Made by a program: the position numbers and the translations under genes. A stretch of 64,000 nucleotides of DNA from Desulfobacula sp. (lineage in GTDB: Bacteria; Desulfobacterota; Desulfobacteria; Desulfobacterales; Desulfobacteraceae). Shown here one piece after another: positions 1-64,000 of this stretch. Location: assembly GCA_023701135.1 (NCBI GenBank), contig JAMPXP010000017.1:1-64000 (forward strand), read 5' to 3'. Position 1 is the first letter of the stretch, and each line of letters starts with the position of its first letter. The notes under the pieces were generated by a model. That model worked only from the letters and a program-made list of their open reading frames with translations. It had not been told where the DNA came from and made no database searches.

Positions 1-379
1 TCTCGATTAAAAGAGTTCGGCAGTTGCGGACTGCAATTTTGAATGATCTTTTCACCAGATGTGATGGCCCCCCGGGTTCAGACCGGGACAATATTGTCAA
101 AGATCGAAAAATATTAACACAAGCAAAAACCTAACCGGACACTACTGTAATTTTTTAGTTTATCCTTGGCCTTCATAAAGATAATTTTTCCATCTTTCCA
201 TACAGGAATAGACAGATCCAGAATGGCTGCCTTTTCCGTTGCTTTTTCGGAAGCGCGATACATTGCATTCATTGCTAAGGTCGAATATTATTTTTTATTC
301 ATTCATTATTTACTCCCCCACATCACCAAACCGGTTAAACGGTGTCCGGAAAAGCGGATGCTGATGTATTAACCCCGTT
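1..379. other. Intergenic left edge, no gene supported
   Basis: I find no convincing gene in this 379-base stretch. A 68-codon plus-strand reading frame at 166-372 has no clear ribosome binding site, no recognisable domain and a composition unlike its neighbours, so I leave it out. The only structure I see is a perfect 12-bp palindrome GACAATATTGTC at 87-98. It could be an operator for a gene beyond the left edge, but nothing links it to a known regulator. Confidence 0.5.
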
Positions 380-1765
380 TCAGACGCACAGTGCTTCATG
401 AAGTGCGATCTGGGCTTCGGCGAACTGGCCCCTTTCAACGATGAACTGCATGTTGGTCTGCCGGCTTGTCTGTGAAACGGCGATAATATTGATGGACTTA
501 TGAGCCAGAGCCTGGGCCGCTTTGGCCATTATTCCGGGTTGGGCAATGTTTGAGCCGATGGCGCAGACGATGGCCACCTGGCTTGTCGAGACCTTTTCCA
601 CGACCTCATTGAGTTCGGCCAGTAAATGGGGCGAACAGTCTTTCTCTTCAATGATCAAATCAATGGTATTGGCATTGGTCATCTTGGAGATGTAAGATAT
701 ACGGTATTTGTCTAAAATCTGCATGATACGGAGATCAAATCCTACCTCTCCCACCATTCTGGTATCATGGATTTCTATGCAGGTGACCTGCTTGGAGCCT
801 GTGACAATTTCAACCTTTGACTCCGGAGCGATGAAATCCTTTGTTATGAGTGTTCCCGGGTGATCAGGGTCAAAGGCGTTTTTCACCCGTATGGGGATAT
901 TTTTAATCTCAAGCGGCTTTGACGCTTTTGGGTGTATGGCCTCCATGCCGATATCCGCCAGTTGGTCAGCCACATCATAATTGGTATTACAGACAGGTCT
1001 GACATTTTCTTCACCGATGGTCATCGGATCACCTGAGCAGAGATGGTATTCCTTGTGAATAATTGCCTCATCAGCGCCTAATAATACAGCCACTTTTGAG
1101 AATGTGACCTCGGAGTACCCCCTGTCAAATTCTCTCATGATTCCCTCTGTCCCTTTTGTGTAACCGGTTGCAAAACAGATGGTGGAAAAGGGGTCAATCT
1201 GGGCAAAGCTGTCTTTTATTCGTTCATCAATGGATAATCGGCGGCCGTCATCCCAGCCACTCAGATCGACATAGGTGGTGTTGTACCCTCTGTTCTTAAG
1301 AATATTTGCCGAGTTAAAGGCGCTGTGCATTTCCCCTAAAGAGGCCAAAAGCTCCCTGCCGGCCAGCATCAGTTCCCTGCGGCTGACATATCCCGAGGCC
1401 AGAACATTATCCATGCTTCGCAGGATGTTTATGGCCTGGTCAATCCTGTCACCGATAAAATCATTGGCCTCTTTAACATCAAGCCCGATACTGCTGAAGG
1501 TTTCGTTGAGCTTGTAGAGGGACTCCTGCAGCCGGATCATTTTAATCGGATAGTTCTGCTGATCTTCAAAGAGTTTATAGATGCCCGGCTGATTGGTCTT
1601 CTTATGTTCCAGCAGATCATTGGTAACCCCTGCATAGGCTGACACGATATAAATTCTGCCATATATATGGTCTTTGTCTTTGAGAATGATATTGTCAACG
1701 ATTTCAGAGAATCGCGACATGGAAGTGCCTCCGATTTTTTCAATGCTCAGATGATGTCTGGTCAT
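380..1765 (-). CDS. ask: Aspartate kinase, ectoine-type (Ask_Ect-like)
   Basis: Aspartokinase phosphorylates L-aspartate to aspartyl-4-phosphate, the first step towards Lys, Thr, Met and, in halotolerant bacteria, ectoine. The 461-residue protein opens with the kinase signature EKIGGTSMSRF near residue 10 and has a middle segment with GYSEVTF, IHKEYHL and MGMEAIHPKA. The C-terminal ACT region contains VAIVCAIGSN and NIIAVSQTSRQTNMQFIVE. The GGTSMSR opening, LLEHKKT and GYTKGTEGIM segments match my memory of the specialised ectoine-cluster aspartokinases rather than LysC or ThrA. No ectA, ectB or ectC lies beside it: upstream is a divergent radical SAM gene and downstream is the window edge. 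Family is certain; the ectoine subtype is likely, and its role here is unknown. Confidence 0.88.
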   Translation of the reverse strand: MTRHHLSIEKIGGTSMSRFSEIVDNIILKDKDHIYGRIYIVSAYAGVTNDLLEHKKTNQPGIYKLFEDQQNYPIKMIRLQESLYKLNETFSSIGLDVKEANDFIGDRIDQAINILRSMDNVLASGYVSRRELMLAGRELLASLGEMHSAFNSANILKNRGYNTTYVDLSGWDDGRRLSIDERIKDSFAQIDPFSTICFATGYTKGTEGIMREFDRGYSEVTFSKVAVLLGADEAIIHKEYHLCSGDPMTIGEENVRPVCNTNYDVADQLADIGMEAIHPKASKPLEIKNIPIRVKNAFDPDHPGTLITKDFIAPESKVEIVTGSKQVTCIEIHDTRMVGEVGFDLRIMQILDKYRISYISKMTNANTIDLIIEEKDCSPHLLAELNEVVEKVSTSQVAIVCAIGSNIAQPGIMAKAAQALAHKSINIIAVSQTSRQTNMQFIVERGQFAEAQIALHEALCV

Positions 1766-1905
1766 GGTAATCCTCTACGCTTAAATGAACAGAGACCCGT
1801 CATCTGCTTGGAAAATGATGAGGAAAGGTCTCGTTCATGGTTATAATTCCAAAATTTATCCGATAGTATTAATGCAATCCTTTCGTTTTGGCAACTCTGT
1901 CCGAT

Positions 1906-1935
1906 AAAAATAGGGGACAGACCACTTTATTGCGT
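1906..1935. repeat. REP-like GGGGACAGACCAC motif, single copy
   Basis: The segment AATAGGGGACAGACCACTTT resembles the core of REP palindromes associated with REP-associated tyrosine transposases in many bacteria. Only one copy with this exact core is visible here and no transposase is present. The assignment is by resemblance only. Confidence 0.35.
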
Positions 1936-2042
1936 TGCGGATATTTCACACTATTATATGATGCAGCCTTTGTGAAATTAAAACAAAATTTGTTTTAAAG
2001 GCAGTTTTAATCGATAAGACCGTTGAAAGGATAAATAGGACC

Positions 2043-2957
2043 ATGAATATGGATGTCGGCAATTTAGAAGCACCTGTTTTCAGACCGCCTTCGGAGTGGG
2101 ATTCATTATTAATCAGTGTCACAAATGGATGCACTCACAGATGCACGTTCTGCTCCATGTACCGGACAAAAAAATTTTCAGTGCGGAAGGATATCGAGGA
2201 TATCAAAAACGATATCCGTAAGGCCCGGAAAATGTTCGGAAACCGGGTTGAAAAAATATTTTTAGAAGACGGCAATGCCTTTGTTGTGAAATCCGATGTC
2301 CTCATTGAATTAACAAAATATTGCTATCAGGAGCATCCGAATTTAAGAAAAGTCAGTTCTTATGCTCATGTCAAGGATATCCTCAAGAAGTCGGATGATG
2401 ATTTGAAACAGCTTGCCGACGCCGGTTTTACAATGGTGTATGTGGGGATTGAGAGCGGGGATGACCAGGTCCTGGAAGACTGCAACAAAGGGGCAACCCA
2501 GGACGATTATGCTTTGGCGGCTCAGAAATGCCATCAGGCAGGAATTGACTGGTCCGGGATCTTCCTGTTGGGTCTTGCCGGGAATGACCCGGAAAAAAGC
2601 CACCGGCATGCTGTTGAGTCGGCAAAATTGATAAACCGGATGGCTCCCCCCATGCCAAGGAAATGGTATATTTCCCCGCTCACATTGGAGATGACCCCGG
2701 GGTCTGAGGTACTTGCACAGCATAGAGAAAACAAATTCCAACCCTGTACCGCAACCCGGGTTTTAGAAGAATTGTATACCCTGATCGATAATACGGCCGA
2801 CGACCTGACGGACTGCATATTCAACACGAACCATGCTTCCAATTATCTGAGTCTGAAAGGGGAGCTGGGGAGAGATAAAAAAGAGTTTTTACACAGAATT
2901 GAAGCCGGTATCAAAGATCCGAGGGTCAGGCGCCCTGAATATATGCGCGGGCTGTAA
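2043..2957 (+). CDS. Radical SAM protein (Elp3/MiaB/NifB-like core)
   Basis: A 304-residue radical SAM enzyme of unknown substrate. The [4Fe-4S]/SAM-binding motif CX3CX2C is present as CTHRCTFC near residue 31, preceded by LLISVTNG. A TIM-barrel follows, with FLEDGNA, a YVGIESGDDQVL segment (the SAM-contacting GIESG strand) and IFLLGLAGND. There is no TRAM, B12-binding or SPASM domain and no C-terminal cysteine cluster, so a single-cluster enzyme is expected. The start is ATG at 2043 with GGA-rich sequence just upstream; a second ATG lies two codons in. It stands alone, divergent from ask and convergent with the desaturase, so context gives no hint of substrate. Close relatives are often misnamed coproporphyrinogen oxidases, and I see no specific evidence for that. 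Confidence 0.85.
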   Translation: MNMDVGNLEAPVFRPPSEWDSLLISVTNGCTHRCTFCSMYRTKKFSVRKDIEDIKNDIRKARKMFGNRVEKIFLEDGNAFVVKSDVLIELTKYCYQEHPNLRKVSSYAHVKDILKKSDDDLKQLADAGFTMVYVGIESGDDQVLEDCNKGATQDDYALAAQKCHQAGIDWSGIFLLGLAGNDPEKSHRHAVESAKLINRMAPPMPRKWYISPLTLEMTPGSEVLAQHRENKFQPCTATRVLEELYTLIDNTADDLTDCIFNTNHASNYLSLKGELGRDKKEFLHRIEAGIKDPRVRRPEYMRGL

Positions 2958-2984
2958 AAATAAAACAGCTTACCATTCCGGCTG

Positions 2985-4007
2985 CTAATTGAAACCCGTC
3001 ATTTTTTGGCCTTTCTCATCCCACAGTTTCATCCGGATACAAGACAGGCTTTTTATCAAGGTCAGCGGTTCCTTTTGCTGAAGCTCCGGTACATTATCGT
3101 AGCAATATTTCAAAAAATAATTGGGAATATTGGGATTCAGGTGATGGACGTGATGATAACCGATATTGCCGGAAAACCATCGCAGGACATGGGGGAGCTG
3201 ATAGAATGAACTGCCTTCCATTGCAGCGCGAAGCGGGTCCCAGGCGCCGTTTCGCGCCCAATACCCGCCTTCGAACTGATGCTGGACATAAAACAGCCAG
3301 ATGCCTGCTGCTCCTGCGACCCAGAGCACCGGCATCTGAATCAGGACATAGGTCCGCCACCCGATGGCCCGGGAAGCCGCAAGAAATATAGCGATGATGA
3401 GCAAATTGGTTAACACGACCCCCATCCGCTCTTTATGCTTCACTTTTCGACTGGGCAACCGGTTATGGAGCAGAAAATTAAACAGGGCGCCCAATCCGAT
3501 CAGCACGAAAGGATTCCGGTAGAGCCTGTACATCAGTTTTGCCGATTTTGTTGACGTTTCATACTCTTCTCTCGTCAGTGTCCAGATATCACCGAAACCG
3601 CGTGTGTCAAGGTTTGCATATTTTGCATGATGCCGGAGGTGACAAAACCGCCAGTCTTCAAAGGATGTAAATGCCAGAACCCCGAGGAGATATCCCAGAC
3701 CGGTATTGATCCGCTTTGATTTAAAAAAACACCCGTGCACACAATCATGAAACAGGATAAAGATCCGGACAAGAAAGAAACCGGCAGGAACAGACAGAAT
3801 CCAAATGAAGAAGATCGGATAATCCATGTGAATCAATTGTATCATGATTGCCCATAGACACCCGTACAGGATCAGCGTGTTCATCAATTGCCATATGGCA
3901 TTCGAGCTTTTCGGCACCTGGTACGGTTGTAATTTTGAATACCAATCCGGCCAGATCCGGTGAGATTTTTTGGGAATTGTTTCTTTTTCCGGTTGTCCCA
4001 TAATCAT
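2985..4007 (-). CDS. Membrane fatty acid desaturase
   Basis: Integral-membrane di-iron fatty acid desaturase or hydroxylase, 340 residues. All three histidine boxes are present: HDCVH near residue 88, HLRHH near 124 and HHVHH near 290. Several hydrophobic segments lie between residues 45 and 85 and between 165 and 235. These enzymes insert a double bond into acyl chains using O2 and a reductant, which is notable in a presumed anaerobe. The start at 4007 is favoured by GGAGG seven bases upstream. It lies 75 bp downstream of the NRPS on the same strand, so it may act on the acyl part of the NRPS product or on membrane lipid. The acyl-lipid versus acyl-CoA substrate cannot be told from sequence. 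Confidence 0.88.
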   Translation of the reverse strand: MIMGQPEKETIPKKSHRIWPDWYSKLQPYQVPKSSNAIWQLMNTLILYGCLWAIMIQLIHMDYPIFFIWILSVPAGFFLVRIFILFHDCVHGCFFKSKRINTGLGYLLGVLAFTSFEDWRFCHLRHHAKYANLDTRGFGDIWTLTREEYETSTKSAKLMYRLYRNPFVLIGLGALFNFLLHNRLPSRKVKHKERMGVVLTNLLIIAIFLAASRAIGWRTYVLIQMPVLWVAGAAGIWLFYVQHQFEGGYWARNGAWDPLRAAMEGSSFYQLPHVLRWFSGNIGYHHVHHLNPNIPNYFLKYCYDNVPELQQKEPLTLIKSLSCIRMKLWDEKGQKMTGFN

Positions 4008-4082
4008 GCATATACCTCCGCCTGATTATTTTTATCATCCGGATTATATCAATTCGTGCATCCGGTGACAAGATCGGCATGT

Positions 4083-7000
4083 TCAAACAGGGTCATTCCT
4101 TTCAAGGGCTTCCAGGATGGACAGATAGCGGTTCAAAAGGTCCCGGGCCCTTGATCCGTCAAAACACCGGGCATCATAGTTCATGAACATGTCAAAGCCG
4201 TCATCCAGGGCCGATTGGGAACAGAGCAGGTTTAAGGGATAATGGAACCGGTTAAAGGTGTTGACCCGGGTGAGCCTGAGTCCGTTCAGCCCTGAATAAA
4301 GAGCCTTCTGGATCTCCCCTGTATTGTGGAAATGGATGAAATTAAAGGTGGCCTGGAAGAGCATGTCCTCCCTGTCGATTCCCAGATCTTTGCAGATCAG
4401 GGGAAGGGGGTATTTGCCGTGGGCCTCATGGCGCTGGAGTTCCCGGTGAACCCGCCGGAGATCGCCCGGCGGAATTTTAGCCGGGTCCATGGTAAAGGGC
4501 ATGAGATTCCAGAGATAGCCCACGGTTTCAAAGGGATCGGACATTTCCGCCGACCTCCGGTTGGTCACGATGCCGATGGTCAGGCGATTCGGTTTTGGCC
4601 CCGGGGAGGAGAGCAGGGTCAGGTAGGCCGATAGAAACAGGGTCTTGACCGGGACCTGGAGCTTGCCCGCCAGGGCCTTCAGGGCGAGCCCCCTTAATGC
4701 CGGAATCTTTTCGGCCGCCATGGGAGGGGAGGCCGGGTCGGGTGGGTTTTGCCTCGGGAACCGGGGGCCCCCAAAGCCGGCCTGGAATTGGTTTTTCCAG
4801 AATTGGGCCCCGGCTTCGGACCGCCACCGGCTTTTTTCCAGGGCCACCAGGTCCCGGTAACCGGATAAAGGGGGTCTCGGCGCAGGCTTTTTCCCCTTTT
4901 GCAGGGCCATATAAAAACTGAAAATGCCTTTCATGAATTCGGCATTGCTCCAGCCGTCAATGATGCTGTGGTGGAATTCCGTCAGCAGGACAAGCCCTGT
5001 TTTTGAACAGGGGATAAGGGAGATGCGGTATAAAAGGGATTTCGGATCGGACGGGTCAAAGGGAAGGGTTTCCCGGTTTTTTTTCATGACTTCGTCCACA
5101 AAGGCCTCAAGGGCGGAGCCGCCCCCTTGGAAGGATAAAACACATACAGGGGCATCGATTTTTTTCCGGACAATCTGGAAGGGGCGGTCCGGGTCCGGGA
5201 CAAAGGAGGTTCGAAGGATGGGATGTTCTTCCGCCACCAATTGGATGGCCCGGATCATCAGGGAAAGATTCAAACGGGTATCTTCCAGGAAATAGGCCTG
5301 CTGGAAATGGTAAAATCCCTGGTCCGGGACGCCGCCGGCATAATGCCGCACCATATAGGACTGGTTGAGGCTTAATTCATAGGCCTGTTCGATTCCGGCC
5401 GGGTCCAGGCCCCGGTCCCGGAGGTCCGGTTCTGGAATGTCTATGGCGGCAAGCTGTTCCTGGGTCAGGGACCTGTCTTGTCCGTCCTTTTTAATAAAGG
5501 GCGCGAGTCCTGCCGCATTGGGGCGGGCGAAAAAATCTTCCAATCTCAGGAACAGCCCTTGCTGCTTCAATTTTGCCGCAACCTTGACGGCCAGCAGCGA
5601 ATCTCCCCCAAACCTGAAAAAATCATCGGTTATCCCCAGGTCCTGCCGGCCCAGAACCAGGCGAAATGCCTGGAGCAGGGCCTTTTCCACCGGGCTTTCG
5701 TTCCCGGTGTCCCGGCCTGCCCCGGCAGTCTCGGGGCGGCCGTCATTGGCATCCTCCATCTGCATCAGTTTTTTCCGGTCCACCTTGCCGTTGGGGGTCA
5801 GGGGCAGTTCATCCAGGATCACGAACCGGGCCGGAACCATATGGGCGGGCAGCTTTTTTTTCAGGTGCCGGTCCAGTGAATCCGGGAGGGCCTCTCTGCC
5901 TTTCTGATCCTGAGTTTCATCCGCAAGGGTCATATAGGCCGACAGATAGGAATGATCGCCCTTTGTCTTTAGGACGACCACGGCCTCCCTGATCCGGGCA
6001 TGGGTCAGGATGCAGGATTCGATTTCCCCCAGCTCGATGCGGAATCCCCGGATCTTGACCTGGAAATCGATCCTGCCCTGGTATTCGATGCTCCCGTCGG
6101 GCAGGTACCGGGCCAGGTCCCCGGTCTGGTAGAGCCTGCCTTCACCGAAAGGATCGGCAATAAATTTTTCTTGGGTCAGGTCTGGCCGGTTGAGATATTC
6201 CCTGGCCAGGCCCACCCCGCCGATATAGAGTTCGCCCGTGATCCCTGCGGGAACCGGGACCCTGTTTTTATCCAGGATGTGGAGCCTTGTATTGGCGATG
6301 GGCTTTCCAATGGGCAGGACGGCAAGGTCTGCATCTTTTGGGGCGCAGGCCCGGAAACTGACGTCAATGGAGGCCTCGGTGGGGCCGTATAAATTATGCA
6401 GGTTTGCGGAGGGAAAGACTGTGAAGAATTTCCCGGCCAGGGCCGGGGCCAGGGCTTCACCGCTGCTGAATACCTGTTTCAGGCTCAGGCACCGGAGAGG
6501 TTCCTGTTTTGCCGTTTCCAGAAACAGGGACAGCATGGAGGGGACAAAGTGAAGGGTGGTGATCCTGAATTCATCAATGCAGTCCATGAGGCCGGCCGGG
6601 TCCCGGTGGAGACCCGGAGGGGCCATTACCAGGGTGGCGCCGGTCAAAAGGGGCCAGAAAAATTCCCAGACCGAGACATCAAAGGCAAAGGGCGTTTTCT
6701 GGAGAACCCGGTCCCCGGCCTGAAGCGGGTATTCCTCCTGCATCCACATGAGGCGGTTGAAAAGCCCTGCCTGTATGTTCACCACCCCTTTGGGCCGTCC
6801 CGTGGAGCCCGAGGTATAGATGGCGTATACAGGGGCATCCATGGACAGGTCCAGATCCGGGTTGGACGGATCATAACCGGCCAGACCCTCCCTGTCCAGA
6901 GTCAGGATTATCCATTGGTTTTCCAGACTGGTGAGGTTATGGCGCAGATGGTCCTGGGTCAGGATAAGTCCCATACCGGCATCGGCCGCCATGAATTCGA

Positions 7001-8765
7001 TGCGGTCCATGGGCAGCTCAGGGTCCAGCGGCACATAGGCACAGCCTGCCTTGATCACGGCATAGAGAGCAATGACCATTTCCAGGGAACGTTCCATATA
7101 GACTCCGATAAAGCCGCCGGGCTTTAGATTTTTTTCGCATATATACCGCGCCGCCTGGTTGGCCCGGGCATTGAGCCCGGCATAGGTCAGGCAGGCGTCG
7201 CCGGGCCCGCCGAAGATCACGGCCAAGGCCTTTGGTGTCTTTTTTGCCTGTTCTTCAAAGCAGTGAAGGACCGGTTTTATCCGGGGCCATATTTTTTCGG
7301 TGTGGTTCCATTCATACCATTGCTGGCGGAATTCATCTGGAGTCAGCAGGGCCAGTTGAGACAGGGGCTTGTCCGGGCAACGGAGGCCGTCCAGGATCAG
7401 GTTGATGAAATGACCCTGCATTCTTCTGACAAAATCTTCCTCAAAAAGGTTTTCCCGGTATTCAAAGGCCAGTTCCAGGGTCCCGGAGGCTTTGTCGTGG
7501 TCATAGAGCAGGGTCAGGTCGGCCATGACCTCTCCATAGTCCAGGAAGGTGGGTTTGAGGTTCAATCCCCGGAAACTGAGGCTATGGGTGCCGAAGGCGG
7601 TCTGGCCCAGGCTGATATTGATTTTTTCCGGGGAAAAGGATGGATACTCCTGCCGCAGGTCCCGGATCAGGTCGGCATAGGGGTATTGCTGGTGAAGGCG
7701 GTCGGCATGCCTTTGTCCGGCGATGCGCTCCACCAGGGCCCCGAAGCCGATGTTCTCCGGAACTGCGGTTCGCAGCAGGACCTGGTTTGCCATGAACCCG
7801 GACAGGAAATTGAATTTCCGGTTCCGCGGCCGCAGATTGACGGGATAGCCCAGGACAATGTCTGCCTGGCCCGTGTACCGGTACAGGAGGGCATTGAAGG
7901 CGGCGGCCAGAATGATGAACGGGGTCTTTCGGACCCGGTCTTTGACAGGGCTTTTGACCGGGCTTTTTTTTTGGCCCAGGGCTGAGATGCCGAGCACTGC
8001 CTCCTCCGGCAGGCTGAACCGCAGCCGCCTGCCCCTGGACCCCTCCCCCCTCCGGGGAAGGCCGAAATCCACATGAAAGGCCGCATTTTTAAGGGCCGCC
8101 TGCCAGTAGGTCCGGTCCTTCTGCTGTTCAGGCCCGGGATAGGCCGAGCGGACATACTCCAGATAAGCGCCCATATCCTTGTTCCGGGTGAAGAGGGTTT
8201 TGATGCCCATGGCCATCCTGGTCAGCCAGGGCCGGTTATGGCAGAGAGATAAGAGTTTCAGGCTCAGGGCCCCGGAAAAACCGTCGGATAAAATATGGTG
8301 GGAGACCTGGGAAAACAGGTATTGATCCTTTCCGAACCGGATCAACCGGTAGCCTTCCAGGGGATAATCTCTTACCAGGTCAAACCGTTGCCGGATGCTC
8401 TGTTCATGGATTTCCAGGGCCTTAGCCCTCAAATCCGCTTCCCTTTGGCCGGGTGCCGTCAGATCTATAAACCTGAAATTCGGAATTTCAGGGAATTGAA
8501 CCGGGGTCTTTCTTTTTTTTATCTCGCAGTCGGCTTCCTTTTTGCTTAAAATCACCTGGCGGGGTTCGCCTTCCTTTTCCACGAAATACTGGCGATACCC
8601 GTCCAGATAACCCCTGACCTGGGCCACGGCCCTTTTAAACCGTTTCAGGTCCAGGGCTCCTTGCATTTCAAACTGGAAGGCCGTATTATAGGCCCTGCCG
8701 GTCGGGTTTAATTTCCATTCAATCCACATTCGTTTCTGTTCAGCCGTCAACGTATAGGTCTTCAT
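4083..8765 (-). CDS. Nonribosomal peptide synthetase C-A(Ser)-T-C, no release domain
   Basis: A single-module NRPS followed by a second condensation domain (1,560 residues). C1 has HHILSDG at 156-162. The A domain has YTSGSTGRPKG near 650, NLYGPTE at 791-797, the A6-A8 block near 844-907 and NGKVDRKKL near 992. The T domain has FGGDSLL at 1052-1058; Ser1056 would carry phosphopantetheine. C2 has HHSIIDG at 1265-1271. Aligning the pocket to GrsA gives D696 V697 W700 H739 F766 S768 L792 I800 D801 K994, i.e. DVWHFSLIDK, the serine code seen in EntF-type domains. There is no thioesterase or reductase, so C2 probably releases acyl-seryl onto an amine or alcohol. I chose the ATG at 8765 because the C domain starts there and GGGGGG lies just upstream; an in-frame ATG at 8882 lacks a ribosome site. 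Neighbours are ackA upstream and a desaturase downstream. Confidence 0.92.
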   Translation of the reverse strand: MKTYTLTAEQKRMWIEWKLNPTGRAYNTAFQFEMQGALDLKRFKRAVAQVRGYLDGYRQYFVEKEGEPRQVILSKKEADCEIKKRKTPVQFPEIPNFRFIDLTAPGQREADLRAKALEIHEQSIRQRFDLVRDYPLEGYRLIRFGKDQYLFSQVSHHILSDGFSGALSLKLLSLCHNRPWLTRMAMGIKTLFTRNKDMGAYLEYVRSAYPGPEQQKDRTYWQAALKNAAFHVDFGLPRRGEGSRGRRLRFSLPEEAVLGISALGQKKSPVKSPVKDRVRKTPFIILAAAFNALLYRYTGQADIVLGYPVNLRPRNRKFNFLSGFMANQVLLRTAVPENIGFGALVERIAGQRHADRLHQQYPYADLIRDLRQEYPSFSPEKINISLGQTAFGTHSLSFRGLNLKPTFLDYGEVMADLTLLYDHDKASGTLELAFEYRENLFEEDFVRRMQGHFINLILDGLRCPDKPLSQLALLTPDEFRQQWYEWNHTEKIWPRIKPVLHCFEEQAKKTPKALAVIFGGPGDACLTYAGLNARANQAARYICEKNLKPGGFIGVYMERSLEMVIALYAVIKAGCAYVPLDPELPMDRIEFMAADAGMGLILTQDHLRHNLTSLENQWIILTLDREGLAGYDPSNPDLDLSMDAPVYAIYTSGSTGRPKGVVNIQAGLFNRLMWMQEEYPLQAGDRVLQKTPFAFDVSVWEFFWPLLTGATLVMAPPGLHRDPAGLMDCIDEFRITTLHFVPSMLSLFLETAKQEPLRCLSLKQVFSSGEALAPALAGKFFTVFPSANLHNLYGPTEASIDVSFRACAPKDADLAVLPIGKPIANTRLHILDKNRVPVPAGITGELYIGGVGLAREYLNRPDLTQEKFIADPFGEGRLYQTGDLARYLPDGSIEYQGRIDFQVKIRGFRIELGEIESCILTHARIREAVVVLKTKGDHSYLSAYMTLADETQDQKGREALPDSLDRHLKKKLPAHMVPARFVILDELPLTPNGKVDRKKLMQMEDANDGRPETAGAGRDTGNESPVEKALLQAFRLVLGRQDLGITDDFFRFGGDSLLAVKVAAKLKQQGLFLRLEDFFARPNAAGLAPFIKKDGQDRSLTQEQLAAIDIPEPDLRDRGLDPAGIEQAYELSLNQSYMVRHYAGGVPDQGFYHFQQAYFLEDTRLNLSLMIRAIQLVAEEHPILRTSFVPDPDRPFQIVRKKIDAPVCVLSFQGGGSALEAFVDEVMKKNRETLPFDPSDPKSLLYRISLIPCSKTGLVLLTEFHHSIIDGWSNAEFMKGIFSFYMALQKGKKPAPRPPLSGYRDLVALEKSRWRSEAGAQFWKNQFQAGFGGPRFPRQNPPDPASPPMAAEKIPALRGLALKALAGKLQVPVKTLFLSAYLTLLSSPGPKPNRLTIGIVTNRRSAEMSDPFETVGYLWNLMPFTMDPAKIPPGDLRRVHRELQRHEAHGKYPLPLICKDLGIDREDMLFQATFNFIHFHNTGEIQKALYSGLNGLRLTRVNTFNRFHYPLNLLCSQSALDDGFDMFMNYDARCFDGSRARDLLNRYLSILEALERNDPV

Positions 8766-8935
8766 CTTTATCCCCCCGGGTTTATTGATAAAATTCAAGC
8801 ATATATCTATTGAATTCTTATCGAACCCGGCAGGGGTATTCATTAGGGGGAGGGCGGTTTTTTTTAAGATCCCCTCCACCATACCGGCAAGGAAGGGGAG
8901 GGGAAAGGAGGCGGTTTATATCAGGCGGGGAGGAA

Positions 8936-10159
8936 TCAAGACATTGACGCCCCGCCCAATATGACTTTCAGGGTTTCCCTGGCGATTTTGAGCTCCTCGT
9001 TGGTGGGCACCACCAGGACCTTGACCCCTGCTTCCGGTGGGCTGATCTGCCTTGGCCCGTCATGGGGCTGATGGTTTTCCCCGGGATCGATTTCAATATT
9101 CAGGCAGGAGAGGCCTTGGCAACAGCGCTCCCGGACGGCCGGGGCGTTTTCCCCGATGCCGCCGGTGAAGACGAGGGCATCCAGCCGTCCGAGGACGGCG
9201 GCATAGGCCCCGATATATTTTTTGATGCGGTAGGTATATACCTCCAGGGCCAGTTCCGCAAGACCGTCACCCTTTGCGGCCCTTTCCAGCACCACCCGCA
9301 TGTCATTGGCCCCGCAGATGCCTTTGAGTCCGCTTTCCTTATTTAAAATCCCGTCGATGTCGTTCAGGGACATGTTCAGGTGGTTGGCGAGAAAAAAGGG
9401 GATGGCCGGGTCCATGTCTCCGGAGCGGGTTCCCATGACCAGGCCCTCCAGGGGGGTCAGGCCCATGGAGGTGTCCACACATTGTCCGTTTTGGATGGCC
9501 GCCATGCTGGCTCCGTTGCCCAGGTGCAGGGTAATGAGGTTTAATTGGCAGAGGGGTCGGTTCAGATATTCTGCGGATTTCTCAGCCACATAGGCATGGG
9601 AGGTCCCGTGGAATCCGTATCGCCGGACCCGGTGGCGTTCATATAGGTCATAGGGCAGGGCATAGATATAAGCCTTTTTGGGGATGGTCTGGTGAAAGGC
9701 CGTGTCAAACACCGCCACCTGGGGCGATTCCGGGAAAATGGACCGTGCCGTCCGGATGCCCGTCAAATTGGGCGGATTGTGCAGAGGGGCCAGGGGGGTG
9801 TTTTTTTCAATCTCCCGGATTACGGCGTCGTCAATTATCCCGGGGGTCTGGAAGGTTTCTCCCCCATGCACCACCCGGTGACCCACGGCAAAAATATCGG
9901 ACTTGTCCCGGATGACCCCGCATTCCGGGTCCGTGAGCAGGGCCGTGATGGTTTCCAGGCCCTGGCCATGATCCGGATAATGTCCTTCCATGATCTTTTT
10001 GATCCGGGTCCCTTCCCTGGACAGGGTGATATGGGTGAGTTTTCCCGAATCCTCGCCGATTCTTTCCAGCATTCCCGTTGCCAGGACCGCTTCGTCATCC
10101 ATGTCGAACAATTGGTATTTGATGGAGGAGCTGCCGGTATTGATGACCAGGATTTTCAT
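8936..10159 (-). CDS. ackA: Acetate kinase
   Basis: Acetate kinase interconverts acetyl phosphate + ADP and acetate + ATP, the substrate-level phosphorylation step of acetate formation or the entry step of acetate use. The 407-residue protein has the full ASKHA set: NTGSSSIKY at the N terminus, GFHGTSHAYV near 175, LHLGNGAS near 203, TRSGDMDP near 238 and GGIGENAP near 324. The start ATG at 10159 overlaps the pta stop as ATGA, so the two genes are translationally coupled. A longer in-frame start at 10231 would lie inside pta and adds a Cys/His-rich stretch foreign to the family, so I rejected it. The NRPS follows in the same direction. Confidence 0.97.
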   Translation of the reverse strand: MKILVINTGSSSIKYQLFDMDDEAVLATGMLERIGEDSGKLTHITLSREGTRIKKIMEGHYPDHGQGLETITALLTDPECGVIRDKSDIFAVGHRVVHGGETFQTPGIIDDAVIREIEKNTPLAPLHNPPNLTGIRTARSIFPESPQVAVFDTAFHQTIPKKAYIYALPYDLYERHRVRRYGFHGTSHAYVAEKSAEYLNRPLCQLNLITLHLGNGASMAAIQNGQCVDTSMGLTPLEGLVMGTRSGDMDPAIPFFLANHLNMSLNDIDGILNKESGLKGICGANDMRVVLERAAKGDGLAELALEVYTYRIKKYIGAYAAVLGRLDALVFTGGIGENAPAVRERCCQGLSCLNIEIDPGENHQPHDGPRQISPPEAGVKVLVVPTNEELKIARETLKVILGGASMS

Positions 10160-12276
10160 AGGGCATCCTTTTCCGCCTGGGCCTGGATGGCAGTGATGGC
10201 AATGGTATTCACCACATCGGAGACCAGGCAACCCCGGCTCAGATCGTTGACCGGCCGTTTCAGGCCCTGGAGGATGGGGCCGATGGCAACGGCTCCGGCC
10301 GAGCGCTGAACCGCTTTATAGGTATTGTTGCCGGTATTCAGATCCGGGAAGATAAACACCGTGGCTCTTCCCGCCACTTCACTGTCCGGCATTTTTATTT
10401 TGGCCACCGTGGGATCAATGGCCGCATCATACTGGATGGGCCCCTCCAGTTTCAGATCCAGGCCCCTTTGACGCGACATATCCCTGGCCAGTTGAGTCGC
10501 CTCTCGCACCTTTTCCACCTCTTCTCCCTTTCCCGATTCCCCCGTGGAATAGGAGAGCATGGCCACCCTGGGATCAATATCGAAAATCCTGGCGGTTTGG
10601 GCCGAGGCAATAGCAATTTCGGCCAGTTGGGCGGCGTCGGGGTCCGGGTTGATGGCACAATCCCCATACACCAGGACCCGGTCCTTCAGGCACATGAAAA
10701 ATACACTGGAAACAACGGAAAATCCGGCTTTGGTCTTGATGATTTCAAAGGCGGGCCGGATGGTGGCCTGGGTGGTATGAACCGCACCGGAAACCATGCC
10801 GTCGGCATGGCCCTTGCGGACCATCATGGTCCCGAAGAAATTGACATCACTCATGAAATCCTTTGCCGCTTCCAGGGTCATGCCTTTATGCTTTCTCAGC
10901 TCATAATAGGTCCGGACATAGTCCTCAAAATATTCAGATGCCTGAACCTCCATAATCCGGGCCGAATCCATCTTCAGGCCCAGCCGGAGGATCTGCTTGC
11001 GGATTCGCTCCTCATTTCCAAGGAGGGTCAGATCCACCACCTCTCTTCGCAAAAGGATTTCAGCAGCGCATAAAATTCTTTCATCCTCACTTTCGGGCAA
11101 TACAATATGCTGCTTTTTGGCCTTGGCTTTCTGGAGCAGGCCGTATTCAAACATTTTGGGGGTCACCACGGTTGTCCGGGTTTCGATGATTTTTTCCGCC
11201 AGTTCATTGGAATCGATATATTGGTCAAAGACTTCCAGGGCCCGGTTGATCTTGCGAAGGTTGTCCGGGGAAATCCCGGCATGGACCTTGCTCACCAGGA
11301 TGGTTGAGGGAAATGTGTCTCCTGCAACAGATAAAATCGGGACCAGATGTGGAAATCCATCAATCAACCGGCATACGGATGCTTCCGGTTTCAGGCCGCC
11401 GGTCAGCAGAATCCCGGCAATATTGGGCATGGACATGGACGACACGGCGGAAAGGCAGGCCACGATGACATCGGACCGGTCTCCAGGGGTAATGACCAGC
11501 AAACCGTGTTCGATCCGTTTTAAAAAATTACGCAACTGCATGGCCGCCACGGTAAAACCGTATACGTGCCGGTTGAGCTTGTCTTCCCCGTACAGGATCT
11601 CAGCCCCCAGAATCCGTGCGATTTCTCCCATGGTGGGATTTCCAAGGCGTTTGTCCTCGGGTACAGCATAGAAGAGCGAGCCTGAAGCCGGACTCTCTTT
11701 TTCAAGCCGTGAGATGATCTTTTGTCCGTCATCATCGGTCAGGGTCCGGTTTACGATGGTGGCGAGGACCTCGCATCCTTCATTGATAAAGGAGTTGTGA
11801 TAGACCTGGATGGATTGAACCACGCTCTCCACGGATTTGTGATGGGCGTTTGCCACTAAAAGGACAGGGCAGCCCAGGTTTTTGGTGATCTGGGCGTTCA
11901 GATCGAATTCAAAGGAAGCGGTGGATCCTTCCAGTTCAATGCCTTCGCATAATATAAAATCATGGTCTTTTTCAATTTCCTTATAGGCATTGAAAATGCC
12001 TTCCAGCAATTCATCCTGCCGTCCCCGGCCGATGAGGTTCCCGGCTTCGGCCAGGGTATAGGCAAACATTTTTTCATGGGGAATGGTGAGTTTGAAATAG
12101 GAAGAGAATAAACAGATGTCATTATCGATTTTTTTCCCATCCGGAGCGGCATGGATCAAGGGACGAAAAAAGCCGACCCGGCCCACATTCCGGATCAAAA
12201 GTTCCATGATTCCAAGGGCAATGGCGGATTTTCCGCTTCTTGGTTCCGTTGCCGTAATAAAAAGATTTTTTGCCAT
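10156..12276 (-). CDS. pta: Phosphate acetyltransferase, long three-domain form
   Basis: Pta interconverts acetyl-CoA + phosphate and acetyl phosphate + CoA. This 706-residue form matches the E. coli-type layout. An N-terminal BioD/CobB-like P-loop domain contains TEPRSGKSAIALG near residue 10. A DRTGG-type regulatory middle domain covers roughly 215-330, with a GDRSDVI segment. The catalytic PTA_PTB domain runs from about 375 to the end, with LPESEDERIL, VSGAVHTTQATIRPA, VYGDCAINPDP and GRATVFIFPDLNTGN. It is coupled to ackA by an ATGA overlap. In sulfate reducers the pair handles acetate conversion linked to energy conservation; the direction cannot be read from sequence. Confidence 0.97.
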   Translation of the reverse strand: MAKNLFITATEPRSGKSAIALGIMELLIRNVGRVGFFRPLIHAAPDGKKIDNDICLFSSYFKLTIPHEKMFAYTLAEAGNLIGRGRQDELLEGIFNAYKEIEKDHDFILCEGIELEGSTASFEFDLNAQITKNLGCPVLLVANAHHKSVESVVQSIQVYHNSFINEGCEVLATIVNRTLTDDDGQKIISRLEKESPASGSLFYAVPEDKRLGNPTMGEIARILGAEILYGEDKLNRHVYGFTVAAMQLRNFLKRIEHGLLVITPGDRSDVIVACLSAVSSMSMPNIAGILLTGGLKPEASVCRLIDGFPHLVPILSVAGDTFPSTILVSKVHAGISPDNLRKINRALEVFDQYIDSNELAEKIIETRTTVVTPKMFEYGLLQKAKAKKQHIVLPESEDERILCAAEILLRREVVDLTLLGNEERIRKQILRLGLKMDSARIMEVQASEYFEDYVRTYYELRKHKGMTLEAAKDFMSDVNFFGTMMVRKGHADGMVSGAVHTTQATIRPAFEIIKTKAGFSVVSSVFFMCLKDRVLVYGDCAINPDPDAAQLAEIAIASAQTARIFDIDPRVAMLSYSTGESGKGEEVEKVREATQLARDMSRQRGLDLKLEGPIQYDAAIDPTVAKIKMPDSEVAGRATVFIFPDLNTGNNTYKAVQRSAGAVAIGPILQGLKRPVNDLSRGCLVSDVVNTIAITAIQAQAEKDAL

Positions 12277-12343
12277 CGTATCCTCGTAAAGATTATTATC
12301 ACCCCTGAATTTAAACTCCGGCCCAACCGGAAGGGTTCAAGAC

Positions 12344-12372
12344 AGTTTAGTGGATCGGCAAAAGTTTATCAA
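12344..12372 (-). promoter_or_regulatory. Candidate sigma-70 promoter for pta-ackA
   Basis: On the minus strand TTGATA (12367-12372) is separated by 17 bp from TAAACT (12344-12349), about 70 bases before the pta start. It matches 5/6 and 4/6 consensus positions. It lies in the 187-base gap between the MOT1-like gene and pta, so pta probably heads its own transcript. Confidence 0.4.
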
Positions 12373-12463
12373 CAGGCGCCTTGTCTTTTTTAATTGCCTC
12401 AGGATATTGGACGGTTTCATCTTTTTGGACTTCAGGCAGGCCCTGGGTTGTGCCGAATATGGA

Positions 12464-13657
12464 TCAGATTTTAATTTTTGTTTTTTTGATGACAAAATCA
12501 ACCAAAATCCCGATGCCGAAGGCCCAGCCCATATTGGGAACGGCCAGGGAGATGCCGCTGATCAAAAGGGCCACAAAATATTCTTCATTGGTTTTCAGGC
12601 TGCGGATCAGGGGGCAGAGTTCCAGTCCGGCAAAAATCAGCAGAACGCCCAGGACCGAGTTGGGGATCATGGCCAGGACGGAAAAACCCAGTTCGCCGAA
12701 CAGCAATGCCATCAGCAATAACAGCGCTCCGATCATGAGCGGGGCCCCGCCGGTCCTGGCCCCGAACCGGTAATGGGCGGCCAGGCCCCCGGTGCCGTGG
12801 CACATGGGCACCGCACCCAAAAAGCCCACCGGTAAATTGACAAGACCCATGGTTAAAGCAAAATTGCCGGCTTTTGTGTTTTTGAGCAGGGGATTGTCAG
12901 GAAAAAGTACGGAACAGGTATCTGCCGTTCCCACACAGGAATTTCCGATGGTTAAGGGAATCTGGGGCAGGATCAGCATGCTGAAGGCGATCCAGAAATC
13001 GTTGACGGATGGAAAAATCAACCGGATATCCGTGGGGCCCAGTGAAAAATGCTGTCCTTTGAATCCGCCGAAAAATAACCCTGCCAGAATTCCAGCGCCA
13101 ACGGCTGCCATGGCTGCCGGCAGGCGTTTGTTGTCCAGCAGCACCAGCACCATGACAAAAACAAGGACGCCGATGATCAGATTCAGGTTTAAACCGGCCA
13201 GTTTTGCCGGTGTGTCCGACATAAACAAGTTTTTATTGATGATCAATTCAATGCCTTTGCGTAAAAAGACTAGGCCCAAAGCCAATTGAATACCGCGAAC
13301 CACGGGCTGGGTGAAAAGCTTGGCCAGTTTATCCACCAGGCCCGTAAAATAAAATAGCAACATCAGGCTTCCGAAAATGATGCCCGAGGCACTGATCACG
13401 GATTCTGTAATCAGGGCCGGGTATGCGATGGCAATGGCGCCGACCGCTTTAAGGGGCTGGACCGGGACCGGGAGTTTGAAATAAAATCCTGTGACGATAT
13501 AAAGCAATCCAAACGAAAGGAATACAGATGAAGGACTCAAATGATTTATCATGATCATCCCCATCACAATGGGCAGGAGTGTTCCTAAATCACCAAAAGA
13601 ACCGGCCAGCTCGACCCGGTCGAATTTGAAATTTTCAAAAAATGAATTTTTTTCCAT
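12464..13657 (-). CDS. MOT1-like sulfate/molybdate transporter
   Basis: A 397-residue integral membrane protein of the SulP-related MOT1 (molybdate transporter of high affinity) type, predicted to import molybdate, tungstate or sulfate across the inner membrane. Diagnostic motifs are GSFGDLGTLLPI near residue 19 and PVPVQPLKAVGAIA near 63. The rest is about ten hydrophobic segments, and no STAS domain follows, as in MOT1 and unlike classic SulP sulfate permeases. AGGAGAT lies just upstream of the ATG at 13657. It diverges from the TSUP permease and tunR gene across a 162-bp region with facing promoters and a shared dyad. That context argues for oxyanion homeostasis under TunR control. Which oxyanion it carries is unresolved. 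Confidence 0.85.
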   Translation of the reverse strand: MEKNSFFENFKFDRVELAGSFGDLGTLLPIVMGMIMINHLSPSSVFLSFGLLYIVTGFYFKLPVPVQPLKAVGAIAIAYPALITESVISASGIIFGSLMLLFYFTGLVDKLAKLFTQPVVRGIQLALGLVFLRKGIELIINKNLFMSDTPAKLAGLNLNLIIGVLVFVMVLVLLDNKRLPAAMAAVGAGILAGLFFGGFKGQHFSLGPTDIRLIFPSVNDFWIAFSMLILPQIPLTIGNSCVGTADTCSVLFPDNPLLKNTKAGNFALTMGLVNLPVGFLGAVPMCHGTGGLAAHYRFGARTGGAPLMIGALLLLMALLFGELGFSVLAMIPNSVLGVLLIFAGLELCPLIRSLKTNEEYFVALLISGISLAVPNMGWAFGIGILVDFVIKKTKIKI

Positions 13658-13690
13658 TTTATGATCTCCTGTGAGGTATATTTACGTCTC

Positions 13691-13753
13691 TTGACATAAA
13701 GTCACGAATTTAATATTAATCGTGATAATGAAGAAAATTTAATCTATTGTCAA
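13691..13753. promoter_or_regulatory. Divergent promoters with shared dyad, candidate TunR operator
   Basis: Plus strand: TTGACA (13691-13696), 17-bp spacer, TATTAA (13714-13719), for the TSUP gene. Minus strand: TTGACA (13748-13753), 17-bp spacer, CATTAT (13725-13730), for the MOT1-like gene. Between them lies an inverted repeat, TCACGA (13702-13707) with TCGTGA (13720-13725), spaced 12 bp. It covers the plus spacer and -10 and touches the minus -10. A protein bound there would block both promoters. A second imperfect dyad, TATCGTT/AATGATA, sits at 13757-13773. I could not compare either with the published TunR motif. Confidence 0.6.
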
Positions 13754-13819
13754 GCATATCGTTCGAAATGATAGCACTGAAATTTTTATTTTTGTGTCTA
13801 TTTAATAAGGACATTTTTT

Positions 13820-14767
13820 ATGGGAGAAAGGCTTATGTTTTTTTCGACGGCTGGTATAGAAACGGCGTTTTGGATTCCACCGGTGGTGGCCTTTGCGGTT
13901 TCGTTTTTCACTTCCATGGGCGGGGTTTCCGGAGCCTTTCTGCTCTTGCCGTTTCAAATGTCGTTTCTCGGGTATACCCATCCTTCGGTCAGCGCCACCA
14001 ACCAGGTTTTTAATATTGTGGCCATCCCCAGCGGGGTCTACCGGTACTGGCGGGAAGGAAGGATGGTATGGCCTCTGACCTGGATCGTGATTGTCGGCAC
14101 TCTGCCCGGTGTTTTTATCGGGGCCATCGTGAGAGTGGCTTACTTACCTGACCCAAAGCATTTTAAACTTTTTGCCGCCGGTGTCCTGCTGTATATCGGC
14201 ATCAAAATGGTAAGGGATTTGCTGAAGAAAACCACCGGCGCCAGCTCTCAAGCCAATAGCGAAAAACGGTTTCAGGAAATGATGAAGAGCTGTGGTTCAA
14301 GGACCACCGGCACCGCAACGATTGCTCATTTCAATTTGAAGCGGCTGGGTTTCAGCTTTTATGATGAATCCTTTGAGGTTTCATTGTGGGGTATTTTTAT
14401 CCTGAGTTTTATTGTAGGTATTGTGGGAGGGGTCTATGGCATCGGCGGCGGCTCTATCATTGCCCCGTTCTTTGTGACATTTTTTGGACTGCCGGTCTAT
14501 ATCGTGGCAGGGGCGGCCCTCATGGGAACCTTTGTGACTTCGGTCGCCGGTGTTGTTTTTTATCAAGCCATTGCCCCGTTTTATCCGCATCTTTCAGTTG
14601 CACCGGACTGGGTGCTGGGAATTTTGTTCGGGGTTGGCGGAATGGCGGGCATGTACCTTGGTGCCCGGTGTCAGAAATTTGTTCCGGCCAAGGCCATCAA
14701 ATGGATGTTGTCCGGGATTATAATTTTCACGGCAGCTAAATACATCCTTGAATTTTTCGGGTATTAA
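13820..14767 (+). CDS. TSUP (TauE/SafE) family permease
   Basis: A 315-residue membrane protein of the toluene sulfonate uptake (TauE/SafE) family, with two homologous hydrophobic halves. The first half shows SFFTSMGGVSGAFLLLPF and TNQVFNIVAIPSG. The second shows GIVGGVYGIGGGSIIAPFFV and FVTSVAGVVFYQ, the paired glycine-rich motifs of the family. A cytoplasmic linker of about 50 residues separates the halves, longer than usual. Family members export or import sulfite, sulfoacetate, sulfonates or related oxyanions. Being followed directly by tunR fits the published group of TunR repressors that control TSUP genes, so tungstate or molybdate detoxification is plausible. AAGGA lies about 9 bases before the ATG at 13820; an in-frame ATG at 13835 is an alternative start. 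Confidence 0.9.
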   Translation: MGERLMFFSTAGIETAFWIPPVVAFAVSFFTSMGGVSGAFLLLPFQMSFLGYTHPSVSATNQVFNIVAIPSGVYRYWREGRMVWPLTWIVIVGTLPGVFIGAIVRVAYLPDPKHFKLFAAGVLLYIGIKMVRDLLKKTTGASSQANSEKRFQEMMKSCGSRTTGTATIAHFNLKRLGFSFYDESFEVSLWGIFILSFIVGIVGGVYGIGGGSIIAPFFVTFFGLPVYIVAGAALMGTFVTSVAGVVFYQAIAPFYPHLSVAPDWVLGILFGVGGMAGMYLGARCQKFVPAKAIKWMLSGIIIFTAAKYILEFFGY

Positions 14768-14774
14768 AGAGGAT

Positions 14775-15815
14775 ATGAAAAAAGAAATACCGATTAAGGA
14801 TCAGGGCAAATGCCTTGATTCAAACCAGCTTCATGAACTTGAGCAATCCTTTCGAAACTGGGCCGGCGAACCACTGCGTTCGGATGTACGCATGGCCCGT
14901 CAACGTATCCTGATCATATTCCTATTGATCCGTTATACCGGCGCCAAACTCAGCGAGGTGCTGAACCTTGATCCCTTCCGGGATATTGACGTTGAAACCT
15001 ATTCAGTCAGTTTCGGGAGGCTTGCGGGGGAATCGGGCCGACCGCAGCGAAAAGTCCATCTGGCAGAAGCTGTCTGCCGGGAAATACAAGGCATGATGGC
15101 GGCCTCATCTTTTAAAGCAGCCTCGGCAGGCCTGCTCCAGGTTGACCCCGGGTTTGTCCGGCGTAAATTTTATGAACGGGCCCAGGCCTGCGGGTTTGCA
15201 AAGGCTTTGGGAGCTCCGGAGCTCCTTCGCAGATCACGGGCTGTTGAGCTGATCGGCAACAATATGCCCCTGCCCGCGGTCCAGATGATGCTGGGCCATT
15301 CAACCCCCAATCCGGTTTCATCCTATGTGTCTTTTTCCGAGGATGAATTCCGGGAAATTACCCGGTTTTTCACGGAAAAAGAATCGGGCCGGAAAACCAG
15401 CGCGCGGAATTCTTTTTTCGGAAAGATAGAGACCATCCAGCAAGGAGATATACAAACCCGTATCGAACTTCTGACTCTGGGCGAACACAGGGTCACAACT
15501 GTCATTACCAACGACAGCGTCAAAAGGCTTGGTCTGAAACCGGGTAAATGGATCACGGCCGAAGTCAAAGCCCCCTGGGTGATCCTGGATAAATGTCTTA
15601 ATGACCCTGAATCCAGTGCGGATAACCGTTTCCAGGGAATCGTGGAAAAAATCATCCGGGGCCGGATCAACACGGAATACCGGGTGAAGATACCCGACGG
15701 CACCGAGATCTGTTCCATTGTCACCACCGAAAGCTGCCGCCGCCTTGCCCTTGGGGAAGGGGATAGGGTCTGGGTCCTGTTCAACAGCGCCTCAGTGGTG
15801 CTCATGACCGGCTGA
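14775..15815 (+). CDS. tunR: TunR-type tungstate/molybdate-responsive regulator (dead tyrosine recombinase + two Mop domains)
   Basis: A fusion of a XerC/D-like recombinase domain with two molybdate-binding TOBE/Mop domains, the architecture of the TunR family, which senses tungstate/molybdate in sulfate reducers and acts as a transcription factor. Residues 40-205 resemble the recombinase catalytic fold: RYTGAKLSEVL, LRRSRAVELI, MMLGHSTP, SSYVSF. The first catalytic Arg of the usual TGLR motif is Lys (TGAK) and the His of HxxR is missing, so recombination is unlikely. Mop1 (about 215-275) begins NSFFGKIETI and Mop2 (about 283-345) begins NRFQGIVEKI. I chose ATG 14775 after AAAGAGGAT; a TTG at 14748 would overlap the permease. 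It follows the TSUP gene by 7 bases. Confidence 0.9.
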   Translation: MKKEIPIKDQGKCLDSNQLHELEQSFRNWAGEPLRSDVRMARQRILIIFLLIRYTGAKLSEVLNLDPFRDIDVETYSVSFGRLAGESGRPQRKVHLAEAVCREIQGMMAASSFKAASAGLLQVDPGFVRRKFYERAQACGFAKALGAPELLRRSRAVELIGNNMPLPAVQMMLGHSTPNPVSSYVSFSEDEFREITRFFTEKESGRKTSARNSFFGKIETIQQGDIQTRIELLTLGEHRVTTVITNDSVKRLGLKPGKWITAEVKAPWVILDKCLNDPESSADNRFQGIVEKIIRGRINTEYRVKIPDGTEICSIVTTESCRRLALGEGDRVWVLFNSASVVLMTG

Positions 15816-15865
15816 TAAGTCCTATCGGGTAAGGTCCAAACCCATTTAAAAACCATACAAAATTC

Positions 15866-15911
15866 TTGACCGGGTCAAATTTTTTATATAAACATTTAGT
15901 TGTTTGGCTAA
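15866..15911 (+). promoter_or_regulatory. ars operon promoter and candidate ArsR operator
   Basis: TTGACC (15866-15871) and TATAAA (15887-15892) form a -35/-10 pair with a short 15-bp spacer. TTGACC-G-GGTCAA at 15866-15878 is a perfect 13-bp palindrome over the -35. A second dyad, TTAG-N8-CTAA, at 15896-15911 lies just after the -10 in AT-rich sequence, the usual place for an ArsR operator. ArsR autoregulation is expected from the family; the choice of dyad is inference. Confidence 0.5.
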
Positions 15912-15932
15912 TTATAAAAACATGACGTCGGT

Positions 15933-16340
15933 ATGGATGATACGATTTCAAAACTGAAGGCCTTGGCGGATAAAAACCGGCTCAGGATCTTTTGCGCCCT
16001 GGTCCGCCACGAGGAATTGTGCGCCTGCCAGATCACGGAATTGCTCCAGGTGACCGGTGCCACAGCCTCCCGTCATTTGAGCATCCTGGTTGCTGCCGGG
16101 CTGCTGAAAAGCCGGAAGGACGGCCGGTGGGTGCTTTTCAGCCTGGACCGGTCCGGCAACGGGTTCGACGGCATCCTGCAATGGCTTGATCCTGAACTCC
16201 GGATCTCTTTGACCCTTCAAAATGACCTTGACGCCCTAGTGCGGATCACGGGGCTCTCCCGTGAGGATCTTTGCAGACAACAACGGGGGGAGGCCTGCTG
16301 CCCCATCCCAAAAGGAGCCCATACCAAAAAGGAGTCATAA
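15933..16340 (+). CDS. arsR: ArsR-family metalloregulator
   Basis: A 135-residue winged-helix repressor of the ArsR/SmtB family that probably represses this operon and is released by arsenite. It has LKALADKNRLRIFCAL at the start, the metal-site segment ELCACQITELL (a CxC in the alpha-3 helix, as in ELCVC of classic ArsR), and the recognition helix TGATASRHLSILVAAGLL. The C-terminal extension carries further cysteines (DLCRQQ and EACCP), which might add a ligand. Its TAA stop shares one base with the arsC ATG (TAATG), so arsR and arsC are coupled. Promoter and dyad lie 20-70 bases upstream. Confidence 0.92.
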   Translation: MDDTISKLKALADKNRLRIFCALVRHEELCACQITELLQVTGATASRHLSILVAAGLLKSRKDGRWVLFSLDRSGNGFDGILQWLDPELRISLTLQNDLDALVRITGLSREDLCRQQRGEACCPIPKGAHTKKES

Positions 16341-16780
16341 TGGATAAACTGAAAATATTATTTCTGTGTACGGGGAATTCATGCCGGAGCCAGATGGCGG
16401 AAGGCTGGACCCGCAAGCTCAAGGGGGATAGGATCCAAGCCTTTTCCGCCGGGGTTGAAACCCACGGACTGAATCCCCATGCCGTCGCCGTCATGGCCGA
16501 GGCCGGAGTTGACATTTCCGGGCAGAGATCCAAACATGTCAATGAATTCGCGGGCCAGGAGTTTGATGCGGTGGTGACGGTCTGTGACCATGCCCGCGAA
16601 TCCTGCCCCTATTTTCCGGCATCCTGCAAACGCGTCCATGCCGGCTTTGTCGATCCGCCGGCCCTGGCCCGGGAGATCGCGGCACAAGGGGGGGATGAAG
16701 CGGCCCAACTGGATGGCTACCGGAAGGTGAGAGACGACATCAGGGCTTTTGTGGAAGCCCTGCCGGACAATATTTTATAA
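16340..16780 (+). CDS. arsC: Arsenate reductase, thioredoxin-coupled LMW-PTP type
   Basis: Reduces arsenate to arsenite with thioredoxin as electron donor. At 146 residues it is a low-molecular-weight phosphatase fold. The P-loop nucleophile Cys lies in [15 protein letters not shown] (CX5R) near residue 10. The relay cysteines are in [14 protein letters not shown] near 83-90. The DPP acid segment near 108 is followed by [11 protein letters not shown]. The start is ATG 16340 after AAAAAGGAGTCATA; an earlier in-frame ATG at 16271 would run into arsR. The Cys triad places it with S. aureus pI258 ArsC rather than the glutaredoxin-linked R773 type. Confidence 0.95.
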
Positions 16781-16791
16781 GGAGACCAGAG

Positions 16792-17898
16792 GTGAATAAC
16801 AAGAGCATCAATTCCGACAAAACAAATCCAAACATCTGCCCCACAGCCCGGCCCGTCGGCAAGGGGCTTTCCTTCCTGGACCGGTTCCTGACCCTGTGGA
16901 TATTCGCCGCCATGGCCCTGGGGATCTGCGCCGGCTGGCTTGTGCCCGCTGTCAAGAATTTTGTCAATTTATTTACGGTGGGAACCACCAATATCCCCAT
17001 TGCCGTGGGCCTCATCCTCATGATGTATCCGCCCTTTGCCAAGGTGAGATACGAGGACATGCCCGATGTTTTCAGAAATATCCGGGTTCTTTGCCTGTCC
17101 CTGGTCCAGAACTGGGTGGTGGGCCCCTTTCTGATGTTTTTCATTGCCATCATCTTTCTCCGGGATTATCCCGAATATATGGCAGGGCTGATCATGATCG
17201 GCCTGGCCCGGTGCATCGCCATGGTCATTGTCTGGAATGAGCTGGCCAAGGGGGATACCGAATATGCCGCCGGTCTGGTGGCCTTTAACTCCGTTTTCCA
17301 GGTGGTTTTTTTCAGTGTCTATGCCTGGTTTTTCCTCACGGTGCTGCCGCCCCTCTTCGGGATCCAGGCCACGGCCGTGGCCATCACCATCGGCCAGATC
17401 GCCGAAAGCGTGTTTATCTACCTGGGCATCCCCTTTATCGCCGGTGCCCTGACCCGGTTTATCGGGGTCAAGGCCATGGGCCGGGAACGGTATCATGCCG
17501 TGGTGGTCCCCAGGATCAGCCCCCTGACCCTGATTGCCCTGCTCTTTACCATTGTCCTCATGTTCAGCCTCAAGGGGGATCTCATCGTTCAGATTCCCAT
17601 GGATGTGGTGAGAATTGCCGTCCCGCTGCTGGTGTATTTTGTGATCATGTTCCTGGTGTCTTTTTATATGGGGAAAAAGGTGGGGGCAGATTACAAAAAG
17701 ACGGCCACCCTTGCCTTTACGGCCGCCAGCAACAATTTTGAGCTGGCCATTGCCGTGGCCATCGCCGTCTTCGGCCTCAATTCCGGCGCAGCCTTTGCCG
17801 CCGTTATCGGACCCCTGGTGGAAGTTCCGGTCATGATCGGCCTTGTGAACGTGGCCTTTTTTTTCCAGCGCCGGTATTTCCGGGAGAAGCTTTCATAA
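16792..17898 (+). CDS. acr3: Arsenite efflux permease ACR3
   Basis: Exports arsenite made by ArsC. The 368-residue protein begins at GTG 16792 with GGAGACCAGAG just upstream. It has about ten membrane segments typical of the ACR3/BART superfamily. The conserved segments [29 protein letters not shown] (with the ARC cysteine that binds arsenite), [18 protein letters not shown] and [17 protein letters not shown] are all visible. It is the third gene of arsR-arsC-acr3, separated from arsC by 11 bases. No clear terminator follows; the next promoter starts 33 bases downstream. Confidence 0.96.
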
Positions 17899-17930
17899 AA
17901 AGAGACTGTAGCCCCCATGAGACATTTGGA

Positions 17931-17958
17931 TTGACATCCCTGATATTAGTCATATAAT
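17931..17958 (+). promoter_or_regulatory. Full-consensus sigma-70 promoter upstream of yjjJ-like gene
   Basis: TTGACA at 17931-17936 and TATAAT at 17953-17958 match consensus at 12 of 12 positions with a 16-bp spacer. A leader of roughly 110 very AT-rich bases precedes the start codon at 18074. ATTAGTC occurs both inside the spacer and again near 18047, which may be a repeated operator half-site. Confidence 0.7.
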
Positions 17959-18073
17959 TAATCATGCTTAATAGATTATAAATCATAATATATTGATAAA
18001 ATTATATTTTTAATATTTTAAGATTGAAATTTATTTATTCAGTTTATTAGTCTTAATCACCAGGAATGATGCT

Positions 18074-19390
18074 ATGCCGCTTTCCATAAGGGAATATCTG
18101 GCGCGGGGCCCCTCAACCTCCAGGGAAATCCAGGCTGCCACCGGCCTGAGCCAGAGTTCCGTTGCCCGCCGGCTCAAAGAAATGGAAGATGCCGTGGTCC
18201 AACTGACCCTGGGCCGGTCCATCAGATATGCAGCAACCTGCAATGCTTTCGGCGGCAACGACAAACTGCCGCTGAGTATGGTGGATACGGACGGAAACAC
18301 CGCTTTAATTGCCTATATCCGCCCACTCTGCCACGGCGGTTTTTTTGTGGAGCCGGTCATGGATATTCCCCCCTTATTGCGGGGAGAAAATAAAGACGGT
18401 TTATACCACGGTTTGCCGTATTTTCTTCATGATCTGAGGCCCCAGGGGTTCCTGGGCCGTCTGACGGCCCAGGCCATGGCGGCCCTTTCCGAAGATTTCC
18501 CAACAGACCCAAGGCATTGGAACACGGATCAGATCGGCCGCTATTTAATCTCCAACGGGGATGATCTGCCGGGTAATTTCAAATTCGGGGACCAGGCACG
18601 GCTGCGCGTCCGATCCAAACCCGTCCCTGTTTCGGATGAAGACTATCCTGCCCTTGCCGATGGTGTCATGGCAGGCGCTGTGCCGGTCTCATCCGCAGGC
18701 GGAGAACAACCGAAATTCACCGCCTTTAACGGCCAAGGGGCATCCCATGTCATTGTGAAATTCTCTCCCCGGGAAGATCACGATCTTGCCAAACGCCGGC
18801 GTGATATTTTAATCACGGAATACCATGCTGCAAAAACGATTCACAACCGGCTTTTCCCGGCCGCGGAAACCCGGCTGATGGACATGGGCAAAAGACTCTT
18901 TCTGGAGACCCGGCGGTTTGACAGATCCGGAGAATACGGGAGAAGGCCCATGGTGTCACTCCAGGCGGTTGATGCCGAGTTTACGGAAATAGGTACGAAT
19001 TGGCCCCAGGCCGCACATGCCCTGTTCAAGAAAAAATTGATGAGCGAACAGGACGCGCTCAATGCCGAAGCGTTATGGCAGTTCGGCCGGCTCATCAACA
19101 ATACGGACATGCATTTGGGGAATCTGAGCCTGTCCTTGGAGGGGGAAGCCTTCAGGCTGCTGCCGCCGTATGATATGTGTTCCATGGGATTTGCACCCGG
19201 AAGCGGCGGCGAGGTCCAGCCTTTTGCCTTTGTGCCGCCTGAGCCCAAAGGGTTTGGCCTTTGCAAGGACCTGATGGATATCGTCAAAAAAGCGGCGCGT
19301 GGCTTCTGGGAGAGCGTGGCCAATGATGAGAGAATCTCGAATGAATTCAGGGAATATCTGCAAAAGGGGAATCCTGCCGGTCGGATCTGA
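18074..19390 (+). CDS. HipA-like Ser/Thr kinase with N-terminal HTH (YjjJ/HipH-type toxin)
   Basis: A 438-residue HipA-fold kinase with its own DNA-binding domain. Residues 1-60 form a winged helix (REIQAATGLSQSSVARRLKEME). The kinase part has SSAGGEQPKFTA (phosphate loop) near 217, VIVKFSPR (ATP-site Lys), the catalytic loop NNTDMHLGNLSL near 352 (DxHxxN) and the Mg-binding LLPPYDMCSM. This layout matches E. coli YjjJ/HipH, a HipA homologue with a built-in HTH rather than a separate HipB. No hipB-like antitoxin is adjacent. Its stop lies 2 bases from the convergent outer-membrane gene. Growth-arrest toxicity is known for the E. coli homologue and inferred here. Confidence 0.85.
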   Translation: MPLSIREYLARGPSTSREIQAATGLSQSSVARRLKEMEDAVVQLTLGRSIRYAATCNAFGGNDKLPLSMVDTDGNTALIAYIRPLCHGGFFVEPVMDIPPLLRGENKDGLYHGLPYFLHDLRPQGFLGRLTAQAMAALSEDFPTDPRHWNTDQIGRYLISNGDDLPGNFKFGDQARLRVRSKPVPVSDEDYPALADGVMAGAVPVSSAGGEQPKFTAFNGQGASHVIVKFSPREDHDLAKRRRDILITEYHAAKTIHNRLFPAAETRLMDMGKRLFLETRRFDRSGEYGRRPMVSLQAVDAEFTEIGTNWPQAAHALFKKKLMSEQDALNAEALWQFGRLINNTDMHLGNLSLSLEGEAFRLLPPYDMCSMGFAPGSGGEVQPFAFVPPEPKGFGLCKDLMDIVKKAARGFWESVANDERISNEFREYLQKGNPAGRI

Positions 19391-19392
19391 CT

Positions 19393-20688
19393 TTAAAAAT
19401 AATACCTCACCCAGATTTCAGGCCGGAAGGCATCGGGTTTTTCACCGAATTCCGTGTTGTCGGGACCCAGGGGGATGCCGACCCGGAAATTCAGTTCAAA
19501 ATTGGTGACGGGGGTAAAGGTCAGGCCGGGCTGGAGATTGAAGCTGGAATCCCGGAGGTTGACCACGGAAGCGAGATAGGGTGTGAAATAGAGGATATCA
19601 AAGGGTTCTTTCTGGGAGATCTTCAGATAGAGATAATCTTTTCCGAAATTTCCCCGGCTGTAATAGGACCGGGTTTTTTGCGCGGCCTGTTGCATGACGG
19701 AGGCATTCCCGTTGGATAGCCACTGGCTGAAGGCCTCTTCCTGATAGATGAAAAAATCTTCGGTCTCATCTTTGTCATAGCCGGCCCCCTGGTGAAAATA
19801 TTCGGCAATAAAGGTCGTGTCCACGCTATTGAGATAGCGGGCTCCGAAAAGAAAATCTAAGGGATTTTCTGTTGTCTGCCTGGTGTTGCCGGTTTCATCC
19901 AGGACAAGGCGGGTGACGTCTTTTCGCAAGGCCAGCTCTCCGTGGATTTCGATATTTTCGGCCAGGTTTTTGGCAAAATCAAACCCAAGGCTTTGGGGTT
20001 GGTCCGGGCCGTCAAAAAAGATGAAATCCAGGTCTGTATCCTGCCAGAGCAGGTACAGCTTTGCGGCGAGGTTCACGTCTCCGTCGGCGCCCAGGTCGGT
20101 GTTGGCCCAATCCTCCTTGACTGGGAGCACAAGAAGGGTGAGCCCGGCATTGGCCAGGGCCCCTGTTTCAAAACTTTTGATGAGGTCCATTCCGATCTGG
20201 ACCCGGCCTTCCAGGCTCAGGCCCGGGTCATCCGGGTCCTTTGCCGGGTTGATGAAAGCCGCCGGGTTCCAGGCATATCCTTTTCCCCAGGAGACCTGTT
20301 TTTTGCCCATGTCCAGGGTCAGATAGGGGGAGGGCCGTAACGACCCATAGGCTTCAAGGATGTCATGGGTCCAGCCGCTTTCATCCCGGGTATGGGCATA
20401 TTCATGTCGGGTGAGCAGCCCGGCCTTGAACACGCCTTTTTGCACGGCAGCGGAAAGCTCCATGGATTCCTGCCATTCCTGGGTGCCGCTTCCGGGGTCG
20501 TCCTGGAAATAATTGAGTTTGTAACGGGCCGAGTCTTCATCCAGGCGATGATAAATGTACCGGGATTCCAGGCGGCCGCCCAGTTCATAGGATTTTTTCC
20601 GGGCTTCGGGGATGGCAAAATCATATTCCCCTGCAACTGCCTGAACAGCATAAAATACCATCCCTACTAGAAACGCGGCGGTTCGCAT
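19393..20688 (-). CDS. Outer-membrane beta-barrel protein of export operon
   Basis: A 431-residue exported protein: signal peptide to about residue 19 (FYAVQAVAG), many alternating hydrophobic strands and a terminal VRYYF, the C-terminal phenylalanine signal for outer-membrane barrels. The segment DMGKKQVSWGKGYAWNPAAF is typical of DUF1302-like porins, though I cannot confirm the family. It starts on the base next to the stop of the lipoprotein-sorting-like gene (TAA then ATG), so both are translated together. With the two ABC genes upstream it forms a four-gene operon, which suggests it receives or anchors the exported substrate at the outer membrane. Confidence 0.75.
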   Translation of the reverse strand: MRTAAFLVGMVFYAVQAVAGEYDFAIPEARKKSYELGGRLESRYIYHRLDEDSARYKLNYFQDDPGSGTQEWQESMELSAAVQKGVFKAGLLTRHEYAHTRDESGWTHDILEAYGSLRPSPYLTLDMGKKQVSWGKGYAWNPAAFINPAKDPDDPGLSLEGRVQIGMDLIKSFETGALANAGLTLLVLPVKEDWANTDLGADGDVNLAAKLYLLWQDTDLDFIFFDGPDQPQSLGFDFAKNLAENIEIHGELALRKDVTRLVLDETGNTRQTTENPLDFLFGARYLNSVDTTFIAEYFHQGAGYDKDETEDFFIYQEEAFSQWLSNGNASVMQQAAQKTRSYYSRGNFGKDYLYLKISQKEPFDILYFTPYLASVVNLRDSSFNLQPGLTFTPVTNFELNFRVGIPLGPDNTEFGEKPDAFRPEIWVRYYF

Positions 20689-21438
20689 TTACCTCAGGTC
20701 CTTGACCCTGGACAGGTAGTTGAGGGTAAAGACCTCATCGCTGAGGCTGGTTTTTTTCAGGTCTGCCGAAATCATGATGGATTTGTAACCTTTATAAAGC
20801 GGGCTGTCCGTTTCCATGACCGCAGGCCTGACCACACCGTCCCCGATGTCCTTGATATCCTTGAAATACAGGGTCTTGATCAGCATGCCCGTGGCGGCAT
20901 AGCATTCGATGCGGGAGGGCACCCCTTCTTTTTTAAGAACCCACATTTTGAGCCGGTCATAGGCCACTGCCCCGGTTTTGGCCTTGAGATCCAGGAGATA
21001 CTCTCCCTGGTCTTCTTCAAGGGTTGTGACAGTGTATTCCACGCTGTAGTCCAGGCGCATGATATCAGCATTATTAAACACCCCGCCCACCACCGATTGC
21101 AGGCTGGTGATCCGGAGGGGCTTGCCCACATTGGGGATATACAGCCACATATTATCCCCCAGGCGCAGGGTGGCCCGGCCTTCTTCACTGGCCGGCGAGA
21201 CAAAGAGGGTGACGATTTTGTCCTTGTCTTTCTTGAGATACCAGAGCACAAATTCCTTTTTCTTCCCGTCCGGTTCAATATTGATGATCTTGCGGTACAT
21301 GGAAAGATCCCCCGGCTCCAGGTTTTTGTCCACCTGGGCCAGGATTTCTTCACCGGTCAAGGCTTCGGCCGAAACAACGGCGGGAATAAGCGTAAACAGA
21401 ATCAGGCAGAATATATAGATGCATTTTTGCGGGTTCAT
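20689..21438 (-). CDS. Outer-membrane lipoprotein-sorting-like periplasmic protein (LolA-like fold)
   Basis: A 249-residue secreted protein with a signal peptide (IYIFCLILFTLIPAVVSAEA). The mature part resembles the LolA/LolB-like family named outer membrane lipoprotein-sorting protein: LTGEEILAQVDKNLEP, SMYRKIINIEPDGKKKEF, then DNMWLYIPNVGKPLRI and a C-terminal VFTLNYLSRVKDLR. Such proteins form half-barrels that carry lipids or lipoproteins through the periplasm. I chose the ATG at 21438 with CGGAGATC just upstream; an earlier ATG at 21468 overlaps the permease stop and lacks a site. It sits between an FtsX-type ABC permease and a beta-barrel, so it probably shuttles the substrate between them. 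Confidence 0.8.
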   Translation of the reverse strand: MNPQKCIYIFCLILFTLIPAVVSAEALTGEEILAQVDKNLEPGDLSMYRKIINIEPDGKKKEFVLWYLKKDKDKIVTLFVSPASEEGRATLRLGDNMWLYIPNVGKPLRITSLQSVVGGVFNNADIMRLDYSVEYTVTTLEEDQGEYLLDLKAKTGAVAYDRLKMWVLKKEGVPSRIECYAATGMLIKTLYFKDIKDIGDGVVRPAVMETDSPLYKGYKSIMISADLKKTSLSDEVFTLNYLSRVKDLR

Positions 21439-21460
21439 GACGATCTCCGTTTTAAATGGT

Positions 21461-22711
21461 TTACACATGGCGCAGGGCCTCCACCGGTTCCAGGCCTGCG
21501 GCTTTGGCAGCGGGCTGAAGGCTGGCCAGGACGGATACCCCCAGCACGATGAGGCAGGTCAGAGCCACTTCAGTTGGGGCAATGCTCGGGGCCAGGGTAA
21601 AGACCTGGTTGTTGCCGCCAAAGGTCACGTCCACGCCGGTCAGGTTCATGATCCAGAGAATTCCGGCGCCCATGGCGGAACCGGCCAGGGCTCCGCCTAA
21701 GCCGAGGCAGATCCCTTCGGCCACAAACAGGGCCATGATCCGTCCCGGCCGGGTGCCCATGGCGGCCAGGGTGCCGATTTCCCGGACCCGTTCATACACG
21801 CTCATCATCATGACATTGAGGACGCTGATGAGGACCACGGCAATGAGGATGACCCGGATACCCAGGGTCATGATGTCGATCATCCGCACGATATTGTAAA
21901 AGGGGGTGAGCTGCTCCCAGGTGTGCAGTTCAAACATGGGTCCGCCCTGTTTGTTGGTCAGGGGAGCCGTGAGATCGTTCAATTTTTCAGCCACAGCCTT
22001 GAGGCTGCCGAAATCCCGGACCCGGATGGCAAGTTCACTGATTTCAGGGGTTTCCATGCGCAGGAGGGAGGCTGCGTCGTCGATATGCAGATAGCCGTCC
22101 CGGCCCCCCGGACCCATGAGGCTTTCCACGATCCCGGCCACCATGAAAGTCATGCCGTTGACGGAGCCATCCTTGTTATTGGCCACCAGCACCACGGTGT
22201 CCCCGATTTTGATCTCCATGCCCCTGGCCAGGATTTCAGGCAGGAGCACTTCCCCCGGCTTTAACAAAACATCATCATGGGCCGCATCCTTGATCCTTGA
22301 GGCCAGCAAGGGCACCGTCCTGTTCTCTTTTTCCGGATCAATGCCGTTGAGGCGGGCATTGGTGGTCTGGGAATAATTGCTCAGCATGGCTCCGAATTTG
22401 ATTCTTGGGGAATAGGCCTCGATTTCTTCCACCCCGGAAAGAAGCCCTTCCAGTTTTTCAAAGGCCTTGGACGGCATCATGCGGTCCAGTGGGAGATTGT
22501 CGATGCTGGCCAGATATCCCTTGCGGTGGATCTGCAGATGGCTGAGGACCGAATCGGTGATCTGACCCACAATGGCCTGTTTAAAGGACCCGCTCAATCC
22601 TGAAAACACGATGACCGCCACCACGCCGACGACGATGAGAAGGCCTGTCAGTAGGGTCCGGCGTTTGTAGCGCGATAGATTTTTAAAGGCCAGGCGCAGG
22701 ATTTTAAACAT
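21461..22711 (-). CDS. ABC transporter permease, MacB/LolC-E (FtsX) type
   Basis: A 416-residue inner-membrane protein of the type VII ABC (mechanotransmission) class. One N-terminal helix (RRTLLTGLLIVVGVVAVIVFSG) is followed by a large periplasmic MacB_PCD domain (about 45-260) and an FtsX domain with three helices (about 270-400), including MSVYERVREIGTLAAMGTRPGRIMALFVAEG. That matches LolC/E and MacB topology. Its ATG lies within the last 8 bases of the ATPase gene. The substrate is probably a lipid, lipoprotein or hydrophobic compound. The operon lacks a MacA adaptor, so LolCDE-like extraction to the LolA-like protein is the better model. Confidence 0.88.
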   Translation of the reverse strand: MFKILRLAFKNLSRYKRRTLLTGLLIVVGVVAVIVFSGLSGSFKQAIVGQITDSVLSHLQIHRKGYLASIDNLPLDRMMPSKAFEKLEGLLSGVEEIEAYSPRIKFGAMLSNYSQTTNARLNGIDPEKENRTVPLLASRIKDAAHDDVLLKPGEVLLPEILARGMEIKIGDTVVLVANNKDGSVNGMTFMVAGIVESLMGPGGRDGYLHIDDAASLLRMETPEISELAIRVRDFGSLKAVAEKLNDLTAPLTNKQGGPMFELHTWEQLTPFYNIVRMIDIMTLGIRVILIAVVLISVLNVMMMSVYERVREIGTLAAMGTRPGRIMALFVAEGICLGLGGALAGSAMGAGILWIMNLTGVDVTFGGNNQVFTLAPSIAPTEVALTCLIVLGVSVLASLQPAAKAAGLEPVEALRHV

Positions 22712-23405
22712 GGGTCACCTCCTTTGCCGGTGCGTCCTCGAGCCGTCCATCCAGGATATGAAAGGTCAGTTCGGCCTGGTCCATGATCCTGGGGTCATGG
22801 GTGGAGAACACAAAGGTGGTCCCGAATTCATCCCGCATCTGTTTCATAAGTTCCACCACGGTTTTGGCCGTGGCCCCGTCCAGGTTGGCCGTGGGTTCAT
22901 CGGCCAGGACCAGGAGGGGGTTCCCCACCAGGGCCCGGGCAATGGCCGTCCGCTGTTTCTGGCCTCCTGAAAGCTGGGCCGGGTATTTATCGGCCTGGTT
23001 TTCCATGGACACGGCGGCCAGGACCTTTTCCACCAGGGGGTGCCTGAGATGCTTGGGCATATCACGGATCATGAGCAGGGGGTATTCGATATTTTCAAAT
23101 ACCGTGAGTACGGGCAGAAGATTAAAATCCTGGAACACAAAGCCCAGTTTTTCTCCCCTGAAATCCGCACCCTGCTTCCGGTTCATCGTGCTCACGGCCT
23201 GCCCGGCCACCATGACTTCGCCTTGGCTGGGCTTGTCCAGGCAGCCGATGAGGTTCAGGGCCGTGGTCTTCCCGCTGCCGGAAGGTCCCACCAGGGCCGT
23301 AAAGGCACCTTTGGGGATATTCAGCGTGACGTCCTGGAGGGCTGTGACACTGACTTCACCCAGTTGGTAGGATCTGGAGACGTTTTTAAATTCGACGAGA
23401 TTCAT
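22704..23405 (-). CDS. ABC transporter ATPase, LolD/MacB type
   Basis: A 233-residue ATPase that powers the FtsX-type permease. Walker A is GPSGSGKTT near residue 40, the Q-loop is VFQDFNLLPVLTV, the signature is LSGGQKQRTAIARALVG near 145, Walker B is LLVLADEPTANLD and the H-loop is STHD. The first gene of the four-gene operon, it has AAGGATG upstream of the ATG at 23405. The next 213 bases upstream hold only a large inverted repeat. Confidence 0.95.
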   Translation of the reverse strand: MNLVEFKNVSRSYQLGEVSVTALQDVTLNIPKGAFTALVGPSGSGKTTALNLIGCLDKPSQGEVMVAGQAVSTMNRKQGADFRGEKLGFVFQDFNLLPVLTVFENIEYPLLMIRDMPKHLRHPLVEKVLAAVSMENQADKYPAQLSGGQKQRTAIARALVGNPLLVLADEPTANLDGATAKTVVELMKQMRDEFGTTFVFSTHDPRIMDQAELTFHILDGRLEDAPAKEVTHV

Positions 23406-23526
23406 TTTTCATCCTTTGTTCAATTGATGTATCTTTGCTCTAAAAAATATAAGCAGAATATTGCATCTTCTGTGCCAGAGTTTGAAATTCATGCCTGGCC
23501 GCCTTTCAGCCTTTTTTGATCCTCAA

Positions 23527-23581
23527 ATCCGGGTAAAAAGTAAACAGTTGGCGGGGACAGGTGGTTATTTTTTACCCGGAT
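23527..23581. repeat. 13-bp perfect inverted repeat, 29-bp spacer
   Basis: ATCCGGGTAAAAA at 23527-23539 and TTTTTACCCGGAT at 23569-23581 are perfect complements. The spacer contains GGGGACAGGTGG, which resembles REP-type cores and recalls the motif near 1910. On the minus strand the repeat lies 38 bases after the DGC gene stop and ends upstream of the ABC operon, so it could end the long leftward operon. It could equally be a small REP or MITE-like relic. No flanking direct repeat is obvious. Confidence 0.6.
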
Positions 23582-23618
23582 CATTCAAGGTCAAGCCTCT
23601 GCCGTTTGATTTCTGTTG

Positions 23619-24092
23619 TTAACAGCATTTTCCCCCCAGCAGTTTTGACATGGCCTGCTCCGCCGGTGAAAGGGGCTTGGGCGAATCGAAAACAATTTTT
23701 ACCGGAAGTTTCAAAGTAAGCCTGGCCGCATATTTGACGGCGGCCACGTCTCCGGGAACAGCATCTTCGAGGGATAGGGACCGGCCCCCATCCTTTTGGA
23801 TGGCCAGTTGGCTGACAATGATGTGTTCCTTCACCGGGACCCCGGCATTTTCCAGGATGGTCCTGGCGCAGGCCGTTTCGCATCCGTCAAGGACAATGAT
23901 CTGTTCCGTATCTTTTGCAGATTGCACTAACCCGCTCTTGCCTGTGGCGATTCCGGCCAGGCAGAACAACTCGCCGAACCCTTCTTTTGTCATCTCCACC
24001 GCAGCCTGGTTGGCGAGCCCGCCTTCCCTGGAGGCTCCGGAACAGGTCAGGATCATGATGTCCTGTCCGTTGCAATTGCAATCCGTTGCCAT
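23619..24092 (-). CDS. DGC-domain putative zinc-binding protein (distal copy)
   Basis: A 157-residue cytoplasmic protein of the DGC family, named for the conserved Asp-Gly-Cys in IVLDGCETACARTILE near residue 70. Other conserved parts are MILTCSGASREGGLANQAA, ELFCLAGI and a C-terminal Cys pair (GGKCC). The N terminus adds DCNCNG. The conserved cysteines are thought to bind zinc; no enzyme activity is established. It is the last gene of the leftward redox/permease series and starts at ATG 24092 just after the MFS stop. A paralogue lies at 30845-31264 near the front of the same series, so two DGC proteins flank the set. Confidence 0.85.
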   Translation of the reverse strand: MATDCNCNGQDIMILTCSGASREGGLANQAAVEMTKEGFGELFCLAGIATGKSGLVQSAKDTEQIIVLDGCETACARTILENAGVPVKEHIIVSQLAIQKDGGRSLSLEDAVPGDVAAVKYAARLTLKLPVKIVFDSPKPLSPAEQAMSKLLGGKCC

Positions 24093-24094
24093 GG

Positions 24095-25294
24095 TTAATC
24101 TCCCGGCCGGCTCTCGGCCTGCATGACCGTCAGAGGTGACAGGCCCGGGGTTTTGATCAGGAAAAAACTGAGGCAGAGGGTGATGCCCAGCATTACGCCA
24201 TAGATGAGGAAAAGCGAGGGCAATCCATGGGCCGATGCAATTTTCCCGCCCAGGGCCGTTCCGACCCCACCCCCGCCCATGAAGCAGAAAGCCACCAGGG
24301 ACATGGCGGTTCCGCGGGCTTTCTGGGCAAATTCAGTGGCCCGGGTCAAAAGGGTGGAATGGGCGAAGATAAACCCGAGTCCCAGGAGGCCTATACCAAA
24401 GATGAGCAAGCCGATGGATTGCCCGGAAAAATAAATTACCAGATCTGCGGTCAGGGCAAGGGTCAGCCCCAGGGTCAACAGGGCCCGCGGGCCTGTTTTG
24501 AGAACCAGTTTTCCGCCCAGGCGGCCGCCCACAATGGACATCACGCCAAAGGTCGTCATGACGGCCCCGATGCTCAGATAATTGAAGGCGTATGTTTTGG
24601 ATATATAGGCACCCAGAAAAGAAAAACTGCCGATGATGAACATGCCTTCCAGCAGGATCAGGATATAGGTAAAAAGGCTTTTTTTCTGGGATAGCAGCTC
24701 TTTGTAGGGCTTCAGGAAGCGGCTCCGGGGATTCCGGGTATCGGGCAGGTGCCTGTAGTTTTTCAGGATCAGGACCAGGGGAATGAGAGAGAGAACCGCA
24801 TACACGGCAAAGACTCCCCGCCAGCTCAGAAAATAGGAGATGGCACCGCCGGTGATCATGCTCAGGCCCTGTCCCAGAAAGGCAATGCCCATAAAGGTGC
24901 CGATGGCCATCTGGCGTTTTTCAAGGGGCACCAGGTCCCCGATCAGGGCTATGCAGATGGGCATGACGGCGGCGGCAAAAATACCGGTCAGGGCCCTGTA
25001 AACGGAAAGCCCGTTCAGGCTTCCGGCCAGGGCGCACAGGCCCGTGGCCACGGTAAAAAACAGGATGGCAAAGGTGATGATCTGTTTTTTTCCGAACCGA
25101 TCGGCCAGGGGGCCGTAAATGATTTGGAAAATCCCAAAGGGGATCATATAGGCGGAAATCAGGATGCCTGCGTTTTCAACGGGGATGCCGAGGCTTTGGG
25201 CAATGGCCGGGAGAATCGGGGAGACCACCCAGTTGTCTGCCATAACGATGAATCCGAGGAGCCCCAGGAGGATAATGATTTTATTATTGTTCAT
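24095..25294 (-). CDS. MFS exporter
   Basis: A 399-residue major facilitator protein with about 12 membrane segments. The motif A region GPLADRFGKKQIITFAI near residue 62 and the opening LLGLLGFIVMADNWVVSPILPAIAQSLG are typical of DHA1-type drug:H+ antiporters. In the second half GARLGGKLVLKTGPRA-like sequence marks the repeated loop. It lies between a UPF0718 permease and a DGC protein in a tight same-strand series, with AAGGACC before the ATG. The substrate is unknown; the setting suggests efflux of the same metalloid or thiol compound the series handles. Confidence 0.85.
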   Translation of the reverse strand: MNNNKIIILLGLLGFIVMADNWVVSPILPAIAQSLGIPVENAGILISAYMIPFGIFQIIYGPLADRFGKKQIITFAILFFTVATGLCALAGSLNGLSVYRALTGIFAAAVMPICIALIGDLVPLEKRQMAIGTFMGIAFLGQGLSMITGGAISYFLSWRGVFAVYAVLSLIPLVLILKNYRHLPDTRNPRSRFLKPYKELLSQKKSLFTYILILLEGMFIIGSFSFLGAYISKTYAFNYLSIGAVMTTFGVMSIVGGRLGGKLVLKTGPRALLTLGLTLALTADLVIYFSGQSIGLLIFGIGLLGLGFIFAHSTLLTRATEFAQKARGTAMSLVAFCFMGGGGVGTALGGKIASAHGLPSLFLIYGVMLGITLCLSFFLIKTPGLSPLTVMQAESRPGD

Positions 25295-25325
25295 GATAGA
25301 AGGGTCCTTACGGGTGCTTGAAATT

Positions 25326-26393
25326 TTAAATGATCATATTGAATAAATAGCCGACAAACAGGATGCCCGACCCCACCACCCCGATAAAGACGGCGATGAG
25401 CCTGGGTTTCAGGACTTTTCTCAGGATGACCATTTCGGGCAGAGACAGGGCGATGACACTCATCATGAAGGCCAGGACAGTCCCCAGGGCCGCCCCTTTG
25501 CCCAGGAGGGCTTCCACCACCGGGATGATCCCGGCGGCATTGGAATACATGGGGATGCCGATGGCCACGGACAGGGGAACCGACCACCAGGACCCTTTGC
25601 CCATGATGGAGGCCATGACGCCTTCGGGAACGAATCCGTGGATACCGGCGCCCACGGCAATCCCGAGGATGACATAGATCCAGACCCGGCCGATGATCTC
25701 TTTCACCGCATCCCAGCCGTACCGGATGCGGTCGTTCCAGGTCAGTCGTTCTTCTTCCATCTGCACGGCGGTAACATTGAGCTGGGTGACCCAGTCTTCG
25801 ATATGGTTTTCCATTTTCAGGCGGCCGATGACCCACCCGGCGGCAACGGCTATGAAAAGCCCGGTTCCCATATAGATGGCTGCCACCTTCCAGCCCAGAA
25901 GCCCGTAGAGGAGGCCCAGGGCGATTTCATTCACCATGGGGGCTGCGATCAGGAATGAAAAGGTCACTCCCAGGGGAATCCCAGCCGTGACAAAGCCGAT
26001 AAACAGGGGAACGGCCGAACAGGAGCAAAAGGGCGTGACGATTCCCAGGAGGGCGGCCAGGATATTACCGGCAAATTCACTTTTACCGGAAAGAAAGGCC
26101 CGGGTTTTTTCAGGGGTGAAAAAGCTGCGGATAATACCCACCCCGAATACCACGATGGCCAGGAGCATCATAACCTTGGGGGTGTCATAGAGGAAAAATT
26201 CCACCGAAGCTCCCAGGTGGGACCCGGCCTCTATGGGCAGCAGGGTGTAGGTGAGCCAGGCGGACAGGCCGGGCAGCATCCTGTAGATCGTCCACCAGAG
26301 ATACACGCCGAAGGCTCCCATGGCCAGGTTTAACGCCATCATTTTTTTTGTTTTTTTCTCATCCTGGATGAGGTCGGTTATTTTAGAGTCCAT
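25326..26393 (-). CDS. UPF0718/ArsP-type permease (distal copy)
   Basis: A 355-residue permease of the YraQ/DUF318 family, which includes ArsP, an exporter of trivalent organoarsenicals. The family signature is CSCSAVPLFIGFV near residue 123, followed by PLGVTFSFLIAAPMVNEIAL. The second half has a matching segment, AVGAGIHGFVPEGV then PMYSNAAGIIPVVEAL. About eight to ten hydrophobic segments are present, with a soluble loop at roughly 195-225. Start ATG 26393 follows AAAGGACC. It is distinct from the second UPF0718 permease at 31611-32783 in the same series. The CSCS cysteines are the probable metalloid or thiol contact. Confidence 0.85.
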   Translation of the reverse strand: MDSKITDLIQDEKKTKKMMALNLAMGAFGVYLWWTIYRMLPGLSAWLTYTLLPIEAGSHLGASVEFFLYDTPKVMMLLAIVVFGVGIIRSFFTPEKTRAFLSGKSEFAGNILAALLGIVTPFCSCSAVPLFIGFVTAGIPLGVTFSFLIAAPMVNEIALGLLYGLLGWKVAAIYMGTGLFIAVAAGWVIGRLKMENHIEDWVTQLNVTAVQMEEERLTWNDRIRYGWDAVKEIIGRVWIYVILGIAVGAGIHGFVPEGVMASIMGKGSWWSVPLSVAIGIPMYSNAAGIIPVVEALLGKGAALGTVLAFMMSVIALSLPEMVILRKVLKPRLIAVFIGVVGSGILFVGYLFNMII

Positions 26394-26464
26394 ATGTGGT
26401 CCTTTTTATATCGTTAAAATGGAATATAGCGATATATGGATCTGGTGTCAACACATAAAAAAGC

Positions 26465-27163
26465 CTATTGGAAAATATTTCCAAAGACACGGATGGGAAT
26501 TTTTCTGGATGTGTCGGTCCAGATGGTAATGATATCTGTATAGAGTCCGGGTTCTTTTTTGATGTTTTCAACAATGAGTTCGTAACGGGCCGGGTTTGCC
26601 GGGTCGTTTTTTTTGACCTCAAACCGGATGTTTTTGCCGTCCCGAGCAGTGGCCTGGGCGACTTTAAAATTTGTTTCTGGATCTGCAGGCGTGATGGTCA
26701 TGGCGGCGGATAGGGTCTCTCCGGCTTTTCCACTCAGTTCAATATGGCCGGGGTCGAGAAGGGCAAAGGCTTTGACCTGGCCGACCAGTTCCAGTCGAAT
26801 CAAGGGTTGGGCCGGGTCATTGGTATGAATTTTCATTATTTTTCTGACGCTGTGTCCGCCATAGCCATGGGTGGACAATGAAATGGCGATTTTTCCTTCG
26901 CTTCCAGGAAGGATGCGCTTCTCGCTTGAAGCTGCCGTGCACCCTCAGTCAGTGTCTATCTTAAGGATTTCCAGGGGGGCGGTTCCCTTATTTTTCACCA
27001 TAAAATCATGGGTCACCGTATCCCCTTCCCAAACGGATTCAAAATTGAACATCTGCTCCGTTACAACAGCTTCGGGTTTCTGGTCGGCCGGGGCAGGCCC
27101 CGGAAAAACGGTGAGAAGTGCAATCATCAGAAACATAGCAATTGCGGCGGATTTTTTTTTCAT
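26465..27163 (-). CDS. DUF1573 protein, candidate selenoprotein (in-frame TGA at Sec73)
   Basis: Read through one TGA, this is a complete 232-residue DUF1573 protein. A signal peptide (FLMIALLTVFPGPAPA) is followed by EQMFNFESVWEGDTVTHDF and KNKGTAPLEILKIDTD. The TGA at 26947-26945 is followed in the same frame by GCTAASSEKRILPGSEGKI and IHTNDPAQPLIRLELVGQV. DUF1573 proteins normally carry SCGCT at this point, so the TGA replaces exactly the first Cys of CGC, giving D-U-G-C-T. Both sides of the TGA keep frame and family similarity, and a hairpin follows it. I infer selenocysteine; a nonsense mutation or sequencing error remains possible. It sits between MauE-like and permease genes in a thiol-redox series, fitting a redox-active UGC motif in the periplasm. 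Confidence 0.8.
26911..26947 (-). promoter_or_regulatory. Candidate bacterial SECIS hairpin after TGA codon
   Basis: Directly after the TGA (26947-26945) the mRNA can form an outer stem GGGUGC/GCAUCC and a perfect inner stem GCUUC/GAAGC with the six-base loop AAGCGA. The apical loop begins 18 bases after UGA, inside the usual bSECIS distance. The loop has its G at position 4, not in the first two positions as in the common consensus, and there is a 6-base bulge on the 5' side. Confidence 0.5.
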
Positions 27164-27181
27164 GTGAATATCTCCTGAAAA

Positions 27182-27640
27182 TTAAACAATATCAATTTGA
27201 TTTTTATCATAACCGTTTTTTTTATATAAGGTCAAGGCTGCCAGGCCCAGGGCCAGGCACAAAAACAGACCGTCCCTTGCCAGGGTCAGTTTATCCATGG
27301 GGCCTTCCTCCGGACTAGTGGAAAAGCAGCCGCAATTTATGTCCAGGCCTCTGGCCAGGTTAAACATAATGAGCCCCATGAAAATGGTCATTAAAATGGC
27401 AACAAGGCTTGAGGCTCCCATCATCCATCGTTCGAGGATGAGGCAGAACCCCAGGATCAGCTCCAGCCAGGGGAGAATCAGGGCCGTGAGATTGATGAGG
27501 GCGTCGGGCAGAACCTGGTAATTATAGACGGCTTGCGCGAACGCCCAGGGATTACACTGCTTGTCCAGGCTGGCATAAATAAAGACCGCTCCCAGCACTA
27601 TCCGGGCTGAATGATAAAAAAAACGGGAAGATGGATTCAA
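27182..27640 (-). CDS. MauE/DoxX-like membrane redox protein
   Basis: A 152-residue membrane protein with about four helices, of the MauE/DoxX-like group (methylamine utilisation-type). It has DKQCNPWAFAQAVYNYQVLP near residue 26, a pattern seen in these proteins, ALILPWLELILGFCLI in the second helix and NLARGLDINCGCFS near 100, whose CxC probably takes part in disulfide exchange. It begins at TTG 27640 with AAGGAG seven bases upstream, a few bases after the rhodanese stop. MauE partners with thioredoxin-like proteins in other systems, which matches the two thioredoxins and CcdA-like protein in this series. Confidence 0.82.
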   Translation of the reverse strand: MNPSSRFFYHSARIVLGAVFIYASLDKQCNPWAFAQAVYNYQVLPDALINLTALILPWLELILGFCLILERWMMGASSLVAILMTIFMGLIMFNLARGLDINCGCFSTSPEEGPMDKLTLARDGLFLCLALGLAALTLYKKNGYDKNQIDIV

Positions 27641-27652
27641 GGCGTTCTCTCC

Positions 27653-28159
27653 TTATTTATCAGGGGTTTCTATGGGCAGGTTGTTTTCCGTCCAGACGGT
27701 CCAGCCGTTGACCAGGACCCTGGCCTCTGCAAACCCCATGTTTTTGAGGAACAGGGCCAGCTCATGGCTCAGGTTGCAGGATTCTCCGTCACAATAGGTG
27801 ATGACCGGGGTTTGGCGGTCCAATCCGGGGACAACCTGTTGGAAATGGTCATCCACCTCATACCAGGGAAGACTCTTTGCCCCCTTTATATGGCCTTCGT
27901 CAAAAAGGGCTTTGTCTCTTGCATCCAGGAAAACTGCTTTGTTTTCCCTGAAAAGGGCTTCCGCTTCAGGAAGGGAGATGGCCAGGGAGTTGCCGCCATC
28001 CTCCGCCATCCTTGATTCCGCAGACCAATCCTGGACAAAGGGGATGGAATCGGGTCTGATCAGGTTGACGGCCAGGCCTGCCGCCACGGCCAAGAGGAGG
28101 ATGAAGCCGGCCTCTTGAAGGGCTTTCATCAGGTTCTGTCTTAAAACAACGGAGGGCAT
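27653..28159 (-). CDS. Membrane-anchored rhodanese-domain protein
   Basis: A 168-residue protein with one N-terminal helix (AGFILLLAVAAGLAVNLI) and a single rhodanese domain (about 62-160). The active loop is ITYCDGESCNLSHELA near residue 122, with the catalytic Cys in YCDGESC and a second Cys at the end of the loop. Rhodaneses carry sulfane sulfur as a persulfide; here the domain would face the periplasm. AAGGAGCCACCC precedes ATG 28159. It lies between an Fe-S protein and the MauE-like gene, so it may supply or remove sulfane sulfur (or selenium) in the same pathway. Confidence 0.88.
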   Translation of the reverse strand: MPSVVLRQNLMKALQEAGFILLLAVAAGLAVNLIRPDSIPFVQDWSAESRMAEDGGNSLAISLPEAEALFRENKAVFLDARDKALFDEGHIKGAKSLPWYEVDDHFQQVVPGLDRQTPVITYCDGESCNLSHELALFLKNMGFAEARVLVNGWTVWTENNLPIETPDK

Positions 28160-28169
28160 GGGTGGCTCC

Positions 28170-28694
28170 TTAGCATTCCAGGTTAAAACGGCTCATATAA
28201 GCGGACAGTTTCCGGCCTTCTTCAGCTCCGATGCCGGGACAGTCTCCGGGGCCCTTGGCCCCTTCGGCCACCTTGGTGGCAAAGACCATGCAGGTGGGCT
28301 GGCCGCATTCCCGGCAATTGGTTTTGGGCAGAAGTTTCAGGATCTCAATGATACCGGGTCTGGGCAGGCCGGTATAAGAGGGGGTGATGGTGTCCTTTTT
28401 CTCCCAGGCGGAATTGATTTCCGCTTTCAGCCATTCCACTATTTTTCTGGCCTCGGCTTCATCGTTCAGGGCATTGACGGCGATTTTTTTGCCGTGGACC
28501 GTGATCAGTTTTCCCTGGGCCCGGAAAGTGACGGCGGGCGGGTCATTCAGGTATTCAAAGCCACCCAGGACGGCGTTCAGATAGGGCAGGGCCCCGCTGA
28601 CATCCTGGCCCAGATGGGCAAAGCAGTGGACTCCTTTGGCATCGGCCTGGCATTTGGATTTGAATATTTCAAGGGTATAATCTTCCAGCAACAT
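28170..28694 (-). CDS. 4Fe-4S domain protein
   Basis: A 174-residue cytoplasmic protein. The C-terminal part has TNCRECGQPTCMVFATKVAEG and GDCPGI, the CX2CGX3CX16C-like pattern of the 4Fe-4S domain found at the N terminus of the corrinoid iron-sulfur protein and in related redox proteins. The N-terminal half (FKSKCQADAKGVHCFAHLGQDVSGALPYLNAVLGGFEY) is shared with small Fe-S proteins of anaerobes that I know only as hypothetical. The start is ATG 28694 after GAGGACC; an upstream extension to 28868 is proline-rich and overlaps the CcdA-like gene. It may pass electrons to the CcdA-like protein. Confidence 0.82.
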   Translation of the reverse strand: MLLEDYTLEIFKSKCQADAKGVHCFAHLGQDVSGALPYLNAVLGGFEYLNDPPAVTFRAQGKLITVHGKKIAVNALNDEAEARKIVEWLKAEINSAWEKKDTITPSYTGLPRPGIIEILKLLPKTNCRECGQPTCMVFATKVAEGAKGPGDCPGIGAEEGRKLSAYMSRFNLEC

Positions 28695-28716
28695 ATGGTC
28701 CTCTTTTTGTGTTTGA

Positions 28717-29424
28717 TCAAGCGGTAATAAAGGGGTTAATGATAAAATACAGGCCCAGAAGCCCCACCAGGGTTCCGGCCCCTTTGCGGAACCAGGTGCC
28801 TGCGCCTTGCCAGGCGGTATTTTCCATGAGTTTCCGGACGGCGGCGGCGCTGCTCCCCGCAACGGCAATGGGAAGGCAGTGGCCCATGCCGAAAAGAACG
28901 ATCAAAAGGATCCCGGTCATGACTTTTTCCTGGACCGTGATGACGGCCAGGATGGGCGCAATAAATCCGAAGGTGCAGGAGCCGGACAGGATGCCATAGG
29001 CGAGTCCCAGGACAAAGGCCCCGGTCATACCTTTGAGTTTCAGCCGGTATAAAAGCCCGCCGGACAGGGAACATTTTTCAACACCCAGCATGCCCAGGGC
29101 CACCCAGATCAGGATGGCGCCCATGAGGATCTGCCAGTAATTGCCCACATCCCCCAGCATCCGTCCCAGAAGGGCGCAGATACTGCCGATGACGGCGATG
29201 GTAATAAACAGGCCCAGGGTGAAAAGGATGGAATATACCCCTGCCTGCCGGGGCTGGACCATCCTGTCCTGGCCTCCGACATAGCCCACGATCAGGGGAA
29301 TGGAGGCCATGTGGCAGGGACTCAGCAGCACGCTGACCATGCCCCAGATGAAACATCCGGCAGCCGCCAGGAGGGTTCCGCCCGTAATCCATTGGTTGAC
29401 GGTTAAAAAAATCTGATCCAGCAT
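28717..29424 (-). CDS. CcdA/DsbD-type transmembrane electron carrier
   Basis: A 235-residue membrane protein of the CcdA/DsbD transmembrane family, with about six helices. The two conserved cysteines lie in LLSPCHMASIPLIVGYV near residue 36 and SGSCTFGFIAPIL near 150. They carry reducing equivalents from cytoplasmic thioredoxin to periplasmic thiols. AGGAGGAACG precedes ATG 29424. Placement right after two exported thioredoxins suggests it keeps them reduced. Cytochrome c maturation is an alternative use, but no ccs or ccm gene is present here. Confidence 0.9.
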   Translation of the reverse strand: MLDQIFLTVNQWITGGTLLAAAGCFIWGMVSVLLSPCHMASIPLIVGYVGGQDRMVQPRQAGVYSILFTLGLFITIAVIGSICALLGRMLGDVGNYWQILMGAILIWVALGMLGVEKCSLSGGLLYRLKLKGMTGAFVLGLAYGILSGSCTFGFIAPILAVITVQEKVMTGILLIVLFGMGHCLPIAVAGSSAAAVRKLMENTAWQGAGTWFRKGAGTLVGLLGLYFIINPFITA

Positions 29425-29432
29425 CGTTCCTC

Positions 29433-29882
29433 CTAGTCCTTTTTTTCCGGCGGGGAAGGAACTCCCATTTTTGTGAGTTGGGCCACGATGTCCTTCTCAC
29501 TCATGAAGCCTTCATGGCGGTACACTTCCGTTCCTGATGCATCATAAAAGATCTGGGTCGGGATGGCCCGGATCTTGTATTTGGGTGCCTGTTCCTTGTG
29601 TTTCCATACATCGATAAAGGCAATAACCGCCTTGTCCTGGTAATCGGCTTCAAGCTTGGCCATGATGGGGGCCATCATTTTACAGGGAATACATTCCGTG
29701 GCCCCGAGATCGATGAGGGTTACCATTCCTTTTACCGGCAGGCTTTCAAAATCAATACGGGTTCCGTGGGCGTTGGTTCCGGCAGACGAGTCGGCCCCGG
29801 CATCCTGATAGAATTGTGTTTTTACAAGGAGGATCACTGCAAAGGCAATGACACAGATGATAAGGAATCGGGCATGTTTCAT
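29433..29882 (-). CDS. Exported thioredoxin-fold protein (CIPC)
   Basis: A 149-residue protein with an N-terminal membrane anchor or signal (FLIICVIAFAVILLVKT) and a thioredoxin domain with active site GATECIPCKMMAPI near residue 64, the IPTQIFYD cis-Pro segment and a C-terminal helix (SEKDIVAQLTKMG). CIPC in place of CGPC suggests a redox potential different from classic thioredoxin. Its ATG overlaps the previous gene's TAA by one base (TAATG). It closely resembles the thioredoxin half of that previous gene, so the pair arose by duplication. Confidence 0.9.
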   Translation of the reverse strand: MKHARFLIICVIAFAVILLVKTQFYQDAGADSSAGTNAHGTRIDFESLPVKGMVTLIDLGATECIPCKMMAPIMAKLEADYQDKAVIAFIDVWKHKEQAPKYKIRAIPTQIFYDASGTEVYRHEGFMSEKDIVAQLTKMGVPSPPEKKD

Positions 29883-30829
29883 TATTGAACCCCCATTTTT
29901 TGAAGCTGATCCAGCACTTCCTTTTCAGCAAAGAAGCCGGTGTGCCTGAATACCTCGTTTCCGTTTTTATCGAAAAAGACCTGGACCGGGATGGATTGGA
30001 TACCGAAACGGCCTGCCAGGATCTGCTTCTCACGGACATGGACAAATTCGACATTCAAGGTATCAGGGAATTTTTTTCTCAAATTGTCCAGGATGGGCTG
30101 CATCATATCACAGGGGATGCAGCCTGCGGCCCCGAATTCAATCATGCTGGGTTTTCCTGAAGATCTGGCCTTATCCACCGGGTTGTTCTTCATGATACTG
30201 TATTGGGTTTCCAGCCATTTGTGGTTGATCTGCAGACCATGGGCGTCTCCCAGGCCTTTGATATATCCCTGGATAGCCTCCTGTTTTTTTCTTTCCAGGA
30301 GAAAGCTTTTGATATTTTCCCGGACCTGATCAAAGGGGGCGCCCCCCATCATTTCCTTGTTTTCGTCATAAAAAACCTGGGCGTCTGTAGTGGTTACGGT
30401 GACCTCTTTCACCCGGGTGGCCAGGTAAGCACTGATAAGATCGCCTGGGTCTGCATTTTTATCCTGAATTCCGCTTTTCTGGGCTTCCTGGAGAAGGATC
30501 CGCGTAATAATGTCCTGGTCCAGGAGGAAAATCAGGTTTTCCTTAATCTGGTCCTGCAATTTCGGATCATACTGACTGAGGGAGGTTTCAAAGTCCTGAA
30601 GGGAAATTGAGATTCCGGTTCCGGTTTTCAGGAGCATGCCCCTCTCTGCTTCAACCAGCTCAGCAGATTTCAGAAACCGGTCGGAAAGCAGGGGGTACAC
30701 ATCCGAAACCGTTTTGGCCCGGGCCGCCCCGGCCGCAAAACAGAAGGCCGGGATGAGCAGCACCAGGATATGGATGAGGGGTTTGATCATGAAGCGTTTC
30801 ATCATGGGGTGTTTCATTATTGGGTGCAT
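29882..30829 (-). CDS. SurA-N-like chaperone domain fused to thioredoxin
   Basis: A 315-residue exported protein. A signal peptide (PLIHILVLLIPAFCFAAG) is followed by a helical region at about 50-205. Its TTTDAQVFYDENKEMM and FDQVRENIKSFLLERKKQEAI segments resemble the N-terminal chaperone domain of SurA/PpiD-type foldases. No parvulin isomerase domain follows. Instead residues 220-315 are a thioredoxin domain with AAGCIPCDMMQPIL and IPVQVFFDKNGNE. Such a fusion could bind an unfolded or thiol-bearing client and reduce it. The exact start is uncertain: the first ATG (30829) lies very close to AAAGGAA and several in-frame ATGs follow. It ends in a TAATG overlap with the next thioredoxin. Confidence 0.85.
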   Translation of the reverse strand: MHPIMKHPMMKRFMIKPLIHILVLLIPAFCFAAGAARAKTVSDVYPLLSDRFLKSAELVEAERGMLLKTGTGISISLQDFETSLSQYDPKLQDQIKENLIFLLDQDIITRILLQEAQKSGIQDKNADPGDLISAYLATRVKEVTVTTTDAQVFYDENKEMMGGAPFDQVRENIKSFLLERKKQEAIQGYIKGLGDAHGLQINHKWLETQYSIMKNNPVDKARSSGKPSMIEFGAAGCIPCDMMQPILDNLRKKFPDTLNVEFVHVREKQILAGRFGIQSIPVQVFFDKNGNEVFRHTGFFAEKEVLDQLQKMGVQ

Positions 30830-30844
30830 CTTCCTTTAAAAATG

Positions 30845-31264
30845 TTATCCGCAGCAGTTTGCCTTTTTCGGAGTCAAGGCCGTTCCGGGCTTGATGCCGC
30901 AGGCATCGAAAACCGCAGACTTCACCCTGGCGATATCTTCGGCCCTGAGGCTGAGATTTTTATTTTTTTCAATGCCCAGTTCGGTAATCACCAGATGGTT
31001 TTTCAAGGGCACCTTGGCCTGTTCAAGGATGGCCTTGGCACAACCCACAGGGCAGCCGTCAATGGCTACCATGGTTTCCACATCCCATGCCGACTGAACA
31101 AAGCCGCTCAGTTGGGCTCCGATTCCGGCCAGGCAAAACATTTTGCCGACGCCTTCCCGGGTCAGTTCAATGGCAGCCTGGTTTGAAAGCTGGCCCACGT
31201 TGGATCCGCCTGAACAGGCCAGGATCATGATATTGCCGTTGGATGCACAAAAGTCTTCAGTCAT
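30845..31264 (-). CDS. DGC-domain putative zinc-binding protein (proximal copy)
   Basis: A 139-residue cytoplasmic DGC-family protein. It has MILACSGGSNVGQLSNQAA, KMFCLAGIGAQLSGFVQSA and the name-giving AIDGCPVGCAKAILEQA near residue 73, and ends in KKANCCG. The Cys positions match the distal copy at 23619-24092, so the two are paralogues within one gene series. AGGAGCGATAAA precedes ATG 31264. The conserved cysteines suggest soft-metal or metalloid binding, but that is inference. A wider 82-base gap separates it from the CPKC gene upstream. Confidence 0.87.
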   Translation of the reverse strand: MTEDFCASNGNIMILACSGGSNVGQLSNQAAIELTREGVGKMFCLAGIGAQLSGFVQSAWDVETMVAIDGCPVGCAKAILEQAKVPLKNHLVITELGIEKNKNLSLRAEDIARVKSAVFDACGIKPGTALTPKKANCCG

Positions 31265-31346
31265 TTTATCGCTCCTTTATAAAAAATCTTTTATGGAAAA
31301 ATGAGTATAAAAAATTGATCGTTAGGTTTTTATTAAACCGCCGGCT

Positions 31347-31580
31347 TTATTTTTTCAGCCAGGCTTTGACATCCTCTTTTTTGGGAATCTTTCCCACACA
31401 TTTGACTTCCCCGTCCACCACCACGGCAGGGGTTCCGAAAACACCGTACCCGGCTATTTCCATGACACCGGTGACTTTTTCAATTTTTGCATCCACTCCG
31501 GTTTCGGTGACGGCCTCATTGACAATTTTTAGAGTCTGTTCGCATTTGGGGCAACCGGGCCCCAGTATTTTGATATCCAT
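31347..31580 (-). CDS. Small thioredoxin-like redox-active disulfide protein (CPKC)
   Basis: A 77-residue single-domain thioredoxin/glutaredoxin-like protein of the type named redox-active disulfide protein 2. The active site is LGPGCPKCEQTL near residue 9, with GTPAVVVDGEV as the cis-Pro segment and EDVKAWLKK at the C terminus. A conserved extra cysteine follows in VKCVGKIP. GAGGAGATTATT precedes the ATG. Genes for this protein commonly sit beside UPF0718 permeases and ArsR regulators, as here, where it follows the permease by 30 bases. A cytoplasmic partner that delivers or reduces the permease substrate is plausible. Confidence 0.92.
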   Translation of the reverse strand: MDIKILGPGCPKCEQTLKIVNEAVTETGVDAKIEKVTGVMEIAGYGVFGTPAVVVDGEVKCVGKIPKKEDVKAWLKK

Positions 31581-31610
31581 AATAATCTCCTCAACGTTTA
31601 TTGATTCGGT

Positions 31611-32783
31611 TTATCCGGCAATGACCCCGTAGATCATCCCGGCAAAGGTTGACAGTAAAATGATGATGGAACAAAAAACAAAGGTCTTTTTTGCCCCCAT
31701 GATCCCCCCGATGACCAGCATATTGGGCAGGGACAGGGCTGGGCCGGCCAGCAGCAGGGCCAGGGCAGGGCCCTTGCCCATGCCCGACCCGATCAGTCCC
31801 TGCAGGATCGGCACCTCGGTCAGGGTGGCAAAATACATGAAGGCTCCGGCCACGGAGGCAAATAAATTGGACCAGAGGGAATTGCCGCCCACAAGGGTTT
31901 GAATATACTGTTCCGGGATCAGTGCCGGGTGTCCCGGCCTGCCCAGGAGAAATCCGGCCACAATCACCCCGCCGAACAAAAGGGGGAAGATCTGTTTCAT
32001 GAATCCCCAGGTGGATTCCACCCAGCTTGCACGTTCTTCCTTTTTAAACCAGGCCTTTACCATCCAGGCCAGGGCAACCAGAAGAATGACCGTAATATAC
32101 CATTTGGCGGCAAAAATAGCCGGCCATAGACCGGTGGAACCCGGCGCGGGTTTGGCAAAGGCGGCAAAAACCAGGATCAGGACCATGGTCAAAAGATAGA
32201 TCCCGTCCTGGAAAAGGGTTCTTCCGCTGTCTTCTTCATCCGGAACATAGATCTGTCCTGCTGTCCTGGCTGCATCGTCCTTCCGGAAGATGAGGGCCAT
32301 GAGCAGGCCCGTGATGACGGCGAAAAGGACGGCGCCGATGGCCCGGGCCAGGCCGAGCTGCCATCCCAGGATTTTGGCCGTGAGGGTGATGGCCAGGACA
32401 TTGATGGCCGGGCCTGAATACAAAAAGGCCGTGGCCGGTCCGATACCGGCCCCCCGGGTATAGATCCCGGCAAAGAGCGGTAATACCGTGCAGGAGCATA
32501 CGGCCAGGATGGTACCGGAAATCGAGGCCACGGAATAGGAGAGAATTTTACCGGCCTGTGCCCCGAAATATTTCAGCACCGAAGCCTGGGACACAAAGAC
32601 TGCAATGGCTCCGGCGATGAAAAAGGCCGGGACCAGGCAGGTCAGGACATGCTCCCTGGCATATTCCTGGAGCATCATAAAGGCTTCCAGTCCGGACCGG
32701 CGGACCACCGGGTGGGACCAGGGAATAAAATAGGCCATGAGATACAGGCCCATGAGGGTGAATAATTTTGTCCGTTCTTTCAT
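31611..32783 (-). CDS. UPF0718/ArsP-type permease (proximal copy)
   Basis: A 390-residue permease of the DUF318/UPF0718 family with about eight to ten helices. The first half has ISGTILAVCSCTVLPLFAGIY near residue 88 and ATAFLYSGPAINVLAITLTA; the second half has YFATLTEVPILQGLIGSGMGKGPALALLLAGPALSLP. The paired half-motifs mark an inverted duplication. ArsP members export trivalent methylated arsenicals, but other members carry unknown substrates. AGGAGATCCTCCA precedes ATG 32783. It is the first gene after arsR and heads the redox/permease series, so it is likely the main transporter that ArsR controls. Confidence 0.87.
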   Translation of the reverse strand: MKERTKLFTLMGLYLMAYFIPWSHPVVRRSGLEAFMMLQEYAREHVLTCLVPAFFIAGAIAVFVSQASVLKYFGAQAGKILSYSVASISGTILAVCSCTVLPLFAGIYTRGAGIGPATAFLYSGPAINVLAITLTAKILGWQLGLARAIGAVLFAVITGLLMALIFRKDDAARTAGQIYVPDEEDSGRTLFQDGIYLLTMVLILVFAAFAKPAPGSTGLWPAIFAAKWYITVILLVALAWMVKAWFKKEERASWVESTWGFMKQIFPLLFGGVIVAGFLLGRPGHPALIPEQYIQTLVGGNSLWSNLFASVAGAFMYFATLTEVPILQGLIGSGMGKGPALALLLAGPALSLPNMLVIGGIMGAKKTFVFCSIIILLSTFAGMIYGVIAG

Positions 32784-32831
32784 TGGAGGATCTCCTTTAT
32801 ATATTGTAATCTACAAATACATAAGGATAAA

Positions 32832-33179
32832 TCAGTTCTTATTTAAAATATCGTTTCGATTAATCCCCGGCAACCGGCCGGCCACTTTCTTAATTTCAGG
32901 GTCATCGTTCAGCCAATGGCGCATATTTCCGATGAGGCTGGCGGCAAAGGGGCTCTGGGAACCGTCGGATACTTTATAATTCACCCAGAGCCCGTCTTTT
33001 TGAAAGGCAATGAGTCCAGCATCCTCCAGTATTTTCAGATGCTTGCTGGTGGTGGACTGGGCCTTGTCCAGGGCGGTCTGGATTTCGCACACGCACATGG
33101 TTTTATGCTGGAGCATTTTCAGTATTTTGACCCGTGCCGGGTCGGAAAGGGCCTTCATCACTTTGATAAATTCTTTCAT
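32832..33179 (-). CDS. ArsR-family regulator of the redox/permease series
   Basis: A 115-residue winged-helix repressor. It opens MKEFIKVMKALSDPARVKILKML and has the metal-site segment TMCVCEIQTAL (CVC in helix 3, the arsenite/antimonite site of classic ArsR) and the recognition helix AQSTTSKHLKILEDAGLI. I chose ATG 33179, which has AGGA seven bases upstream; the ATG two codons earlier abuts that site. The permease gene starts 48 bases downstream on the same strand. It is more distant from the ArsR at 15933, so the two may control separate sets. Inducer could be As(III), Sb(III) or an organoarsenical. Confidence 0.9.
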   Translation of the reverse strand: MKEFIKVMKALSDPARVKILKMLQHKTMCVCEIQTALDKAQSTTSKHLKILEDAGLIAFQKDGLWVNYKVSDGSQSPFAASLIGNMRHWLNDDPEIKKVAGRLPGINRNDILNKN

Positions 33180-33215
33180 GGTCATGTCCTATTTATTTAT
33201 ACATTCCGAATTAAT

Positions 33216-33245
33216 GATATAGTCTTGTTCCAAAGGAGGTGTCAA
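33216..33245 (-). promoter_or_regulatory. Candidate promoter of the ArsR-led redox/permease series
   Basis: On the minus strand TTGACA (33240-33245) is separated by 18 bp from TATATC (33216-33221), about 40 bases before the arsR start. Between the -10 and the start codon is AT-rich sequence with CATT-N7-AATG at 33201-33215, a possible ArsR operator. Confidence 0.5.
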
Positions 33246-33523
33246 GAGCTTTTCCCGTCCTTGAATCAAAATAGCCCAATCTTAATATTTCTTTTGCTTG
33301 ACGGCACTCAGCCAATATATCGTTGTAAAAGGATATATAAACATGAATGCCCTTTGTCAATCATTGGAATAAAAACTTGGGAATAAAAACTTGTTCAAAT
33401 TCCTTGGCTTATGGTAAGAATACAATAACGGCAGGGTTTGTGTTCAGAATGGGGTTGAGACCCTCGAACAGATCAAACAAAAACCATGTCCGTTTAAAAT
33501 AAATTCAAAGGAGGTCCTTGGTT
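33246..33523. other. Intergenic region between the ArsR series and the CBS gene
   Basis: This region separates two divergent genes. I find no reading frame or RNA gene I can support. It carries AT-rich stretches near 33280-33350 that may hold the plus-strand promoter, and the AGGAGGT ribosome site of the CBS gene at 33509-33515. Confidence 0.4.
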
Positions 33524-34801
33524 ATGGCACTCAAATACAGCAAAATAGAGATATTTACCAATGAAGAAGCCAATTTTAAGGGTATCCCCTTATATAAGGC
33601 AGTGGTGCAGTATGCCCTTGGATTAAAAATTGCAGCCCGGTGCCTGGTGACCCGGTGCATGGAAGGCTGCTATGAAAACGGTGAAATGGCGACCCAGAGC
33701 GTCCTGATCGGTTCCTTTAATATGCCGGTGATGATACAGATCGTTCTCCCATCGGTCCAGGCGGATCTGATATTGCCGACCCTTGAAGAAATGGTGGACG
33801 AAGGCATTGTAACGGTTTCAGAAATCGCCGTCCGATGCCATAAAACCCGTAACCACCTCTTCCCGAGACATTTGAAGGTCAAAGACATGATGACCCCGAA
33901 TCCTGAAACGGTTCTGTTGACGACACCGGTCAGCGATGTGGTTCGCCTTTTGCTGTCTTCTATTTTTACAGGCGTTCCGGTGGTTGATGAAGACGGTTGT
34001 CCCAAGGGTGTCATTTCCCAAGGCGATTTGATTTACAGGGGTGGAATGCCTGCGAGGCTTGGGCTTCTGGCCGATTCCGGCGCCGGAAACCAGGACGCTG
34101 TCCTGGAGTCCCTGTCTCTGAAAAAAGCCGGGGATATCATGAGCCCTGCCGTTTGTATCGAAGAAAACCAGTTGCTGACCAAAGCCGTTCACCTCATGCT
34201 GGAAAAAGGCTTGAAAAGACTTCCGGTTACCAATGAAACCGGAAAGCTGACCGGCATTTTATCCCGGATGGATATTTTTCGCACCATTACCCATCATTCA
34301 CCGGATTGGGCGGCATTCCGGTCCCAGGACATCCCGGTGGGCAATCTTAAATATGTTTCCGACATCATGCGGCGGGATGTGCATACGGTTTTTCAGGATA
34401 CTCCGGTGGCCGAGGTTCTTCAGATGATTGCCGCCAACGATATTCAACGGGTGGCAGTAGTGGATAAGGCCGGAAGCTTATTGGGCATTATTTCAGACCG
34501 GGACCTTTTGTCGGCATTTTCTGATCAGAAAGAGGGAATCTGGGAATATTTTACGAGTAAACTGCCCTTTGGGCAAAGGGGTAAAGACCATACCTTCAGC
34601 CGTCACCTGGCAGTGAAAACAGCGGCTGAAGTGATGAAAACAGACCCTCCCGTCATATTGGAGGACGCGACCATTGATGAGGCCATCGGGCTCATGACCC
34701 GGAAAATGCTCAAACGGCTTCCTGTGATGGATCGCCATGGAAAATTCAAGGGTATGATCAGCCGGGAATCTCTGCTCCGGACAGGCTTTACGAATTTATG
34801 A
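33524..34801 (+). CDS. DUF190 (PII-like) domain fused to four CBS motifs
   Basis: A 425-residue cytoplasmic sensor-like protein. Residues 1-110 are a DUF190 domain, a PII-like fold: KYSKIEIFTNEEANFKGIPLYKAVVQYAL, then GCYENGEMATQSVLIGSFNMPVMIQIV and DLILPTLEEMVDEG. Residues 118-425 hold four CBS motifs beginning near VKDMMTPNPETV, AGDIMSPAVCI, VSDIMRRDVHTV and AAEVMKTDPPVI, i.e. two Bateman modules. These bind adenosyl nucleotides in other proteins. No enzyme or channel domain is attached. ATG 33524 follows AGGAGGT by eight bases. It precedes the sodium-pump operon but has its own terminator, so a link to it is only possible. Confidence 0.88.
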   Translation: MALKYSKIEIFTNEEANFKGIPLYKAVVQYALGLKIAARCLVTRCMEGCYENGEMATQSVLIGSFNMPVMIQIVLPSVQADLILPTLEEMVDEGIVTVSEIAVRCHKTRNHLFPRHLKVKDMMTPNPETVLLTTPVSDVVRLLLSSIFTGVPVVDEDGCPKGVISQGDLIYRGGMPARLGLLADSGAGNQDAVLESLSLKKAGDIMSPAVCIEENQLLTKAVHLMLEKGLKRLPVTNETGKLTGILSRMDIFRTITHHSPDWAAFRSQDIPVGNLKYVSDIMRRDVHTVFQDTPVAEVLQMIAANDIQRVAVVDKAGSLLGIISDRDLLSAFSDQKEGIWEYFTSKLPFGQRGKDHTFSRHLAVKTAAEVMKTDPPVILEDATIDEAIGLMTRKMLKRLPVMDRHGKFKGMISRESLLRTGFTNL

Positions 34802-34812
34802 CCCTTGGAGGG

Positions 34813-34834
34813 CAAGGGCCTGCCCTTGTTTTTT
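34813..34834 (+). terminator. Rho-independent terminator after CBS gene
   Basis: CAAGGG (34813-34818) and CCCTTG (34823-34828) form a stem with loop CCTG, followed by six T at 34829-34834. It ends the CBS transcript before the mmd promoter. Confidence 0.8.
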
Positions 34835-34852
34835 GGAAATTCAAATCTTCTA

Positions 34853-34880
34853 TTGACAACGAGCATAGCTATATTGTAAA
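34853..34880 (+). promoter_or_regulatory. Candidate mmd operon promoter
   Basis: TTGACA (34853-34858), 16-bp spacer, TGTAAA (34875-34880), about 45 bases before mmdA. The -35 is perfect and the -10 matches four of six. Confidence 0.45.
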
Positions 34881-34926
34881 CATTCTGTGAATTTTTAGCA
34901 GGTTTGCAAATTGGAAGGACCCATTG

Positions 34927-36477
34927 ATGAACAATGCGGAATTAATCGGACAGCTTGCGGAAAAAAACCGTCAGGCGCTTGAGGGCGGCGGTGCTGAACG
35001 TATCCGCAAGCATCACGAAAGCGGAAGGCTCACGGCAAGGGAACGCCTTGACTGTCTTTTAGACCCGGCGACCTTTGTGGAAACGGATCGATTTAAACTC
35101 CACCGCTGCACTGATTTTGATATGGCGGACAAGAAAATCCCCGGCGACGGTGTGGTAACCGGTTGGGGAAGCATTCACGGCCGCCAGGTATTTGTCTTTG
35201 CCCAGGATTTCACCGCCTATGGCGGATCTCTTTCTCTTACCCAGTCTGAAAAAATATGTAAAATCATGAAACTTGCCATGAAGGCCGGGGCGCCGGTCAT
35301 CGGGCTGTGTGATTCGGGCGGCGCCCGGATCCAGGAAGGGGTCATGAGTCTTGCCGGGTATGGGGATATCTTTTTATTAAATGTCATGGCCTCGGGGGTG
35401 ATTCCCCAGATTACGGCCATCATGGGGCCTTCGGCAGGTGGAGCGGTGTATTCACCGGCCCTGACCGACTGGATTTTCATGGTGGAAAAGACAGGTCATA
35501 TGTTTATCACGGGGCCCGATGTCATCAAGGCCGTCACCCGTGAGATTGTTAGCAAGGAAGACCTGGGCGGCGCCATGGCCCATAACGCCAAAAGCGGTGT
35601 GGCCCATTTTGCTGCGCCCGATGACCGCAGTTGCCTGGCTTCCATCCGTGAACTCATGGACTTTCTACCCCGGAACAATACGGAATTGCCGCCGGTGAAG
35701 GCACCGGCCGATGATCCGAACCGGAGGGATGAGATGCTGCGGGATGCAGTGCCGGCAGATCCCAGCAAGCCCTATGATATGCGCACCATTATTCGTTCAA
35801 ATCTGGATGACGGGTATTTTTTTGAAGTCCAGGAACACTGGGCAAAAAATATTGTGGTCGGCTTCGGCCGCCTGGACGGTATGCCGGCGGGCGTCATCGC
35901 CAACCAGCCGTCGGTGATGGCCGGGTGCCTGGATATCAATGCCAGCACCAAAGGGGCAAGGTTTGTCCGGTTCTGTGATGCCTTCAATATTCCTTTGATC
36001 ATTTACGAGGATGTGCCGGGTTTTCTTCCCGGCATCCACCAGGAACACGGCGGTATCATCCGGCACGGCGCAAAGCTGATTTATGCCTTTTGCGAGGCCA
36101 CGGTGCCCCGTATTACCGTCATTGTACGAAAAGCCTATGGCGGGGCGTATCTCGTCATGAGTTCAAAGCACCTGCGCGGTGATGTCAATCTCGCGTATCC
36201 GACTGCGGAAATTGCCGTGATGGGAGCAGAAGGTGCTGTTAATATTATCAGCCGTGATAAGATTGAGCGGGCAAAGGATCCTCAAGCAGAACGGATGAGA
36301 CTGATTGGTGAATATAAGGAAAAATTTTCCAACCCGTACCGGGCCGCCGAGCTGGGCTATATTGATGAAATCATTGATCCGGCCGACACAAGGCCAAAAC
36401 TGGTGCAGGCCCTTCATATGCTGAAAACCAAGAAGGACACCAATCCTCCGAAAAAACACGGCAATATTCCACTTTAA
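34927..36477 (+). CDS. mmdA: Methylmalonyl-CoA decarboxylase alpha subunit (carboxyltransferase)
   Basis: The carboxyltransferase moves CO2 from methylmalonyl-CoA to biotin on the carrier subunit. The protein (516 residues from ATG 34927) has the two crotonase-like halves of acyl-CoA carboxylases: N-terminal [37 protein letters not shown] and [20 protein letters not shown], then C-terminal [33 protein letters not shown] and [13 protein letters not shown]. At about 516 residues it fits MmdA rather than glutaconyl-CoA decarboxylase alpha, which is nearer 590. GGAAGGA lies upstream of the ATG; a TTG one codon earlier is a track artefact. In sulfate reducers it may run within the methylmalonyl-CoA pathway of propionate or succinate metabolism. 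Confidence 0.92.
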
Positions 36478-36494
36478 CAAAAGGGAGACCATTT

Positions 36495-37643
36495 ATGTCC
36501 TGGCAATATGTACTTGAACTGATTCAAAACATCCTTATTTCCCAGACGGGTATTCCGCATATGACCTGGGGACACGGGATCATGCTTTTGATCGCGCTCT
36601 TTTTTCTTTATCTGGCAGTGGCCAAGGGGTTTGAGCCCCTTTTGCTGCTGCCCATCGGATTCGGTATTTTTCTGGTTAATTTCCCCATCGTGCCTCTCAT
36701 GGGACTGAACGCAGAAGGACATATGAATCTGATTGAATATTTTTATCAATATGGGGTCGCTTCGGAGATCATTCCCTGCGTCATCTTTCTCGGGCTGGGG
36801 GCCATGACCGATTTCGGGCCCCTCATCGCCAATCCCAAGATGCTGATTATCGGCGCCGGAGCCCAGCTCGGGGTGTTTGTCACCTATGTCGGGGTTCTGT
36901 TTTTCGGTTTTACCCTTAAGGAAGCGGCCTCCGTCGGGATCATCGGCGGCGCTGACGGGCCGACTACCATCTATCTGACCGCCAAACTGGCCCCCCATCT
37001 CCTGGGCGCCAATGCCCTGGCCGCCTATTCCTATATGGCCATGGTGCCCCTGATCCAGCCGCCCATCATGCGTCTCATGACCACACCGGAGCAGCGAAGG
37101 ATCAAGATGCGGCAATTGCGGCCGGTATCAGCCCGTGAAAAACTTCTTTTCCCCCTCATCGGCTGCGCCCTGATTGTTTTGCTGATCCCCATGGTGGCGC
37201 CGCTCATGGGCATGTTCATGTTCGGTAATTTTATGCGTGAATCCATGATGGTCAAACGTCTCAGCGACACGGCCCAGAATTCATTGATGAATATCGTGAC
37301 GATTTTTCTTGGATTATCGGTGGGGGCTACCATGCAGGCGGAAGTCTTCCTGAACTGGAAGCCGCTTTTGATTTTCGGATTTGGCCTCCTGGATTTTGTG
37401 GTCTGCACCTTTGGAGGAATTCTCACAGTGCATATCATGAATCTTTTCCTTAAGGAAAAAATCAATCCCTTGATCGGTTCAGCAGGCGTTTCCGCTGTTC
37501 CCATGTCGGCCCGGGTGTCCCATGTCGAAGGGCTGAAAGCTGACCCCAACAACTGGCTCATGATGCATGCCATGGCGCCCAATCTGGCCGGTGTTATCGG
37601 TTCCGCAGCCGCAGCCGGTATGATGATTGCGATGTTTCAATAA
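36495..37643 (+). CDS. mmdB: Sodium-translocating decarboxylase beta subunit
   Basis: Membrane subunit that decarboxylates carboxybiotin and exports Na+. The 382-residue protein has about nine to eleven helices and family motifs GADGPTTIYLTAKLAP near residue 155, LPIGFGIFLVNFP near 51, EIIPCVIFLGLGAMTDFGPLIANP near 94 and SAVPMSARVSHVEGLK near 333. The conserved Asp of GADGPT is the known Na+/proton site in OadB. AAGGGAGACC lies before ATG 36495, 17 bases after mmdA. Confidence 0.95.
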   Translation: MSWQYVLELIQNILISQTGIPHMTWGHGIMLLIALFFLYLAVAKGFEPLLLLPIGFGIFLVNFPIVPLMGLNAEGHMNLIEYFYQYGVASEIIPCVIFLGLGAMTDFGPLIANPKMLIIGAGAQLGVFVTYVGVLFFGFTLKEAASVGIIGGADGPTTIYLTAKLAPHLLGANALAAYSYMAMVPLIQPPIMRLMTTPEQRRIKMRQLRPVSAREKLLFPLIGCALIVLLIPMVAPLMGMFMFGNFMRESMMVKRLSDTAQNSLMNIVTIFLGLSVGATMQAEVFLNWKPLLIFGFGLLDFVVCTFGGILTVHIMNLFLKEKINPLIGSAGVSAVPMSARVSHVEGLKADPNNWLMMHAMAPNLAGVIGSAAAAGMMIAMFQ

Positions 37644-37657
37644 GAGGAGGAATGCTG

Positions 37658-38560
37658 ATGCGATTAAAACAGCTTTATATATGGACCATGGTCACAGCTC
37701 TGGTGCTTGCCTCTCACAGCAGCCTATGGGCTGCTTTCGGGGAAGATATCGAAAAACCCAAACCCGTTTTTACACAGGAAGGGACTGACTGGGTGACTGA
37801 ACTGATCCCCAGAGGTAAAAGCACGCCTATCCAGATCCGTTTCCATGTGGACGGCGGGATGCTGGCCAAGCCTGTTGATACGGATTTTACAGACGCCAAC
37901 AGGCCTAATATTAACTGGAAGAATTATCGTTCCGGATATTTTCTTCTGGATATTATCCCTGAATCACCAGGAGGGGAGGTGAGCCTCACCCTGTCCTCAA
38001 ACTATTTTACGTCGGCAACGGATATCTGGGGATTCACGGAGCGGAAAACCAGAACCTGGGGGACCATCGGTATCAAGACATCATCCGTCAAGGGCGAGCC
38101 GACTGCCATCACCTCCGTGATTCGTGACGGAAGTGTTCTGGATGAAGACGGAATGGCCGATGGGAAAATTCAGATCATTATCGGCCCCCGGGACAGTTTC
38201 TGGGGATATGCTCTGGGTACTCTTGTCATCCGGTTTTTCGGGGTATTCCTTGTGCTGAGTATCCTGATGATCGGGATGATGCTGTCGGGGAAGATATTTG
38301 AATCCATGGATGCTAAAAAGAAGGCAGTATTCCCGGCGCCGATTCCTGGGCCTGCTCCGGTGCAATATGAACCCGAGGCGGTTGAGCCGGAACCCGTTCC
38401 GGTGGAAGAAATCCCGGCCGATGTGGCGGCAGCCATTGGCCTTGGGATTCATCTTTACAGCAACGGCGGCAGAAACCTGCGCTTGTCCGATGACGGTATG
38501 AAAGCAGCAGCCATCGGCCTGGCGCTGCATTTACAAAAAACCTCCGGTGCGGAAGTTTAA
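37658..38560 (+). CDS. Decarboxylase gamma-like subunit with large periplasmic domain
   Basis: A 300-residue protein in the place of the small gamma (OadG/MmdD) subunit. It has a signal peptide (ALVLASHSSLWAAF), then a periplasmic region (about 25-180) of unknown fold, one helix (LGTLVIRFFGVFLVLSILMIGMML-type, near 190-215) like the single helix of OadG, a Pro/Glu-rich linker, and a C-terminal IPADVAAAIGLGIHLY segment, which is repeated as AAAIGLALHLQKT. Typical OadG is about 80-120 residues. ATG 37658 has GAGGAGG at proper spacing; an ATG two codons earlier is too close. It probably holds the alpha and biotin subunits on the pump. Confidence 0.82.
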   Translation: MRLKQLYIWTMVTALVLASHSSLWAAFGEDIEKPKPVFTQEGTDWVTELIPRGKSTPIQIRFHVDGGMLAKPVDTDFTDANRPNINWKNYRSGYFLLDIIPESPGGEVSLTLSSNYFTSATDIWGFTERKTRTWGTIGIKTSSVKGEPTAITSVIRDGSVLDEDGMADGKIQIIIGPRDSFWGYALGTLVIRFFGVFLVLSILMIGMMLSGKIFESMDAKKKAVFPAPIPGPAPVQYEPEAVEPEPVPVEEIPADVAAAIGLGIHLYSNGGRNLRLSDDGMKAAAIGLALHLQKTSGAEV

Positions 38561-38631
38561 CCGGCTGAAATCAACTCATGGTCAGGGGCGGATGCCCTTG
38601 GCCGTGCAAACAATAAAAGTGAGGACCCAAT

Positions 38632-39114
38632 ATGACAGTATATTCATTTTCCATCGATGACCAGCCCTATAGCGTTGAAATCGGTTTAATCCAAGGCAAT
38701 ACGGCCACTGTGACTGTGAACCAGGTTCCCTACCGTGTCAGGATCGACGGTTCCAGCCTTGTTTCATCTCCGGCGGCATCTTCTGCGCCTGCCCCGAAAC
38801 CCGCACCCCGGGCCGAGGCTCCCAAACCCGCCGCCCCCAAGCCGGCGGCACCGAAACCGTCCCCAGCTCCACCGAAACAGGCGGCTCCCGTACCCGGCGG
38901 CGGTGAAAGAATAACCGCACCCATCCCCGGCAAGATTATGTCCGTCATGGCCAAGGTCGGAGATAGCGTTTCAGCCGGGCAGGTTCTCCTGGTCATTGAA
39001 GCCATGAAAATGGAAAACAATATCGTCAGCCCCATCGACGGGACTGTAAAAGAGATAGCCGTTTCAAATAATGCCGATGTATCCACCGGCGACCTTCTGG
39101 CCGTGGTCGGTTAG
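38632..39114 (+). CDS. mmdC: Biotin carboxyl carrier subunit of decarboxylase
   Basis: A 160-residue biotin carrier. The C-terminal biotinyl domain (about 92-160) has ITAPIPGKIMSVMAKVGD and the biotinylation site LVIEAMKMENNI, with Lys as acceptor, then ISPIDGTVKEI-like and VSTGDLLAVVG strands. The middle (about 50-88) is a flexible Ala-Pro-Lys repeat linker. An N-terminal beta-rich segment of about 45 residues is a probable docking domain. GTGAGGACC lies before ATG 38632. It closes the mmd operon and is followed by a strong terminator. Confidence 0.95.
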   Translation: MTVYSFSIDDQPYSVEIGLIQGNTATVTVNQVPYRVRIDGSSLVSSPAASSAPAPKPAPRAEAPKPAAPKPAAPKPSPAPPKQAAPVPGGGERITAPIPGKIMSVMAKVGDSVSAGQVLLVIEAMKMENNIVSPIDGTVKEIAVSNNADVSTGDLLAVVG

Positions 39115-39127
39115 CCCCATATGAAGG

Positions 39128-39166
39128 CCCCGGGGCCATGATGGCCGTCACCCCGGGGTCTTTTTT
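39128..39166. terminator. Terminator between mmdC and convergent kinase gene
   Basis: CCCCGGGG (39128-39135) pairs with CCCCGGGG (39151-39158), followed by TCTTTTTT up to 39166. It ends the mmd operon. A matching T-run on the other strand is absent, so it is mainly a plus-strand terminator. Confidence 0.8.
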
Positions 39167-39172
39167 ACAAAT

Positions 39173-40768
39173 TCATTCGAATAGTTCCCGCAGCTTTTTA
39201 GCCAGATCCTTGATGATGATCGGTTTCATTAAAAGGCCCTTAATTCCGATGGATTCTATTTTTTCCGGAGTAAGTGTTTCGCTGAAACCGGTGCAGACCA
39301 AGATGGAAATATCCGGCCGGATTCCGATCAATTCAACGGCCAGTTTATCCCCCGGCATTTTAGGCATGGACATGTCCGTAATCACCAGGTCATATTGATC
39401 CGGATTCGTCCTGAACAATTCAAGGGCTTCGATACTGCCGGTGCAGGCGATAACATGATAGCCCAGGCGCTCCAGAATCTGTTTTTCCATGGCGGCAATG
39501 GCTTCTTCATCATCCACCAGAAGAATCCGTTCAGATCCCTTGGGTAAAGATTCCTTGATGAGGGAGGGCCGGTTTTCAGCAATTTTTCCGACAACGGGCA
39601 GGTAAACGTTAAATTCAGTGCCCCGGCCCGGCTCACTATGAACCTGAATGGCGCCGTTCATGCTCTTTACAATCCCATGGACCACGGCCAATCCCATGCC
39701 GGTTCCTTTTCCCTTTTCCTTTGTGGTAAAAAAAGGATCGAAAATTCTGCCTATGGTCTCCTGGTTCATCCCCGTTCCGGTATCGGAAACGGTCAGACAG
39801 GCATATAATCCAGGCACAAGATCCGGATTGATCAGGCTGTCCCGGTCCAATTCGATTTCCTTCAGACCTATCTTAAGCTCTCCCCCATTCTCGGCCATGG
39901 CATGATAGGCATTGGTGGACAGGTTCATCACAATCTGATGGATTTGTGTGGGGTCTGCTTTTACGGGACCACAGGTTGACTGGAGATTCCGGCTGATAGC
40001 GATGGTGGCCGGAATGGTGGACCGGATCAGTTTCAGGACTTCTTTGATGATGGGCTGAATCTTCATCATGGCCAACTCGTTTTTTTCCTGGCGTGAAAAC
40101 GAAAGAATCTGCCGGACAAGATCCGTGGCCCTTAAGGCGCCGCTATGAATCTGATTCAGGCTGCCCCGGAGGGGACTGTCCTTGGGAATATCATCCAGAA
40201 GCATTTCCGTATGGCCGACAATGGGAAAAAGAATATTGTTGAAATCGTGGGCAATGCCGCCGGCAAGAACGCCGATGGCTTCCATTTTCTGGGCCTGGTG
40301 GAGATGCTCCTCGTTTTCTACATATCTGGTGATCACCTCGGTATAGAGAATGATGCCCCCAATGGATTGGTCTGTTTCATACCAGGGACGGCATTCCCAT
40401 CGGGTCCAGTCAATGGTCCCGTCCATCCGGTGGAAAGGGTCTCTGTCTGATCTTAAGACTTCTCCGGCCAGCGCTCTTTGGTGGATATCCCGTATTTTTT
40501 GCGGTATATCGGGAAAGATATCGTAATGATATTTTCCGATGATATCCTTTTCCTTGACCCTGTAATCCTTCAGATACCGCTGACTGACATAGACATACCG
40601 CAAATCCCTGTCCAGAACGGCTACGGCGCTGTTATCATGTTCGATGACGTAACGCATCAGGTTGTGGGCCTGGGCAAGGGCTTCCTGGGTCTGTTTGCGC
40701 TCGGATTCGGCCTGTTCCAATTCCCGGATGCGGCTTTCCAGTTCTTCGTAAGTGGGTTTTTCAGACAT
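39173..40768 (-). CDS. Hybrid sensor histidine kinase (PAS-HisKA-HATPase-REC)
   Basis: A 531-residue soluble hybrid kinase. A short N-terminal coiled coil (YEELESRIRELEQAESERKQTQEAL) leads to one PAS domain (about 38-155, NSAVAVLDRDLRYVYVS) and then the HisKA box GVLAGGIAHDFNNIL near residue 172. The HATPase domain follows with MNLSTNAYHAM, SDTGTGMNQET and GKGTGMGLAVVHG. The receiver (about 415-531) has ILLVDDEEAI and the phospho-Asp in LVITDMSMP. There is no membrane segment, so the signal is cytoplasmic. No cognate regulator is adjacent. It is an orphan with its own leader of about 200 bases and no clear promoter. Confidence 0.93.
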   Translation of the reverse strand: MSEKPTYEELESRIRELEQAESERKQTQEALAQAHNLMRYVIEHDNSAVAVLDRDLRYVYVSQRYLKDYRVKEKDIIGKYHYDIFPDIPQKIRDIHQRALAGEVLRSDRDPFHRMDGTIDWTRWECRPWYETDQSIGGIILYTEVITRYVENEEHLHQAQKMEAIGVLAGGIAHDFNNILFPIVGHTEMLLDDIPKDSPLRGSLNQIHSGALRATDLVRQILSFSRQEKNELAMMKIQPIIKEVLKLIRSTIPATIAISRNLQSTCGPVKADPTQIHQIVMNLSTNAYHAMAENGGELKIGLKEIELDRDSLINPDLVPGLYACLTVSDTGTGMNQETIGRIFDPFFTTKEKGKGTGMGLAVVHGIVKSMNGAIQVHSEPGRGTEFNVYLPVVGKIAENRPSLIKESLPKGSERILLVDDEEAIAAMEKQILERLGYHVIACTGSIEALELFRTNPDQYDLVITDMSMPKMPGDKLAVELIGIRPDISILVCTGFSETLTPEKIESIGIKGLLMKPIIIKDLAKKLRELFE

Positions 40769-40965
40769 GGGGAGGTAAGGTTCCTTTATCTTGGGGCTGT
40801 AATTTTCTTCATCGTTTAAATCGTTAACTAAGTCTGATGCGTTTTATAGAAACAGGAGGTAACACTTCCGGATGCTGTTCAGCATTTACCATACAAGAAA
40901 AAATTTTAAAGTGCAAAAAAATCTTATCAGATGATCCGAATCTCCGACAAGAGATCCTATAACAT

Positions 40966-40995
40966 AAAAAGGGTTTCAGATAAAACCTGAAACCC
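40966..40995 (-). terminator. Rho-independent terminator after tRNA-Leu
   Basis: On the minus strand GGGTTTCAG and CTGAAACCC form a perfect 9-bp stem with a 7-base loop, followed by TTTTT. It lies 12 bases after the tRNA 3' end. Confidence 0.85.
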
Positions 40996-41007
40996 CTCAT
41001 TATTGAA

Positions 41008-41094
41008 TGGTACCGAAGGCGAGACTTGAACTCGCAAGGGCTTGCGCCCGGAGGATTTTGAGTCCTCTGCGTCTACCAATTCCACCACTTCGGC
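41008..41094 (-). tRNA. tRNA-Leu (CAA)
   Basis: An 87-base tRNA with encoded CCA. The acceptor stem GCCGAAG pairs with CTTCGGT (one G-U), the anticodon stem GAGGA/TCCTC encloses CTCAAAA with anticodon CAA (reads UUG), there is a long variable arm (CGGGCGCAAGCCCTTG) as in class II tRNAs, and the T loop is GTTCAAGTC. It lies between the Sua5 gene and an orphan kinase, followed by its own terminator. I see no integrated element or duplicate 3' end beside it. Confidence 0.96.
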
Positions 41095-41152
41095 ATGAAT
41101 GTCTCTTTTAAGGGAAAATCCGGGTTTTGTCAATGAAATTATGGCCCTTGAT

Positions 41153-41797
41153 TCAGTTGGCAAGAATCCGGTGGATCTGATGTTGTGAAATTATGCCTTC
41201 CCGGATGATATGGACGGGGAATACCGTGGCATCCACGATGGTCGATCCGATGCCGCCTTTTAGGATTCCGGCGTCAAGGATAAGATCTGAGGTTTCAAAG
41301 ATGGCGGGGTCAAGGGAACTGATCCGGTCGCAGCCGGGTTTCCCGGAAATATTGGCGCTGGTACCGGTGATGGGAGCCCCGAGAAAATCCACCAGGGCCT
41401 TTGCCGCCGGGTGGGCCGGGACCCGGATACCGAGTTTGCCTAAACCGGCTGTGAGGCGCTTGGGTACGGTGGGCTTTGCCCGGCACACAAGGGTCAGTCC
41501 CCCAGGCCAGAAGGCTTTCATCAGCTTTTTGGCTGTTTCTGGAATGGATTCTGTAAGATCCTCCAGAAAACTCTGGTCTGGGATCAGCACCAGGATGGGA
41601 TTGCTTGCTGGCCTTTTTTTGATGTCGAATACCTTTTCCACGGCCTTTTCATTCAAGGCATCGGCTGCTATCCCGTAGAGGCATTGGGTGGGAAAGATGA
41701 CGATTCCGCCCTCCCGGATGATGCTTCCGGCCCCGGCAATGGCCTTTGGTTCAGGAGTGACGGGGTCAACCCGAATGATCTTACCGTGCTCATGCAA
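41153..41797 (-). CDS. L-threonylcarbamoyladenylate synthase (Sua5/YrdC family)
   Basis: Makes threonylcarbamoyl-AMP from Thr, bicarbonate and ATP for the t6A37 modification of tRNAs. The 214-residue protein has the YrdC domain: IREGGIVIFPTQCLYGIAADA, DIKKRPASNPILVLI (the KRP motif), FWPGGLTLVCRA, KLGIRVPAHPAA and ITGTSANISGKP. No C-terminal Sua5 extension is visible. The start is TTG 41797, overlapping the purDE stop as TTGCATGA; a longer frame reaching 41992 lies antiparallel in purDE and is spurious. It is the last gene of the housekeeping run. Confidence 0.92.
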   Translation of the reverse strand: MHEHGKIIRVDPVTPEPKAIAGAGSIIREGGIVIFPTQCLYGIAADALNEKAVEKVFDIKKRPASNPILVLIPDQSFLEDLTESIPETAKKLMKAFWPGGLTLVCRAKPTVPKRLTAGLGKLGIRVPAHPAAKALVDFLGAPITGTSANISGKPGCDRISSLDPAIFETSDLILDAGILKGGIGSTIVDATVFPVHIIREGIISQHQIHRILAN

Positions 41798-43553
41798 AGG
41801 AGCGGGCCTTTTTATCCACCTTGTCAGCCATATCTTTTTTGAAGGCCGCCAGCTTCTCCGCCAGAAGCGGGTCTGAAACTCCGAGAATTTCCGCCGCAAA
41901 GATCCCTGCATTATAGGCCCCTGATTTTCCGATGGCCATGGTGGCCACCGGAATGCCCGGCGGCATCTGAACCGTGGCCAGAAGGGCATCAAGGCCCTGG
42001 AGGGCTGATGAGTCTATGGGTACACCGATAACGGGCAGGGAGGTATGGGCGGCAATGACCCCTGCCAGATGGGCGGCATGACCGGCACCGCAGATGATAA
42101 CCTTGATCCCTTTTTCTTTTGCCTCGCCTGCCAGTTTGGCCGCCCGCTCAGGGGTTCTGTGGGCAGAGGCCACAGTGGCATAATAGGGGATATCAAATTT
42201 TTTCAGGATGGAGAGGGCCTGTTCCATGACACTGAAATCCGAATCGCTTCCCATGATGATCCCGACCCGGGCCGGGATGGATAGTCTTTTCAAGGCCTTG
42301 GCACCGATGTCTTTCCGGTAGAAATGCCCGCTGAAGGATATTTTTGAACAGGCTTCATAGGCCTTGTCAATGGCCTCCTTTACCGTGCCACCCAGGGAGG
42401 TGACGCCCAGGACCCGTCCGCCTGCGGTGACCACCCGTCCGTCTTTGAGAGTGGTTCCGGCATGGAAGACAACGGTATCGGCTGTCTTCCCGGCTTCTTC
42501 AAGACCGAAAATTTCCTTGCCTTTTTCATAGGCACCCGGATATCCGCCCGATGAGACCACCACACAGATGGCGGCCCTGGGGTCGATTTTCACGGCATGA
42601 TGATGCAGGGTGCCGTTACAGCAGGCTTCCATCAGGGGAACCAGGTCATTTTCAAGCCTCATGAGGATGGGCTGGGTTTCCGGGTCCCCCAGCCGGGTAT
42701 TGAACTCCAGCACCTTGATCTCGTCTTTATCTACCATGAGCCCGGCATACAGGACCCCCTTAAACGGGGTGCCTTCCTTGGCCATGCCCTGGACTGCCGG
42801 GATCATGACCGTTTTCATGGCTTTTTCCCGGAGCAGGTGATCCAGGACCGGGGCCGGCGAATAGGCGCCCATACCGCCGGTATTGGGTCCTTCATCATTG
42901 TCGAAAACCCGTTTGTGGTCCTGGGATTCTGGCAGCATGAGAACCGTTTTGCCGTCGGTCAGGGCGATAAAGGAGGCTTCTTCCCCTTTGAGGCATTCTT
43001 CCACAATGACGATGTCGCCGGCCTCTCCAAAAATTTTTTGATCCAGCACGGCATCTATGGCCCCAAAGGCTTCCTCCAGGGTGGCGCAGATGATGACCCC
43101 CTTGCCGGCGGCAAGTCCGTCGGCCTTGACCACGCAGGGTGCTCCCATGGCTTTGGCATAGGTTTTGGCCTTGCCGGCATCGGTAAAGGCCTTGCCCCTG
43201 GCACAGGGAATATTGTATTTCTGCATATGCTGCTTTGAAAAAAGCTTGCTGCCTTCCAACCTTGCCGCGGCCTTGCGCGGCCCGAATATTTTCAGGCCCA
43301 TGGCCTCGAACACATCCACAATCCCATTGACAAGAGGTCCTTCCGGTCCGACCACGGTCAGGTCAATGTCTTTTTCCCGGGCAAAGGCAGCCAGGGTGTC
43401 AATATCATCGGCCTCAATGGGAACCGGTTCGGCCAGCATCCGTGTCCCGGCATTGCCGGGTGCACAATAAATTTTTTCCACCAGAGGGCTTTTGGATATT
43501 TTCCATACCAGGGTATGTTCGCGGCCTCCGCTGCCGATGACCAGAATTTTCAT
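41790..43553 (-). CDS. purDE: Fused GAR synthetase / N5-CAIR mutase (PurD-PurE)
   Basis: Two purine enzymes in one 587-residue chain. PurD (about 1-425) makes glycinamide ribonucleotide: KILVIGSGGREHTLVWK, CVVKADGLAAGKGV, EECLKGEEASFIALTDG, FDNDEGPNTGGMGAYSP and EFNTRLGDPETQPIL. PurE (about 428-587) converts N5-CAIR to CAIR: VGIIMGSDSDFSVM, ATVASAHRTPERA, ICGAGHAAHLAGVIA and GLDALLATVQMPPGIPVAT. Both active-site sets are complete. The two steps are not consecutive in the pathway. The ATG overlaps the ddl stop by four bases, and the stop overlaps the next gene's start. Confidence 0.96.
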   Translation of the reverse strand: MKILVIGSGGREHTLVWKISKSPLVEKIYCAPGNAGTRMLAEPVPIEADDIDTLAAFAREKDIDLTVVGPEGPLVNGIVDVFEAMGLKIFGPRKAAARLEGSKLFSKQHMQKYNIPCARGKAFTDAGKAKTYAKAMGAPCVVKADGLAAGKGVIICATLEEAFGAIDAVLDQKIFGEAGDIVIVEECLKGEEASFIALTDGKTVLMLPESQDHKRVFDNDEGPNTGGMGAYSPAPVLDHLLREKAMKTVMIPAVQGMAKEGTPFKGVLYAGLMVDKDEIKVLEFNTRLGDPETQPILMRLENDLVPLMEACCNGTLHHHAVKIDPRAAICVVVSSGGYPGAYEKGKEIFGLEEAGKTADTVVFHAGTTLKDGRVVTAGGRVLGVTSLGGTVKEAIDKAYEACSKISFSGHFYRKDIGAKALKRLSIPARVGIIMGSDSDFSVMEQALSILKKFDIPYYATVASAHRTPERAAKLAGEAKEKGIKVIICGAGHAAHLAGVIAAHTSLPVIGVPIDSSALQGLDALLATVQMPPGIPVATMAIGKSGAYNAGIFAAEILGVSDPLLAEKLAAFKKDMADKVDKKARSFA

Positions 43554-44509
43554 TTTGCTCTCCTTAGTTTTGTTTTTTCATGTTCAGTCATGGCAAGGTC
43601 GATGAGCCTGTCCAGAAGTGTTGTAAAAGAAAGCCCTGCCACCCGGGCAGACTGGGGGTAAAGGCTGGTGGCCGTCATCCCCGGAATGGTATTGGTTTCA
43701 AGCACATAAAGCTGATGATCCGACAGGATCATGTCCGTCCTGGAATAGCCCTTCAGATACAGGGCCTCATGGGCTCTGACGGCAAGGTCCTTCACTTTTT
43801 GGGTTGTCTCCCCATCAATGCGGGCCGGGCAGATTTCCCGGGTGGCCCCGGCCGTGTATTTGGCCGTATAATCAAAAAATTCATAGCCTTCGCCCGGTAT
43901 GATTTCAATCACGGGCAGGGCTTCAGGGCTTTCGTTTCCCAGGACTCCGCAGGTGAGTTCAATGCCCTTGATATAGGTTTCCGCGAGAATGGCGTCATCA
44001 TGGGTAAAACCGAGAGCAATGGCAGCCTCAAGATCTCTTTTGTCCCTGACAATGGTCATTCCCACGCTGGATCCGGCACAGGCCGGTTTCACCACCAGGG
44101 GAAGGCCCAGCGTATCGACAACAACGGAAGTATCAATGGTATCGTTCATGGAAAAGGAAAGATAGGCCGGTATGGGGATACCGGCGGCTTCAAAGAGTTT
44201 TTTAGAGACCCGTTTGTTCATGGCAATGGCGCTGCCCAGAACCCCTGCGCCCTGGTAGGGGATGTCCAGAAGGTCCAAAAGCCCCTGGACGGTTCCGTCT
44301 TCCCCAAAGGGACCGTGGAGAATGATCAGGGCTGCATCAATTCCTTCAGCATCCATGACCAGTTTTTTCAGATCGGTTTTGGGATCATAAAGAGCGATGT
44401 CGTATCGATCCTTGTCAAGGGCTTCAAATACCTGTCTGCCGCTGTTAAGGGATACCTCTCTTTCCGAAGAGATTCCCCCGGACAAGAGAGCCAGCCTGAT
44501 TTTTTTCAT
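43550..44509 (-). CDS. ddl: D-alanine--D-alanine ligase
   Basis: Makes D-Ala-D-Ala for peptidoglycan. The 319-residue ATP-grasp protein has LLSGGISSEREVSLNSG near residue 8, ILHGPFGEDGTVQGLLDLL near 62, PLVVKPACAGSSVGMTIV near 135, TYIKGIELTCGVLG, and the C-terminal VLETNTIPGMTATSLYPQSA near 270. The final ligase motif of most Ddls reads EVNTxPGMT; here ETNTIPGMT keeps the Mg-binding residues. ATAGGAG lies before ATG 44509. It overlaps purDE by four bases (ATGA). Confidence 0.95.
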   Translation of the reverse strand: MKKIRLALLSGGISSEREVSLNSGRQVFEALDKDRYDIALYDPKTDLKKLVMDAEGIDAALIILHGPFGEDGTVQGLLDLLDIPYQGAGVLGSAIAMNKRVSKKLFEAAGIPIPAYLSFSMNDTIDTSVVVDTLGLPLVVKPACAGSSVGMTIVRDKRDLEAAIALGFTHDDAILAETYIKGIELTCGVLGNESPEALPVIEIIPGEGYEFFDYTAKYTAGATREICPARIDGETTQKVKDLAVRAHEALYLKGYSRTDMILSDHQLYVLETNTIPGMTATSLYPQSARVAGLSFTTLLDRLIDLAMTEHEKTKLRRAK

Positions 44510-44518
44510 AATGAACTC

Positions 44519-45010
44519 CTATCCTTGAAGGATTTTTTGTTTTGCCGTTTCAAATTCTTCCGTGGTGATCAGGTTTTTTTCAAGAAGGACAGTCAGTTTC
44601 AGTATTTTTTGTTCTGTTGCATGGGAAATGGTTTCATCGATCAGTCCGGCCGGAGAGACAACCGGCTTTTGCTCCAGGCGCGTCTGCCCGTTTTCCCTGG
44701 GTGAGATCTTGAACGACGCGAGCCCGCCAAGGAGTTTAACGTCAATGGTTCTATCTTCAAGCCCGGGCATTGAAAAAAACCGGCTGATATCTGAAGAGCT
44801 TCTGCTTAACCGCCGGTAGTACAAAAAGCCTCCGGCAAGGACGGCGAGGCCGATAAATCCCATGATCCAGGGAAGATAGTGATATACGCCCTTGAACAGC
44901 ACCACGGCAACTCCTGCTCCGGCAAGGAGCAACAGATGCAGCAGCAAAATGGCGTATGCCGTGAAGATGCTTTTGACCAGACCGTCTTTATCGTTTTTTA
45001 TAAAATTCAT
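44519..45010 (-). CDS. Two-helix membrane protein with SHOCT-like C terminus
   Basis: A 163-residue protein of unknown function. Two hydrophobic segments, AYAILLLHLLLLAGAGVAVVL and YLPWIMGFIGLAVLAGGFLYY, form a hairpin in the membrane. A soluble region of about 75 residues follows. The last 30 residues, ILKLTVLLEKNLITTEEFETAKQKIL, fit the short C-terminal SHOCT motif (leucine, linker, EEFxxKK-type helix), often found in oligomerising membrane proteins. It starts within the DUF1992 gene's stop (ATGA) and precedes ddl by nine bases, so it belongs to the same run. No function can be assigned. Confidence 0.75.
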   Translation of the reverse strand: MNFIKNDKDGLVKSIFTAYAILLLHLLLLAGAGVAVVLFKGVYHYLPWIMGFIGLAVLAGGFLYYRRLSRSSSDISRFFSMPGLEDRTIDVKLLGGLASFKISPRENGQTRLEQKPVVSPAGLIDETISHATEQKILKLTVLLEKNLITTEEFETAKQKILQG

Positions 45011-45378
45011 GACAGTTTTTGAATGATCGTTTCCCTGTATTCTTCAGAGAAGAGGGACGAGCAGCAACGCTCTCCCCGCAATGTATTGAGTTTTGTAACC
45101 AGGTAGCTGAGTTTTTTCCGGATTTTAATCCGCTCGGGAGAATCGATTTCTGCTGCCTGGAGCAGGTCTTCGGTTTGTCGGATGTTTTTTCTCAGCTCCA
45201 CTTCCGGGGGGAGGAATCCAGAGTTTTTCAATATCTTATGGGCCAGCCGGAATTCCTCCGGCACATTCTGGTCCTCGAATTTCAAGGGTTTATGGGTTCC
45301 TTCAAGGTTATCAAACTCGCCTTCCTGCTGGGCTTTTTTTATTCGCTCTTCAACAATTTTTTCAAATCCCGGTATCAT
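45007..45378 (-). CDS. DUF1992 (DnaJ-C28-like conserved domain) protein
   Basis: A 123-residue protein of the DUF1992 family, also called the DnaJ homologue subfamily C member 28 conserved domain, although it lacks a J domain. The opening MIPGFEKIVEERIKKAQQEG then FDNLEGTHKPLKFED is diagnostic, and FRLAHKILKNSGFLPPEVELRK follows. I set the start at ATG 45378, where family similarity begins, with AGG nine bases upstream. A longer frame to 45492 would run through its promoter and leader hairpin. It heads the run DUF1992-SHOCT-ddl-purDE-Sua5. Function is unknown. Confidence 0.85.
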   Translation of the reverse strand: MIPGFEKIVEERIKKAQQEGEFDNLEGTHKPLKFEDQNVPEEFRLAHKILKNSGFLPPEVELRKNIRQTEDLLQAAEIDSPERIKIRKKLSYLVTKLNTLRGERCCSSLFSEEYRETIIQKLS

Positions 45379-45421
45379 GAAATTAAACCTGTACTCCCGA
45401 TGAAAATAATTCAACCTAACT

Positions 45422-45473
45422 AGGGCCTTTGTTTTTAAAGGCCCAATTTTATTAAACCCTCGGATGATTTGCA
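45422..45473 (-). promoter_or_regulatory. Promoter and leader hairpin of the DUF1992-ddl-purDE run
   Basis: On the minus strand TTGCAA (45468-45473), 17-bp spacer, TAAAAT (45445-45450). Immediately downstream is a perfect 8-bp inverted repeat, GGGCCTTT/AAAGGCCC (45422-45429 with 45436-45443), with a six-base loop. The hairpin would sit at the very 5' end of the mRNA. No T-run follows, so it is not a terminator. Confidence 0.6.
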
Positions 45474-45485
45474 AGGGATATTTTC

Positions 45486-45514
45486 TTGACACCCATCAGG
45501 CAATACTGTATCAA
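45486..45514 (+). promoter_or_regulatory. Candidate promoter of EF-G paralogue
   Basis: TTGACA (45486-45491), 17-bp spacer, TATCAA (45509-45514), leaving a leader of about 85 bases before ATG 45606. Confidence 0.5.
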
Positions 45515-45605
45515 ATATCATTTTTAATTTAAGACTGGGTTCAAGATGCGGCAGTGAGTTTTCCACCACGGAATACAGGGATCATATAAATAGTTTGATT
45601 GTGAC

Positions 45606-47636
45606 ATGACGAATAAAAAAAATATCAGCCATTACAGAAATATCGGGATCATGGCCCATATCGATGCGGGCAAGACCACGGTAACGGAAAGAATCCTCTA
45701 TTACACGGGGAAATCCTATAAAATGGGGGAAGTCCATGACGGAGAAGCCGTCATGGACTGGATGCAGGATGAGCAGGAAAGGGGGATCACCATTTCCTCG
45801 GCCGTGACCACATGTGAATGGAACCAGTCCGTGATCCAGATCATTGACACGCCGGGCCATGTGGATTTTACGGTGGAGGTGGAAAGGGCCTTGCGGGTTC
45901 TGGATGGGGCCATCGGTGTTTTCTGCGCCGTGGGCGGGGTTGAGCCCCAGTCGGAAACCGTGTGGCGTCAGGCTGATAAATATGCAGTCCCGAGGATGGC
46001 TTTTATTAATAAAATGGACCGGACCGGGGCGGATTTTCTGGGCGCCGTTGATTCCATGCGAAAGAAGCTCAGGGCCAATCCGGTGATTCTCCAGCTTCCC
46101 ATGGGGGCGGAGGACGGTTTTAAAGGCGTCATTGATCTTGTCGACATGAAACAGATCACCTGGGATGATGAATCCAAGGGTGCCCGTTTTTCCAAGGATG
46201 ATGTCAGCCCTGAGTTTACGGAAAAAGCCCTGGAATACAGGGACAAACTCCTTGAGGCCGTCTCCGAAGTCGATGATGAGATCATGGAAAAATACCTGTC
46301 GGAGCAAGAGATTGGAAGAGACGAGCTGAACAGAGCCATCCGGACGGCCACCATTTCCAGGCGGATTGTGCCGGTATTCTGCGGCAGTGCCCTGAAAAAT
46401 AAGGGGATACAGACGCTGCTGGACGGGATTGAACTCTATCTGCCAAGTCCCCTGGATATTCCTCCGGTCAAAGGGATCCACCCGGAAACCAATGCGCAAA
46501 TAGAATTCCCGCCCAAAAAAAACGGGCCCCTGGCCGCATTGATTTTCAAGGTGTCCATGATTGAGGGCAGAAAATTGTCCTTTGTCCGGATTTATTCGGG
46601 CAGGATTGAAACCGGCTCGGAAGTGTATAATCCCCTGCTCAAAAAAACCGAGAAACTGTCCCGGATTCTCCAGATGCATGCCAATAAAAGGGAGCGTCTA
46701 AAAGAGGCGTCGGCCGGGGAGATCATCGGTATTGTCGGGCTTAAGGATTCCGGCACCGGGGACACCCTGTGTTCAGCGGATAACCCGGTTTGTCTGGAGA
46801 AAATGGAATATGAAGACCCGGTCATTTCCATTGCCGTGGAACCGAAAACCCATTCAGACCAGGAAAAACTGGATGAGGTCCTTGAGAAATTCACCATGGA
46901 GGACCCGACCCTGAAAGTGAGCAAGGATGAAGAAACCGGCCAGACCCTCTTGTCCGGCATGGGCGAACTTCATCTTGAAATCATTATTTCCAGGATGCAG
47001 AAAGAATTTAACACCAATGTCAATGTGGGGCATCCCCAGGTGGTCTACCGGGAGGTCATCAACACCAAGGCCAGGGGGAGTGCTGTATTTGAAAAAGAGA
47101 TCACGGGCAAAACCCATTTTGCAAGGGTAAGCCTCATGCTGGACCCCTTGCCCCGGGGCGAAGGGATCTCCTTTATCTCAAAGGCGGGAAACGACCAGAT
47201 CCCTGAGCAGTTTATGCCGGCCATTGAAAAAGGTATCCGGGAGAGCCTTGAGGGCGGCTATCTCAAGGGATATCCTCTGGTGGATATGGCCATTGTCATT
47301 GACGGCGGCGCCTTTGATGAACGCAGTTCCGAGCTGGCCTTTTCCGTCTGTGCCTCCATGGCCTGTAAAAACGCCCTGGAAAATGCGTCCATCAGTCTTC
47401 TGGAACCCATCATGGAAGTTGAGATATTTGTGCCGGACGCCTTCATGGGAGATGCCATTGCAGATCTCAATGCCAGGGGAGGGAAGATTGAATCCATTGA
47501 TTCAAAATCAGGTCTCCAGATATTAAAGGCCGTGGTCCCCCTGTCAAAGATGTTTGGATATTCCACGGCCATAAGGTCTGCCAGCCAGGGAAGGGGAACC
47601 TTTTCCATGCATTTTTCCAGGTTTGACAGGGTCTAG
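45606..47636 (+). CDS. Elongation factor G paralogue (divergent EF-G)
   Basis: A 676-residue translational GTPase. G1 is AHIDAGKTT near residue 17, G2 RGITISSA, G3 DTPGHVDF and G4 NKMD; domains II-V follow, with [12 protein letters not shown] in domain III. Domain IV differs from canonical EF-G: the usual tip DGSYHDVDSSEMAF reads [14 protein letters not shown], and the chain is shorter than the usual 690 or so residues. It stands alone rather than with rpsL, rpsG and tuf, so it is probably the second EF-G (fusA2-like), used for special ribosome states or stress. The stop lies three bases from the convergent M48 gene stop. Confidence 0.88.
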
Positions 47637-47639
47637 CGC

Positions 47640-49091
47640 TTAGATTTTTTTCCGGGAATTTCTTTCTTTTCTTTCCTGTTCCGCCCGTTCTTCCTGGTCT
47701 TCTTTTTCCAGTTTTGTCAACAGTTCCTTGGCGCGATTGAATTTCTCCGTATCGCCTAAGGTTTCCAGGGCTTTGCTTAAATGGGTCATGGCGGTTTTGA
47801 TGTTTCCGGTTTCATAATAAAAGAGTCCCAGATAATAATGGGAGAGATCCGGCTTATTACGGAGGGACATGATATTGGCAAGATTGTAATAGGCTGTGGG
47901 ATATGCCGGCGCTGCCTCTTGGATGACGGAATTGAAAAGTGTCTCAGCCCGGTCCATATCCTTCAGGTCAAGATAGGCACTTGCCTGGTGAAATCGGGCC
48001 ATGACCCCCAAAACAGGTTCCGGCTCAACGGCCTTCAAGACATCCAGGGCTTTTTGGGCCTCCCCGTTTTCCTGGTAAATTCTTCCCAGCTCAAGAAGGA
48101 TCATGGGGTCAAACACATTGACGGCGAGTGCTTTTTTCAGGCAGGCCAGGGCCTCATCCTTTCTGAATTTCCGTTCATATAAAAGTCCCATGCCGTAGAG
48201 AAGGGCGGCATTGCCCGGGTCTTTTTCCAGGAGGCGGGTTAATTCGGCATGGGCGGGTTCCAGTTCCCCATAAAGTCCGATAAGCCTGAATTTCACCATT
48301 TCAAACCGGAAATCGTCTTTGCAGGAGGGCTTGGTTTTGGGCGGGTCATATTCCGACAGAATGGTTTCCACATGGGCGATACGGCTGACTGTTCCCGGAT
48401 GGGTTTTAACATAGTCGGGAATATTTTCCACGCCCCGGTAATCGGACGCCTTTATTTTCATCAGGCCGGCCAATAAACCTTCAGGTGTAAAGCAACTTTC
48501 CTTTAAAAACATGATGCCTTTTTCATCGGCCTCGGTTTCATTTTCCCGTGTAAAGGCCAGCATGGCGGTTTGTCCTAAGGCCAGGGACCCCTTGATCAAT
48601 GTCCCGGCAGCATGGCCGTCGGATTTGGTGCCGACAAGGATCCCGGCCAGCATACCGGCCAGGCTTCCGATGCTGATATATTTTGAGCGGTCAATGGATT
48701 CAGACACGTGGCGGCTGGCGGCATGGGCGATTTCGTGACCGATGATGCCGGCCAGTTCATCAATGGAATCCAGGGAGGTTATCAAACCCCGGTAGGCAAA
48801 AATGTTTGCACCGGGTGAGGCAAAGGCGTTAAACACATCATCATCCACAATATAGAAGGAATAATCAAAAGCCTGGGGCGGCAGAAAGGAAAGCAGATGG
48901 CGACCCACTGCAGTGACCATATGGTTTGCAATGGGGTCGTGCAAGAGCATCCGGCTCTTGTTGACCTGTTCTATGAATTTTTTCCCCAATTCTTTTTCAT
49001 CGGGAATGGATATGGCAAGGCAGGTGTTTGAAAAAAAAGAAATAAAGAGGAAGATGGCCGTTAAAATACTGAGGATTTTGTGAGGTTTCAT
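47640..49091 (-). CDS. M48 zinc metalloprotease with TPR domain (BepA-like)
   Basis: A 483-residue exported protease. After a signal peptide (ILTAIFLFISFFSNTCLA) comes the M48 domain (about 28-250) with zinc motif GIIGHEIAHAASRH near residue 115 and the third ligand in ENETEADEKGIMFL. TPR-like repeats from about 280 to 460 include AALLYGMGLLYERKFRKDEALACLKKAL. This is the layout of BepA (YfgC), which checks assembly of LptD and other outer-membrane proteins. The C terminus is strongly charged (EERAEQERKERNSRKK). It starts six bases after the CheX-like gene ends. Confidence 0.9.
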   Translation of the reverse strand: MKPHKILSILTAIFLFISFFSNTCLAISIPDEKELGKKFIEQVNKSRMLLHDPIANHMVTAVGRHLLSFLPPQAFDYSFYIVDDDVFNAFASPGANIFAYRGLITSLDSIDELAGIIGHEIAHAASRHVSESIDRSKYISIGSLAGMLAGILVGTKSDGHAAGTLIKGSLALGQTAMLAFTRENETEADEKGIMFLKESCFTPEGLLAGLMKIKASDYRGVENIPDYVKTHPGTVSRIAHVETILSEYDPPKTKPSCKDDFRFEMVKFRLIGLYGELEPAHAELTRLLEKDPGNAALLYGMGLLYERKFRKDEALACLKKALAVNVFDPMILLELGRIYQENGEAQKALDVLKAVEPEPVLGVMARFHQASAYLDLKDMDRAETLFNSVIQEAAPAYPTAYYNLANIMSLRNKPDLSHYYLGLFYYETGNIKTAMTHLSKALETLGDTEKFNRAKELLTKLEKEDQEERAEQERKERNSRKKI

Positions 49092-49097
49092 AGGACA

Positions 49098-49643
49098 TCA
49101 ACTGAGGATAAATTCAGTATGTTCCATGGCGATTTCAATCCGGAAGCTGTAATTACCAATTTTAAAGGACAACCGCCGGTTTTCCCGGTAGTCGGAATCA
49201 ATGACCAGGGTGATGGAACTGTTCAGGGTAAGGGCTTTGGGTTGTCCGAAAACCGCATTGAGATTGAATTTTTCCTCGATCTCTTTGACGGTTCTGCCCA
49301 TGATCTGGTTGGTGATTTCTCCAATGGTATCCGAGACTTCGGGAGAAGCCACGGTGGAGGCCAGTTCTTCCTTGGGCATGTCCATGGTTTTCATATAGGA
49401 TTTATAGATTTCAAAAGCGGCATCGGCGGAAAAATTGATCACCAACAGGCCGTTATAATCCCCATTGAATTGAACAAAACAGGTCAGGTCCGGTTTCATG
49501 GAAATCTTGGGGGTTTTTTGAATGGTTGAAGAATAGGTGACCACCTGATTTGTGGTGGCTTCAAGGGTTGCCTGGGCCGTTGTCAGAAAGATTTTTGAAA
49601 TTTCGTCAATGGAAACAATGGGGGAGATGATGGGTTTTGGCAT
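49098..49643 (-). CDS. CheX-like protein
   Basis: A 181-residue cytoplasmic protein of the CheC/CheX/FliY phosphatase fold. The signature helix VSDTIGEITNQIMGRT near residue 105 holds the acidic-Asn pair (ExxN) that positions water to dephosphorylate CheY-type regulators. Residues 58-75 (DLTCFVQFNGDYNGLLVINF) form the core sheet. Only one ExxN motif is visible, as in CheX. ATG 49643 has AAGGAG five bases upstream; GTG 49649 lies inside that site. No chemotaxis genes are nearby, so the partner is unknown. A DUF3334-like assignment is an alternative. Confidence 0.72.
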   Translation of the reverse strand: MPKPIISPIVSIDEISKIFLTTAQATLEATTNQVVTYSSTIQKTPKISMKPDLTCFVQFNGDYNGLLVINFSADAAFEIYKSYMKTMDMPKEELASTVASPEVSDTIGEITNQIMGRTVKEIEEKFNLNAVFGQPKALTLNSSITLVIDSDYRENRRLSFKIGNYSFRIEIAMEHTEFILS

Positions 49644-49719
49644 ACGCACTCCTTAAAATATCAGATATTGGATCACCAACCAATTATCAATAATATCCTT
49701 TGAAATGTCAAAGACTTTA

Positions 49720-50640
49720 TTACCGTTCTCCCCGTTTATAAGGTTCTCCCAGCATGGCAGGGGCGTTTAACCGTCTTGGGTCTTTGAAACTGATGAACAA
49801 GAGGATGATAAGGGTGGCGACATATGGCAGCATGGAAAGAAAATTAGGGGAGATCCCCAGGGGCTGCAACAGATATTGGACCACAAAAACAAATCCGAAC
49901 AGAAAAGCCGCCCCTATGGCCCTGCCCGGATTCCACAGGGCGAAAATGGTCAGGGCGATGGCAATCCACCCCCGGCCTGCCGTCATCCCCTCTATCCAGG
50001 ATTTTGAATAGGAAATGGACAGATGGGCGCCGGCCAGGGCTGAAAATCCTCCCCCGATGAGGACGCACAGGTATTTTATCCGGGCGACGGGGATTCCCTG
50101 GGTTTCCGTGGCTTTCGGGTTTTCACCCGTGGACCGGATCTGGATTCCCAGGCGGGTCTTTTCCAGGAGAAACCAGGCGGCCAGGGCCAGAAGGATGGCC
50201 AGATAAAAGAAGGGGCTCTGGGCGAACAGGATTTTTCCCAGGTACGGGATATCGGACAAAAAGGGGAGGGTGAGATCTTCCATTTTGACCAGGAGCGGTT
50301 TTCCCACATAGGGTTTCCCCATCATGCCGGAGATGCCGAGGCCCAGCATGGTGAGGGCAAGGCCCGAGACCACCTGGTTGGCCTGGAGGCTGATGGCGGT
50401 AAAGGCATGAAGGATGGAAATGGCCATTCCGACGCCAACGGCGCAAAGGACGCCGAGCCAGGGATTCCCCGTGGTCATGGTCACGATGAAGGCGACAACG
50501 GCGCCCATGGCCATGACCCCTTCCACCCCCAGATTCAGGATGCCGGAGCGCTCGCAGACGACTTCGCCGGTGGTGGCCAGAAGCAAAGGGGTCCCGGCCA
50601 CCATGGCCCTTTCAAGCGTTGAAACAATCATATCTTCCAT
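49720..50640 (-). CDS. BMP-type nucleoside ABC permease 2
   Basis: A 306-residue inner-membrane permease of the branched-chain/ribose type, with about eight helices. It has ERSGILNLGVEGVMAMGAV near residue 29 (EGxM motif of family), ANQVVSGLALTMLGLGISG near 85 and GENPKATETQGIPVARIKYLCVLIGGGFSALAGAHLSI near 178. It resembles YufQ/NupQ permeases that work with a BMP lipoprotein for nucleosides. It is the last gene of the set BMP-ATPase-permease 1-permease 2. Confidence 0.92.
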   Translation of the reverse strand: MEDMIVSTLERAMVAGTPLLLATTGEVVCERSGILNLGVEGVMAMGAVVAFIVTMTTGNPWLGVLCAVGVGMAISILHAFTAISLQANQVVSGLALTMLGLGISGMMGKPYVGKPLLVKMEDLTLPFLSDIPYLGKILFAQSPFFYLAILLALAAWFLLEKTRLGIQIRSTGENPKATETQGIPVARIKYLCVLIGGGFSALAGAHLSISYSKSWIEGMTAGRGWIAIALTIFALWNPGRAIGAAFLFGFVFVVQYLLQPLGISPNFLSMLPYVATLIILLFISFKDPRRLNAPAMLGEPYKRGER

Positions 50641-50657
50641 ATCTAAGCCCTTTGAAA

Positions 50658-51737
50658 TTATGGTTTTGCAATGGTTAGGGTGATTTTATTTTTCAGAAAA
50701 TAATCGCCCATGATTAAGCAGATGAGCAGAATTCCGTTGACAATGCCAACGGTGGCTGCCGGAAGGCCCAGGGAGATCTGGACGGCATCCCCGCCCACCA
50801 GGATTCCCGCAAAAAAGATGCCTGAAACAAGGGTGAGAAGCGGGTTTAATTTGGCCAGCCAGGCCACAATGATGGCGGTGAACCCATAGCCCGAGGAAAC
50901 AGCGGCAGGATAACCGAGATAATGATGGATGCCCGCCACCTCGCCCACACCGGCCAGCCCGGCCAACCCTCCGCTGATGATCATGAGGATGAGGGTGGTT
51001 TTTAAAAAATCAATTCCGGCATACCGCCCGGCGTCCGGATTTTCTCCCACCACCCTGGCTTCATACCCGAACCGGGTCTTGTAAATCACGATGCACAGGA
51101 TCACGGCGCACAGGATGGACAGGATAAAGGTGGCATAGTGGATGCGGGAACCGGGGATGAGTCCCAGGATGGCGGAATCCGGGAAATTATCGGTGCCGGG
51201 AAAGCCGAACCGCGTGCTGCCTTTCCAGGGCCCCACAATGAGCATGGTCAGGAAATCGGCGCAGATATAATTGAGCATCAGGGTGGAAATGACCTCGTTG
51301 ATGGAAAACCGGATCTTCAATATGGCCGGGATGATTCCCCACAGTGCCCCGCCCGTGAACCCGGCAAGGAACATCAGGGGCACCATGATATAAGACGGCA
51401 GATGATCTCCCAGAAAGAGGCTGGTCCAGGAGGCAAAGATTGCACCCATGAGCAGTTGGCCCTCGGCGCCGATATTCCAGAATTTTGCCCGGAAGGCAAG
51501 GGTGAGGCCGGAGCCGATGAGGATCAGGGGAATGGCCTTGGTCAGGGTTTCCTTGAAACCATAGAAGGACCCGAAGGACCCGGAAAAGATCTTAAAAAGG
51601 GCATAAAAGGGATTCACCCCCAAAAAGAGGAAAACCAGCCCGATCATGAAAAGGCCTGCAACAAGGGATAAGAGATTGGTCATAAAGGACCGGCCGGCAC
51701 TGATATCGTATCGATCCGTAACGCTGAATTGTATCAT
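50658..51737 (-). CDS. BMP-type nucleoside ABC permease 1
   Basis: A 359-residue partner permease (YufP/NupP-like). Family parts include FKETLTKAIPLILIGSGLTLAFRA near residue 62, FWNIGAEGQLLMGAIFA near 87, NEVISTLMLNYICADFL near 147 and VVGENPDAGRYAGIDFLK near 230. About eight to ten helices are present. It is 19 bases downstream of the ATPase gene. The two permeases together form the heterodimeric channel. Confidence 0.92.
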   Translation of the reverse strand: MIQFSVTDRYDISAGRSFMTNLLSLVAGLFMIGLVFLFLGVNPFYALFKIFSGSFGSFYGFKETLTKAIPLILIGSGLTLAFRAKFWNIGAEGQLLMGAIFASWTSLFLGDHLPSYIMVPLMFLAGFTGGALWGIIPAILKIRFSINEVISTLMLNYICADFLTMLIVGPWKGSTRFGFPGTDNFPDSAILGLIPGSRIHYATFILSILCAVILCIVIYKTRFGYEARVVGENPDAGRYAGIDFLKTTLILMIISGGLAGLAGVGEVAGIHHYLGYPAAVSSGYGFTAIIVAWLAKLNPLLTLVSGIFFAGILVGGDAVQISLGLPAATVGIVNGILLICLIMGDYFLKNKITLTIAKP

Positions 51738-51756
51738 TGGTTTTTCCCCATGGCCC

Positions 51757-53271
51757 TCATATTCTTTTTGACCCGGCCATCATGAGTCCGATGTCATTGA
51801 GACGCCTGTCACCGGAATCCAGGATGGCCATGAACTCGCCGTCGAAAATAACGGCAATGCGGTCACACAGTTCAAATATTTCTTCCAGATCCTCGGAAAA
51901 AAGCAGAACCGCACTGCCGGTTTTCCGGAGTTCCAGTAAATGGTTTCTCATGAATTCCGTGGCCCCCACGTCCAGACCGTAGGTGGGGTGGGAGGCCACC
52001 AGCAGTTGCGGCTTTTCACTGATTTCCCGGCCCAGGATGAGCTTCTGGATATTTCCGCCCGAAAGGTTCCGGATCTGGCTGTGGATGGAATGGGCGGATA
52101 CATTAAAATCATCCATCAGGTTTTTGGCGTGGTCTTTCACGTCTTTGTATTTCAAAAAATACCGCTTTGAAAATTTTTTCAAATGATGCTGTTTTAAGAT
52201 GGCATTGTCATAGAGGAACAGACCCGGCGCAATGCCGAAGCGGATGCGTTCCTCGGGCACATGGGAAACCCCCTGGTCATAAATGTGCCGGGGAGAGGTA
52301 TTGGTGATGTCCCGGTCATTGATCCGGATTTTTCCGGATTCCGCCTTCCTTATGCCGGTAACGGCTTCGGCCAGCTCCCGCTGCCCGTTGCCGGATACCC
52401 CGGCCACGCCGAAGATTTCGTTTTCAAAGACCTCAAAGGAGATATCTTTCAGCACAGGCAGACCCTTATCCCCCATGACGTTCAAATGTTCCACCGATAG
52501 GATCTGGTTCCCCCTGTCGATTTTTTCCCGCTGGATGTTAAACACCACATCCCTTCCCACCATCATCCGGGCCAGGGAAATTTTATCCGTATCCCGGGTC
52601 AGGGCGCTACCGGCGATTTTGCCTTTCTGAAGCACCAGGACCCGGTCGCAGATGTCCATGATTTCATCCAGCTTGTGGGAAATAAAAATGACCATGTGGC
52701 CCTTGGCCTTCATTTCTTTTAAGATGGAGATCAGCTCTTTGATTTCCTGGGGGGTCAGGACGGAGGTGGGTTCGTCCAGAATCAGGAGGTCGGCGCCGTT
52801 CAAAAGGGCTTTGATGATTTCCACCCGCTGTTGCTCCCCGGCGGACAGTTGCCAGATTTTTTTTGTCAGATCGATATTGAAATCAAAGGATGCTGAAAAA
52901 TTTTCTAATTTTTCCCTGATTTTTACGGTGGGAAAGAAAAACGGGGTGTCTTTATGGCTTAGGGCAATATTTTCAAGTACGGAATGGTTCTGGATGAGCA
53001 TGAAATGCTGGTGCACCATGCCGATGCCAAGGGCAATGGATTCAAGCGGGTTATGAATCCGGACAGGGGCGTCGTTGATCCGTATTTCGCCCGCATCCGG
53101 TTGATAAAGGCCGTACAGGATATTCATCAGGGTTGTTTTCCCGGCTCCGTTTTCACCCAGGAGTCCCAGGATTTCACCGGATTCAATAGAGAAACTGATA
53201 TCCTGATTGGCTGGAATGCCGTGAAATGATTTTGAAATGCCCCTCATTTCAAGACGTTTAGTTTTTCTCAT
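51757..53271 (-). CDS. BMP-type nucleoside ABC ATPase (tandem)
   Basis: A 504-residue double ATPase of the sugar/nucleoside class (YufO/NupO-like). The first domain is complete: GLLGENGAGKTTLMNIL, LSAGEQQRVEIIKAL and LLILDEPTSVLTP. The second domain (from about 255) keeps LSGGNIQKLILGREI as signature and FGVAGVSGNGQRELAEAVTG as a degenerate Walker A lacking the GKT of an active site, usual for this class. AGAGGGTT precedes ATG 53271. A hairpin separates it from the BMP gene upstream. Confidence 0.93.
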   Translation of the reverse strand: MRKTKRLEMRGISKSFHGIPANQDISFSIESGEILGLLGENGAGKTTLMNILYGLYQPDAGEIRINDAPVRIHNPLESIALGIGMVHQHFMLIQNHSVLENIALSHKDTPFFFPTVKIREKLENFSASFDFNIDLTKKIWQLSAGEQQRVEIIKALLNGADLLILDEPTSVLTPQEIKELISILKEMKAKGHMVIFISHKLDEIMDICDRVLVLQKGKIAGSALTRDTDKISLARMMVGRDVVFNIQREKIDRGNQILSVEHLNVMGDKGLPVLKDISFEVFENEIFGVAGVSGNGQRELAEAVTGIRKAESGKIRINDRDITNTSPRHIYDQGVSHVPEERIRFGIAPGLFLYDNAILKQHHLKKFSKRYFLKYKDVKDHAKNLMDDFNVSAHSIHSQIRNLSGGNIQKLILGREISEKPQLLVASHPTYGLDVGATEFMRNHLLELRKTGSAVLLFSEDLEEIFELCDRIAVIFDGEFMAILDSGDRRLNDIGLMMAGSKRI

Positions 53272-53285
53272 AACCCTCTTTAATT

Positions 53286-53316
53286 AAAAAAGCCGGGAAT
53301 GAATTCCCGGCTTTTT
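53286..53316. terminator. Intra-operon hairpin between BMP and ATPase genes
   Basis: GCCGGGAA (53292-53299) pairs with TTCCCGGC (53304-53311) across loop TGAA, with A-runs and T-runs on both sides (AAAAA before, TTTTT after), so it can work on either strand. Located directly after the BMP stop, it would let abundant BMP message be made with less transporter message. Confidence 0.8.
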
Positions 53317-53331
53317 AGGATTTCATTCAAA

Positions 53332-54615
53332 TTATTTGGGAATGGTGCCTTCCACATTGTCCACATAATACATAATGCTCAGAAGGTCCTCTTTTGAAGC
53401 CTTGGCTCCGGCCGGGATCATCTCCTTGCCCTGGTTGTCGCTGATGGGTCCGGTAAAGGGGTCAAATACGTCAACCCCTTGCTGCATCTGCTCATAGCGT
53501 TTCATGACAAGGTCGTAGGCAGAGATTTTACCAAAATCGGCCGTCTCGACCATGGCCTCTTTCAAAGCAGGGACAAATTTCGGGTTAACAAAATCTGTTT
53601 CGCTGCCGCCCAGAATAGCTGCTTTTTCTTTGGCCAGCCACCAGATGTCCTCATTGGTCCAGGTCTTATTGTTGATATCTTCAAAAATTTTGGCATAGAT
53701 TCCGCCCCAGTCCATGATCTGACCGGATACCACCGAATCCACACCATAGTTCTGCATTGGGGAATAATGACTGAAGGTGTAAATCTGGTTGCCTTTTTCC
53801 GTATGCCGCTGTCCCACTTCAATGACGGCCGGCGTATCTTCCGTAAAGGCAAGCGTATCGCAGCCTTCGGCAATGAGGGCTTCGGCGGCTTCCTTGGCCT
53901 TGTCCGGGCCGTACCAGGCATAGATCCATTTGACATTGACCTTGGCGGCAGGGTTGGAAACCTTTACCCCCAGGGCAAAGGCATTAATATGCCGGACCAC
54001 CTCAGGGATGGGGAAGGCGCCGACATAACCGATCTTGCTTGTTTTGCTCAGGGCTCCGGCCATGATGCCGTTTAAATAATACATCTGGTAAAGATCGCCA
54101 AAATAAGTCCCCACATTGGCCGAGCGTTTAAACCCGGAGCAATGCATGAAAAGCTTGTCCGGATAACGGGTTCCGGCGGCCACCGTATCTTCCATGTATC
54201 CGAAACTGGTGGTCAGCACCACGTCGCATTTCTGTTCCTGGACCAACCGGTCAATCATCCTGGAACTGTCGGATTCAGGCACGGCTTCCACATAAACGGT
54301 TTCAAGCCAGGGGAATTTTTTTTCCACAAATTTTCTGCCCAGGTCATGGGCATGGGACCAGCCGTAATCCCCCACAGGACCGACATAAATGAAGCCGGCC
54401 TTCATTTTTTTGCCCACGGCTTCAGTTGCCGGGGCGACTGCCGGCTCCTTGGTCAAGGCATCGACGCGTTTGGACAATTCATCCACTTTCTGAGATAATG
54501 CGGTAACCTGCTGTTCAAGTTTGGACGTATCCAGTTGAGCATTATCACAGGAGATGAGAAAAAAGCTGAACAGGAAAAAAACGGACAAGTGTAAGGCAAT
54601 ATGCGATTTTTTCAT
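53332..54615 (-). CDS. BMP-family nucleoside-binding lipoprotein with coiled-coil insert
   Basis: A 427-residue extracytoplasmic lipoprotein. The lipobox LISC lies at about residue 22. Residues 30-60 (LEQQVTALSQKVDELSKRVDAL) form a coiled coil that is not part of normal BMP proteins, and an Ala/Pro linker leads to the BMP domain (about 70-427) with KAGFIYVGPVGDYGWSHAH, DVVLTTSFGYMED and IGYVGAFPIPEVVRHINAFALG. It binds nucleosides or related compounds for the ABC permeases. AAAGGAGCCC precedes ATG 54615. Divergent from an AraC-type gene. Confidence 0.92.
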   Translation of the reverse strand: MKKSHIALHLSVFFLFSFFLISCDNAQLDTSKLEQQVTALSQKVDELSKRVDALTKEPAVAPATEAVGKKMKAGFIYVGPVGDYGWSHAHDLGRKFVEKKFPWLETVYVEAVPESDSSRMIDRLVQEQKCDVVLTTSFGYMEDTVAAGTRYPDKLFMHCSGFKRSANVGTYFGDLYQMYYLNGIMAGALSKTSKIGYVGAFPIPEVVRHINAFALGVKVSNPAAKVNVKWIYAWYGPDKAKEAAEALIAEGCDTLAFTEDTPAVIEVGQRHTEKGNQIYTFSHYSPMQNYGVDSVVSGQIMDWGGIYAKIFEDINNKTWTNEDIWWLAKEKAAILGGSETDFVNPKFVPALKEAMVETADFGKISAYDLVMKRYEQMQQGVDVFDPFTGPISDNQGKEMIPAGAKASKEDLLSIMYYVDNVEGTIPK

Positions 54616-54656
54616 TCTTTAGGGCTCCTTTGTTAAATGGATTCAAAATTTTTCGA

Positions 54657-54686
54657 ATAATACGATAATTGACGGTTTCCAGTCAA
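54657..54686 (-). promoter_or_regulatory. Candidate promoter of BMP transporter operon
   Basis: On the minus strand TTGACT (54681-54686), 18-bp spacer, TATTAT (54657-54662), about 45 bases before the BMP start. TTGAC-N8-GTCAA at 54669-54686 is an inverted repeat covering the -35 and could be an operator. Confidence 0.5.
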
Positions 54687-54800
54687 CACTTATGATCCTT
54701 AAATTTTAGGTGAAGAATAAAAATCAAATGGCAATTTTATCCAAGACAGGATAGGCTGGATAAGGGAAAAAAGAATATGTGCAAAGGGTCGTAACCGGGT

Positions 54801-55664
54801 TTGAGAGGGAATATCACTAAGCCGAAAGATATAGCCAGATTCCAAAGGTTTCCGGATATCGGAAACCTTGAATTGCTGCATGCATCCTATCACAGGCAAA
54901 CCTTTTCGCCCCATTTCCATGAAGGCCATGCCATTGGCGTGATTGAAAAAGGCTGCCTGGGATTCGACTACAGGGGAGAAAAGGTGGTGGCCGGTGCCGG
55001 GGATATCAATATGGCTGATCCGGGGGAGGTTCACAACGGGTTTGCCGTATCCGAGGAAGGATGGCAATACCGGATGTTTTACCTGAAACCGGAGCAGTTG
55101 GACCGGATTTTCAACGAATGCCTTGACCGGTCGGTGCCCATGCCCTTTTTTAAAAAAGGGAAGGTCCGGGATCCTGCATTTTCAGAAAAAATCCTCACCC
55201 TGCACCAGGATTTTGAGAATCCGCTCATTACCCGGCTTGAAAAGGAATCCCGCTTTTTCAGTATCATGGCCGGTTTTATCATCAAACATGCGGTTCAGAA
55301 GGCCGTGCCCAAGGCCCCGGGCTCTGAGAAAAACAGGGTCAGAGGAATCAAAGACTATATTCAAGACCATTACGATACCGATGTTTCCCTGGATGATTTG
55401 AGCCGGACGGCCGGGATCAGCCGGTATTATCTCTTGAGGGTGTTTGAACGGGAAACCGGCCTGACACCCCATACCTATCTGAACCTTGTCCGGGTGAAAA
55501 GAGCGCGGGAACTCATGGAGAAAGGGGTGACGATCATTGATGCCGCCCACGGCACCGGTTTTTTCGACCAGAGCCACCTGAACCGGGTATTCAAGAAATT
55601 TTACGGGATTACACCGGGTCAGTTTTGTGAAAAAAAGGAAAAATATGGAAAAGACAGAACCTGA
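54801..55664 (+). CDS. AraC-family transcriptional regulator
   Basis: A 287-residue regulator. The N-terminal cupin sensor domain (about 25-110) has YHRQTFSPHFHEGHAIGVIEKG and MADPGEVHNG. The C-terminal double HTH (about 180-280) has VSLDDLSRTAGISRYYLLRVFERETGLTPH-type helices and IIDAAHGTGFFDQSHLNRVFKKFYGITPGQ. An in-frame TAA shortly upstream and no ATG before residue 70 make TTG 54801 the likely start, though no good ribosome site is visible. It diverges from the BMP operon, which it may control, and overlaps the next gene. Confidence 0.88.
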   Translation: MRGNITKPKDIARFQRFPDIGNLELLHASYHRQTFSPHFHEGHAIGVIEKGCLGFDYRGEKVVAGAGDINMADPGEVHNGFAVSEEGWQYRMFYLKPEQLDRIFNECLDRSVPMPFFKKGKVRDPAFSEKILTLHQDFENPLITRLEKESRFFSIMAGFIIKHAVQKAVPKAPGSEKNRVRGIKDYIQDHYDTDVSLDDLSRTAGISRYYLLRVFERETGLTPHTYLNLVRVKRARELMEKGVTIIDAAHGTGFFDQSHLNRVFKKFYGITPGQFCEKKEKYGKDRT

Positions 55665-56139
55665 AGCGAAAAAACTCATTATTGTTCCCAGGGAAGAAGC
55701 GGTCTTCTGGATGGACAAAAACGGAACCTGGCACAATGAACATGGAAAATTCGAACATCCAAGAATCATCCGGTATTTTAATTCGGCCATTAAAAAAGAC
55801 GAAAATGGATATTATGTCCATCAGGAAACCAGCGAATGTGAAGAAAAAGTCTATTTTCCCCATGAGGATACGGCCCTTTTTGTTGTGGATATCGCCCCGG
55901 ACGGTCAGGGGATCGAACTCCTTTTAAACACGACGGACAGGATGGTCCTGGAGGACGGGACCCTTTTCATGGCCTCGGACAACCTGTATTTTCAGACACC
56001 CGTGCACAGGGTTAAATTTTCATCCCATGCCCTGGTCAAAATTTCAAAATTCATTGAAGAAGAAAATGGAAACCTCAGCCTTCTGATAAACGATAAAACC
56101 TATCCGATTTCGTCGTCGGACAATGATCCGGAATTTTGA
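55645..56139 (+). CDS. DUF1285-like hypothetical protein
   Basis: A 164-residue cytoplasmic protein of unknown function. The central pattern WMDKNGTWHNEHGKFEHPRI followed by IIRYFNSAIKKDENGYYV resembles DUF1285 proteins, which share a DGTWxxxGxPI...LVRLFxxILKRD outline; I rate that match as likely, not certain. The C-terminal half is beta-rich (FQTPVHRVKFSSHALVKIS). ATG 55645 has AAAAGGA upstream and overlaps the AraC gene by 20 bases; a GTG six codons earlier is a weaker start. It seems co-expressed with the AraC gene. Confidence 0.65.
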   Translation: MEKTEPEAKKLIIVPREEAVFWMDKNGTWHNEHGKFEHPRIIRYFNSAIKKDENGYYVHQETSECEEKVYFPHEDTALFVVDIAPDGQGIELLLNTTDRMVLEDGTLFMASDNLYFQTPVHRVKFSSHALVKISKFIEEENGNLSLLINDKTYPISSSDNDPEF

Positions 56140-56236
56140 TTTTTTTAAAAGGGCAATTTTATCCAAGTAAAACCTTTATTCACAAGGCATAATCGCCCTG
56201 TTTTATGACAATAAATAAAATAGAAAGGATACGATT

Positions 56237-57121
56237 ATGCCATCAAACCTGTATGCCTGGACAAACCTGTCCCTTGCCATGATCATTGTCGGCAGTTCTG
56301 TTGTGTTCGGGAAAATCATTACCTATTCTTTTCCTGTGTTTCTGGCCTCGGGCCTTAGGTTCGCCATTGCCTCGGCCGTCATGCTGCCGCTGTTGCTGAA
56401 ATATGAAAAAAATCCCTTTCATATTTCAGCCAGCGACTTTTGGAGACTTCTGGTCATGGCCTTTTGCGGCCAGTTTATCTTTACCTTTCTTCTGCTCCTG
56501 GGGCTCCGGTACACCAGCGCCGTTGAAGCCGGGATCATCACCAGCACTTCGCCTGCCATGATGGCCGTGGTCACCTTTATCTTTTTCAGGGAAAAGCCCG
56601 GACTTTATCAAGTGATCGCCATCGCCATGGTGGTGGCCGGTGTGGTCATGGTGAACGGCTTTATCGGGGTCGGGCCGGTTCCCATGCCGGCCCGCCATAT
56701 GTTCGGGAATCTGTTAGTGATCGGGGCAGTTGTGGGAGAGGCCTTTTTCCTTTTAATGCGCAAACGCATTTCATCGGAAATTTCCAATCTTGCATTGACG
56801 GGATATCTTTGCTTTCTTGGATTTGTCCTGTTTTTGCCCCTGTCCGTGTATGAAGCCAGGTCATTTGATTTTTCAGCGGTCAGCCCCGGGGCATGGGGGG
56901 CCATGCTGTATTTTGGGGCGGTATTTACGGTACTGGCCTATGTTTTCTGGTTTCAGGGCGTATCCAGAGTTTCGGGCAGTACAGCCGGGGTATTTACCGC
57001 AGTCATGCCGGTCAGTGCGGTGTTCCTATCCTGCCTTTTCCTTAAAGAACCGTTTACCCTGCACCATGCCCTGGGCGGAGCCTTGATTCTTTCGGCCATT
57101 CTCTTGATGACAAGGGCCTGA
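56237..57121 (+). CDS. EamA-family (DMT) transporter
   Basis: A 294-residue inner-membrane exporter of the drug/metabolite transporter superfamily, with ten helices in two EamA repeats (about 5-135 and 150-290). Typical segments are SLAMIIVGSSVVFGKIIT in the first helix, GLRYTSAVEAGIITSTSPAMMAV and, in the second repeat, AYVFWFQGVSRVSGSTAGVFTAVMPVSAVFLSCLFL. Substrates include amino acids and metabolites; none can be named. AGAAAGGATACGATT precedes the ATG. It stands alone with about 97 AT-rich bases upstream. Confidence 0.9.
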   Translation: MPSNLYAWTNLSLAMIIVGSSVVFGKIITYSFPVFLASGLRFAIASAVMLPLLLKYEKNPFHISASDFWRLLVMAFCGQFIFTFLLLLGLRYTSAVEAGIITSTSPAMMAVVTFIFFREKPGLYQVIAIAMVVAGVVMVNGFIGVGPVPMPARHMFGNLLVIGAVVGEAFFLLMRKRISSEISNLALTGYLCFLGFVLFLPLSVYEARSFDFSAVSPGAWGAMLYFGAVFTVLAYVFWFQGVSRVSGSTAGVFTAVMPVSAVFLSCLFLKEPFTLHHALGGALILSAILLMTRA

Positions 57122-57183
57122 AGCAGCCGTGGTTTTGCCTTTTCCGTTGCCGGTATAAACATAGATATATCCTTGGTCTTTAT

Positions 57184-57948
57184 TTATGCTTTTTTTGATA
57201 AAAGATCCCCTTTGATGAGTTGAAAAATTTCCGTCAGGGGGTTTTTTGATTCAATGCAAAAGGAGGTCTCTTGTTCCGGCAAAGTAAATTCAAGCTGCCG
57301 GCAATGGAGCCCCAAGCACGCATAGGATTTCTGTGCCCACAGATATTCAATGGATCTTGCAGAGCCGTACCGGGTATCCCCTGTTACAGGATGGCCGGAA
57401 AGCTTTGCATGTCTCCGGATCTGGTGCTTTCGCCCGGTTACCGGTTCGACCTCCAGCAATGCATAATGGGGGCTCTGCTCCAGTATTTTGTACCGTGTCC
57501 GGCAAGGCACCCGCTTCCCTTCTCCTGCAGGATTGTTTCTTCCTCCCGCGGTTTTGGACAGGGGGTAATTCCAGACCTGATATTCATCGCTTTCATCCGT
57601 TGAAATAAAATTCCCGTGAACAAGGGCCATATATCTTTTTTTTACCTGTCCGTTGACAAACAGGGTTGAAATATCTCGCAAGGCCTTGTCATTGACGGAC
57701 AAAAGGATTACTCCGCCGGTTTCCCTGTCCAGCCGGTGAATCGGCTGGACCTTAAAGAAAGAGGAAATGCCGAGTCGATCCGTGAGCAACGGGTCGGCCC
57801 CGATCCTCTGGGAGAGAAGGGACACCAGATCCTGCCCCGGATCATTGTGAACGCTCATTCCGCAGGGTTTGTCCACGGCCAGCCAGCCCTTTTCAATCCG
57901 GAGGATATGGACCTGCGGCATGGCCGGGGGAGTCTGCGGATGTGTCAT
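57184..57948 (-). CDS. RluA-family pseudouridine synthase
   Basis: A 254-residue RNA pseudouridine synthase. The RluA motif is IHRLDRETGGVILLS near residue 71; the Asp of HRLD is the catalytic residue. KRYMALVHGNF and TGRKHQIRRHAKLSGHPVTGDTRYG follow, with the conserved RK(x)HQIR motif. There is no S4 domain, so it resembles RluC/A-type enzymes without it. The second residue after HRLDRET is G where most have S (HRLDxxTSG). It might modify 23S rRNA or tRNA. The start at 57948 has no strong ribosome site; a second ATG lies 9 codons downstream. Confidence 0.92.
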   Translation of the reverse strand: MTHPQTPPAMPQVHILRIEKGWLAVDKPCGMSVHNDPGQDLVSLLSQRIGADPLLTDRLGISSFFKVQPIHRLDRETGGVILLSVNDKALRDISTLFVNGQVKKRYMALVHGNFISTDESDEYQVWNYPLSKTAGGRNNPAGEGKRVPCRTRYKILEQSPHYALLEVEPVTGRKHQIRRHAKLSGHPVTGDTRYGSARSIEYLWAQKSYACLGLHCRQLEFTLPEQETSFCIESKNPLTEIFQLIKGDLLSKKA

Positions 57949-57988
57949 GCCTGCCTCATGGTTCTATGGAGATGGTTTGTGTACTGCT

Positions 57989-58324
57989 TCATACGCGCCG
58001 GATGGAATCCACGATGAACGGGGTGCACCGAACGGCAATGCTTTGTTTTTTGACCCAGATCCTGACCATGGACACGGATTCCCCGGCCAGGGTGGTAATA
58101 TTGGGAAGGTCCTCGGCAAAGACAATATCCTTGGCCTTGAATTCATAATAAAAGGTATTGTCGGAAAACGGGTCTGCGATCAATATCACCCGGGCCGGAT
58201 CATGGGGATGTTTCCGGGGTGACCCGGAAAAGGGGATATGCTTTGTTTTATCAAGGTTTTGAGATTTCCCGAAGGCCTGGATTTCAAATTTATCCTTTAA
58301 TTCAAGAAAATTTACAATCGCCAT
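57989..58324 (-). CDS. Conserved hypothetical protein, 111 residues
   Basis: An 111-residue acidic/basic mixed soluble protein with no motif I can name. It opens AIVNFLELKDKFEIQAFGKSQNL and has PFSGSPRKHPHDPARVILIADPF and a C-terminal VRIWVKKQSIAVRCTPFIVDS. I believe similar proteins occur in related sulfate reducers, sometimes labelled inorganic pyrophosphatase, but I see no pyrophosphatase active-site pattern and do not support that name. AAGGAGACTC lies before the ATG, and a perfect TATAAT on the minus strand lies about 50 bases upstream (58374-58379). Confidence 0.75.
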   Translation of the reverse strand: MAIVNFLELKDKFEIQAFGKSQNLDKTKHIPFSGSPRKHPHDPARVILIADPFSDNTFYYEFKAKDIVFAEDLPNITTLAGESVSMVRIWVKKQSIAVRCTPFIVDSIRRV

Positions 58325-58448
58325 TATGAGTCTCCTTTATTGAAAATCTAAAATCTTGTAAATTTAATATAGTATTATAAAGCAGAAATGAGATAAGAAA
58401 ATATAAAAAAACAAATTATTCCTTGAAGACCAAGGGACGGGTGTAGCA

Positions 58449-60071
58449 ATGAAGATGACGGTGGTTCAAAAATTTGCAGAAAGCTTGAAAAAAATAGGTG
58501 TCCGTTATGTTTTCGGGGTGCCCAGCGGCAGCATGATCGATTATATGGAGGCCATCCGGGAAACCGATGGAATGGATTTTATTCTTGTCAGCCATGAAGC
58601 CGGGGCTGGATTCATGGCTGCGGTCTGCGGAAGGCTGACCCGTATTCCGGGGGTCTGCTTTGCCACCTTCGGTCCCGGTGCCACCAATGTTACCACCGGG
58701 GTGGGCGCGGCGTTGCTGGACCGGAACCCCGTCCTGGTATTTACAGATGAGTTGCCGGAAAGGTTGCGGCATCGGACGGCCCAGATGAATATTGACCATG
58801 GGGCTCTGTTCAAACCTTTGACCAAAGCCGTTTTTCGATTGATGCCGGGCAAAGTAGGGAAAATCCTTTTTGAGGCGGCAGGCCTTGCCGTGGGAAACCA
58901 GCCCGGCCCGGTGTATGTGGGCGTTCCATCGGACATTGCCAGCCAAGAAAGCCGGGAGCCGGACCCGGTTCTGCCTCCGGCTCCGGGACCCGGCCCTGCA
59001 GCGCCGCCTGCCGTCAAAGCCATGCAGGAGGCGGTTTCAAAGGCCAAAAAACCCCTTCTGGTGCTGGGGCTCATGGCGGCCCAGTCCCATCTTAAGCCCC
59101 TGATTCAAAAGGTGGCGGAACAATTTCAAATGCCCGTGGTCCTTACCCCCATGGCCAAGGGGCTGATTTCCGAAGATCACCCGCTTTACACCGGGGTCCT
59201 GAATCATGCCCTGGCCCATATGGTGGGCCGGACCCACCAGCAGGCCGACCTGGTCATCGGCATCGGGTATGACCCGGTGGAGGTCAATTATGAAGATTGG
59301 GTGTCTCCTGTGCCCATTGTCCATATCAGTCCGGTCCCGGCGGATCTGGACAGGGATTCCCATGAACTTGCCGCCGACGTGGCCGGGGATATGGAATCCT
59401 CCCTTCAGGCTTTAATGGCCCTTACCCCCCGGCCGCTTGGATGGGATTATCAAGCGCTTGTCAACCGAAAACAGGGCATGTTTGCACGCCTCACCCCGGC
59501 CCCCGGCTCCTTCGGCCCCCTGGCCGTTCTCCGGGGACTAAGACAGGTCCTTCCCCAGGACGGGATACTGACCTGTGATGTGGGGGCCCATCTTCATCTC
59601 ATCGGCCAGTTCTGGCCCACTCCGGACCCGGACTGCCTTCTGATGACCAACGGCTGGTCTTCCATGGGATTTGCCATACCGGCGGCCATTGGGGCCAAGC
59701 TCTGCCGGCCCGATAAAACGGTGGCCTGCGTGGTGGGAGACGGCGGGTTCCTTATGGCGGCCGGTGAACTGGCAACGGCCCAAAGGCTCCATCTCCATAT
59801 CGTCTTTGTCCTTTTATCCGACGGAGACCTTTCCCTGATCCGGATCAAGCAGGAACGTAAACACTATGAGGCCGGATACGGCACCCGGCTGTTTACAAAG
59901 GGTGTCCCGTTGTCTGACTTTTTTCTCGGCATCCCGGTCATGCCGGTTTGGGACCAGGAGGGGTATGAGAAGGCCCTGAACAAGGCCTTTGGTCTTTCGG
60001 GACCGGTTATCATCCATGCGGAAATGGATGGGTCCGAATATGACGGCCTGGTGCTGAAAGGCAATGGATAG
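58449..60071 (+). CDS. ThDP-dependent enzyme (acetolactate synthase-like)
   Basis: A 540-residue thiamine diphosphate enzyme with the three-domain acetolactate synthase layout. The N-terminal pyrimidine-binding domain has VRYVFGVPSGSMIDYM and the catalytic Glu in VSHEAGAGFMAA. The middle domain is near 190-325. The C-terminal domain has NGWSSMGFAIPAAIGAKL and VVGDGGFLMAAGELATA. The metal-binding end that usually reads NNG or NDG is SDG (VLLSDGDLSLI), so the Asn is Asp plus Ser. It is not paired with an ilvN regulatory subunit, so branched-chain synthesis is doubtful. Reaction unknown: acetolactate, glyoxylate, sulfoacetaldehyde or oxalyl-type chemistry are options. Confidence 0.85.
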   Translation: MKMTVVQKFAESLKKIGVRYVFGVPSGSMIDYMEAIRETDGMDFILVSHEAGAGFMAAVCGRLTRIPGVCFATFGPGATNVTTGVGAALLDRNPVLVFTDELPERLRHRTAQMNIDHGALFKPLTKAVFRLMPGKVGKILFEAAGLAVGNQPGPVYVGVPSDIASQESREPDPVLPPAPGPGPAAPPAVKAMQEAVSKAKKPLLVLGLMAAQSHLKPLIQKVAEQFQMPVVLTPMAKGLISEDHPLYTGVLNHALAHMVGRTHQQADLVIGIGYDPVEVNYEDWVSPVPIVHISPVPADLDRDSHELAADVAGDMESSLQALMALTPRPLGWDYQALVNRKQGMFARLTPAPGSFGPLAVLRGLRQVLPQDGILTCDVGAHLHLIGQFWPTPDPDCLLMTNGWSSMGFAIPAAIGAKLCRPDKTVACVVGDGGFLMAAGELATAQRLHLHIVFVLLSDGDLSLIRIKQERKHYEAGYGTRLFTKGVPLSDFFLGIPVMPVWDQEGYEKALNKAFGLSGPVIIHAEMDGSEYDGLVLKGNG

Positions 60072-60074
60072 GCC

Positions 60075-61142
60075 TTATACGGTGTTTCCCAGCAGGGTTT
60101 CATAGGCGGCGTTCAACGCCACAAATTTCTCATGGGAGCCGCCCGTGTCCGGGTGAACCTGCCGGGCCAGTTTTCTATAGCGCCGGGTCAGGTGCTTCCG
60201 GGTCATGGTTTTTAATTCTTCCCCGCTGATATGAAAGAGCTTGCAGGCATTGTCCAGGGTAAGGGCGTTTGCCGGTTTCGGGCTGAATACCCGGTGGCGG
60301 CTCATAAAATCCTTTGCCAGGTCATCCAGGAGGGTGGAATCAGCATAGGGGTTATCAAAAAACATGATCAGATACCGGATCAGGTGGGTATCCAGGTCTT
60401 TATCCCGCCTATAAACGGTTTCATTGATCCGGCAGATTTCTTCAAGAAAATATTTGTCCACCCTGTCCTGATCCAGGGCCTGGGGCATTTTTTTGGCCAG
60501 CATGCCCTGAAAGAACCGCTGGAGATCAAACACGGCGTACACATAGGATTTGAATTCACGGGGCTTTAGGGTGGACGCTTCCTGTCTGAAGAACTGCTGC
60601 TCGATTTCGTCCCTGGATTTATGGGTATGGTCCGGAAACAAAGCAGCCGGCATGTTTTCCACCGGGCCCTGGTCCATGTTCCCGAACCTGAGATAATGGG
60701 CCCTTCTTTTGTCAAAATGGGGAACTTGTTTTAAAATATTTTGTTTTTCAATTTCCGTGAGTTTTTTTCTCGTCCCCCGGACAGAGCGGTTCATAAAGGT
60801 TTCCAGGGCCTGTCGGATATCCGGCCGAAGCCAGGGCCGGAAAATTTCCTCAAGCTCATCGGAATCATAGACCACTCCCGACGCAGCCAGGGCCTCCTCC
60901 ATTTTTTCATCAAAATAGAAGGCATTGCCGCCCGGGTAAAGGATAACGGCTGAAGGGTCAGGGCCAAGCTCGAAAAGATCCCTGAACGTCAGTTGCCGGT
61001 CAATGACCAGGGATTCCCTTAAAATGAAATGCGGTCTGCCCTTCTTTTTTTCATAGGCCAGATACATGGCTCCATCATAGGGCAAATCCGGCTCCCTGTA
61101 CAGACTAAATCCAACGATGACCTGCCGGGGGGAATCAATCAT
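60075..61142 (-). CDS. J-domain protein with long N-terminal region of unknown fold
   Basis: A 355-residue protein with a DnaJ J domain at its C terminus (about 290-355), KTMTRKHLTRRYRKLARQVHPDTGGSHEKFVALNAAYETLL, with the HPD motif that stimulates DnaK. The first 280 residues have no recognised domain; they contain RFFQGMLAKKMPQAL, RPHFILRESLVIDRQLTFRDLFELG and a basic stretch. This places J at the end, as in DjlA- or HscB-like specialised cochaperones, but the N terminus matches neither. It is convergent with the ThDP gene (3 bases apart). Confidence 0.85.
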   Translation of the reverse strand: MIDSPRQVIVGFSLYREPDLPYDGAMYLAYEKKKGRPHFILRESLVIDRQLTFRDLFELGPDPSAVILYPGGNAFYFDEKMEEALAASGVVYDSDELEEIFRPWLRPDIRQALETFMNRSVRGTRKKLTEIEKQNILKQVPHFDKRRAHYLRFGNMDQGPVENMPAALFPDHTHKSRDEIEQQFFRQEASTLKPREFKSYVYAVFDLQRFFQGMLAKKMPQALDQDRVDKYFLEEICRINETVYRRDKDLDTHLIRYLIMFFDNPYADSTLLDDLAKDFMSRHRVFSPKPANALTLDNACKLFHISGEELKTMTRKHLTRRYRKLARQVHPDTGGSHEKFVALNAAYETLLGNTV

Positions 61143-61342
61143 TAAAATTCAGGGTTTTCCCGGATTGATTTTTTGAACGATTCCCGATAAGCTATACACA
61201 TTCCTTTTGCCTTCTGTCCGGACCCTCGCCTTAGAATAGCAGCTCTCCCGACAGCCATTCCGGAAAATAGTCCTGATTCTGAAGAAGATCATCCAGAGGC
61301 AAAAGAAGGGAATCCATCAAACCTTTACAAAAGGAGAACGAT
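61143..61342. promoter_or_regulatory. Intergenic region upstream of the DUF6765 gene
   Basis: A 200-base divergent region. It holds the AAAGGAG ribosome site of the DUF6765 gene at 61329-61335. No promoter matches well; TTGAAC near 61174 with TATACA near 61194 is a weak pair. I see no other structure. Confidence 0.3.
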
Positions 61343-62425
61343 ATGCAGATTGATTTTCATCATGCCGTGACCTATGTGGCGGCAAGGGCTGCTGCCTTTG
61401 ACCATCCCGAGGCTGAAAAAATAGCCTATTGCGCCCAGTATGTGGACGATGCCGTCAAAACAGGGGTGATTACCTTTCAAAACAAGGCCATGTATGAACG
61501 GATTTGTTCCGCCCACAAAACTCTGGACTACCGGAATATGGAAGAACTTGCCAATCACAGGGTATGGCTGCCCTGCCATTTTCTTCCCGGCAATGACGGG
61601 AAACCGGCGGACCAGAATCCGGAACAACAATTTGTGGAAAGGGTTATCTGCGTCAAAGACAGCCCGGTTGCCCAGGACATGATCGCCGCCTGTATCCGAA
61701 ACCGGCACAAACCCTATGGGCTTCACAGGCTCGGCATCACCCTGCACACCTATGCCGATACCTGGGCCCACCAGGGGTTTGCCGGGATCAACAATGAGAT
61801 CAACGATATCCGTGATCTCAAGGATATGTCGGGTATGGAACTGAAACCCCAGGACATGCTGGCTCGTTTTTTCGGGAAAATCTTCAGCAGGGTGGCTGCC
61901 AAGCTGGTGGGAGATGTCCTGCCCCTGGGCCATGGGGCAGCCCTGTGCTTTCCGGATCTGCCCTATCTTCAGTGGAGTTATCAAAACAGCCGCGGACAGA
62001 CGGTTTTCCGGGACAATCCCCTTGATTTTGTGGAAGCGGCAGACAGCATGTGCCGGGTCATGAAACAATACCGGGCCGGTACCCCTGGCGCGCCCATGAC
62101 CGGGTTGGACACTTCCTATAGAACTCTTGTGGGAAAATTATTTGAGAAATTCACGGATGAAGAGGGTGAGGACCGCCATGCAAGATGGCTGGAAGCTATT
62201 CGGGAGGGCGAATTCCCCTTTGGTCCCGTCAATCTTGACTATGACCCGGACGGAAGAAAATCCTGGAAGCATCTTGCTCTGGGAACATCCAAGGATGCGG
62301 CAGAATACCCCTGGAACCCAGCGTTTCTGACCAGCGACTGGAAATATTTTCATGATGCCCTCCTGGATCATCGGTTTACCCTTATTCATGACATTCTGCC
62401 GACTTACAACATCTGTGCAGCTTGA
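61343..62425 (+). CDS. DUF6765-like protein (zinc phospholipase C-like His/Asp pattern)
   Basis: A 360-residue soluble protein. It opens MQIDFHHAVTYVAARAAAF and has KIAYCAQYVDDAV and GLHRLGITLHTYADTWAHQGFAGI near residue 128. The spread of His and Asp residues, HxxxTY, YVDDA, LHTYADTWAHQ, recalls the zinc sites of bacterial phospholipase C/P1 nuclease-like helical proteins. DUF6765 assignment is from memory of that opening and should be checked. AAAGGAGAACGAT precedes the ATG. It is followed 19 bases later by a PLA2-like gene, forming a two-gene unit. Confidence 0.7.
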   Translation: MQIDFHHAVTYVAARAAAFDHPEAEKIAYCAQYVDDAVKTGVITFQNKAMYERICSAHKTLDYRNMEELANHRVWLPCHFLPGNDGKPADQNPEQQFVERVICVKDSPVAQDMIAACIRNRHKPYGLHRLGITLHTYADTWAHQGFAGINNEINDIRDLKDMSGMELKPQDMLARFFGKIFSRVAAKLVGDVLPLGHGAALCFPDLPYLQWSYQNSRGQTVFRDNPLDFVEAADSMCRVMKQYRAGTPGAPMTGLDTSYRTLVGKLFEKFTDEEGEDRHARWLEAIREGEFPFGPVNLDYDPDGRKSWKHLALGTSKDAAEYPWNPAFLTSDWKYFHDALLDHRFTLIHDILPTYNICAA

Positions 62426-62444
62426 CCATTGAAAGGAGAGAACA

Positions 62445-62867
62445 ATGAATTTCCCGAAAATCGGTGACCGGGTGGATACGGAACAGGCCCTGGCGCTGTG
62501 CCGGTATTTTAAACTGGACTACCTGGTCCTGCGTCTTGAGCAGGACCCGAGCCTGTATAAAAGCTGGGTATTTGACGGCTGCTCCTGCGTCCATGATGAA
62601 TTTCTGGGGCTCCTGACCGGCTGTGACAGCGAGGCCATAACGTATAAATGCTGTCTTCCCCATGATCTCGGATATGCCTATGGTGAACGCGGCAACCTTA
62701 TGGAAAGAGAGCGGGTGGACTTAAAATTCCAGAGTGATCTCATCACCAAGGCCCATATGAAGGAATGGGTTGCCGCAGCCCTGTATGAAGGGGTCCGGGT
62801 AGGGGGGGAAGAGGTTTTTGGCCTGTCCTTTTCCTGGGCCTTTGCAAGAAAGACGGAAACCCGTTAG
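62445..62867 (+). CDS. Small PLA2-like protein (CCxxHD motif)
   Basis: A 140-residue protein without a signal peptide. Near residue 69 it has KCCLPHDLGYAYGERGN, which matches the PLA2 active-site pattern CCxxHDxxY, where His and Asp make the catalytic pair. An upstream DGCSCVHDEF segment (near residue 44) is in the place of the calcium loop (YGCYCG in secreted PLA2). The few cysteines and lack of export signal differ from secreted PLA2, so the activity is only inferred. GAAAGGAGAG precedes the ATG. It follows the DUF6765 gene by 19 bases. Confidence 0.7.
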   Translation: MNFPKIGDRVDTEQALALCRYFKLDYLVLRLEQDPSLYKSWVFDGCSCVHDEFLGLLTGCDSEAITYKCCLPHDLGYAYGERGNLMERERVDLKFQSDLITKAHMKEWVAAALYEGVRVGGEEVFGLSFSWAFARKTETR

Positions 62868-62889
62868 AATCCTCCGGAGCTGGGCCGGG

Positions 62890-64000
62890 CTAATACATGG
62901 CATCGATGAGATGCTGGTATTTCCCGTTGATGGTTTTGCGTTTCAGCTTCATGGTCGGGGTGATTTCTTCTCCGTCAACGGTAAAGGGCTTTGGCAGCAA
63001 GGTGAATTTTTTGATGGTCTCGTACTGGGCCAGTTTTTTTGAATGGAAATCAATGCGCTTGCGGTAGAATCGGATGACCTCCGGGTGCTGGATCAGCTCC
63101 TCCCGTGAGGCAAAGGGGATATTCTTTTTCCGGGCCCAGGTTTCAAGGGCCTCAAAAGAAGGAACAATAAGGGCGCTGATGAATTGTTTCCGCTCTCCGA
63201 TGGCAACGACCTGGTCAATGAAAAAATCCTTGCCCACAAGGGTCTCAATGTGCAGGGGCGCTATGTTTTTTCCGCCCGAAGTGATGATCAAGTCCTTGAT
63301 CCGGTCCGTGATTTTTAAGAATCCGTCTTCGTCAAATTCACCCACATCCCCGGTTTTGAACCAGCCGTCTCTTATTTCTTCGGCGGTTTTTTCAGGATTG
63401 TTGTAATAGCCTTTCATGACCTGGCCGCCCTTGACCTCGATTTCCCCGCTGTCTGTGATCCTGACCTCGCAATTCGGCACGGGTTTGCCAACGGTCCCGA
63501 AGCGAAAGCAGGCGGGGGTGTTGCAGGTGATCATGGGGGAGGTTTCCGTCAACCCGTATCCCTGGCAGATCAAAAGGCCACAGGCAAAAAAGAATTCTTC
63601 AATGGTTTTTTCAAGGGGGGCTCCGCCGGCGGAAAAAAAGTTTTTATCCCCTCCCACAATGTCCCTGACCTTGGAAAGCACCAGTTTATCATAGAGACCG
63701 TGTTTCAATCGTAAGCCAAGGGGAATGGGCTGGTTTTTGCGCAACCGGGTATAATAGTCTTCCCCGGTTTTAAGGGCCTGTTTGAACAGGACTTTTTTAA
63801 GATAAGAGGCAGTTTCCTGGCGGTTCATGACCGTGGCGTATATTTTTTCATAGAGCCGGGGAACAGAGACCATGGCTGTAGGTCTGATCTCCTGGAGGGT
63901 TTCGATGACTTTTTTGGGGTCTTCAAGATAGGTGTGGACGGCCCCTTTAAAATAGACATAGTAGGACCACATCCTTTCGTAGACATGGCTCAGGGGCAGG
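62890..64000 (-). CDS. Long-chain acyl-CoA ligase (C-terminal part, cut by window edge)
   Basis: The C-terminal 370 or so residues of an AMP-forming long-chain fatty acid-CoA ligase; the frame runs open to the right edge. It covers LPLSHVYERMWSYYVYF, SVPRLYEKIYA, FFSAGGAPLEKTIEEFF, QGYGLTETSPMITCN, GWFKTGDVGEFDEDGFLKITDRIKDLIITSGGKNIAP and ends TMKLKRKTINGKYQHLIDAMY. The TSGGKN and GKY lysines are the conserved C-terminal motifs (the latter being the catalytic Lys region). The N-terminal part with the P-loop TSGTTG lies outside the window. A free ligase can feed acyl chains to lipid synthesis or beta-oxidation. Confidence 0.93.
   Translation of the reverse strand, partial: LPLSHVYERMWSYYVYFKGAVHTYLEDPKKVIETLQEIRPTAMVSVPRLYEKIYATVMNRQETASYLKKVLFKQALKTGEDYYTRLRKNQPIPLGLRLKHGLYDKLVLSKVRDIVGGDKNFFSAGGAPLEKTIEEFFFACGLLICQGYGLTETSPMITCNTPACFRFGTVGKPVPNCEVRITDSGEIEVKGGQVMKGYYNNPEKTAEEIRDGWFKTGDVGEFDEDGFLKITDRIKDLIITSGGKNIAPLHIETLVGKDFFIDQVVAIGERKQFISALIVPSFEALETWARKKNIPFASREELIQHPEVIRFYRKRIDFHSKKLAQYETIKKFTLLPKPFTVDGEEITPTMKLKRKTINGKYQHLIDAMY

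Follow-up and report, generated by a model that had tools for sequence, protein, structure and literature searches.

A DUF1573 gene of the OS_HP2 family with an in-frame TGA in an ArsR/ArsP operon of Desulfobacula sp.

A DUF1573 gene carrying one in-frame TGA was analysed in a 64,000-nucleotide stretch of contig JAMPXP010000017.1 of Desulfobacula sp., hereafter the window. On sequence evidence, it is a well-supported selenoprotein gene of the already described OS_HP2 family and not a new one. The whole reading, to which we assign a probability of about 0.6, is that a selenoprotein of this known family is encoded in an ArsR/ArsP operon, that its selenocysteine (Sec) would be read via a hairpin directly downstream of the UGA, and that the product would serve as a relay partner in metalloid handling. 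Taken by themselves, the decoding of the TGA as Sec and the membership in OS_HP2 are predicted with near certainty.

The DUF1573 gene, its family and predicted Sec decoding

The gene comprised the following features.

26465..27163, minus strand: predicted DUF1573/OS_HP2 selenoprotein gene, 232 residues, Sec as residue 73, stop TAG
26945..26947, minus strand: in-frame UGA, predicted to be read as Sec where CGC has its first Cys (codon alignment, 88 distinct sites)
27086..27163, minus strand: putative N-terminal signal peptide (by eye: MKKK, a hydrophobic stretch and APA before D)

The single TGA splits the DUF1573 frame into 72 amino acids upstream and 159 amino acids downstream to the TAG. The initial annotation had described a signal-peptide-like DUF1573 frame that is cut at 26945-26947 and resumes for 159 codons, with the TGA at the first Cys of the family CGC motif, giving D-U-G-C-T; both points were confirmed. 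ORF reading gave the same frame, and the PF07610 model scored 65.5 bits against the read-through frame, above the gathering cut-off of 26.1, whereas the separate halves scored 25.4 and 20.4 bits, both below it. The AlphaFold2 model of the protein, built with two sequences as input, was too poor for use (pLDDT 56, pTM 0.36), and a sequence search of solved structures returned one weak match, 2qsv (E 0.059). The product is very probably an exported protein with an Ig-like fold.

Comparison with NF041425 (OS_HP2 family (seleno)protein, NCBIfam) revealed a score of 128.8 bits against a curated cut-off of 100. The U/C-G-C motif lay at the aligned position of the family, as UGC in the window and as 71 TGA and 17 Cys forms among 88. 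According to the excerpts of the respective papers, DUF1573 with UGC is listed in selenoprotein tables citing Zhang & Gladyshev 2007 (PMC9312934, PMC13188914), OS_HP2 is given as pfam07610 and UxC with the figures 2, 2 and 354 (PMC2398784), and DUF1573 is also named in an iron-response table of a further paper. The claim of a new selenoprotein in the initial annotation was dropped in view of the NF041425 score and the first three papers. No tested feature distinguished the window protein from the family; its ArsR/ArsP operon setting was not found in the excerpted DUF1573/OS_HP2 literature. Neither a function for DUF1573/OS_HP2 nor ArsP alongside it occurred in the excerpts of PMC9312934, PMC13188914, PMC2398784 and the iron-response paper. 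ArsP and selenoprotein both occur as terms in at least one paper, on bioremediation (PMC10143001).

The codon at the Sec site was TGA in 71, TGC in 13 and TGT in four of 88 distinct aligned homologous contexts, and nothing else; this count omits loci without an alignment spanning the Sec column, contexts shorter than 90 nt and identical contexts. The Cys/TGA pairs that the initial annotation proposed to look for were thus found. Counted by source (60 regions, the locus L042 and the window), 61 of 62 aligned over the site, all with a TGA or a Cys codon. L042 was the one locus returned by a contig scan. A DUF1573 match was present in 171 of 193 relatives, and exactly one TGA was seen in most of their DUF1573 loci among the matches listed. 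Across the phylum, the OS_HP2 model matched 122 of 296 genomes, 36 of them above the cut-off, with both TGA and stop-free forms present. The locus L078 (G013:C104) is absent from the codon and neighbour counts, as no protein alignment crosses its Sec column; its DNA has the TGA, and two single-base gaps in the gene may reflect a pseudogene or an assembly error.

Of the Sec machinery, which the initial annotation had also proposed to look for, selA (612.9 bits), selB (352.9 bits) and tRNA-Sec (76.8 bits; anticodon tca confirmed) were present in the genome, all above their cut-offs. Because selA exceeded its cut-off in 180 of the 193 relatives, it was useless as a control across them. Four FDH-like matches in the same genome each contained one TGA, in a context resembling the FDH active site in three. 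General reassignment of TGA was rejected, since TGA serves as the normal stop codon in five of 26 window genes checked, including the ArsR and DsbD_TM genes of the same operon. A second DUF1573 gene of this genome (G000:C13:171444-171722; L044, L075) has one TGA, falls on another tree branch and adjoins a HAD-type hydrolase and a sulfate adenylyltransferase-like gene (both named by eye).

The ArsR/ArsP operon and a possible role

The genes around DUF1573 are listed in order of transcription.

32832..33185, minus strand: ArsR/SmtB metalloregulator (NF033788, 86.6 bits vs 55; PF01022)
31611..32783, minus strand: ArsP_1 permease (PF03773, 243.6 bits)
31347..31580, minus strand: 77-aa CPKC protein between ArsP and DGC (ORF below length filters)
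30845..31264, minus strand: DGC-domain protein (PF08859, 125.8 bits)
29882..30829, minus strand: protein with a C-terminal thioredoxin domain, CIPC (PF00085)
29433..29882, minus strand: thioredoxin-like protein with CIPC (PF00085); by eye, its N-terminus is hydrophobic and could be an anchor or a signal
28717..29424, minus strand: CcdA/DsbD-type electron-transfer membrane protein, DsbD_TM (PF02683, 52.2 bits)
28170..28868, minus strand: Fe-S protein, probably starting further downstream than the TTG given here (PF04060)
27653..28159, minus strand: rhodanese-like protein (PF00581)
27182..27640, minus strand: MauE-family membrane protein with NCGC (PF07291, 97.4 bits)
25326..26393, minus strand: second ArsP_1 permease (PF03773, 249.1 bits)
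24095..25294, minus strand: MFS transporter (PF07690)
23619..24092, minus strand: second DGC-domain protein (PF08859, 108.6 bits)

The same-strand run extended from ArsR (33185) to DGC (23619) with intergenic gaps mostly below 75 nt, in the order ArsR-ArsP-CPKC protein-DGC-Trx-Trx-DsbD_TM-FeS-rhodanese-MauE-DUF1573(Sec)-ArsP-MFS-DGC. The 77-aa CPKC protein resembles a small thioredoxin, judging from its appearance. A separate plus-strand ars locus was observed at 15933-17898 of the window, with an ArsR-type regulator (82.5 bits vs 55), a thioredoxin-type arsenate reductase (142.2 vs 174.3, below the cut-off) and ACR3 (451.2 vs 282.8).

The operon shared a rhodanese, a DsbD-type domain, a thioredoxin, an ArsR-type regulator and a selenoprotein with the Tso system, but its parts are separate genes, unlike the rhodanese/DsbD/Trx fusion TsoB. 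Assignment to Tso was rejected, as the best score was 44 against 805 for TsoB and 37.4 against 115 for the ArsR-type TsoR. Likewise, assignments to Sao and to the SO_0444 Cu/Zn efflux type were rejected; the two ArsP_1 proteins scored 135 and 105.2 bits against a SaoE cut-off of 325, and 97.6 and 105.1 bits in the Cu/Zn efflux comparison, far under the cut-off. An ArsR regulator and ArsP_1 permeases (PF03773 membership) are shared with ArsP-type metalloid operons, but no methyltransferase, ArsH or ArsI model matched among the operon proteins scanned.

The operon proteins of the window served as tblastn queries for assigning neighbours, so that distant versions may be missed. The assignment covered 60 rows, consisting of the window and 59 of 60 regions picked non-randomly from the matches listed (L042 not among them). 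At least three operon-type neighbour kinds on the same strand occurred at 20 of the 60 loci (18 TGA including the window, two Cys), and two kinds at one. A HAD-type hydrolase, named by eye, adjoined DUF1573 at 25 loci (24 TGA, one Cys), and 14 had neither neighbour type (four TGA, ten Cys). Gene order varied, with DUF1573 before ArsR in several loci and after MauE in others.

In the preferred reading, SelB and tRNA-Sec would decode the UGA as Sec with the help of the hairpin that follows it, and the exported Ig-like product would cycle its Sec-Gly-Cys between selenol/thiol and selenenylsulfide. In this operon, DUF1573-Sec would form the outer end of a reducing relay serving ArsR-controlled, ArsP-linked metalloid handling: electrons from the cytoplasm would reach DsbD_TM/CcdA, then the pair of thioredoxin-like proteins and MauE, and finally DUF1573-Sec. 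There it could maintain the transport machinery's thiols in the reduced state or, alternatively, bind the metalloid and pass it on. The proposed relay partners are favoured by a small margin. The metalloid role, suggested by the gene neighbourhood, is a tentative proposal with slightly less than even odds; it is not the role of the whole family, since 25 of the 60 loci adjoin a HAD-type hydrolase instead.

Those same hydrolase-linked copies would fit a selenoprotein with a general role in periplasmic redox maintenance, whose ars-type neighbours are incidental or serve copper, zinc or mercury, and the sub-threshold Cu/Zn efflux and SaoE scores of the permeases could be cited for such another metal. 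Against this, ArsR, ArsP, DGC, Trx and DsbD_TM are repeatedly found with the gene in different orders, and we regard the general role as the strongest competitor, with a substantial minority of the weight. Under the preferred metalloid reading, a family described, in the excerpted literature, as a selenoprotein without function obtains a testable role for one branch from the recurrent ArsR/ArsP/DGC/thioredoxin/DsbD_TM/MauE operon.

The hairpin downstream of the UGA

The candidate SECIS element has the following layout.

26907..26947, minus strand: UGA with a hairpin directly after it, comprising a lower stem, a 5-bp apical stem GCUUC/GAAGC and the loop AAGCGA, with 17 nt from UGA to loop

The nested hairpin that the initial annotation had placed right after the UGA matched the fold predicted for a 41-nt segment beginning with the UGA, at -15.6 kcal/mol, with nine of 200 shuffles as good (z -1.78). 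In the folding check suggested there, the hairpin was retained at 53 nt, where shuffled sequences folded about equally well (z -0.19, 83/200), and the minimum-energy fold of the 50 nt starting at the UGA was another structure. Given these results at 41, 50 and 53 nt, single-sequence folding was rejected as proof of a SECIS; folds of the window alone are weak evidence for the hairpin, and the family alignment is stronger. A search of the window with Rfam at gathering scores yielded no match but a tRNA.

Before pairing in the family was counted, contexts identical over the first 45 nt were reduced to one, which still left 71 TGA and 17 Cys forms. Over the seven apical pairs, 0.730 of cells paired in the TGA forms compared to 0.612 when permuted (sd 0.014); the maximum of 2000 permutations was 0.664, and none reached 0.730. 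In the Cys forms, a small set of 17, the corresponding values were 0.479 and 0.473, with no covariation. One of the seven pairs, 13-32, showed no covariation (z -1.1). An unguided scan of 5-bp stems within 60 nt from the codon ranked the hairpin stem first in the TGA forms (z 10.1, inflated because the permutation ignores relatedness), and the same scan in the Cys forms did not include it among the 14 stems listed. Lower-stem columns hardly vary and are hence little informative; the paired fraction of cells was 0.808 for the TGA forms and 0.612 for the Cys forms. All three core pairs were kept in 51 of 71 TGA forms compared to five of 17 Cys forms, and some of the 20 TGA forms without all core pairs have a shifted stem, as judged by eye. 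Mean fold energy was alike, at -15.7 kcal/mol in 46 TGA and -15.0 kcal/mol in 13 Cys contexts.

The canonical bacterial SECIS model, as excerpted from PMC13188914, specifies an apical loop of 3-9 nt, an upper stem of 4-16 bp, a position 16-37 nt from the UGA, an MFE of -7.5 or lower and a G at loop position 1 or 2. The window hairpin lies within the first four limits (loop 6, stem 5, distance 17, MFE -15.6 at 41 nt) but differs in lacking the G. This weak point had been noted correctly in the initial annotation, the loop being AAGCGA. At fixed columns, 15 of 71 TGA forms had a G at loop position 1 or 2 and 56 had none, and among the 51 TGA forms with core pairs, 10 had the loop G and 41 had none. 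As a SECIS candidate, the hairpin is compact, covaries and has the Cys forms as a built-in control, but it departs from the usual rule for the loop, and this G-less loop matters for gene finders that demand the G.

The absence of the G in 56 of 71 TGA forms would also suit a hairpin that is not the SECIS, with SelB relying instead on a G-looped element close by or at some distance downstream. Other G-looped stems of at least 4 bp at an allowed distance were drawable in 40 of 71 TGA and seven of 17 Cys forms, and at -5 kcal/mol or lower in 30 of 71 TGA forms vs one of 17 Cys forms. This excess possibly reflects only better pairing in general, as 63/71 TGA forms and 3/17 Cys forms have a stem at -5 or lower whatever its loop. 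No G-looped stem was found in the allowed range after the window UGA, and the conserved stem led the covariation ranking, with its distance constant and in the TGA forms only; a different SECIS is accordingly considered improbable. The conserved hairpin as the Sec signal remains our preferred reading. Since G-looped stems are drawable in the 40 TGA forms, a canonical element may exist in part of the OS_HP2 family, the window excepted. Predicted loops after the TGA in three of the FDH-like genes start with G (GGC, GGGCU and GGUCU, by eye from folds), so the SelB of this organism probably meets both G-loop and G-less hairpins. According to the excerpts of PMC13188914, a 2026 review, some putative elements fail the SECIS model, and distinct bacterial classes are suggested. 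A wider proposal, that an OS_HP2 branch is dedicated to ArsR-controlled export, with a Dsb-type relay feeding a periplasmic Sec-Gly-Cys that binds or reduces the metalloid, and that the family's G-less loop is an example of such a distinct class, appears rather unlikely as a whole.

Frame integrity and Sec/Cys exchange

Between the window and L042, dN/dS was 0.180 for the part upstream of the TGA and 0.217 for the part downstream, and the codon alignment with L077 gave 0.187 and 0.235; L079 and L080 were left out because dS was saturated after the TGA. A tree of 60 rows, whose bootstrap values are rough, required seven Sec/Cys changes compared to 11.9 for shuffled labels, five of them forced by well-supported branches.

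If the TGA ended a short product, the downstream part would be a separate gene with a TTG start at 26878, where a table-11 ORF of 137 aa does begin. This is very unlikely, as the stretch from TGA to TTG is conserved and holds the second Cys, the Cys-form homologues run uninterrupted in one frame, and each half fell below the Pfam cut-off. A sequencing or assembly error or a pseudogene, for which one assembly per genome behind the TGA call and the two gaps in L078 could be cited, can be dismissed, given that the same TGA is found in 71 distinct contexts, spread over many genomes within the order and the phylum, and that dN/dS stays low after it. Recoding rather than error is indicated by sites that are TGA or Cys only, low dN/dS on both sides, the Sec machinery and hairpin covariation specific to TGA forms. 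As far as sequence data can tell, the initial proposal of a Sec-containing, probably exported, redox-type DUF1573 protein is supported by the same evidence.

The loci L106 (TGA) and L108 (TGC) are sister operons that have their neighbours in common and are alike over much of the hairpin. Such similarity would be expected of a recent switch, and the pair likely represents one, the hairpin in the Cys form being a remnant. A natural Sec/Cys pair of this kind in the same operon would offer a way to measure what is gained with Sec.
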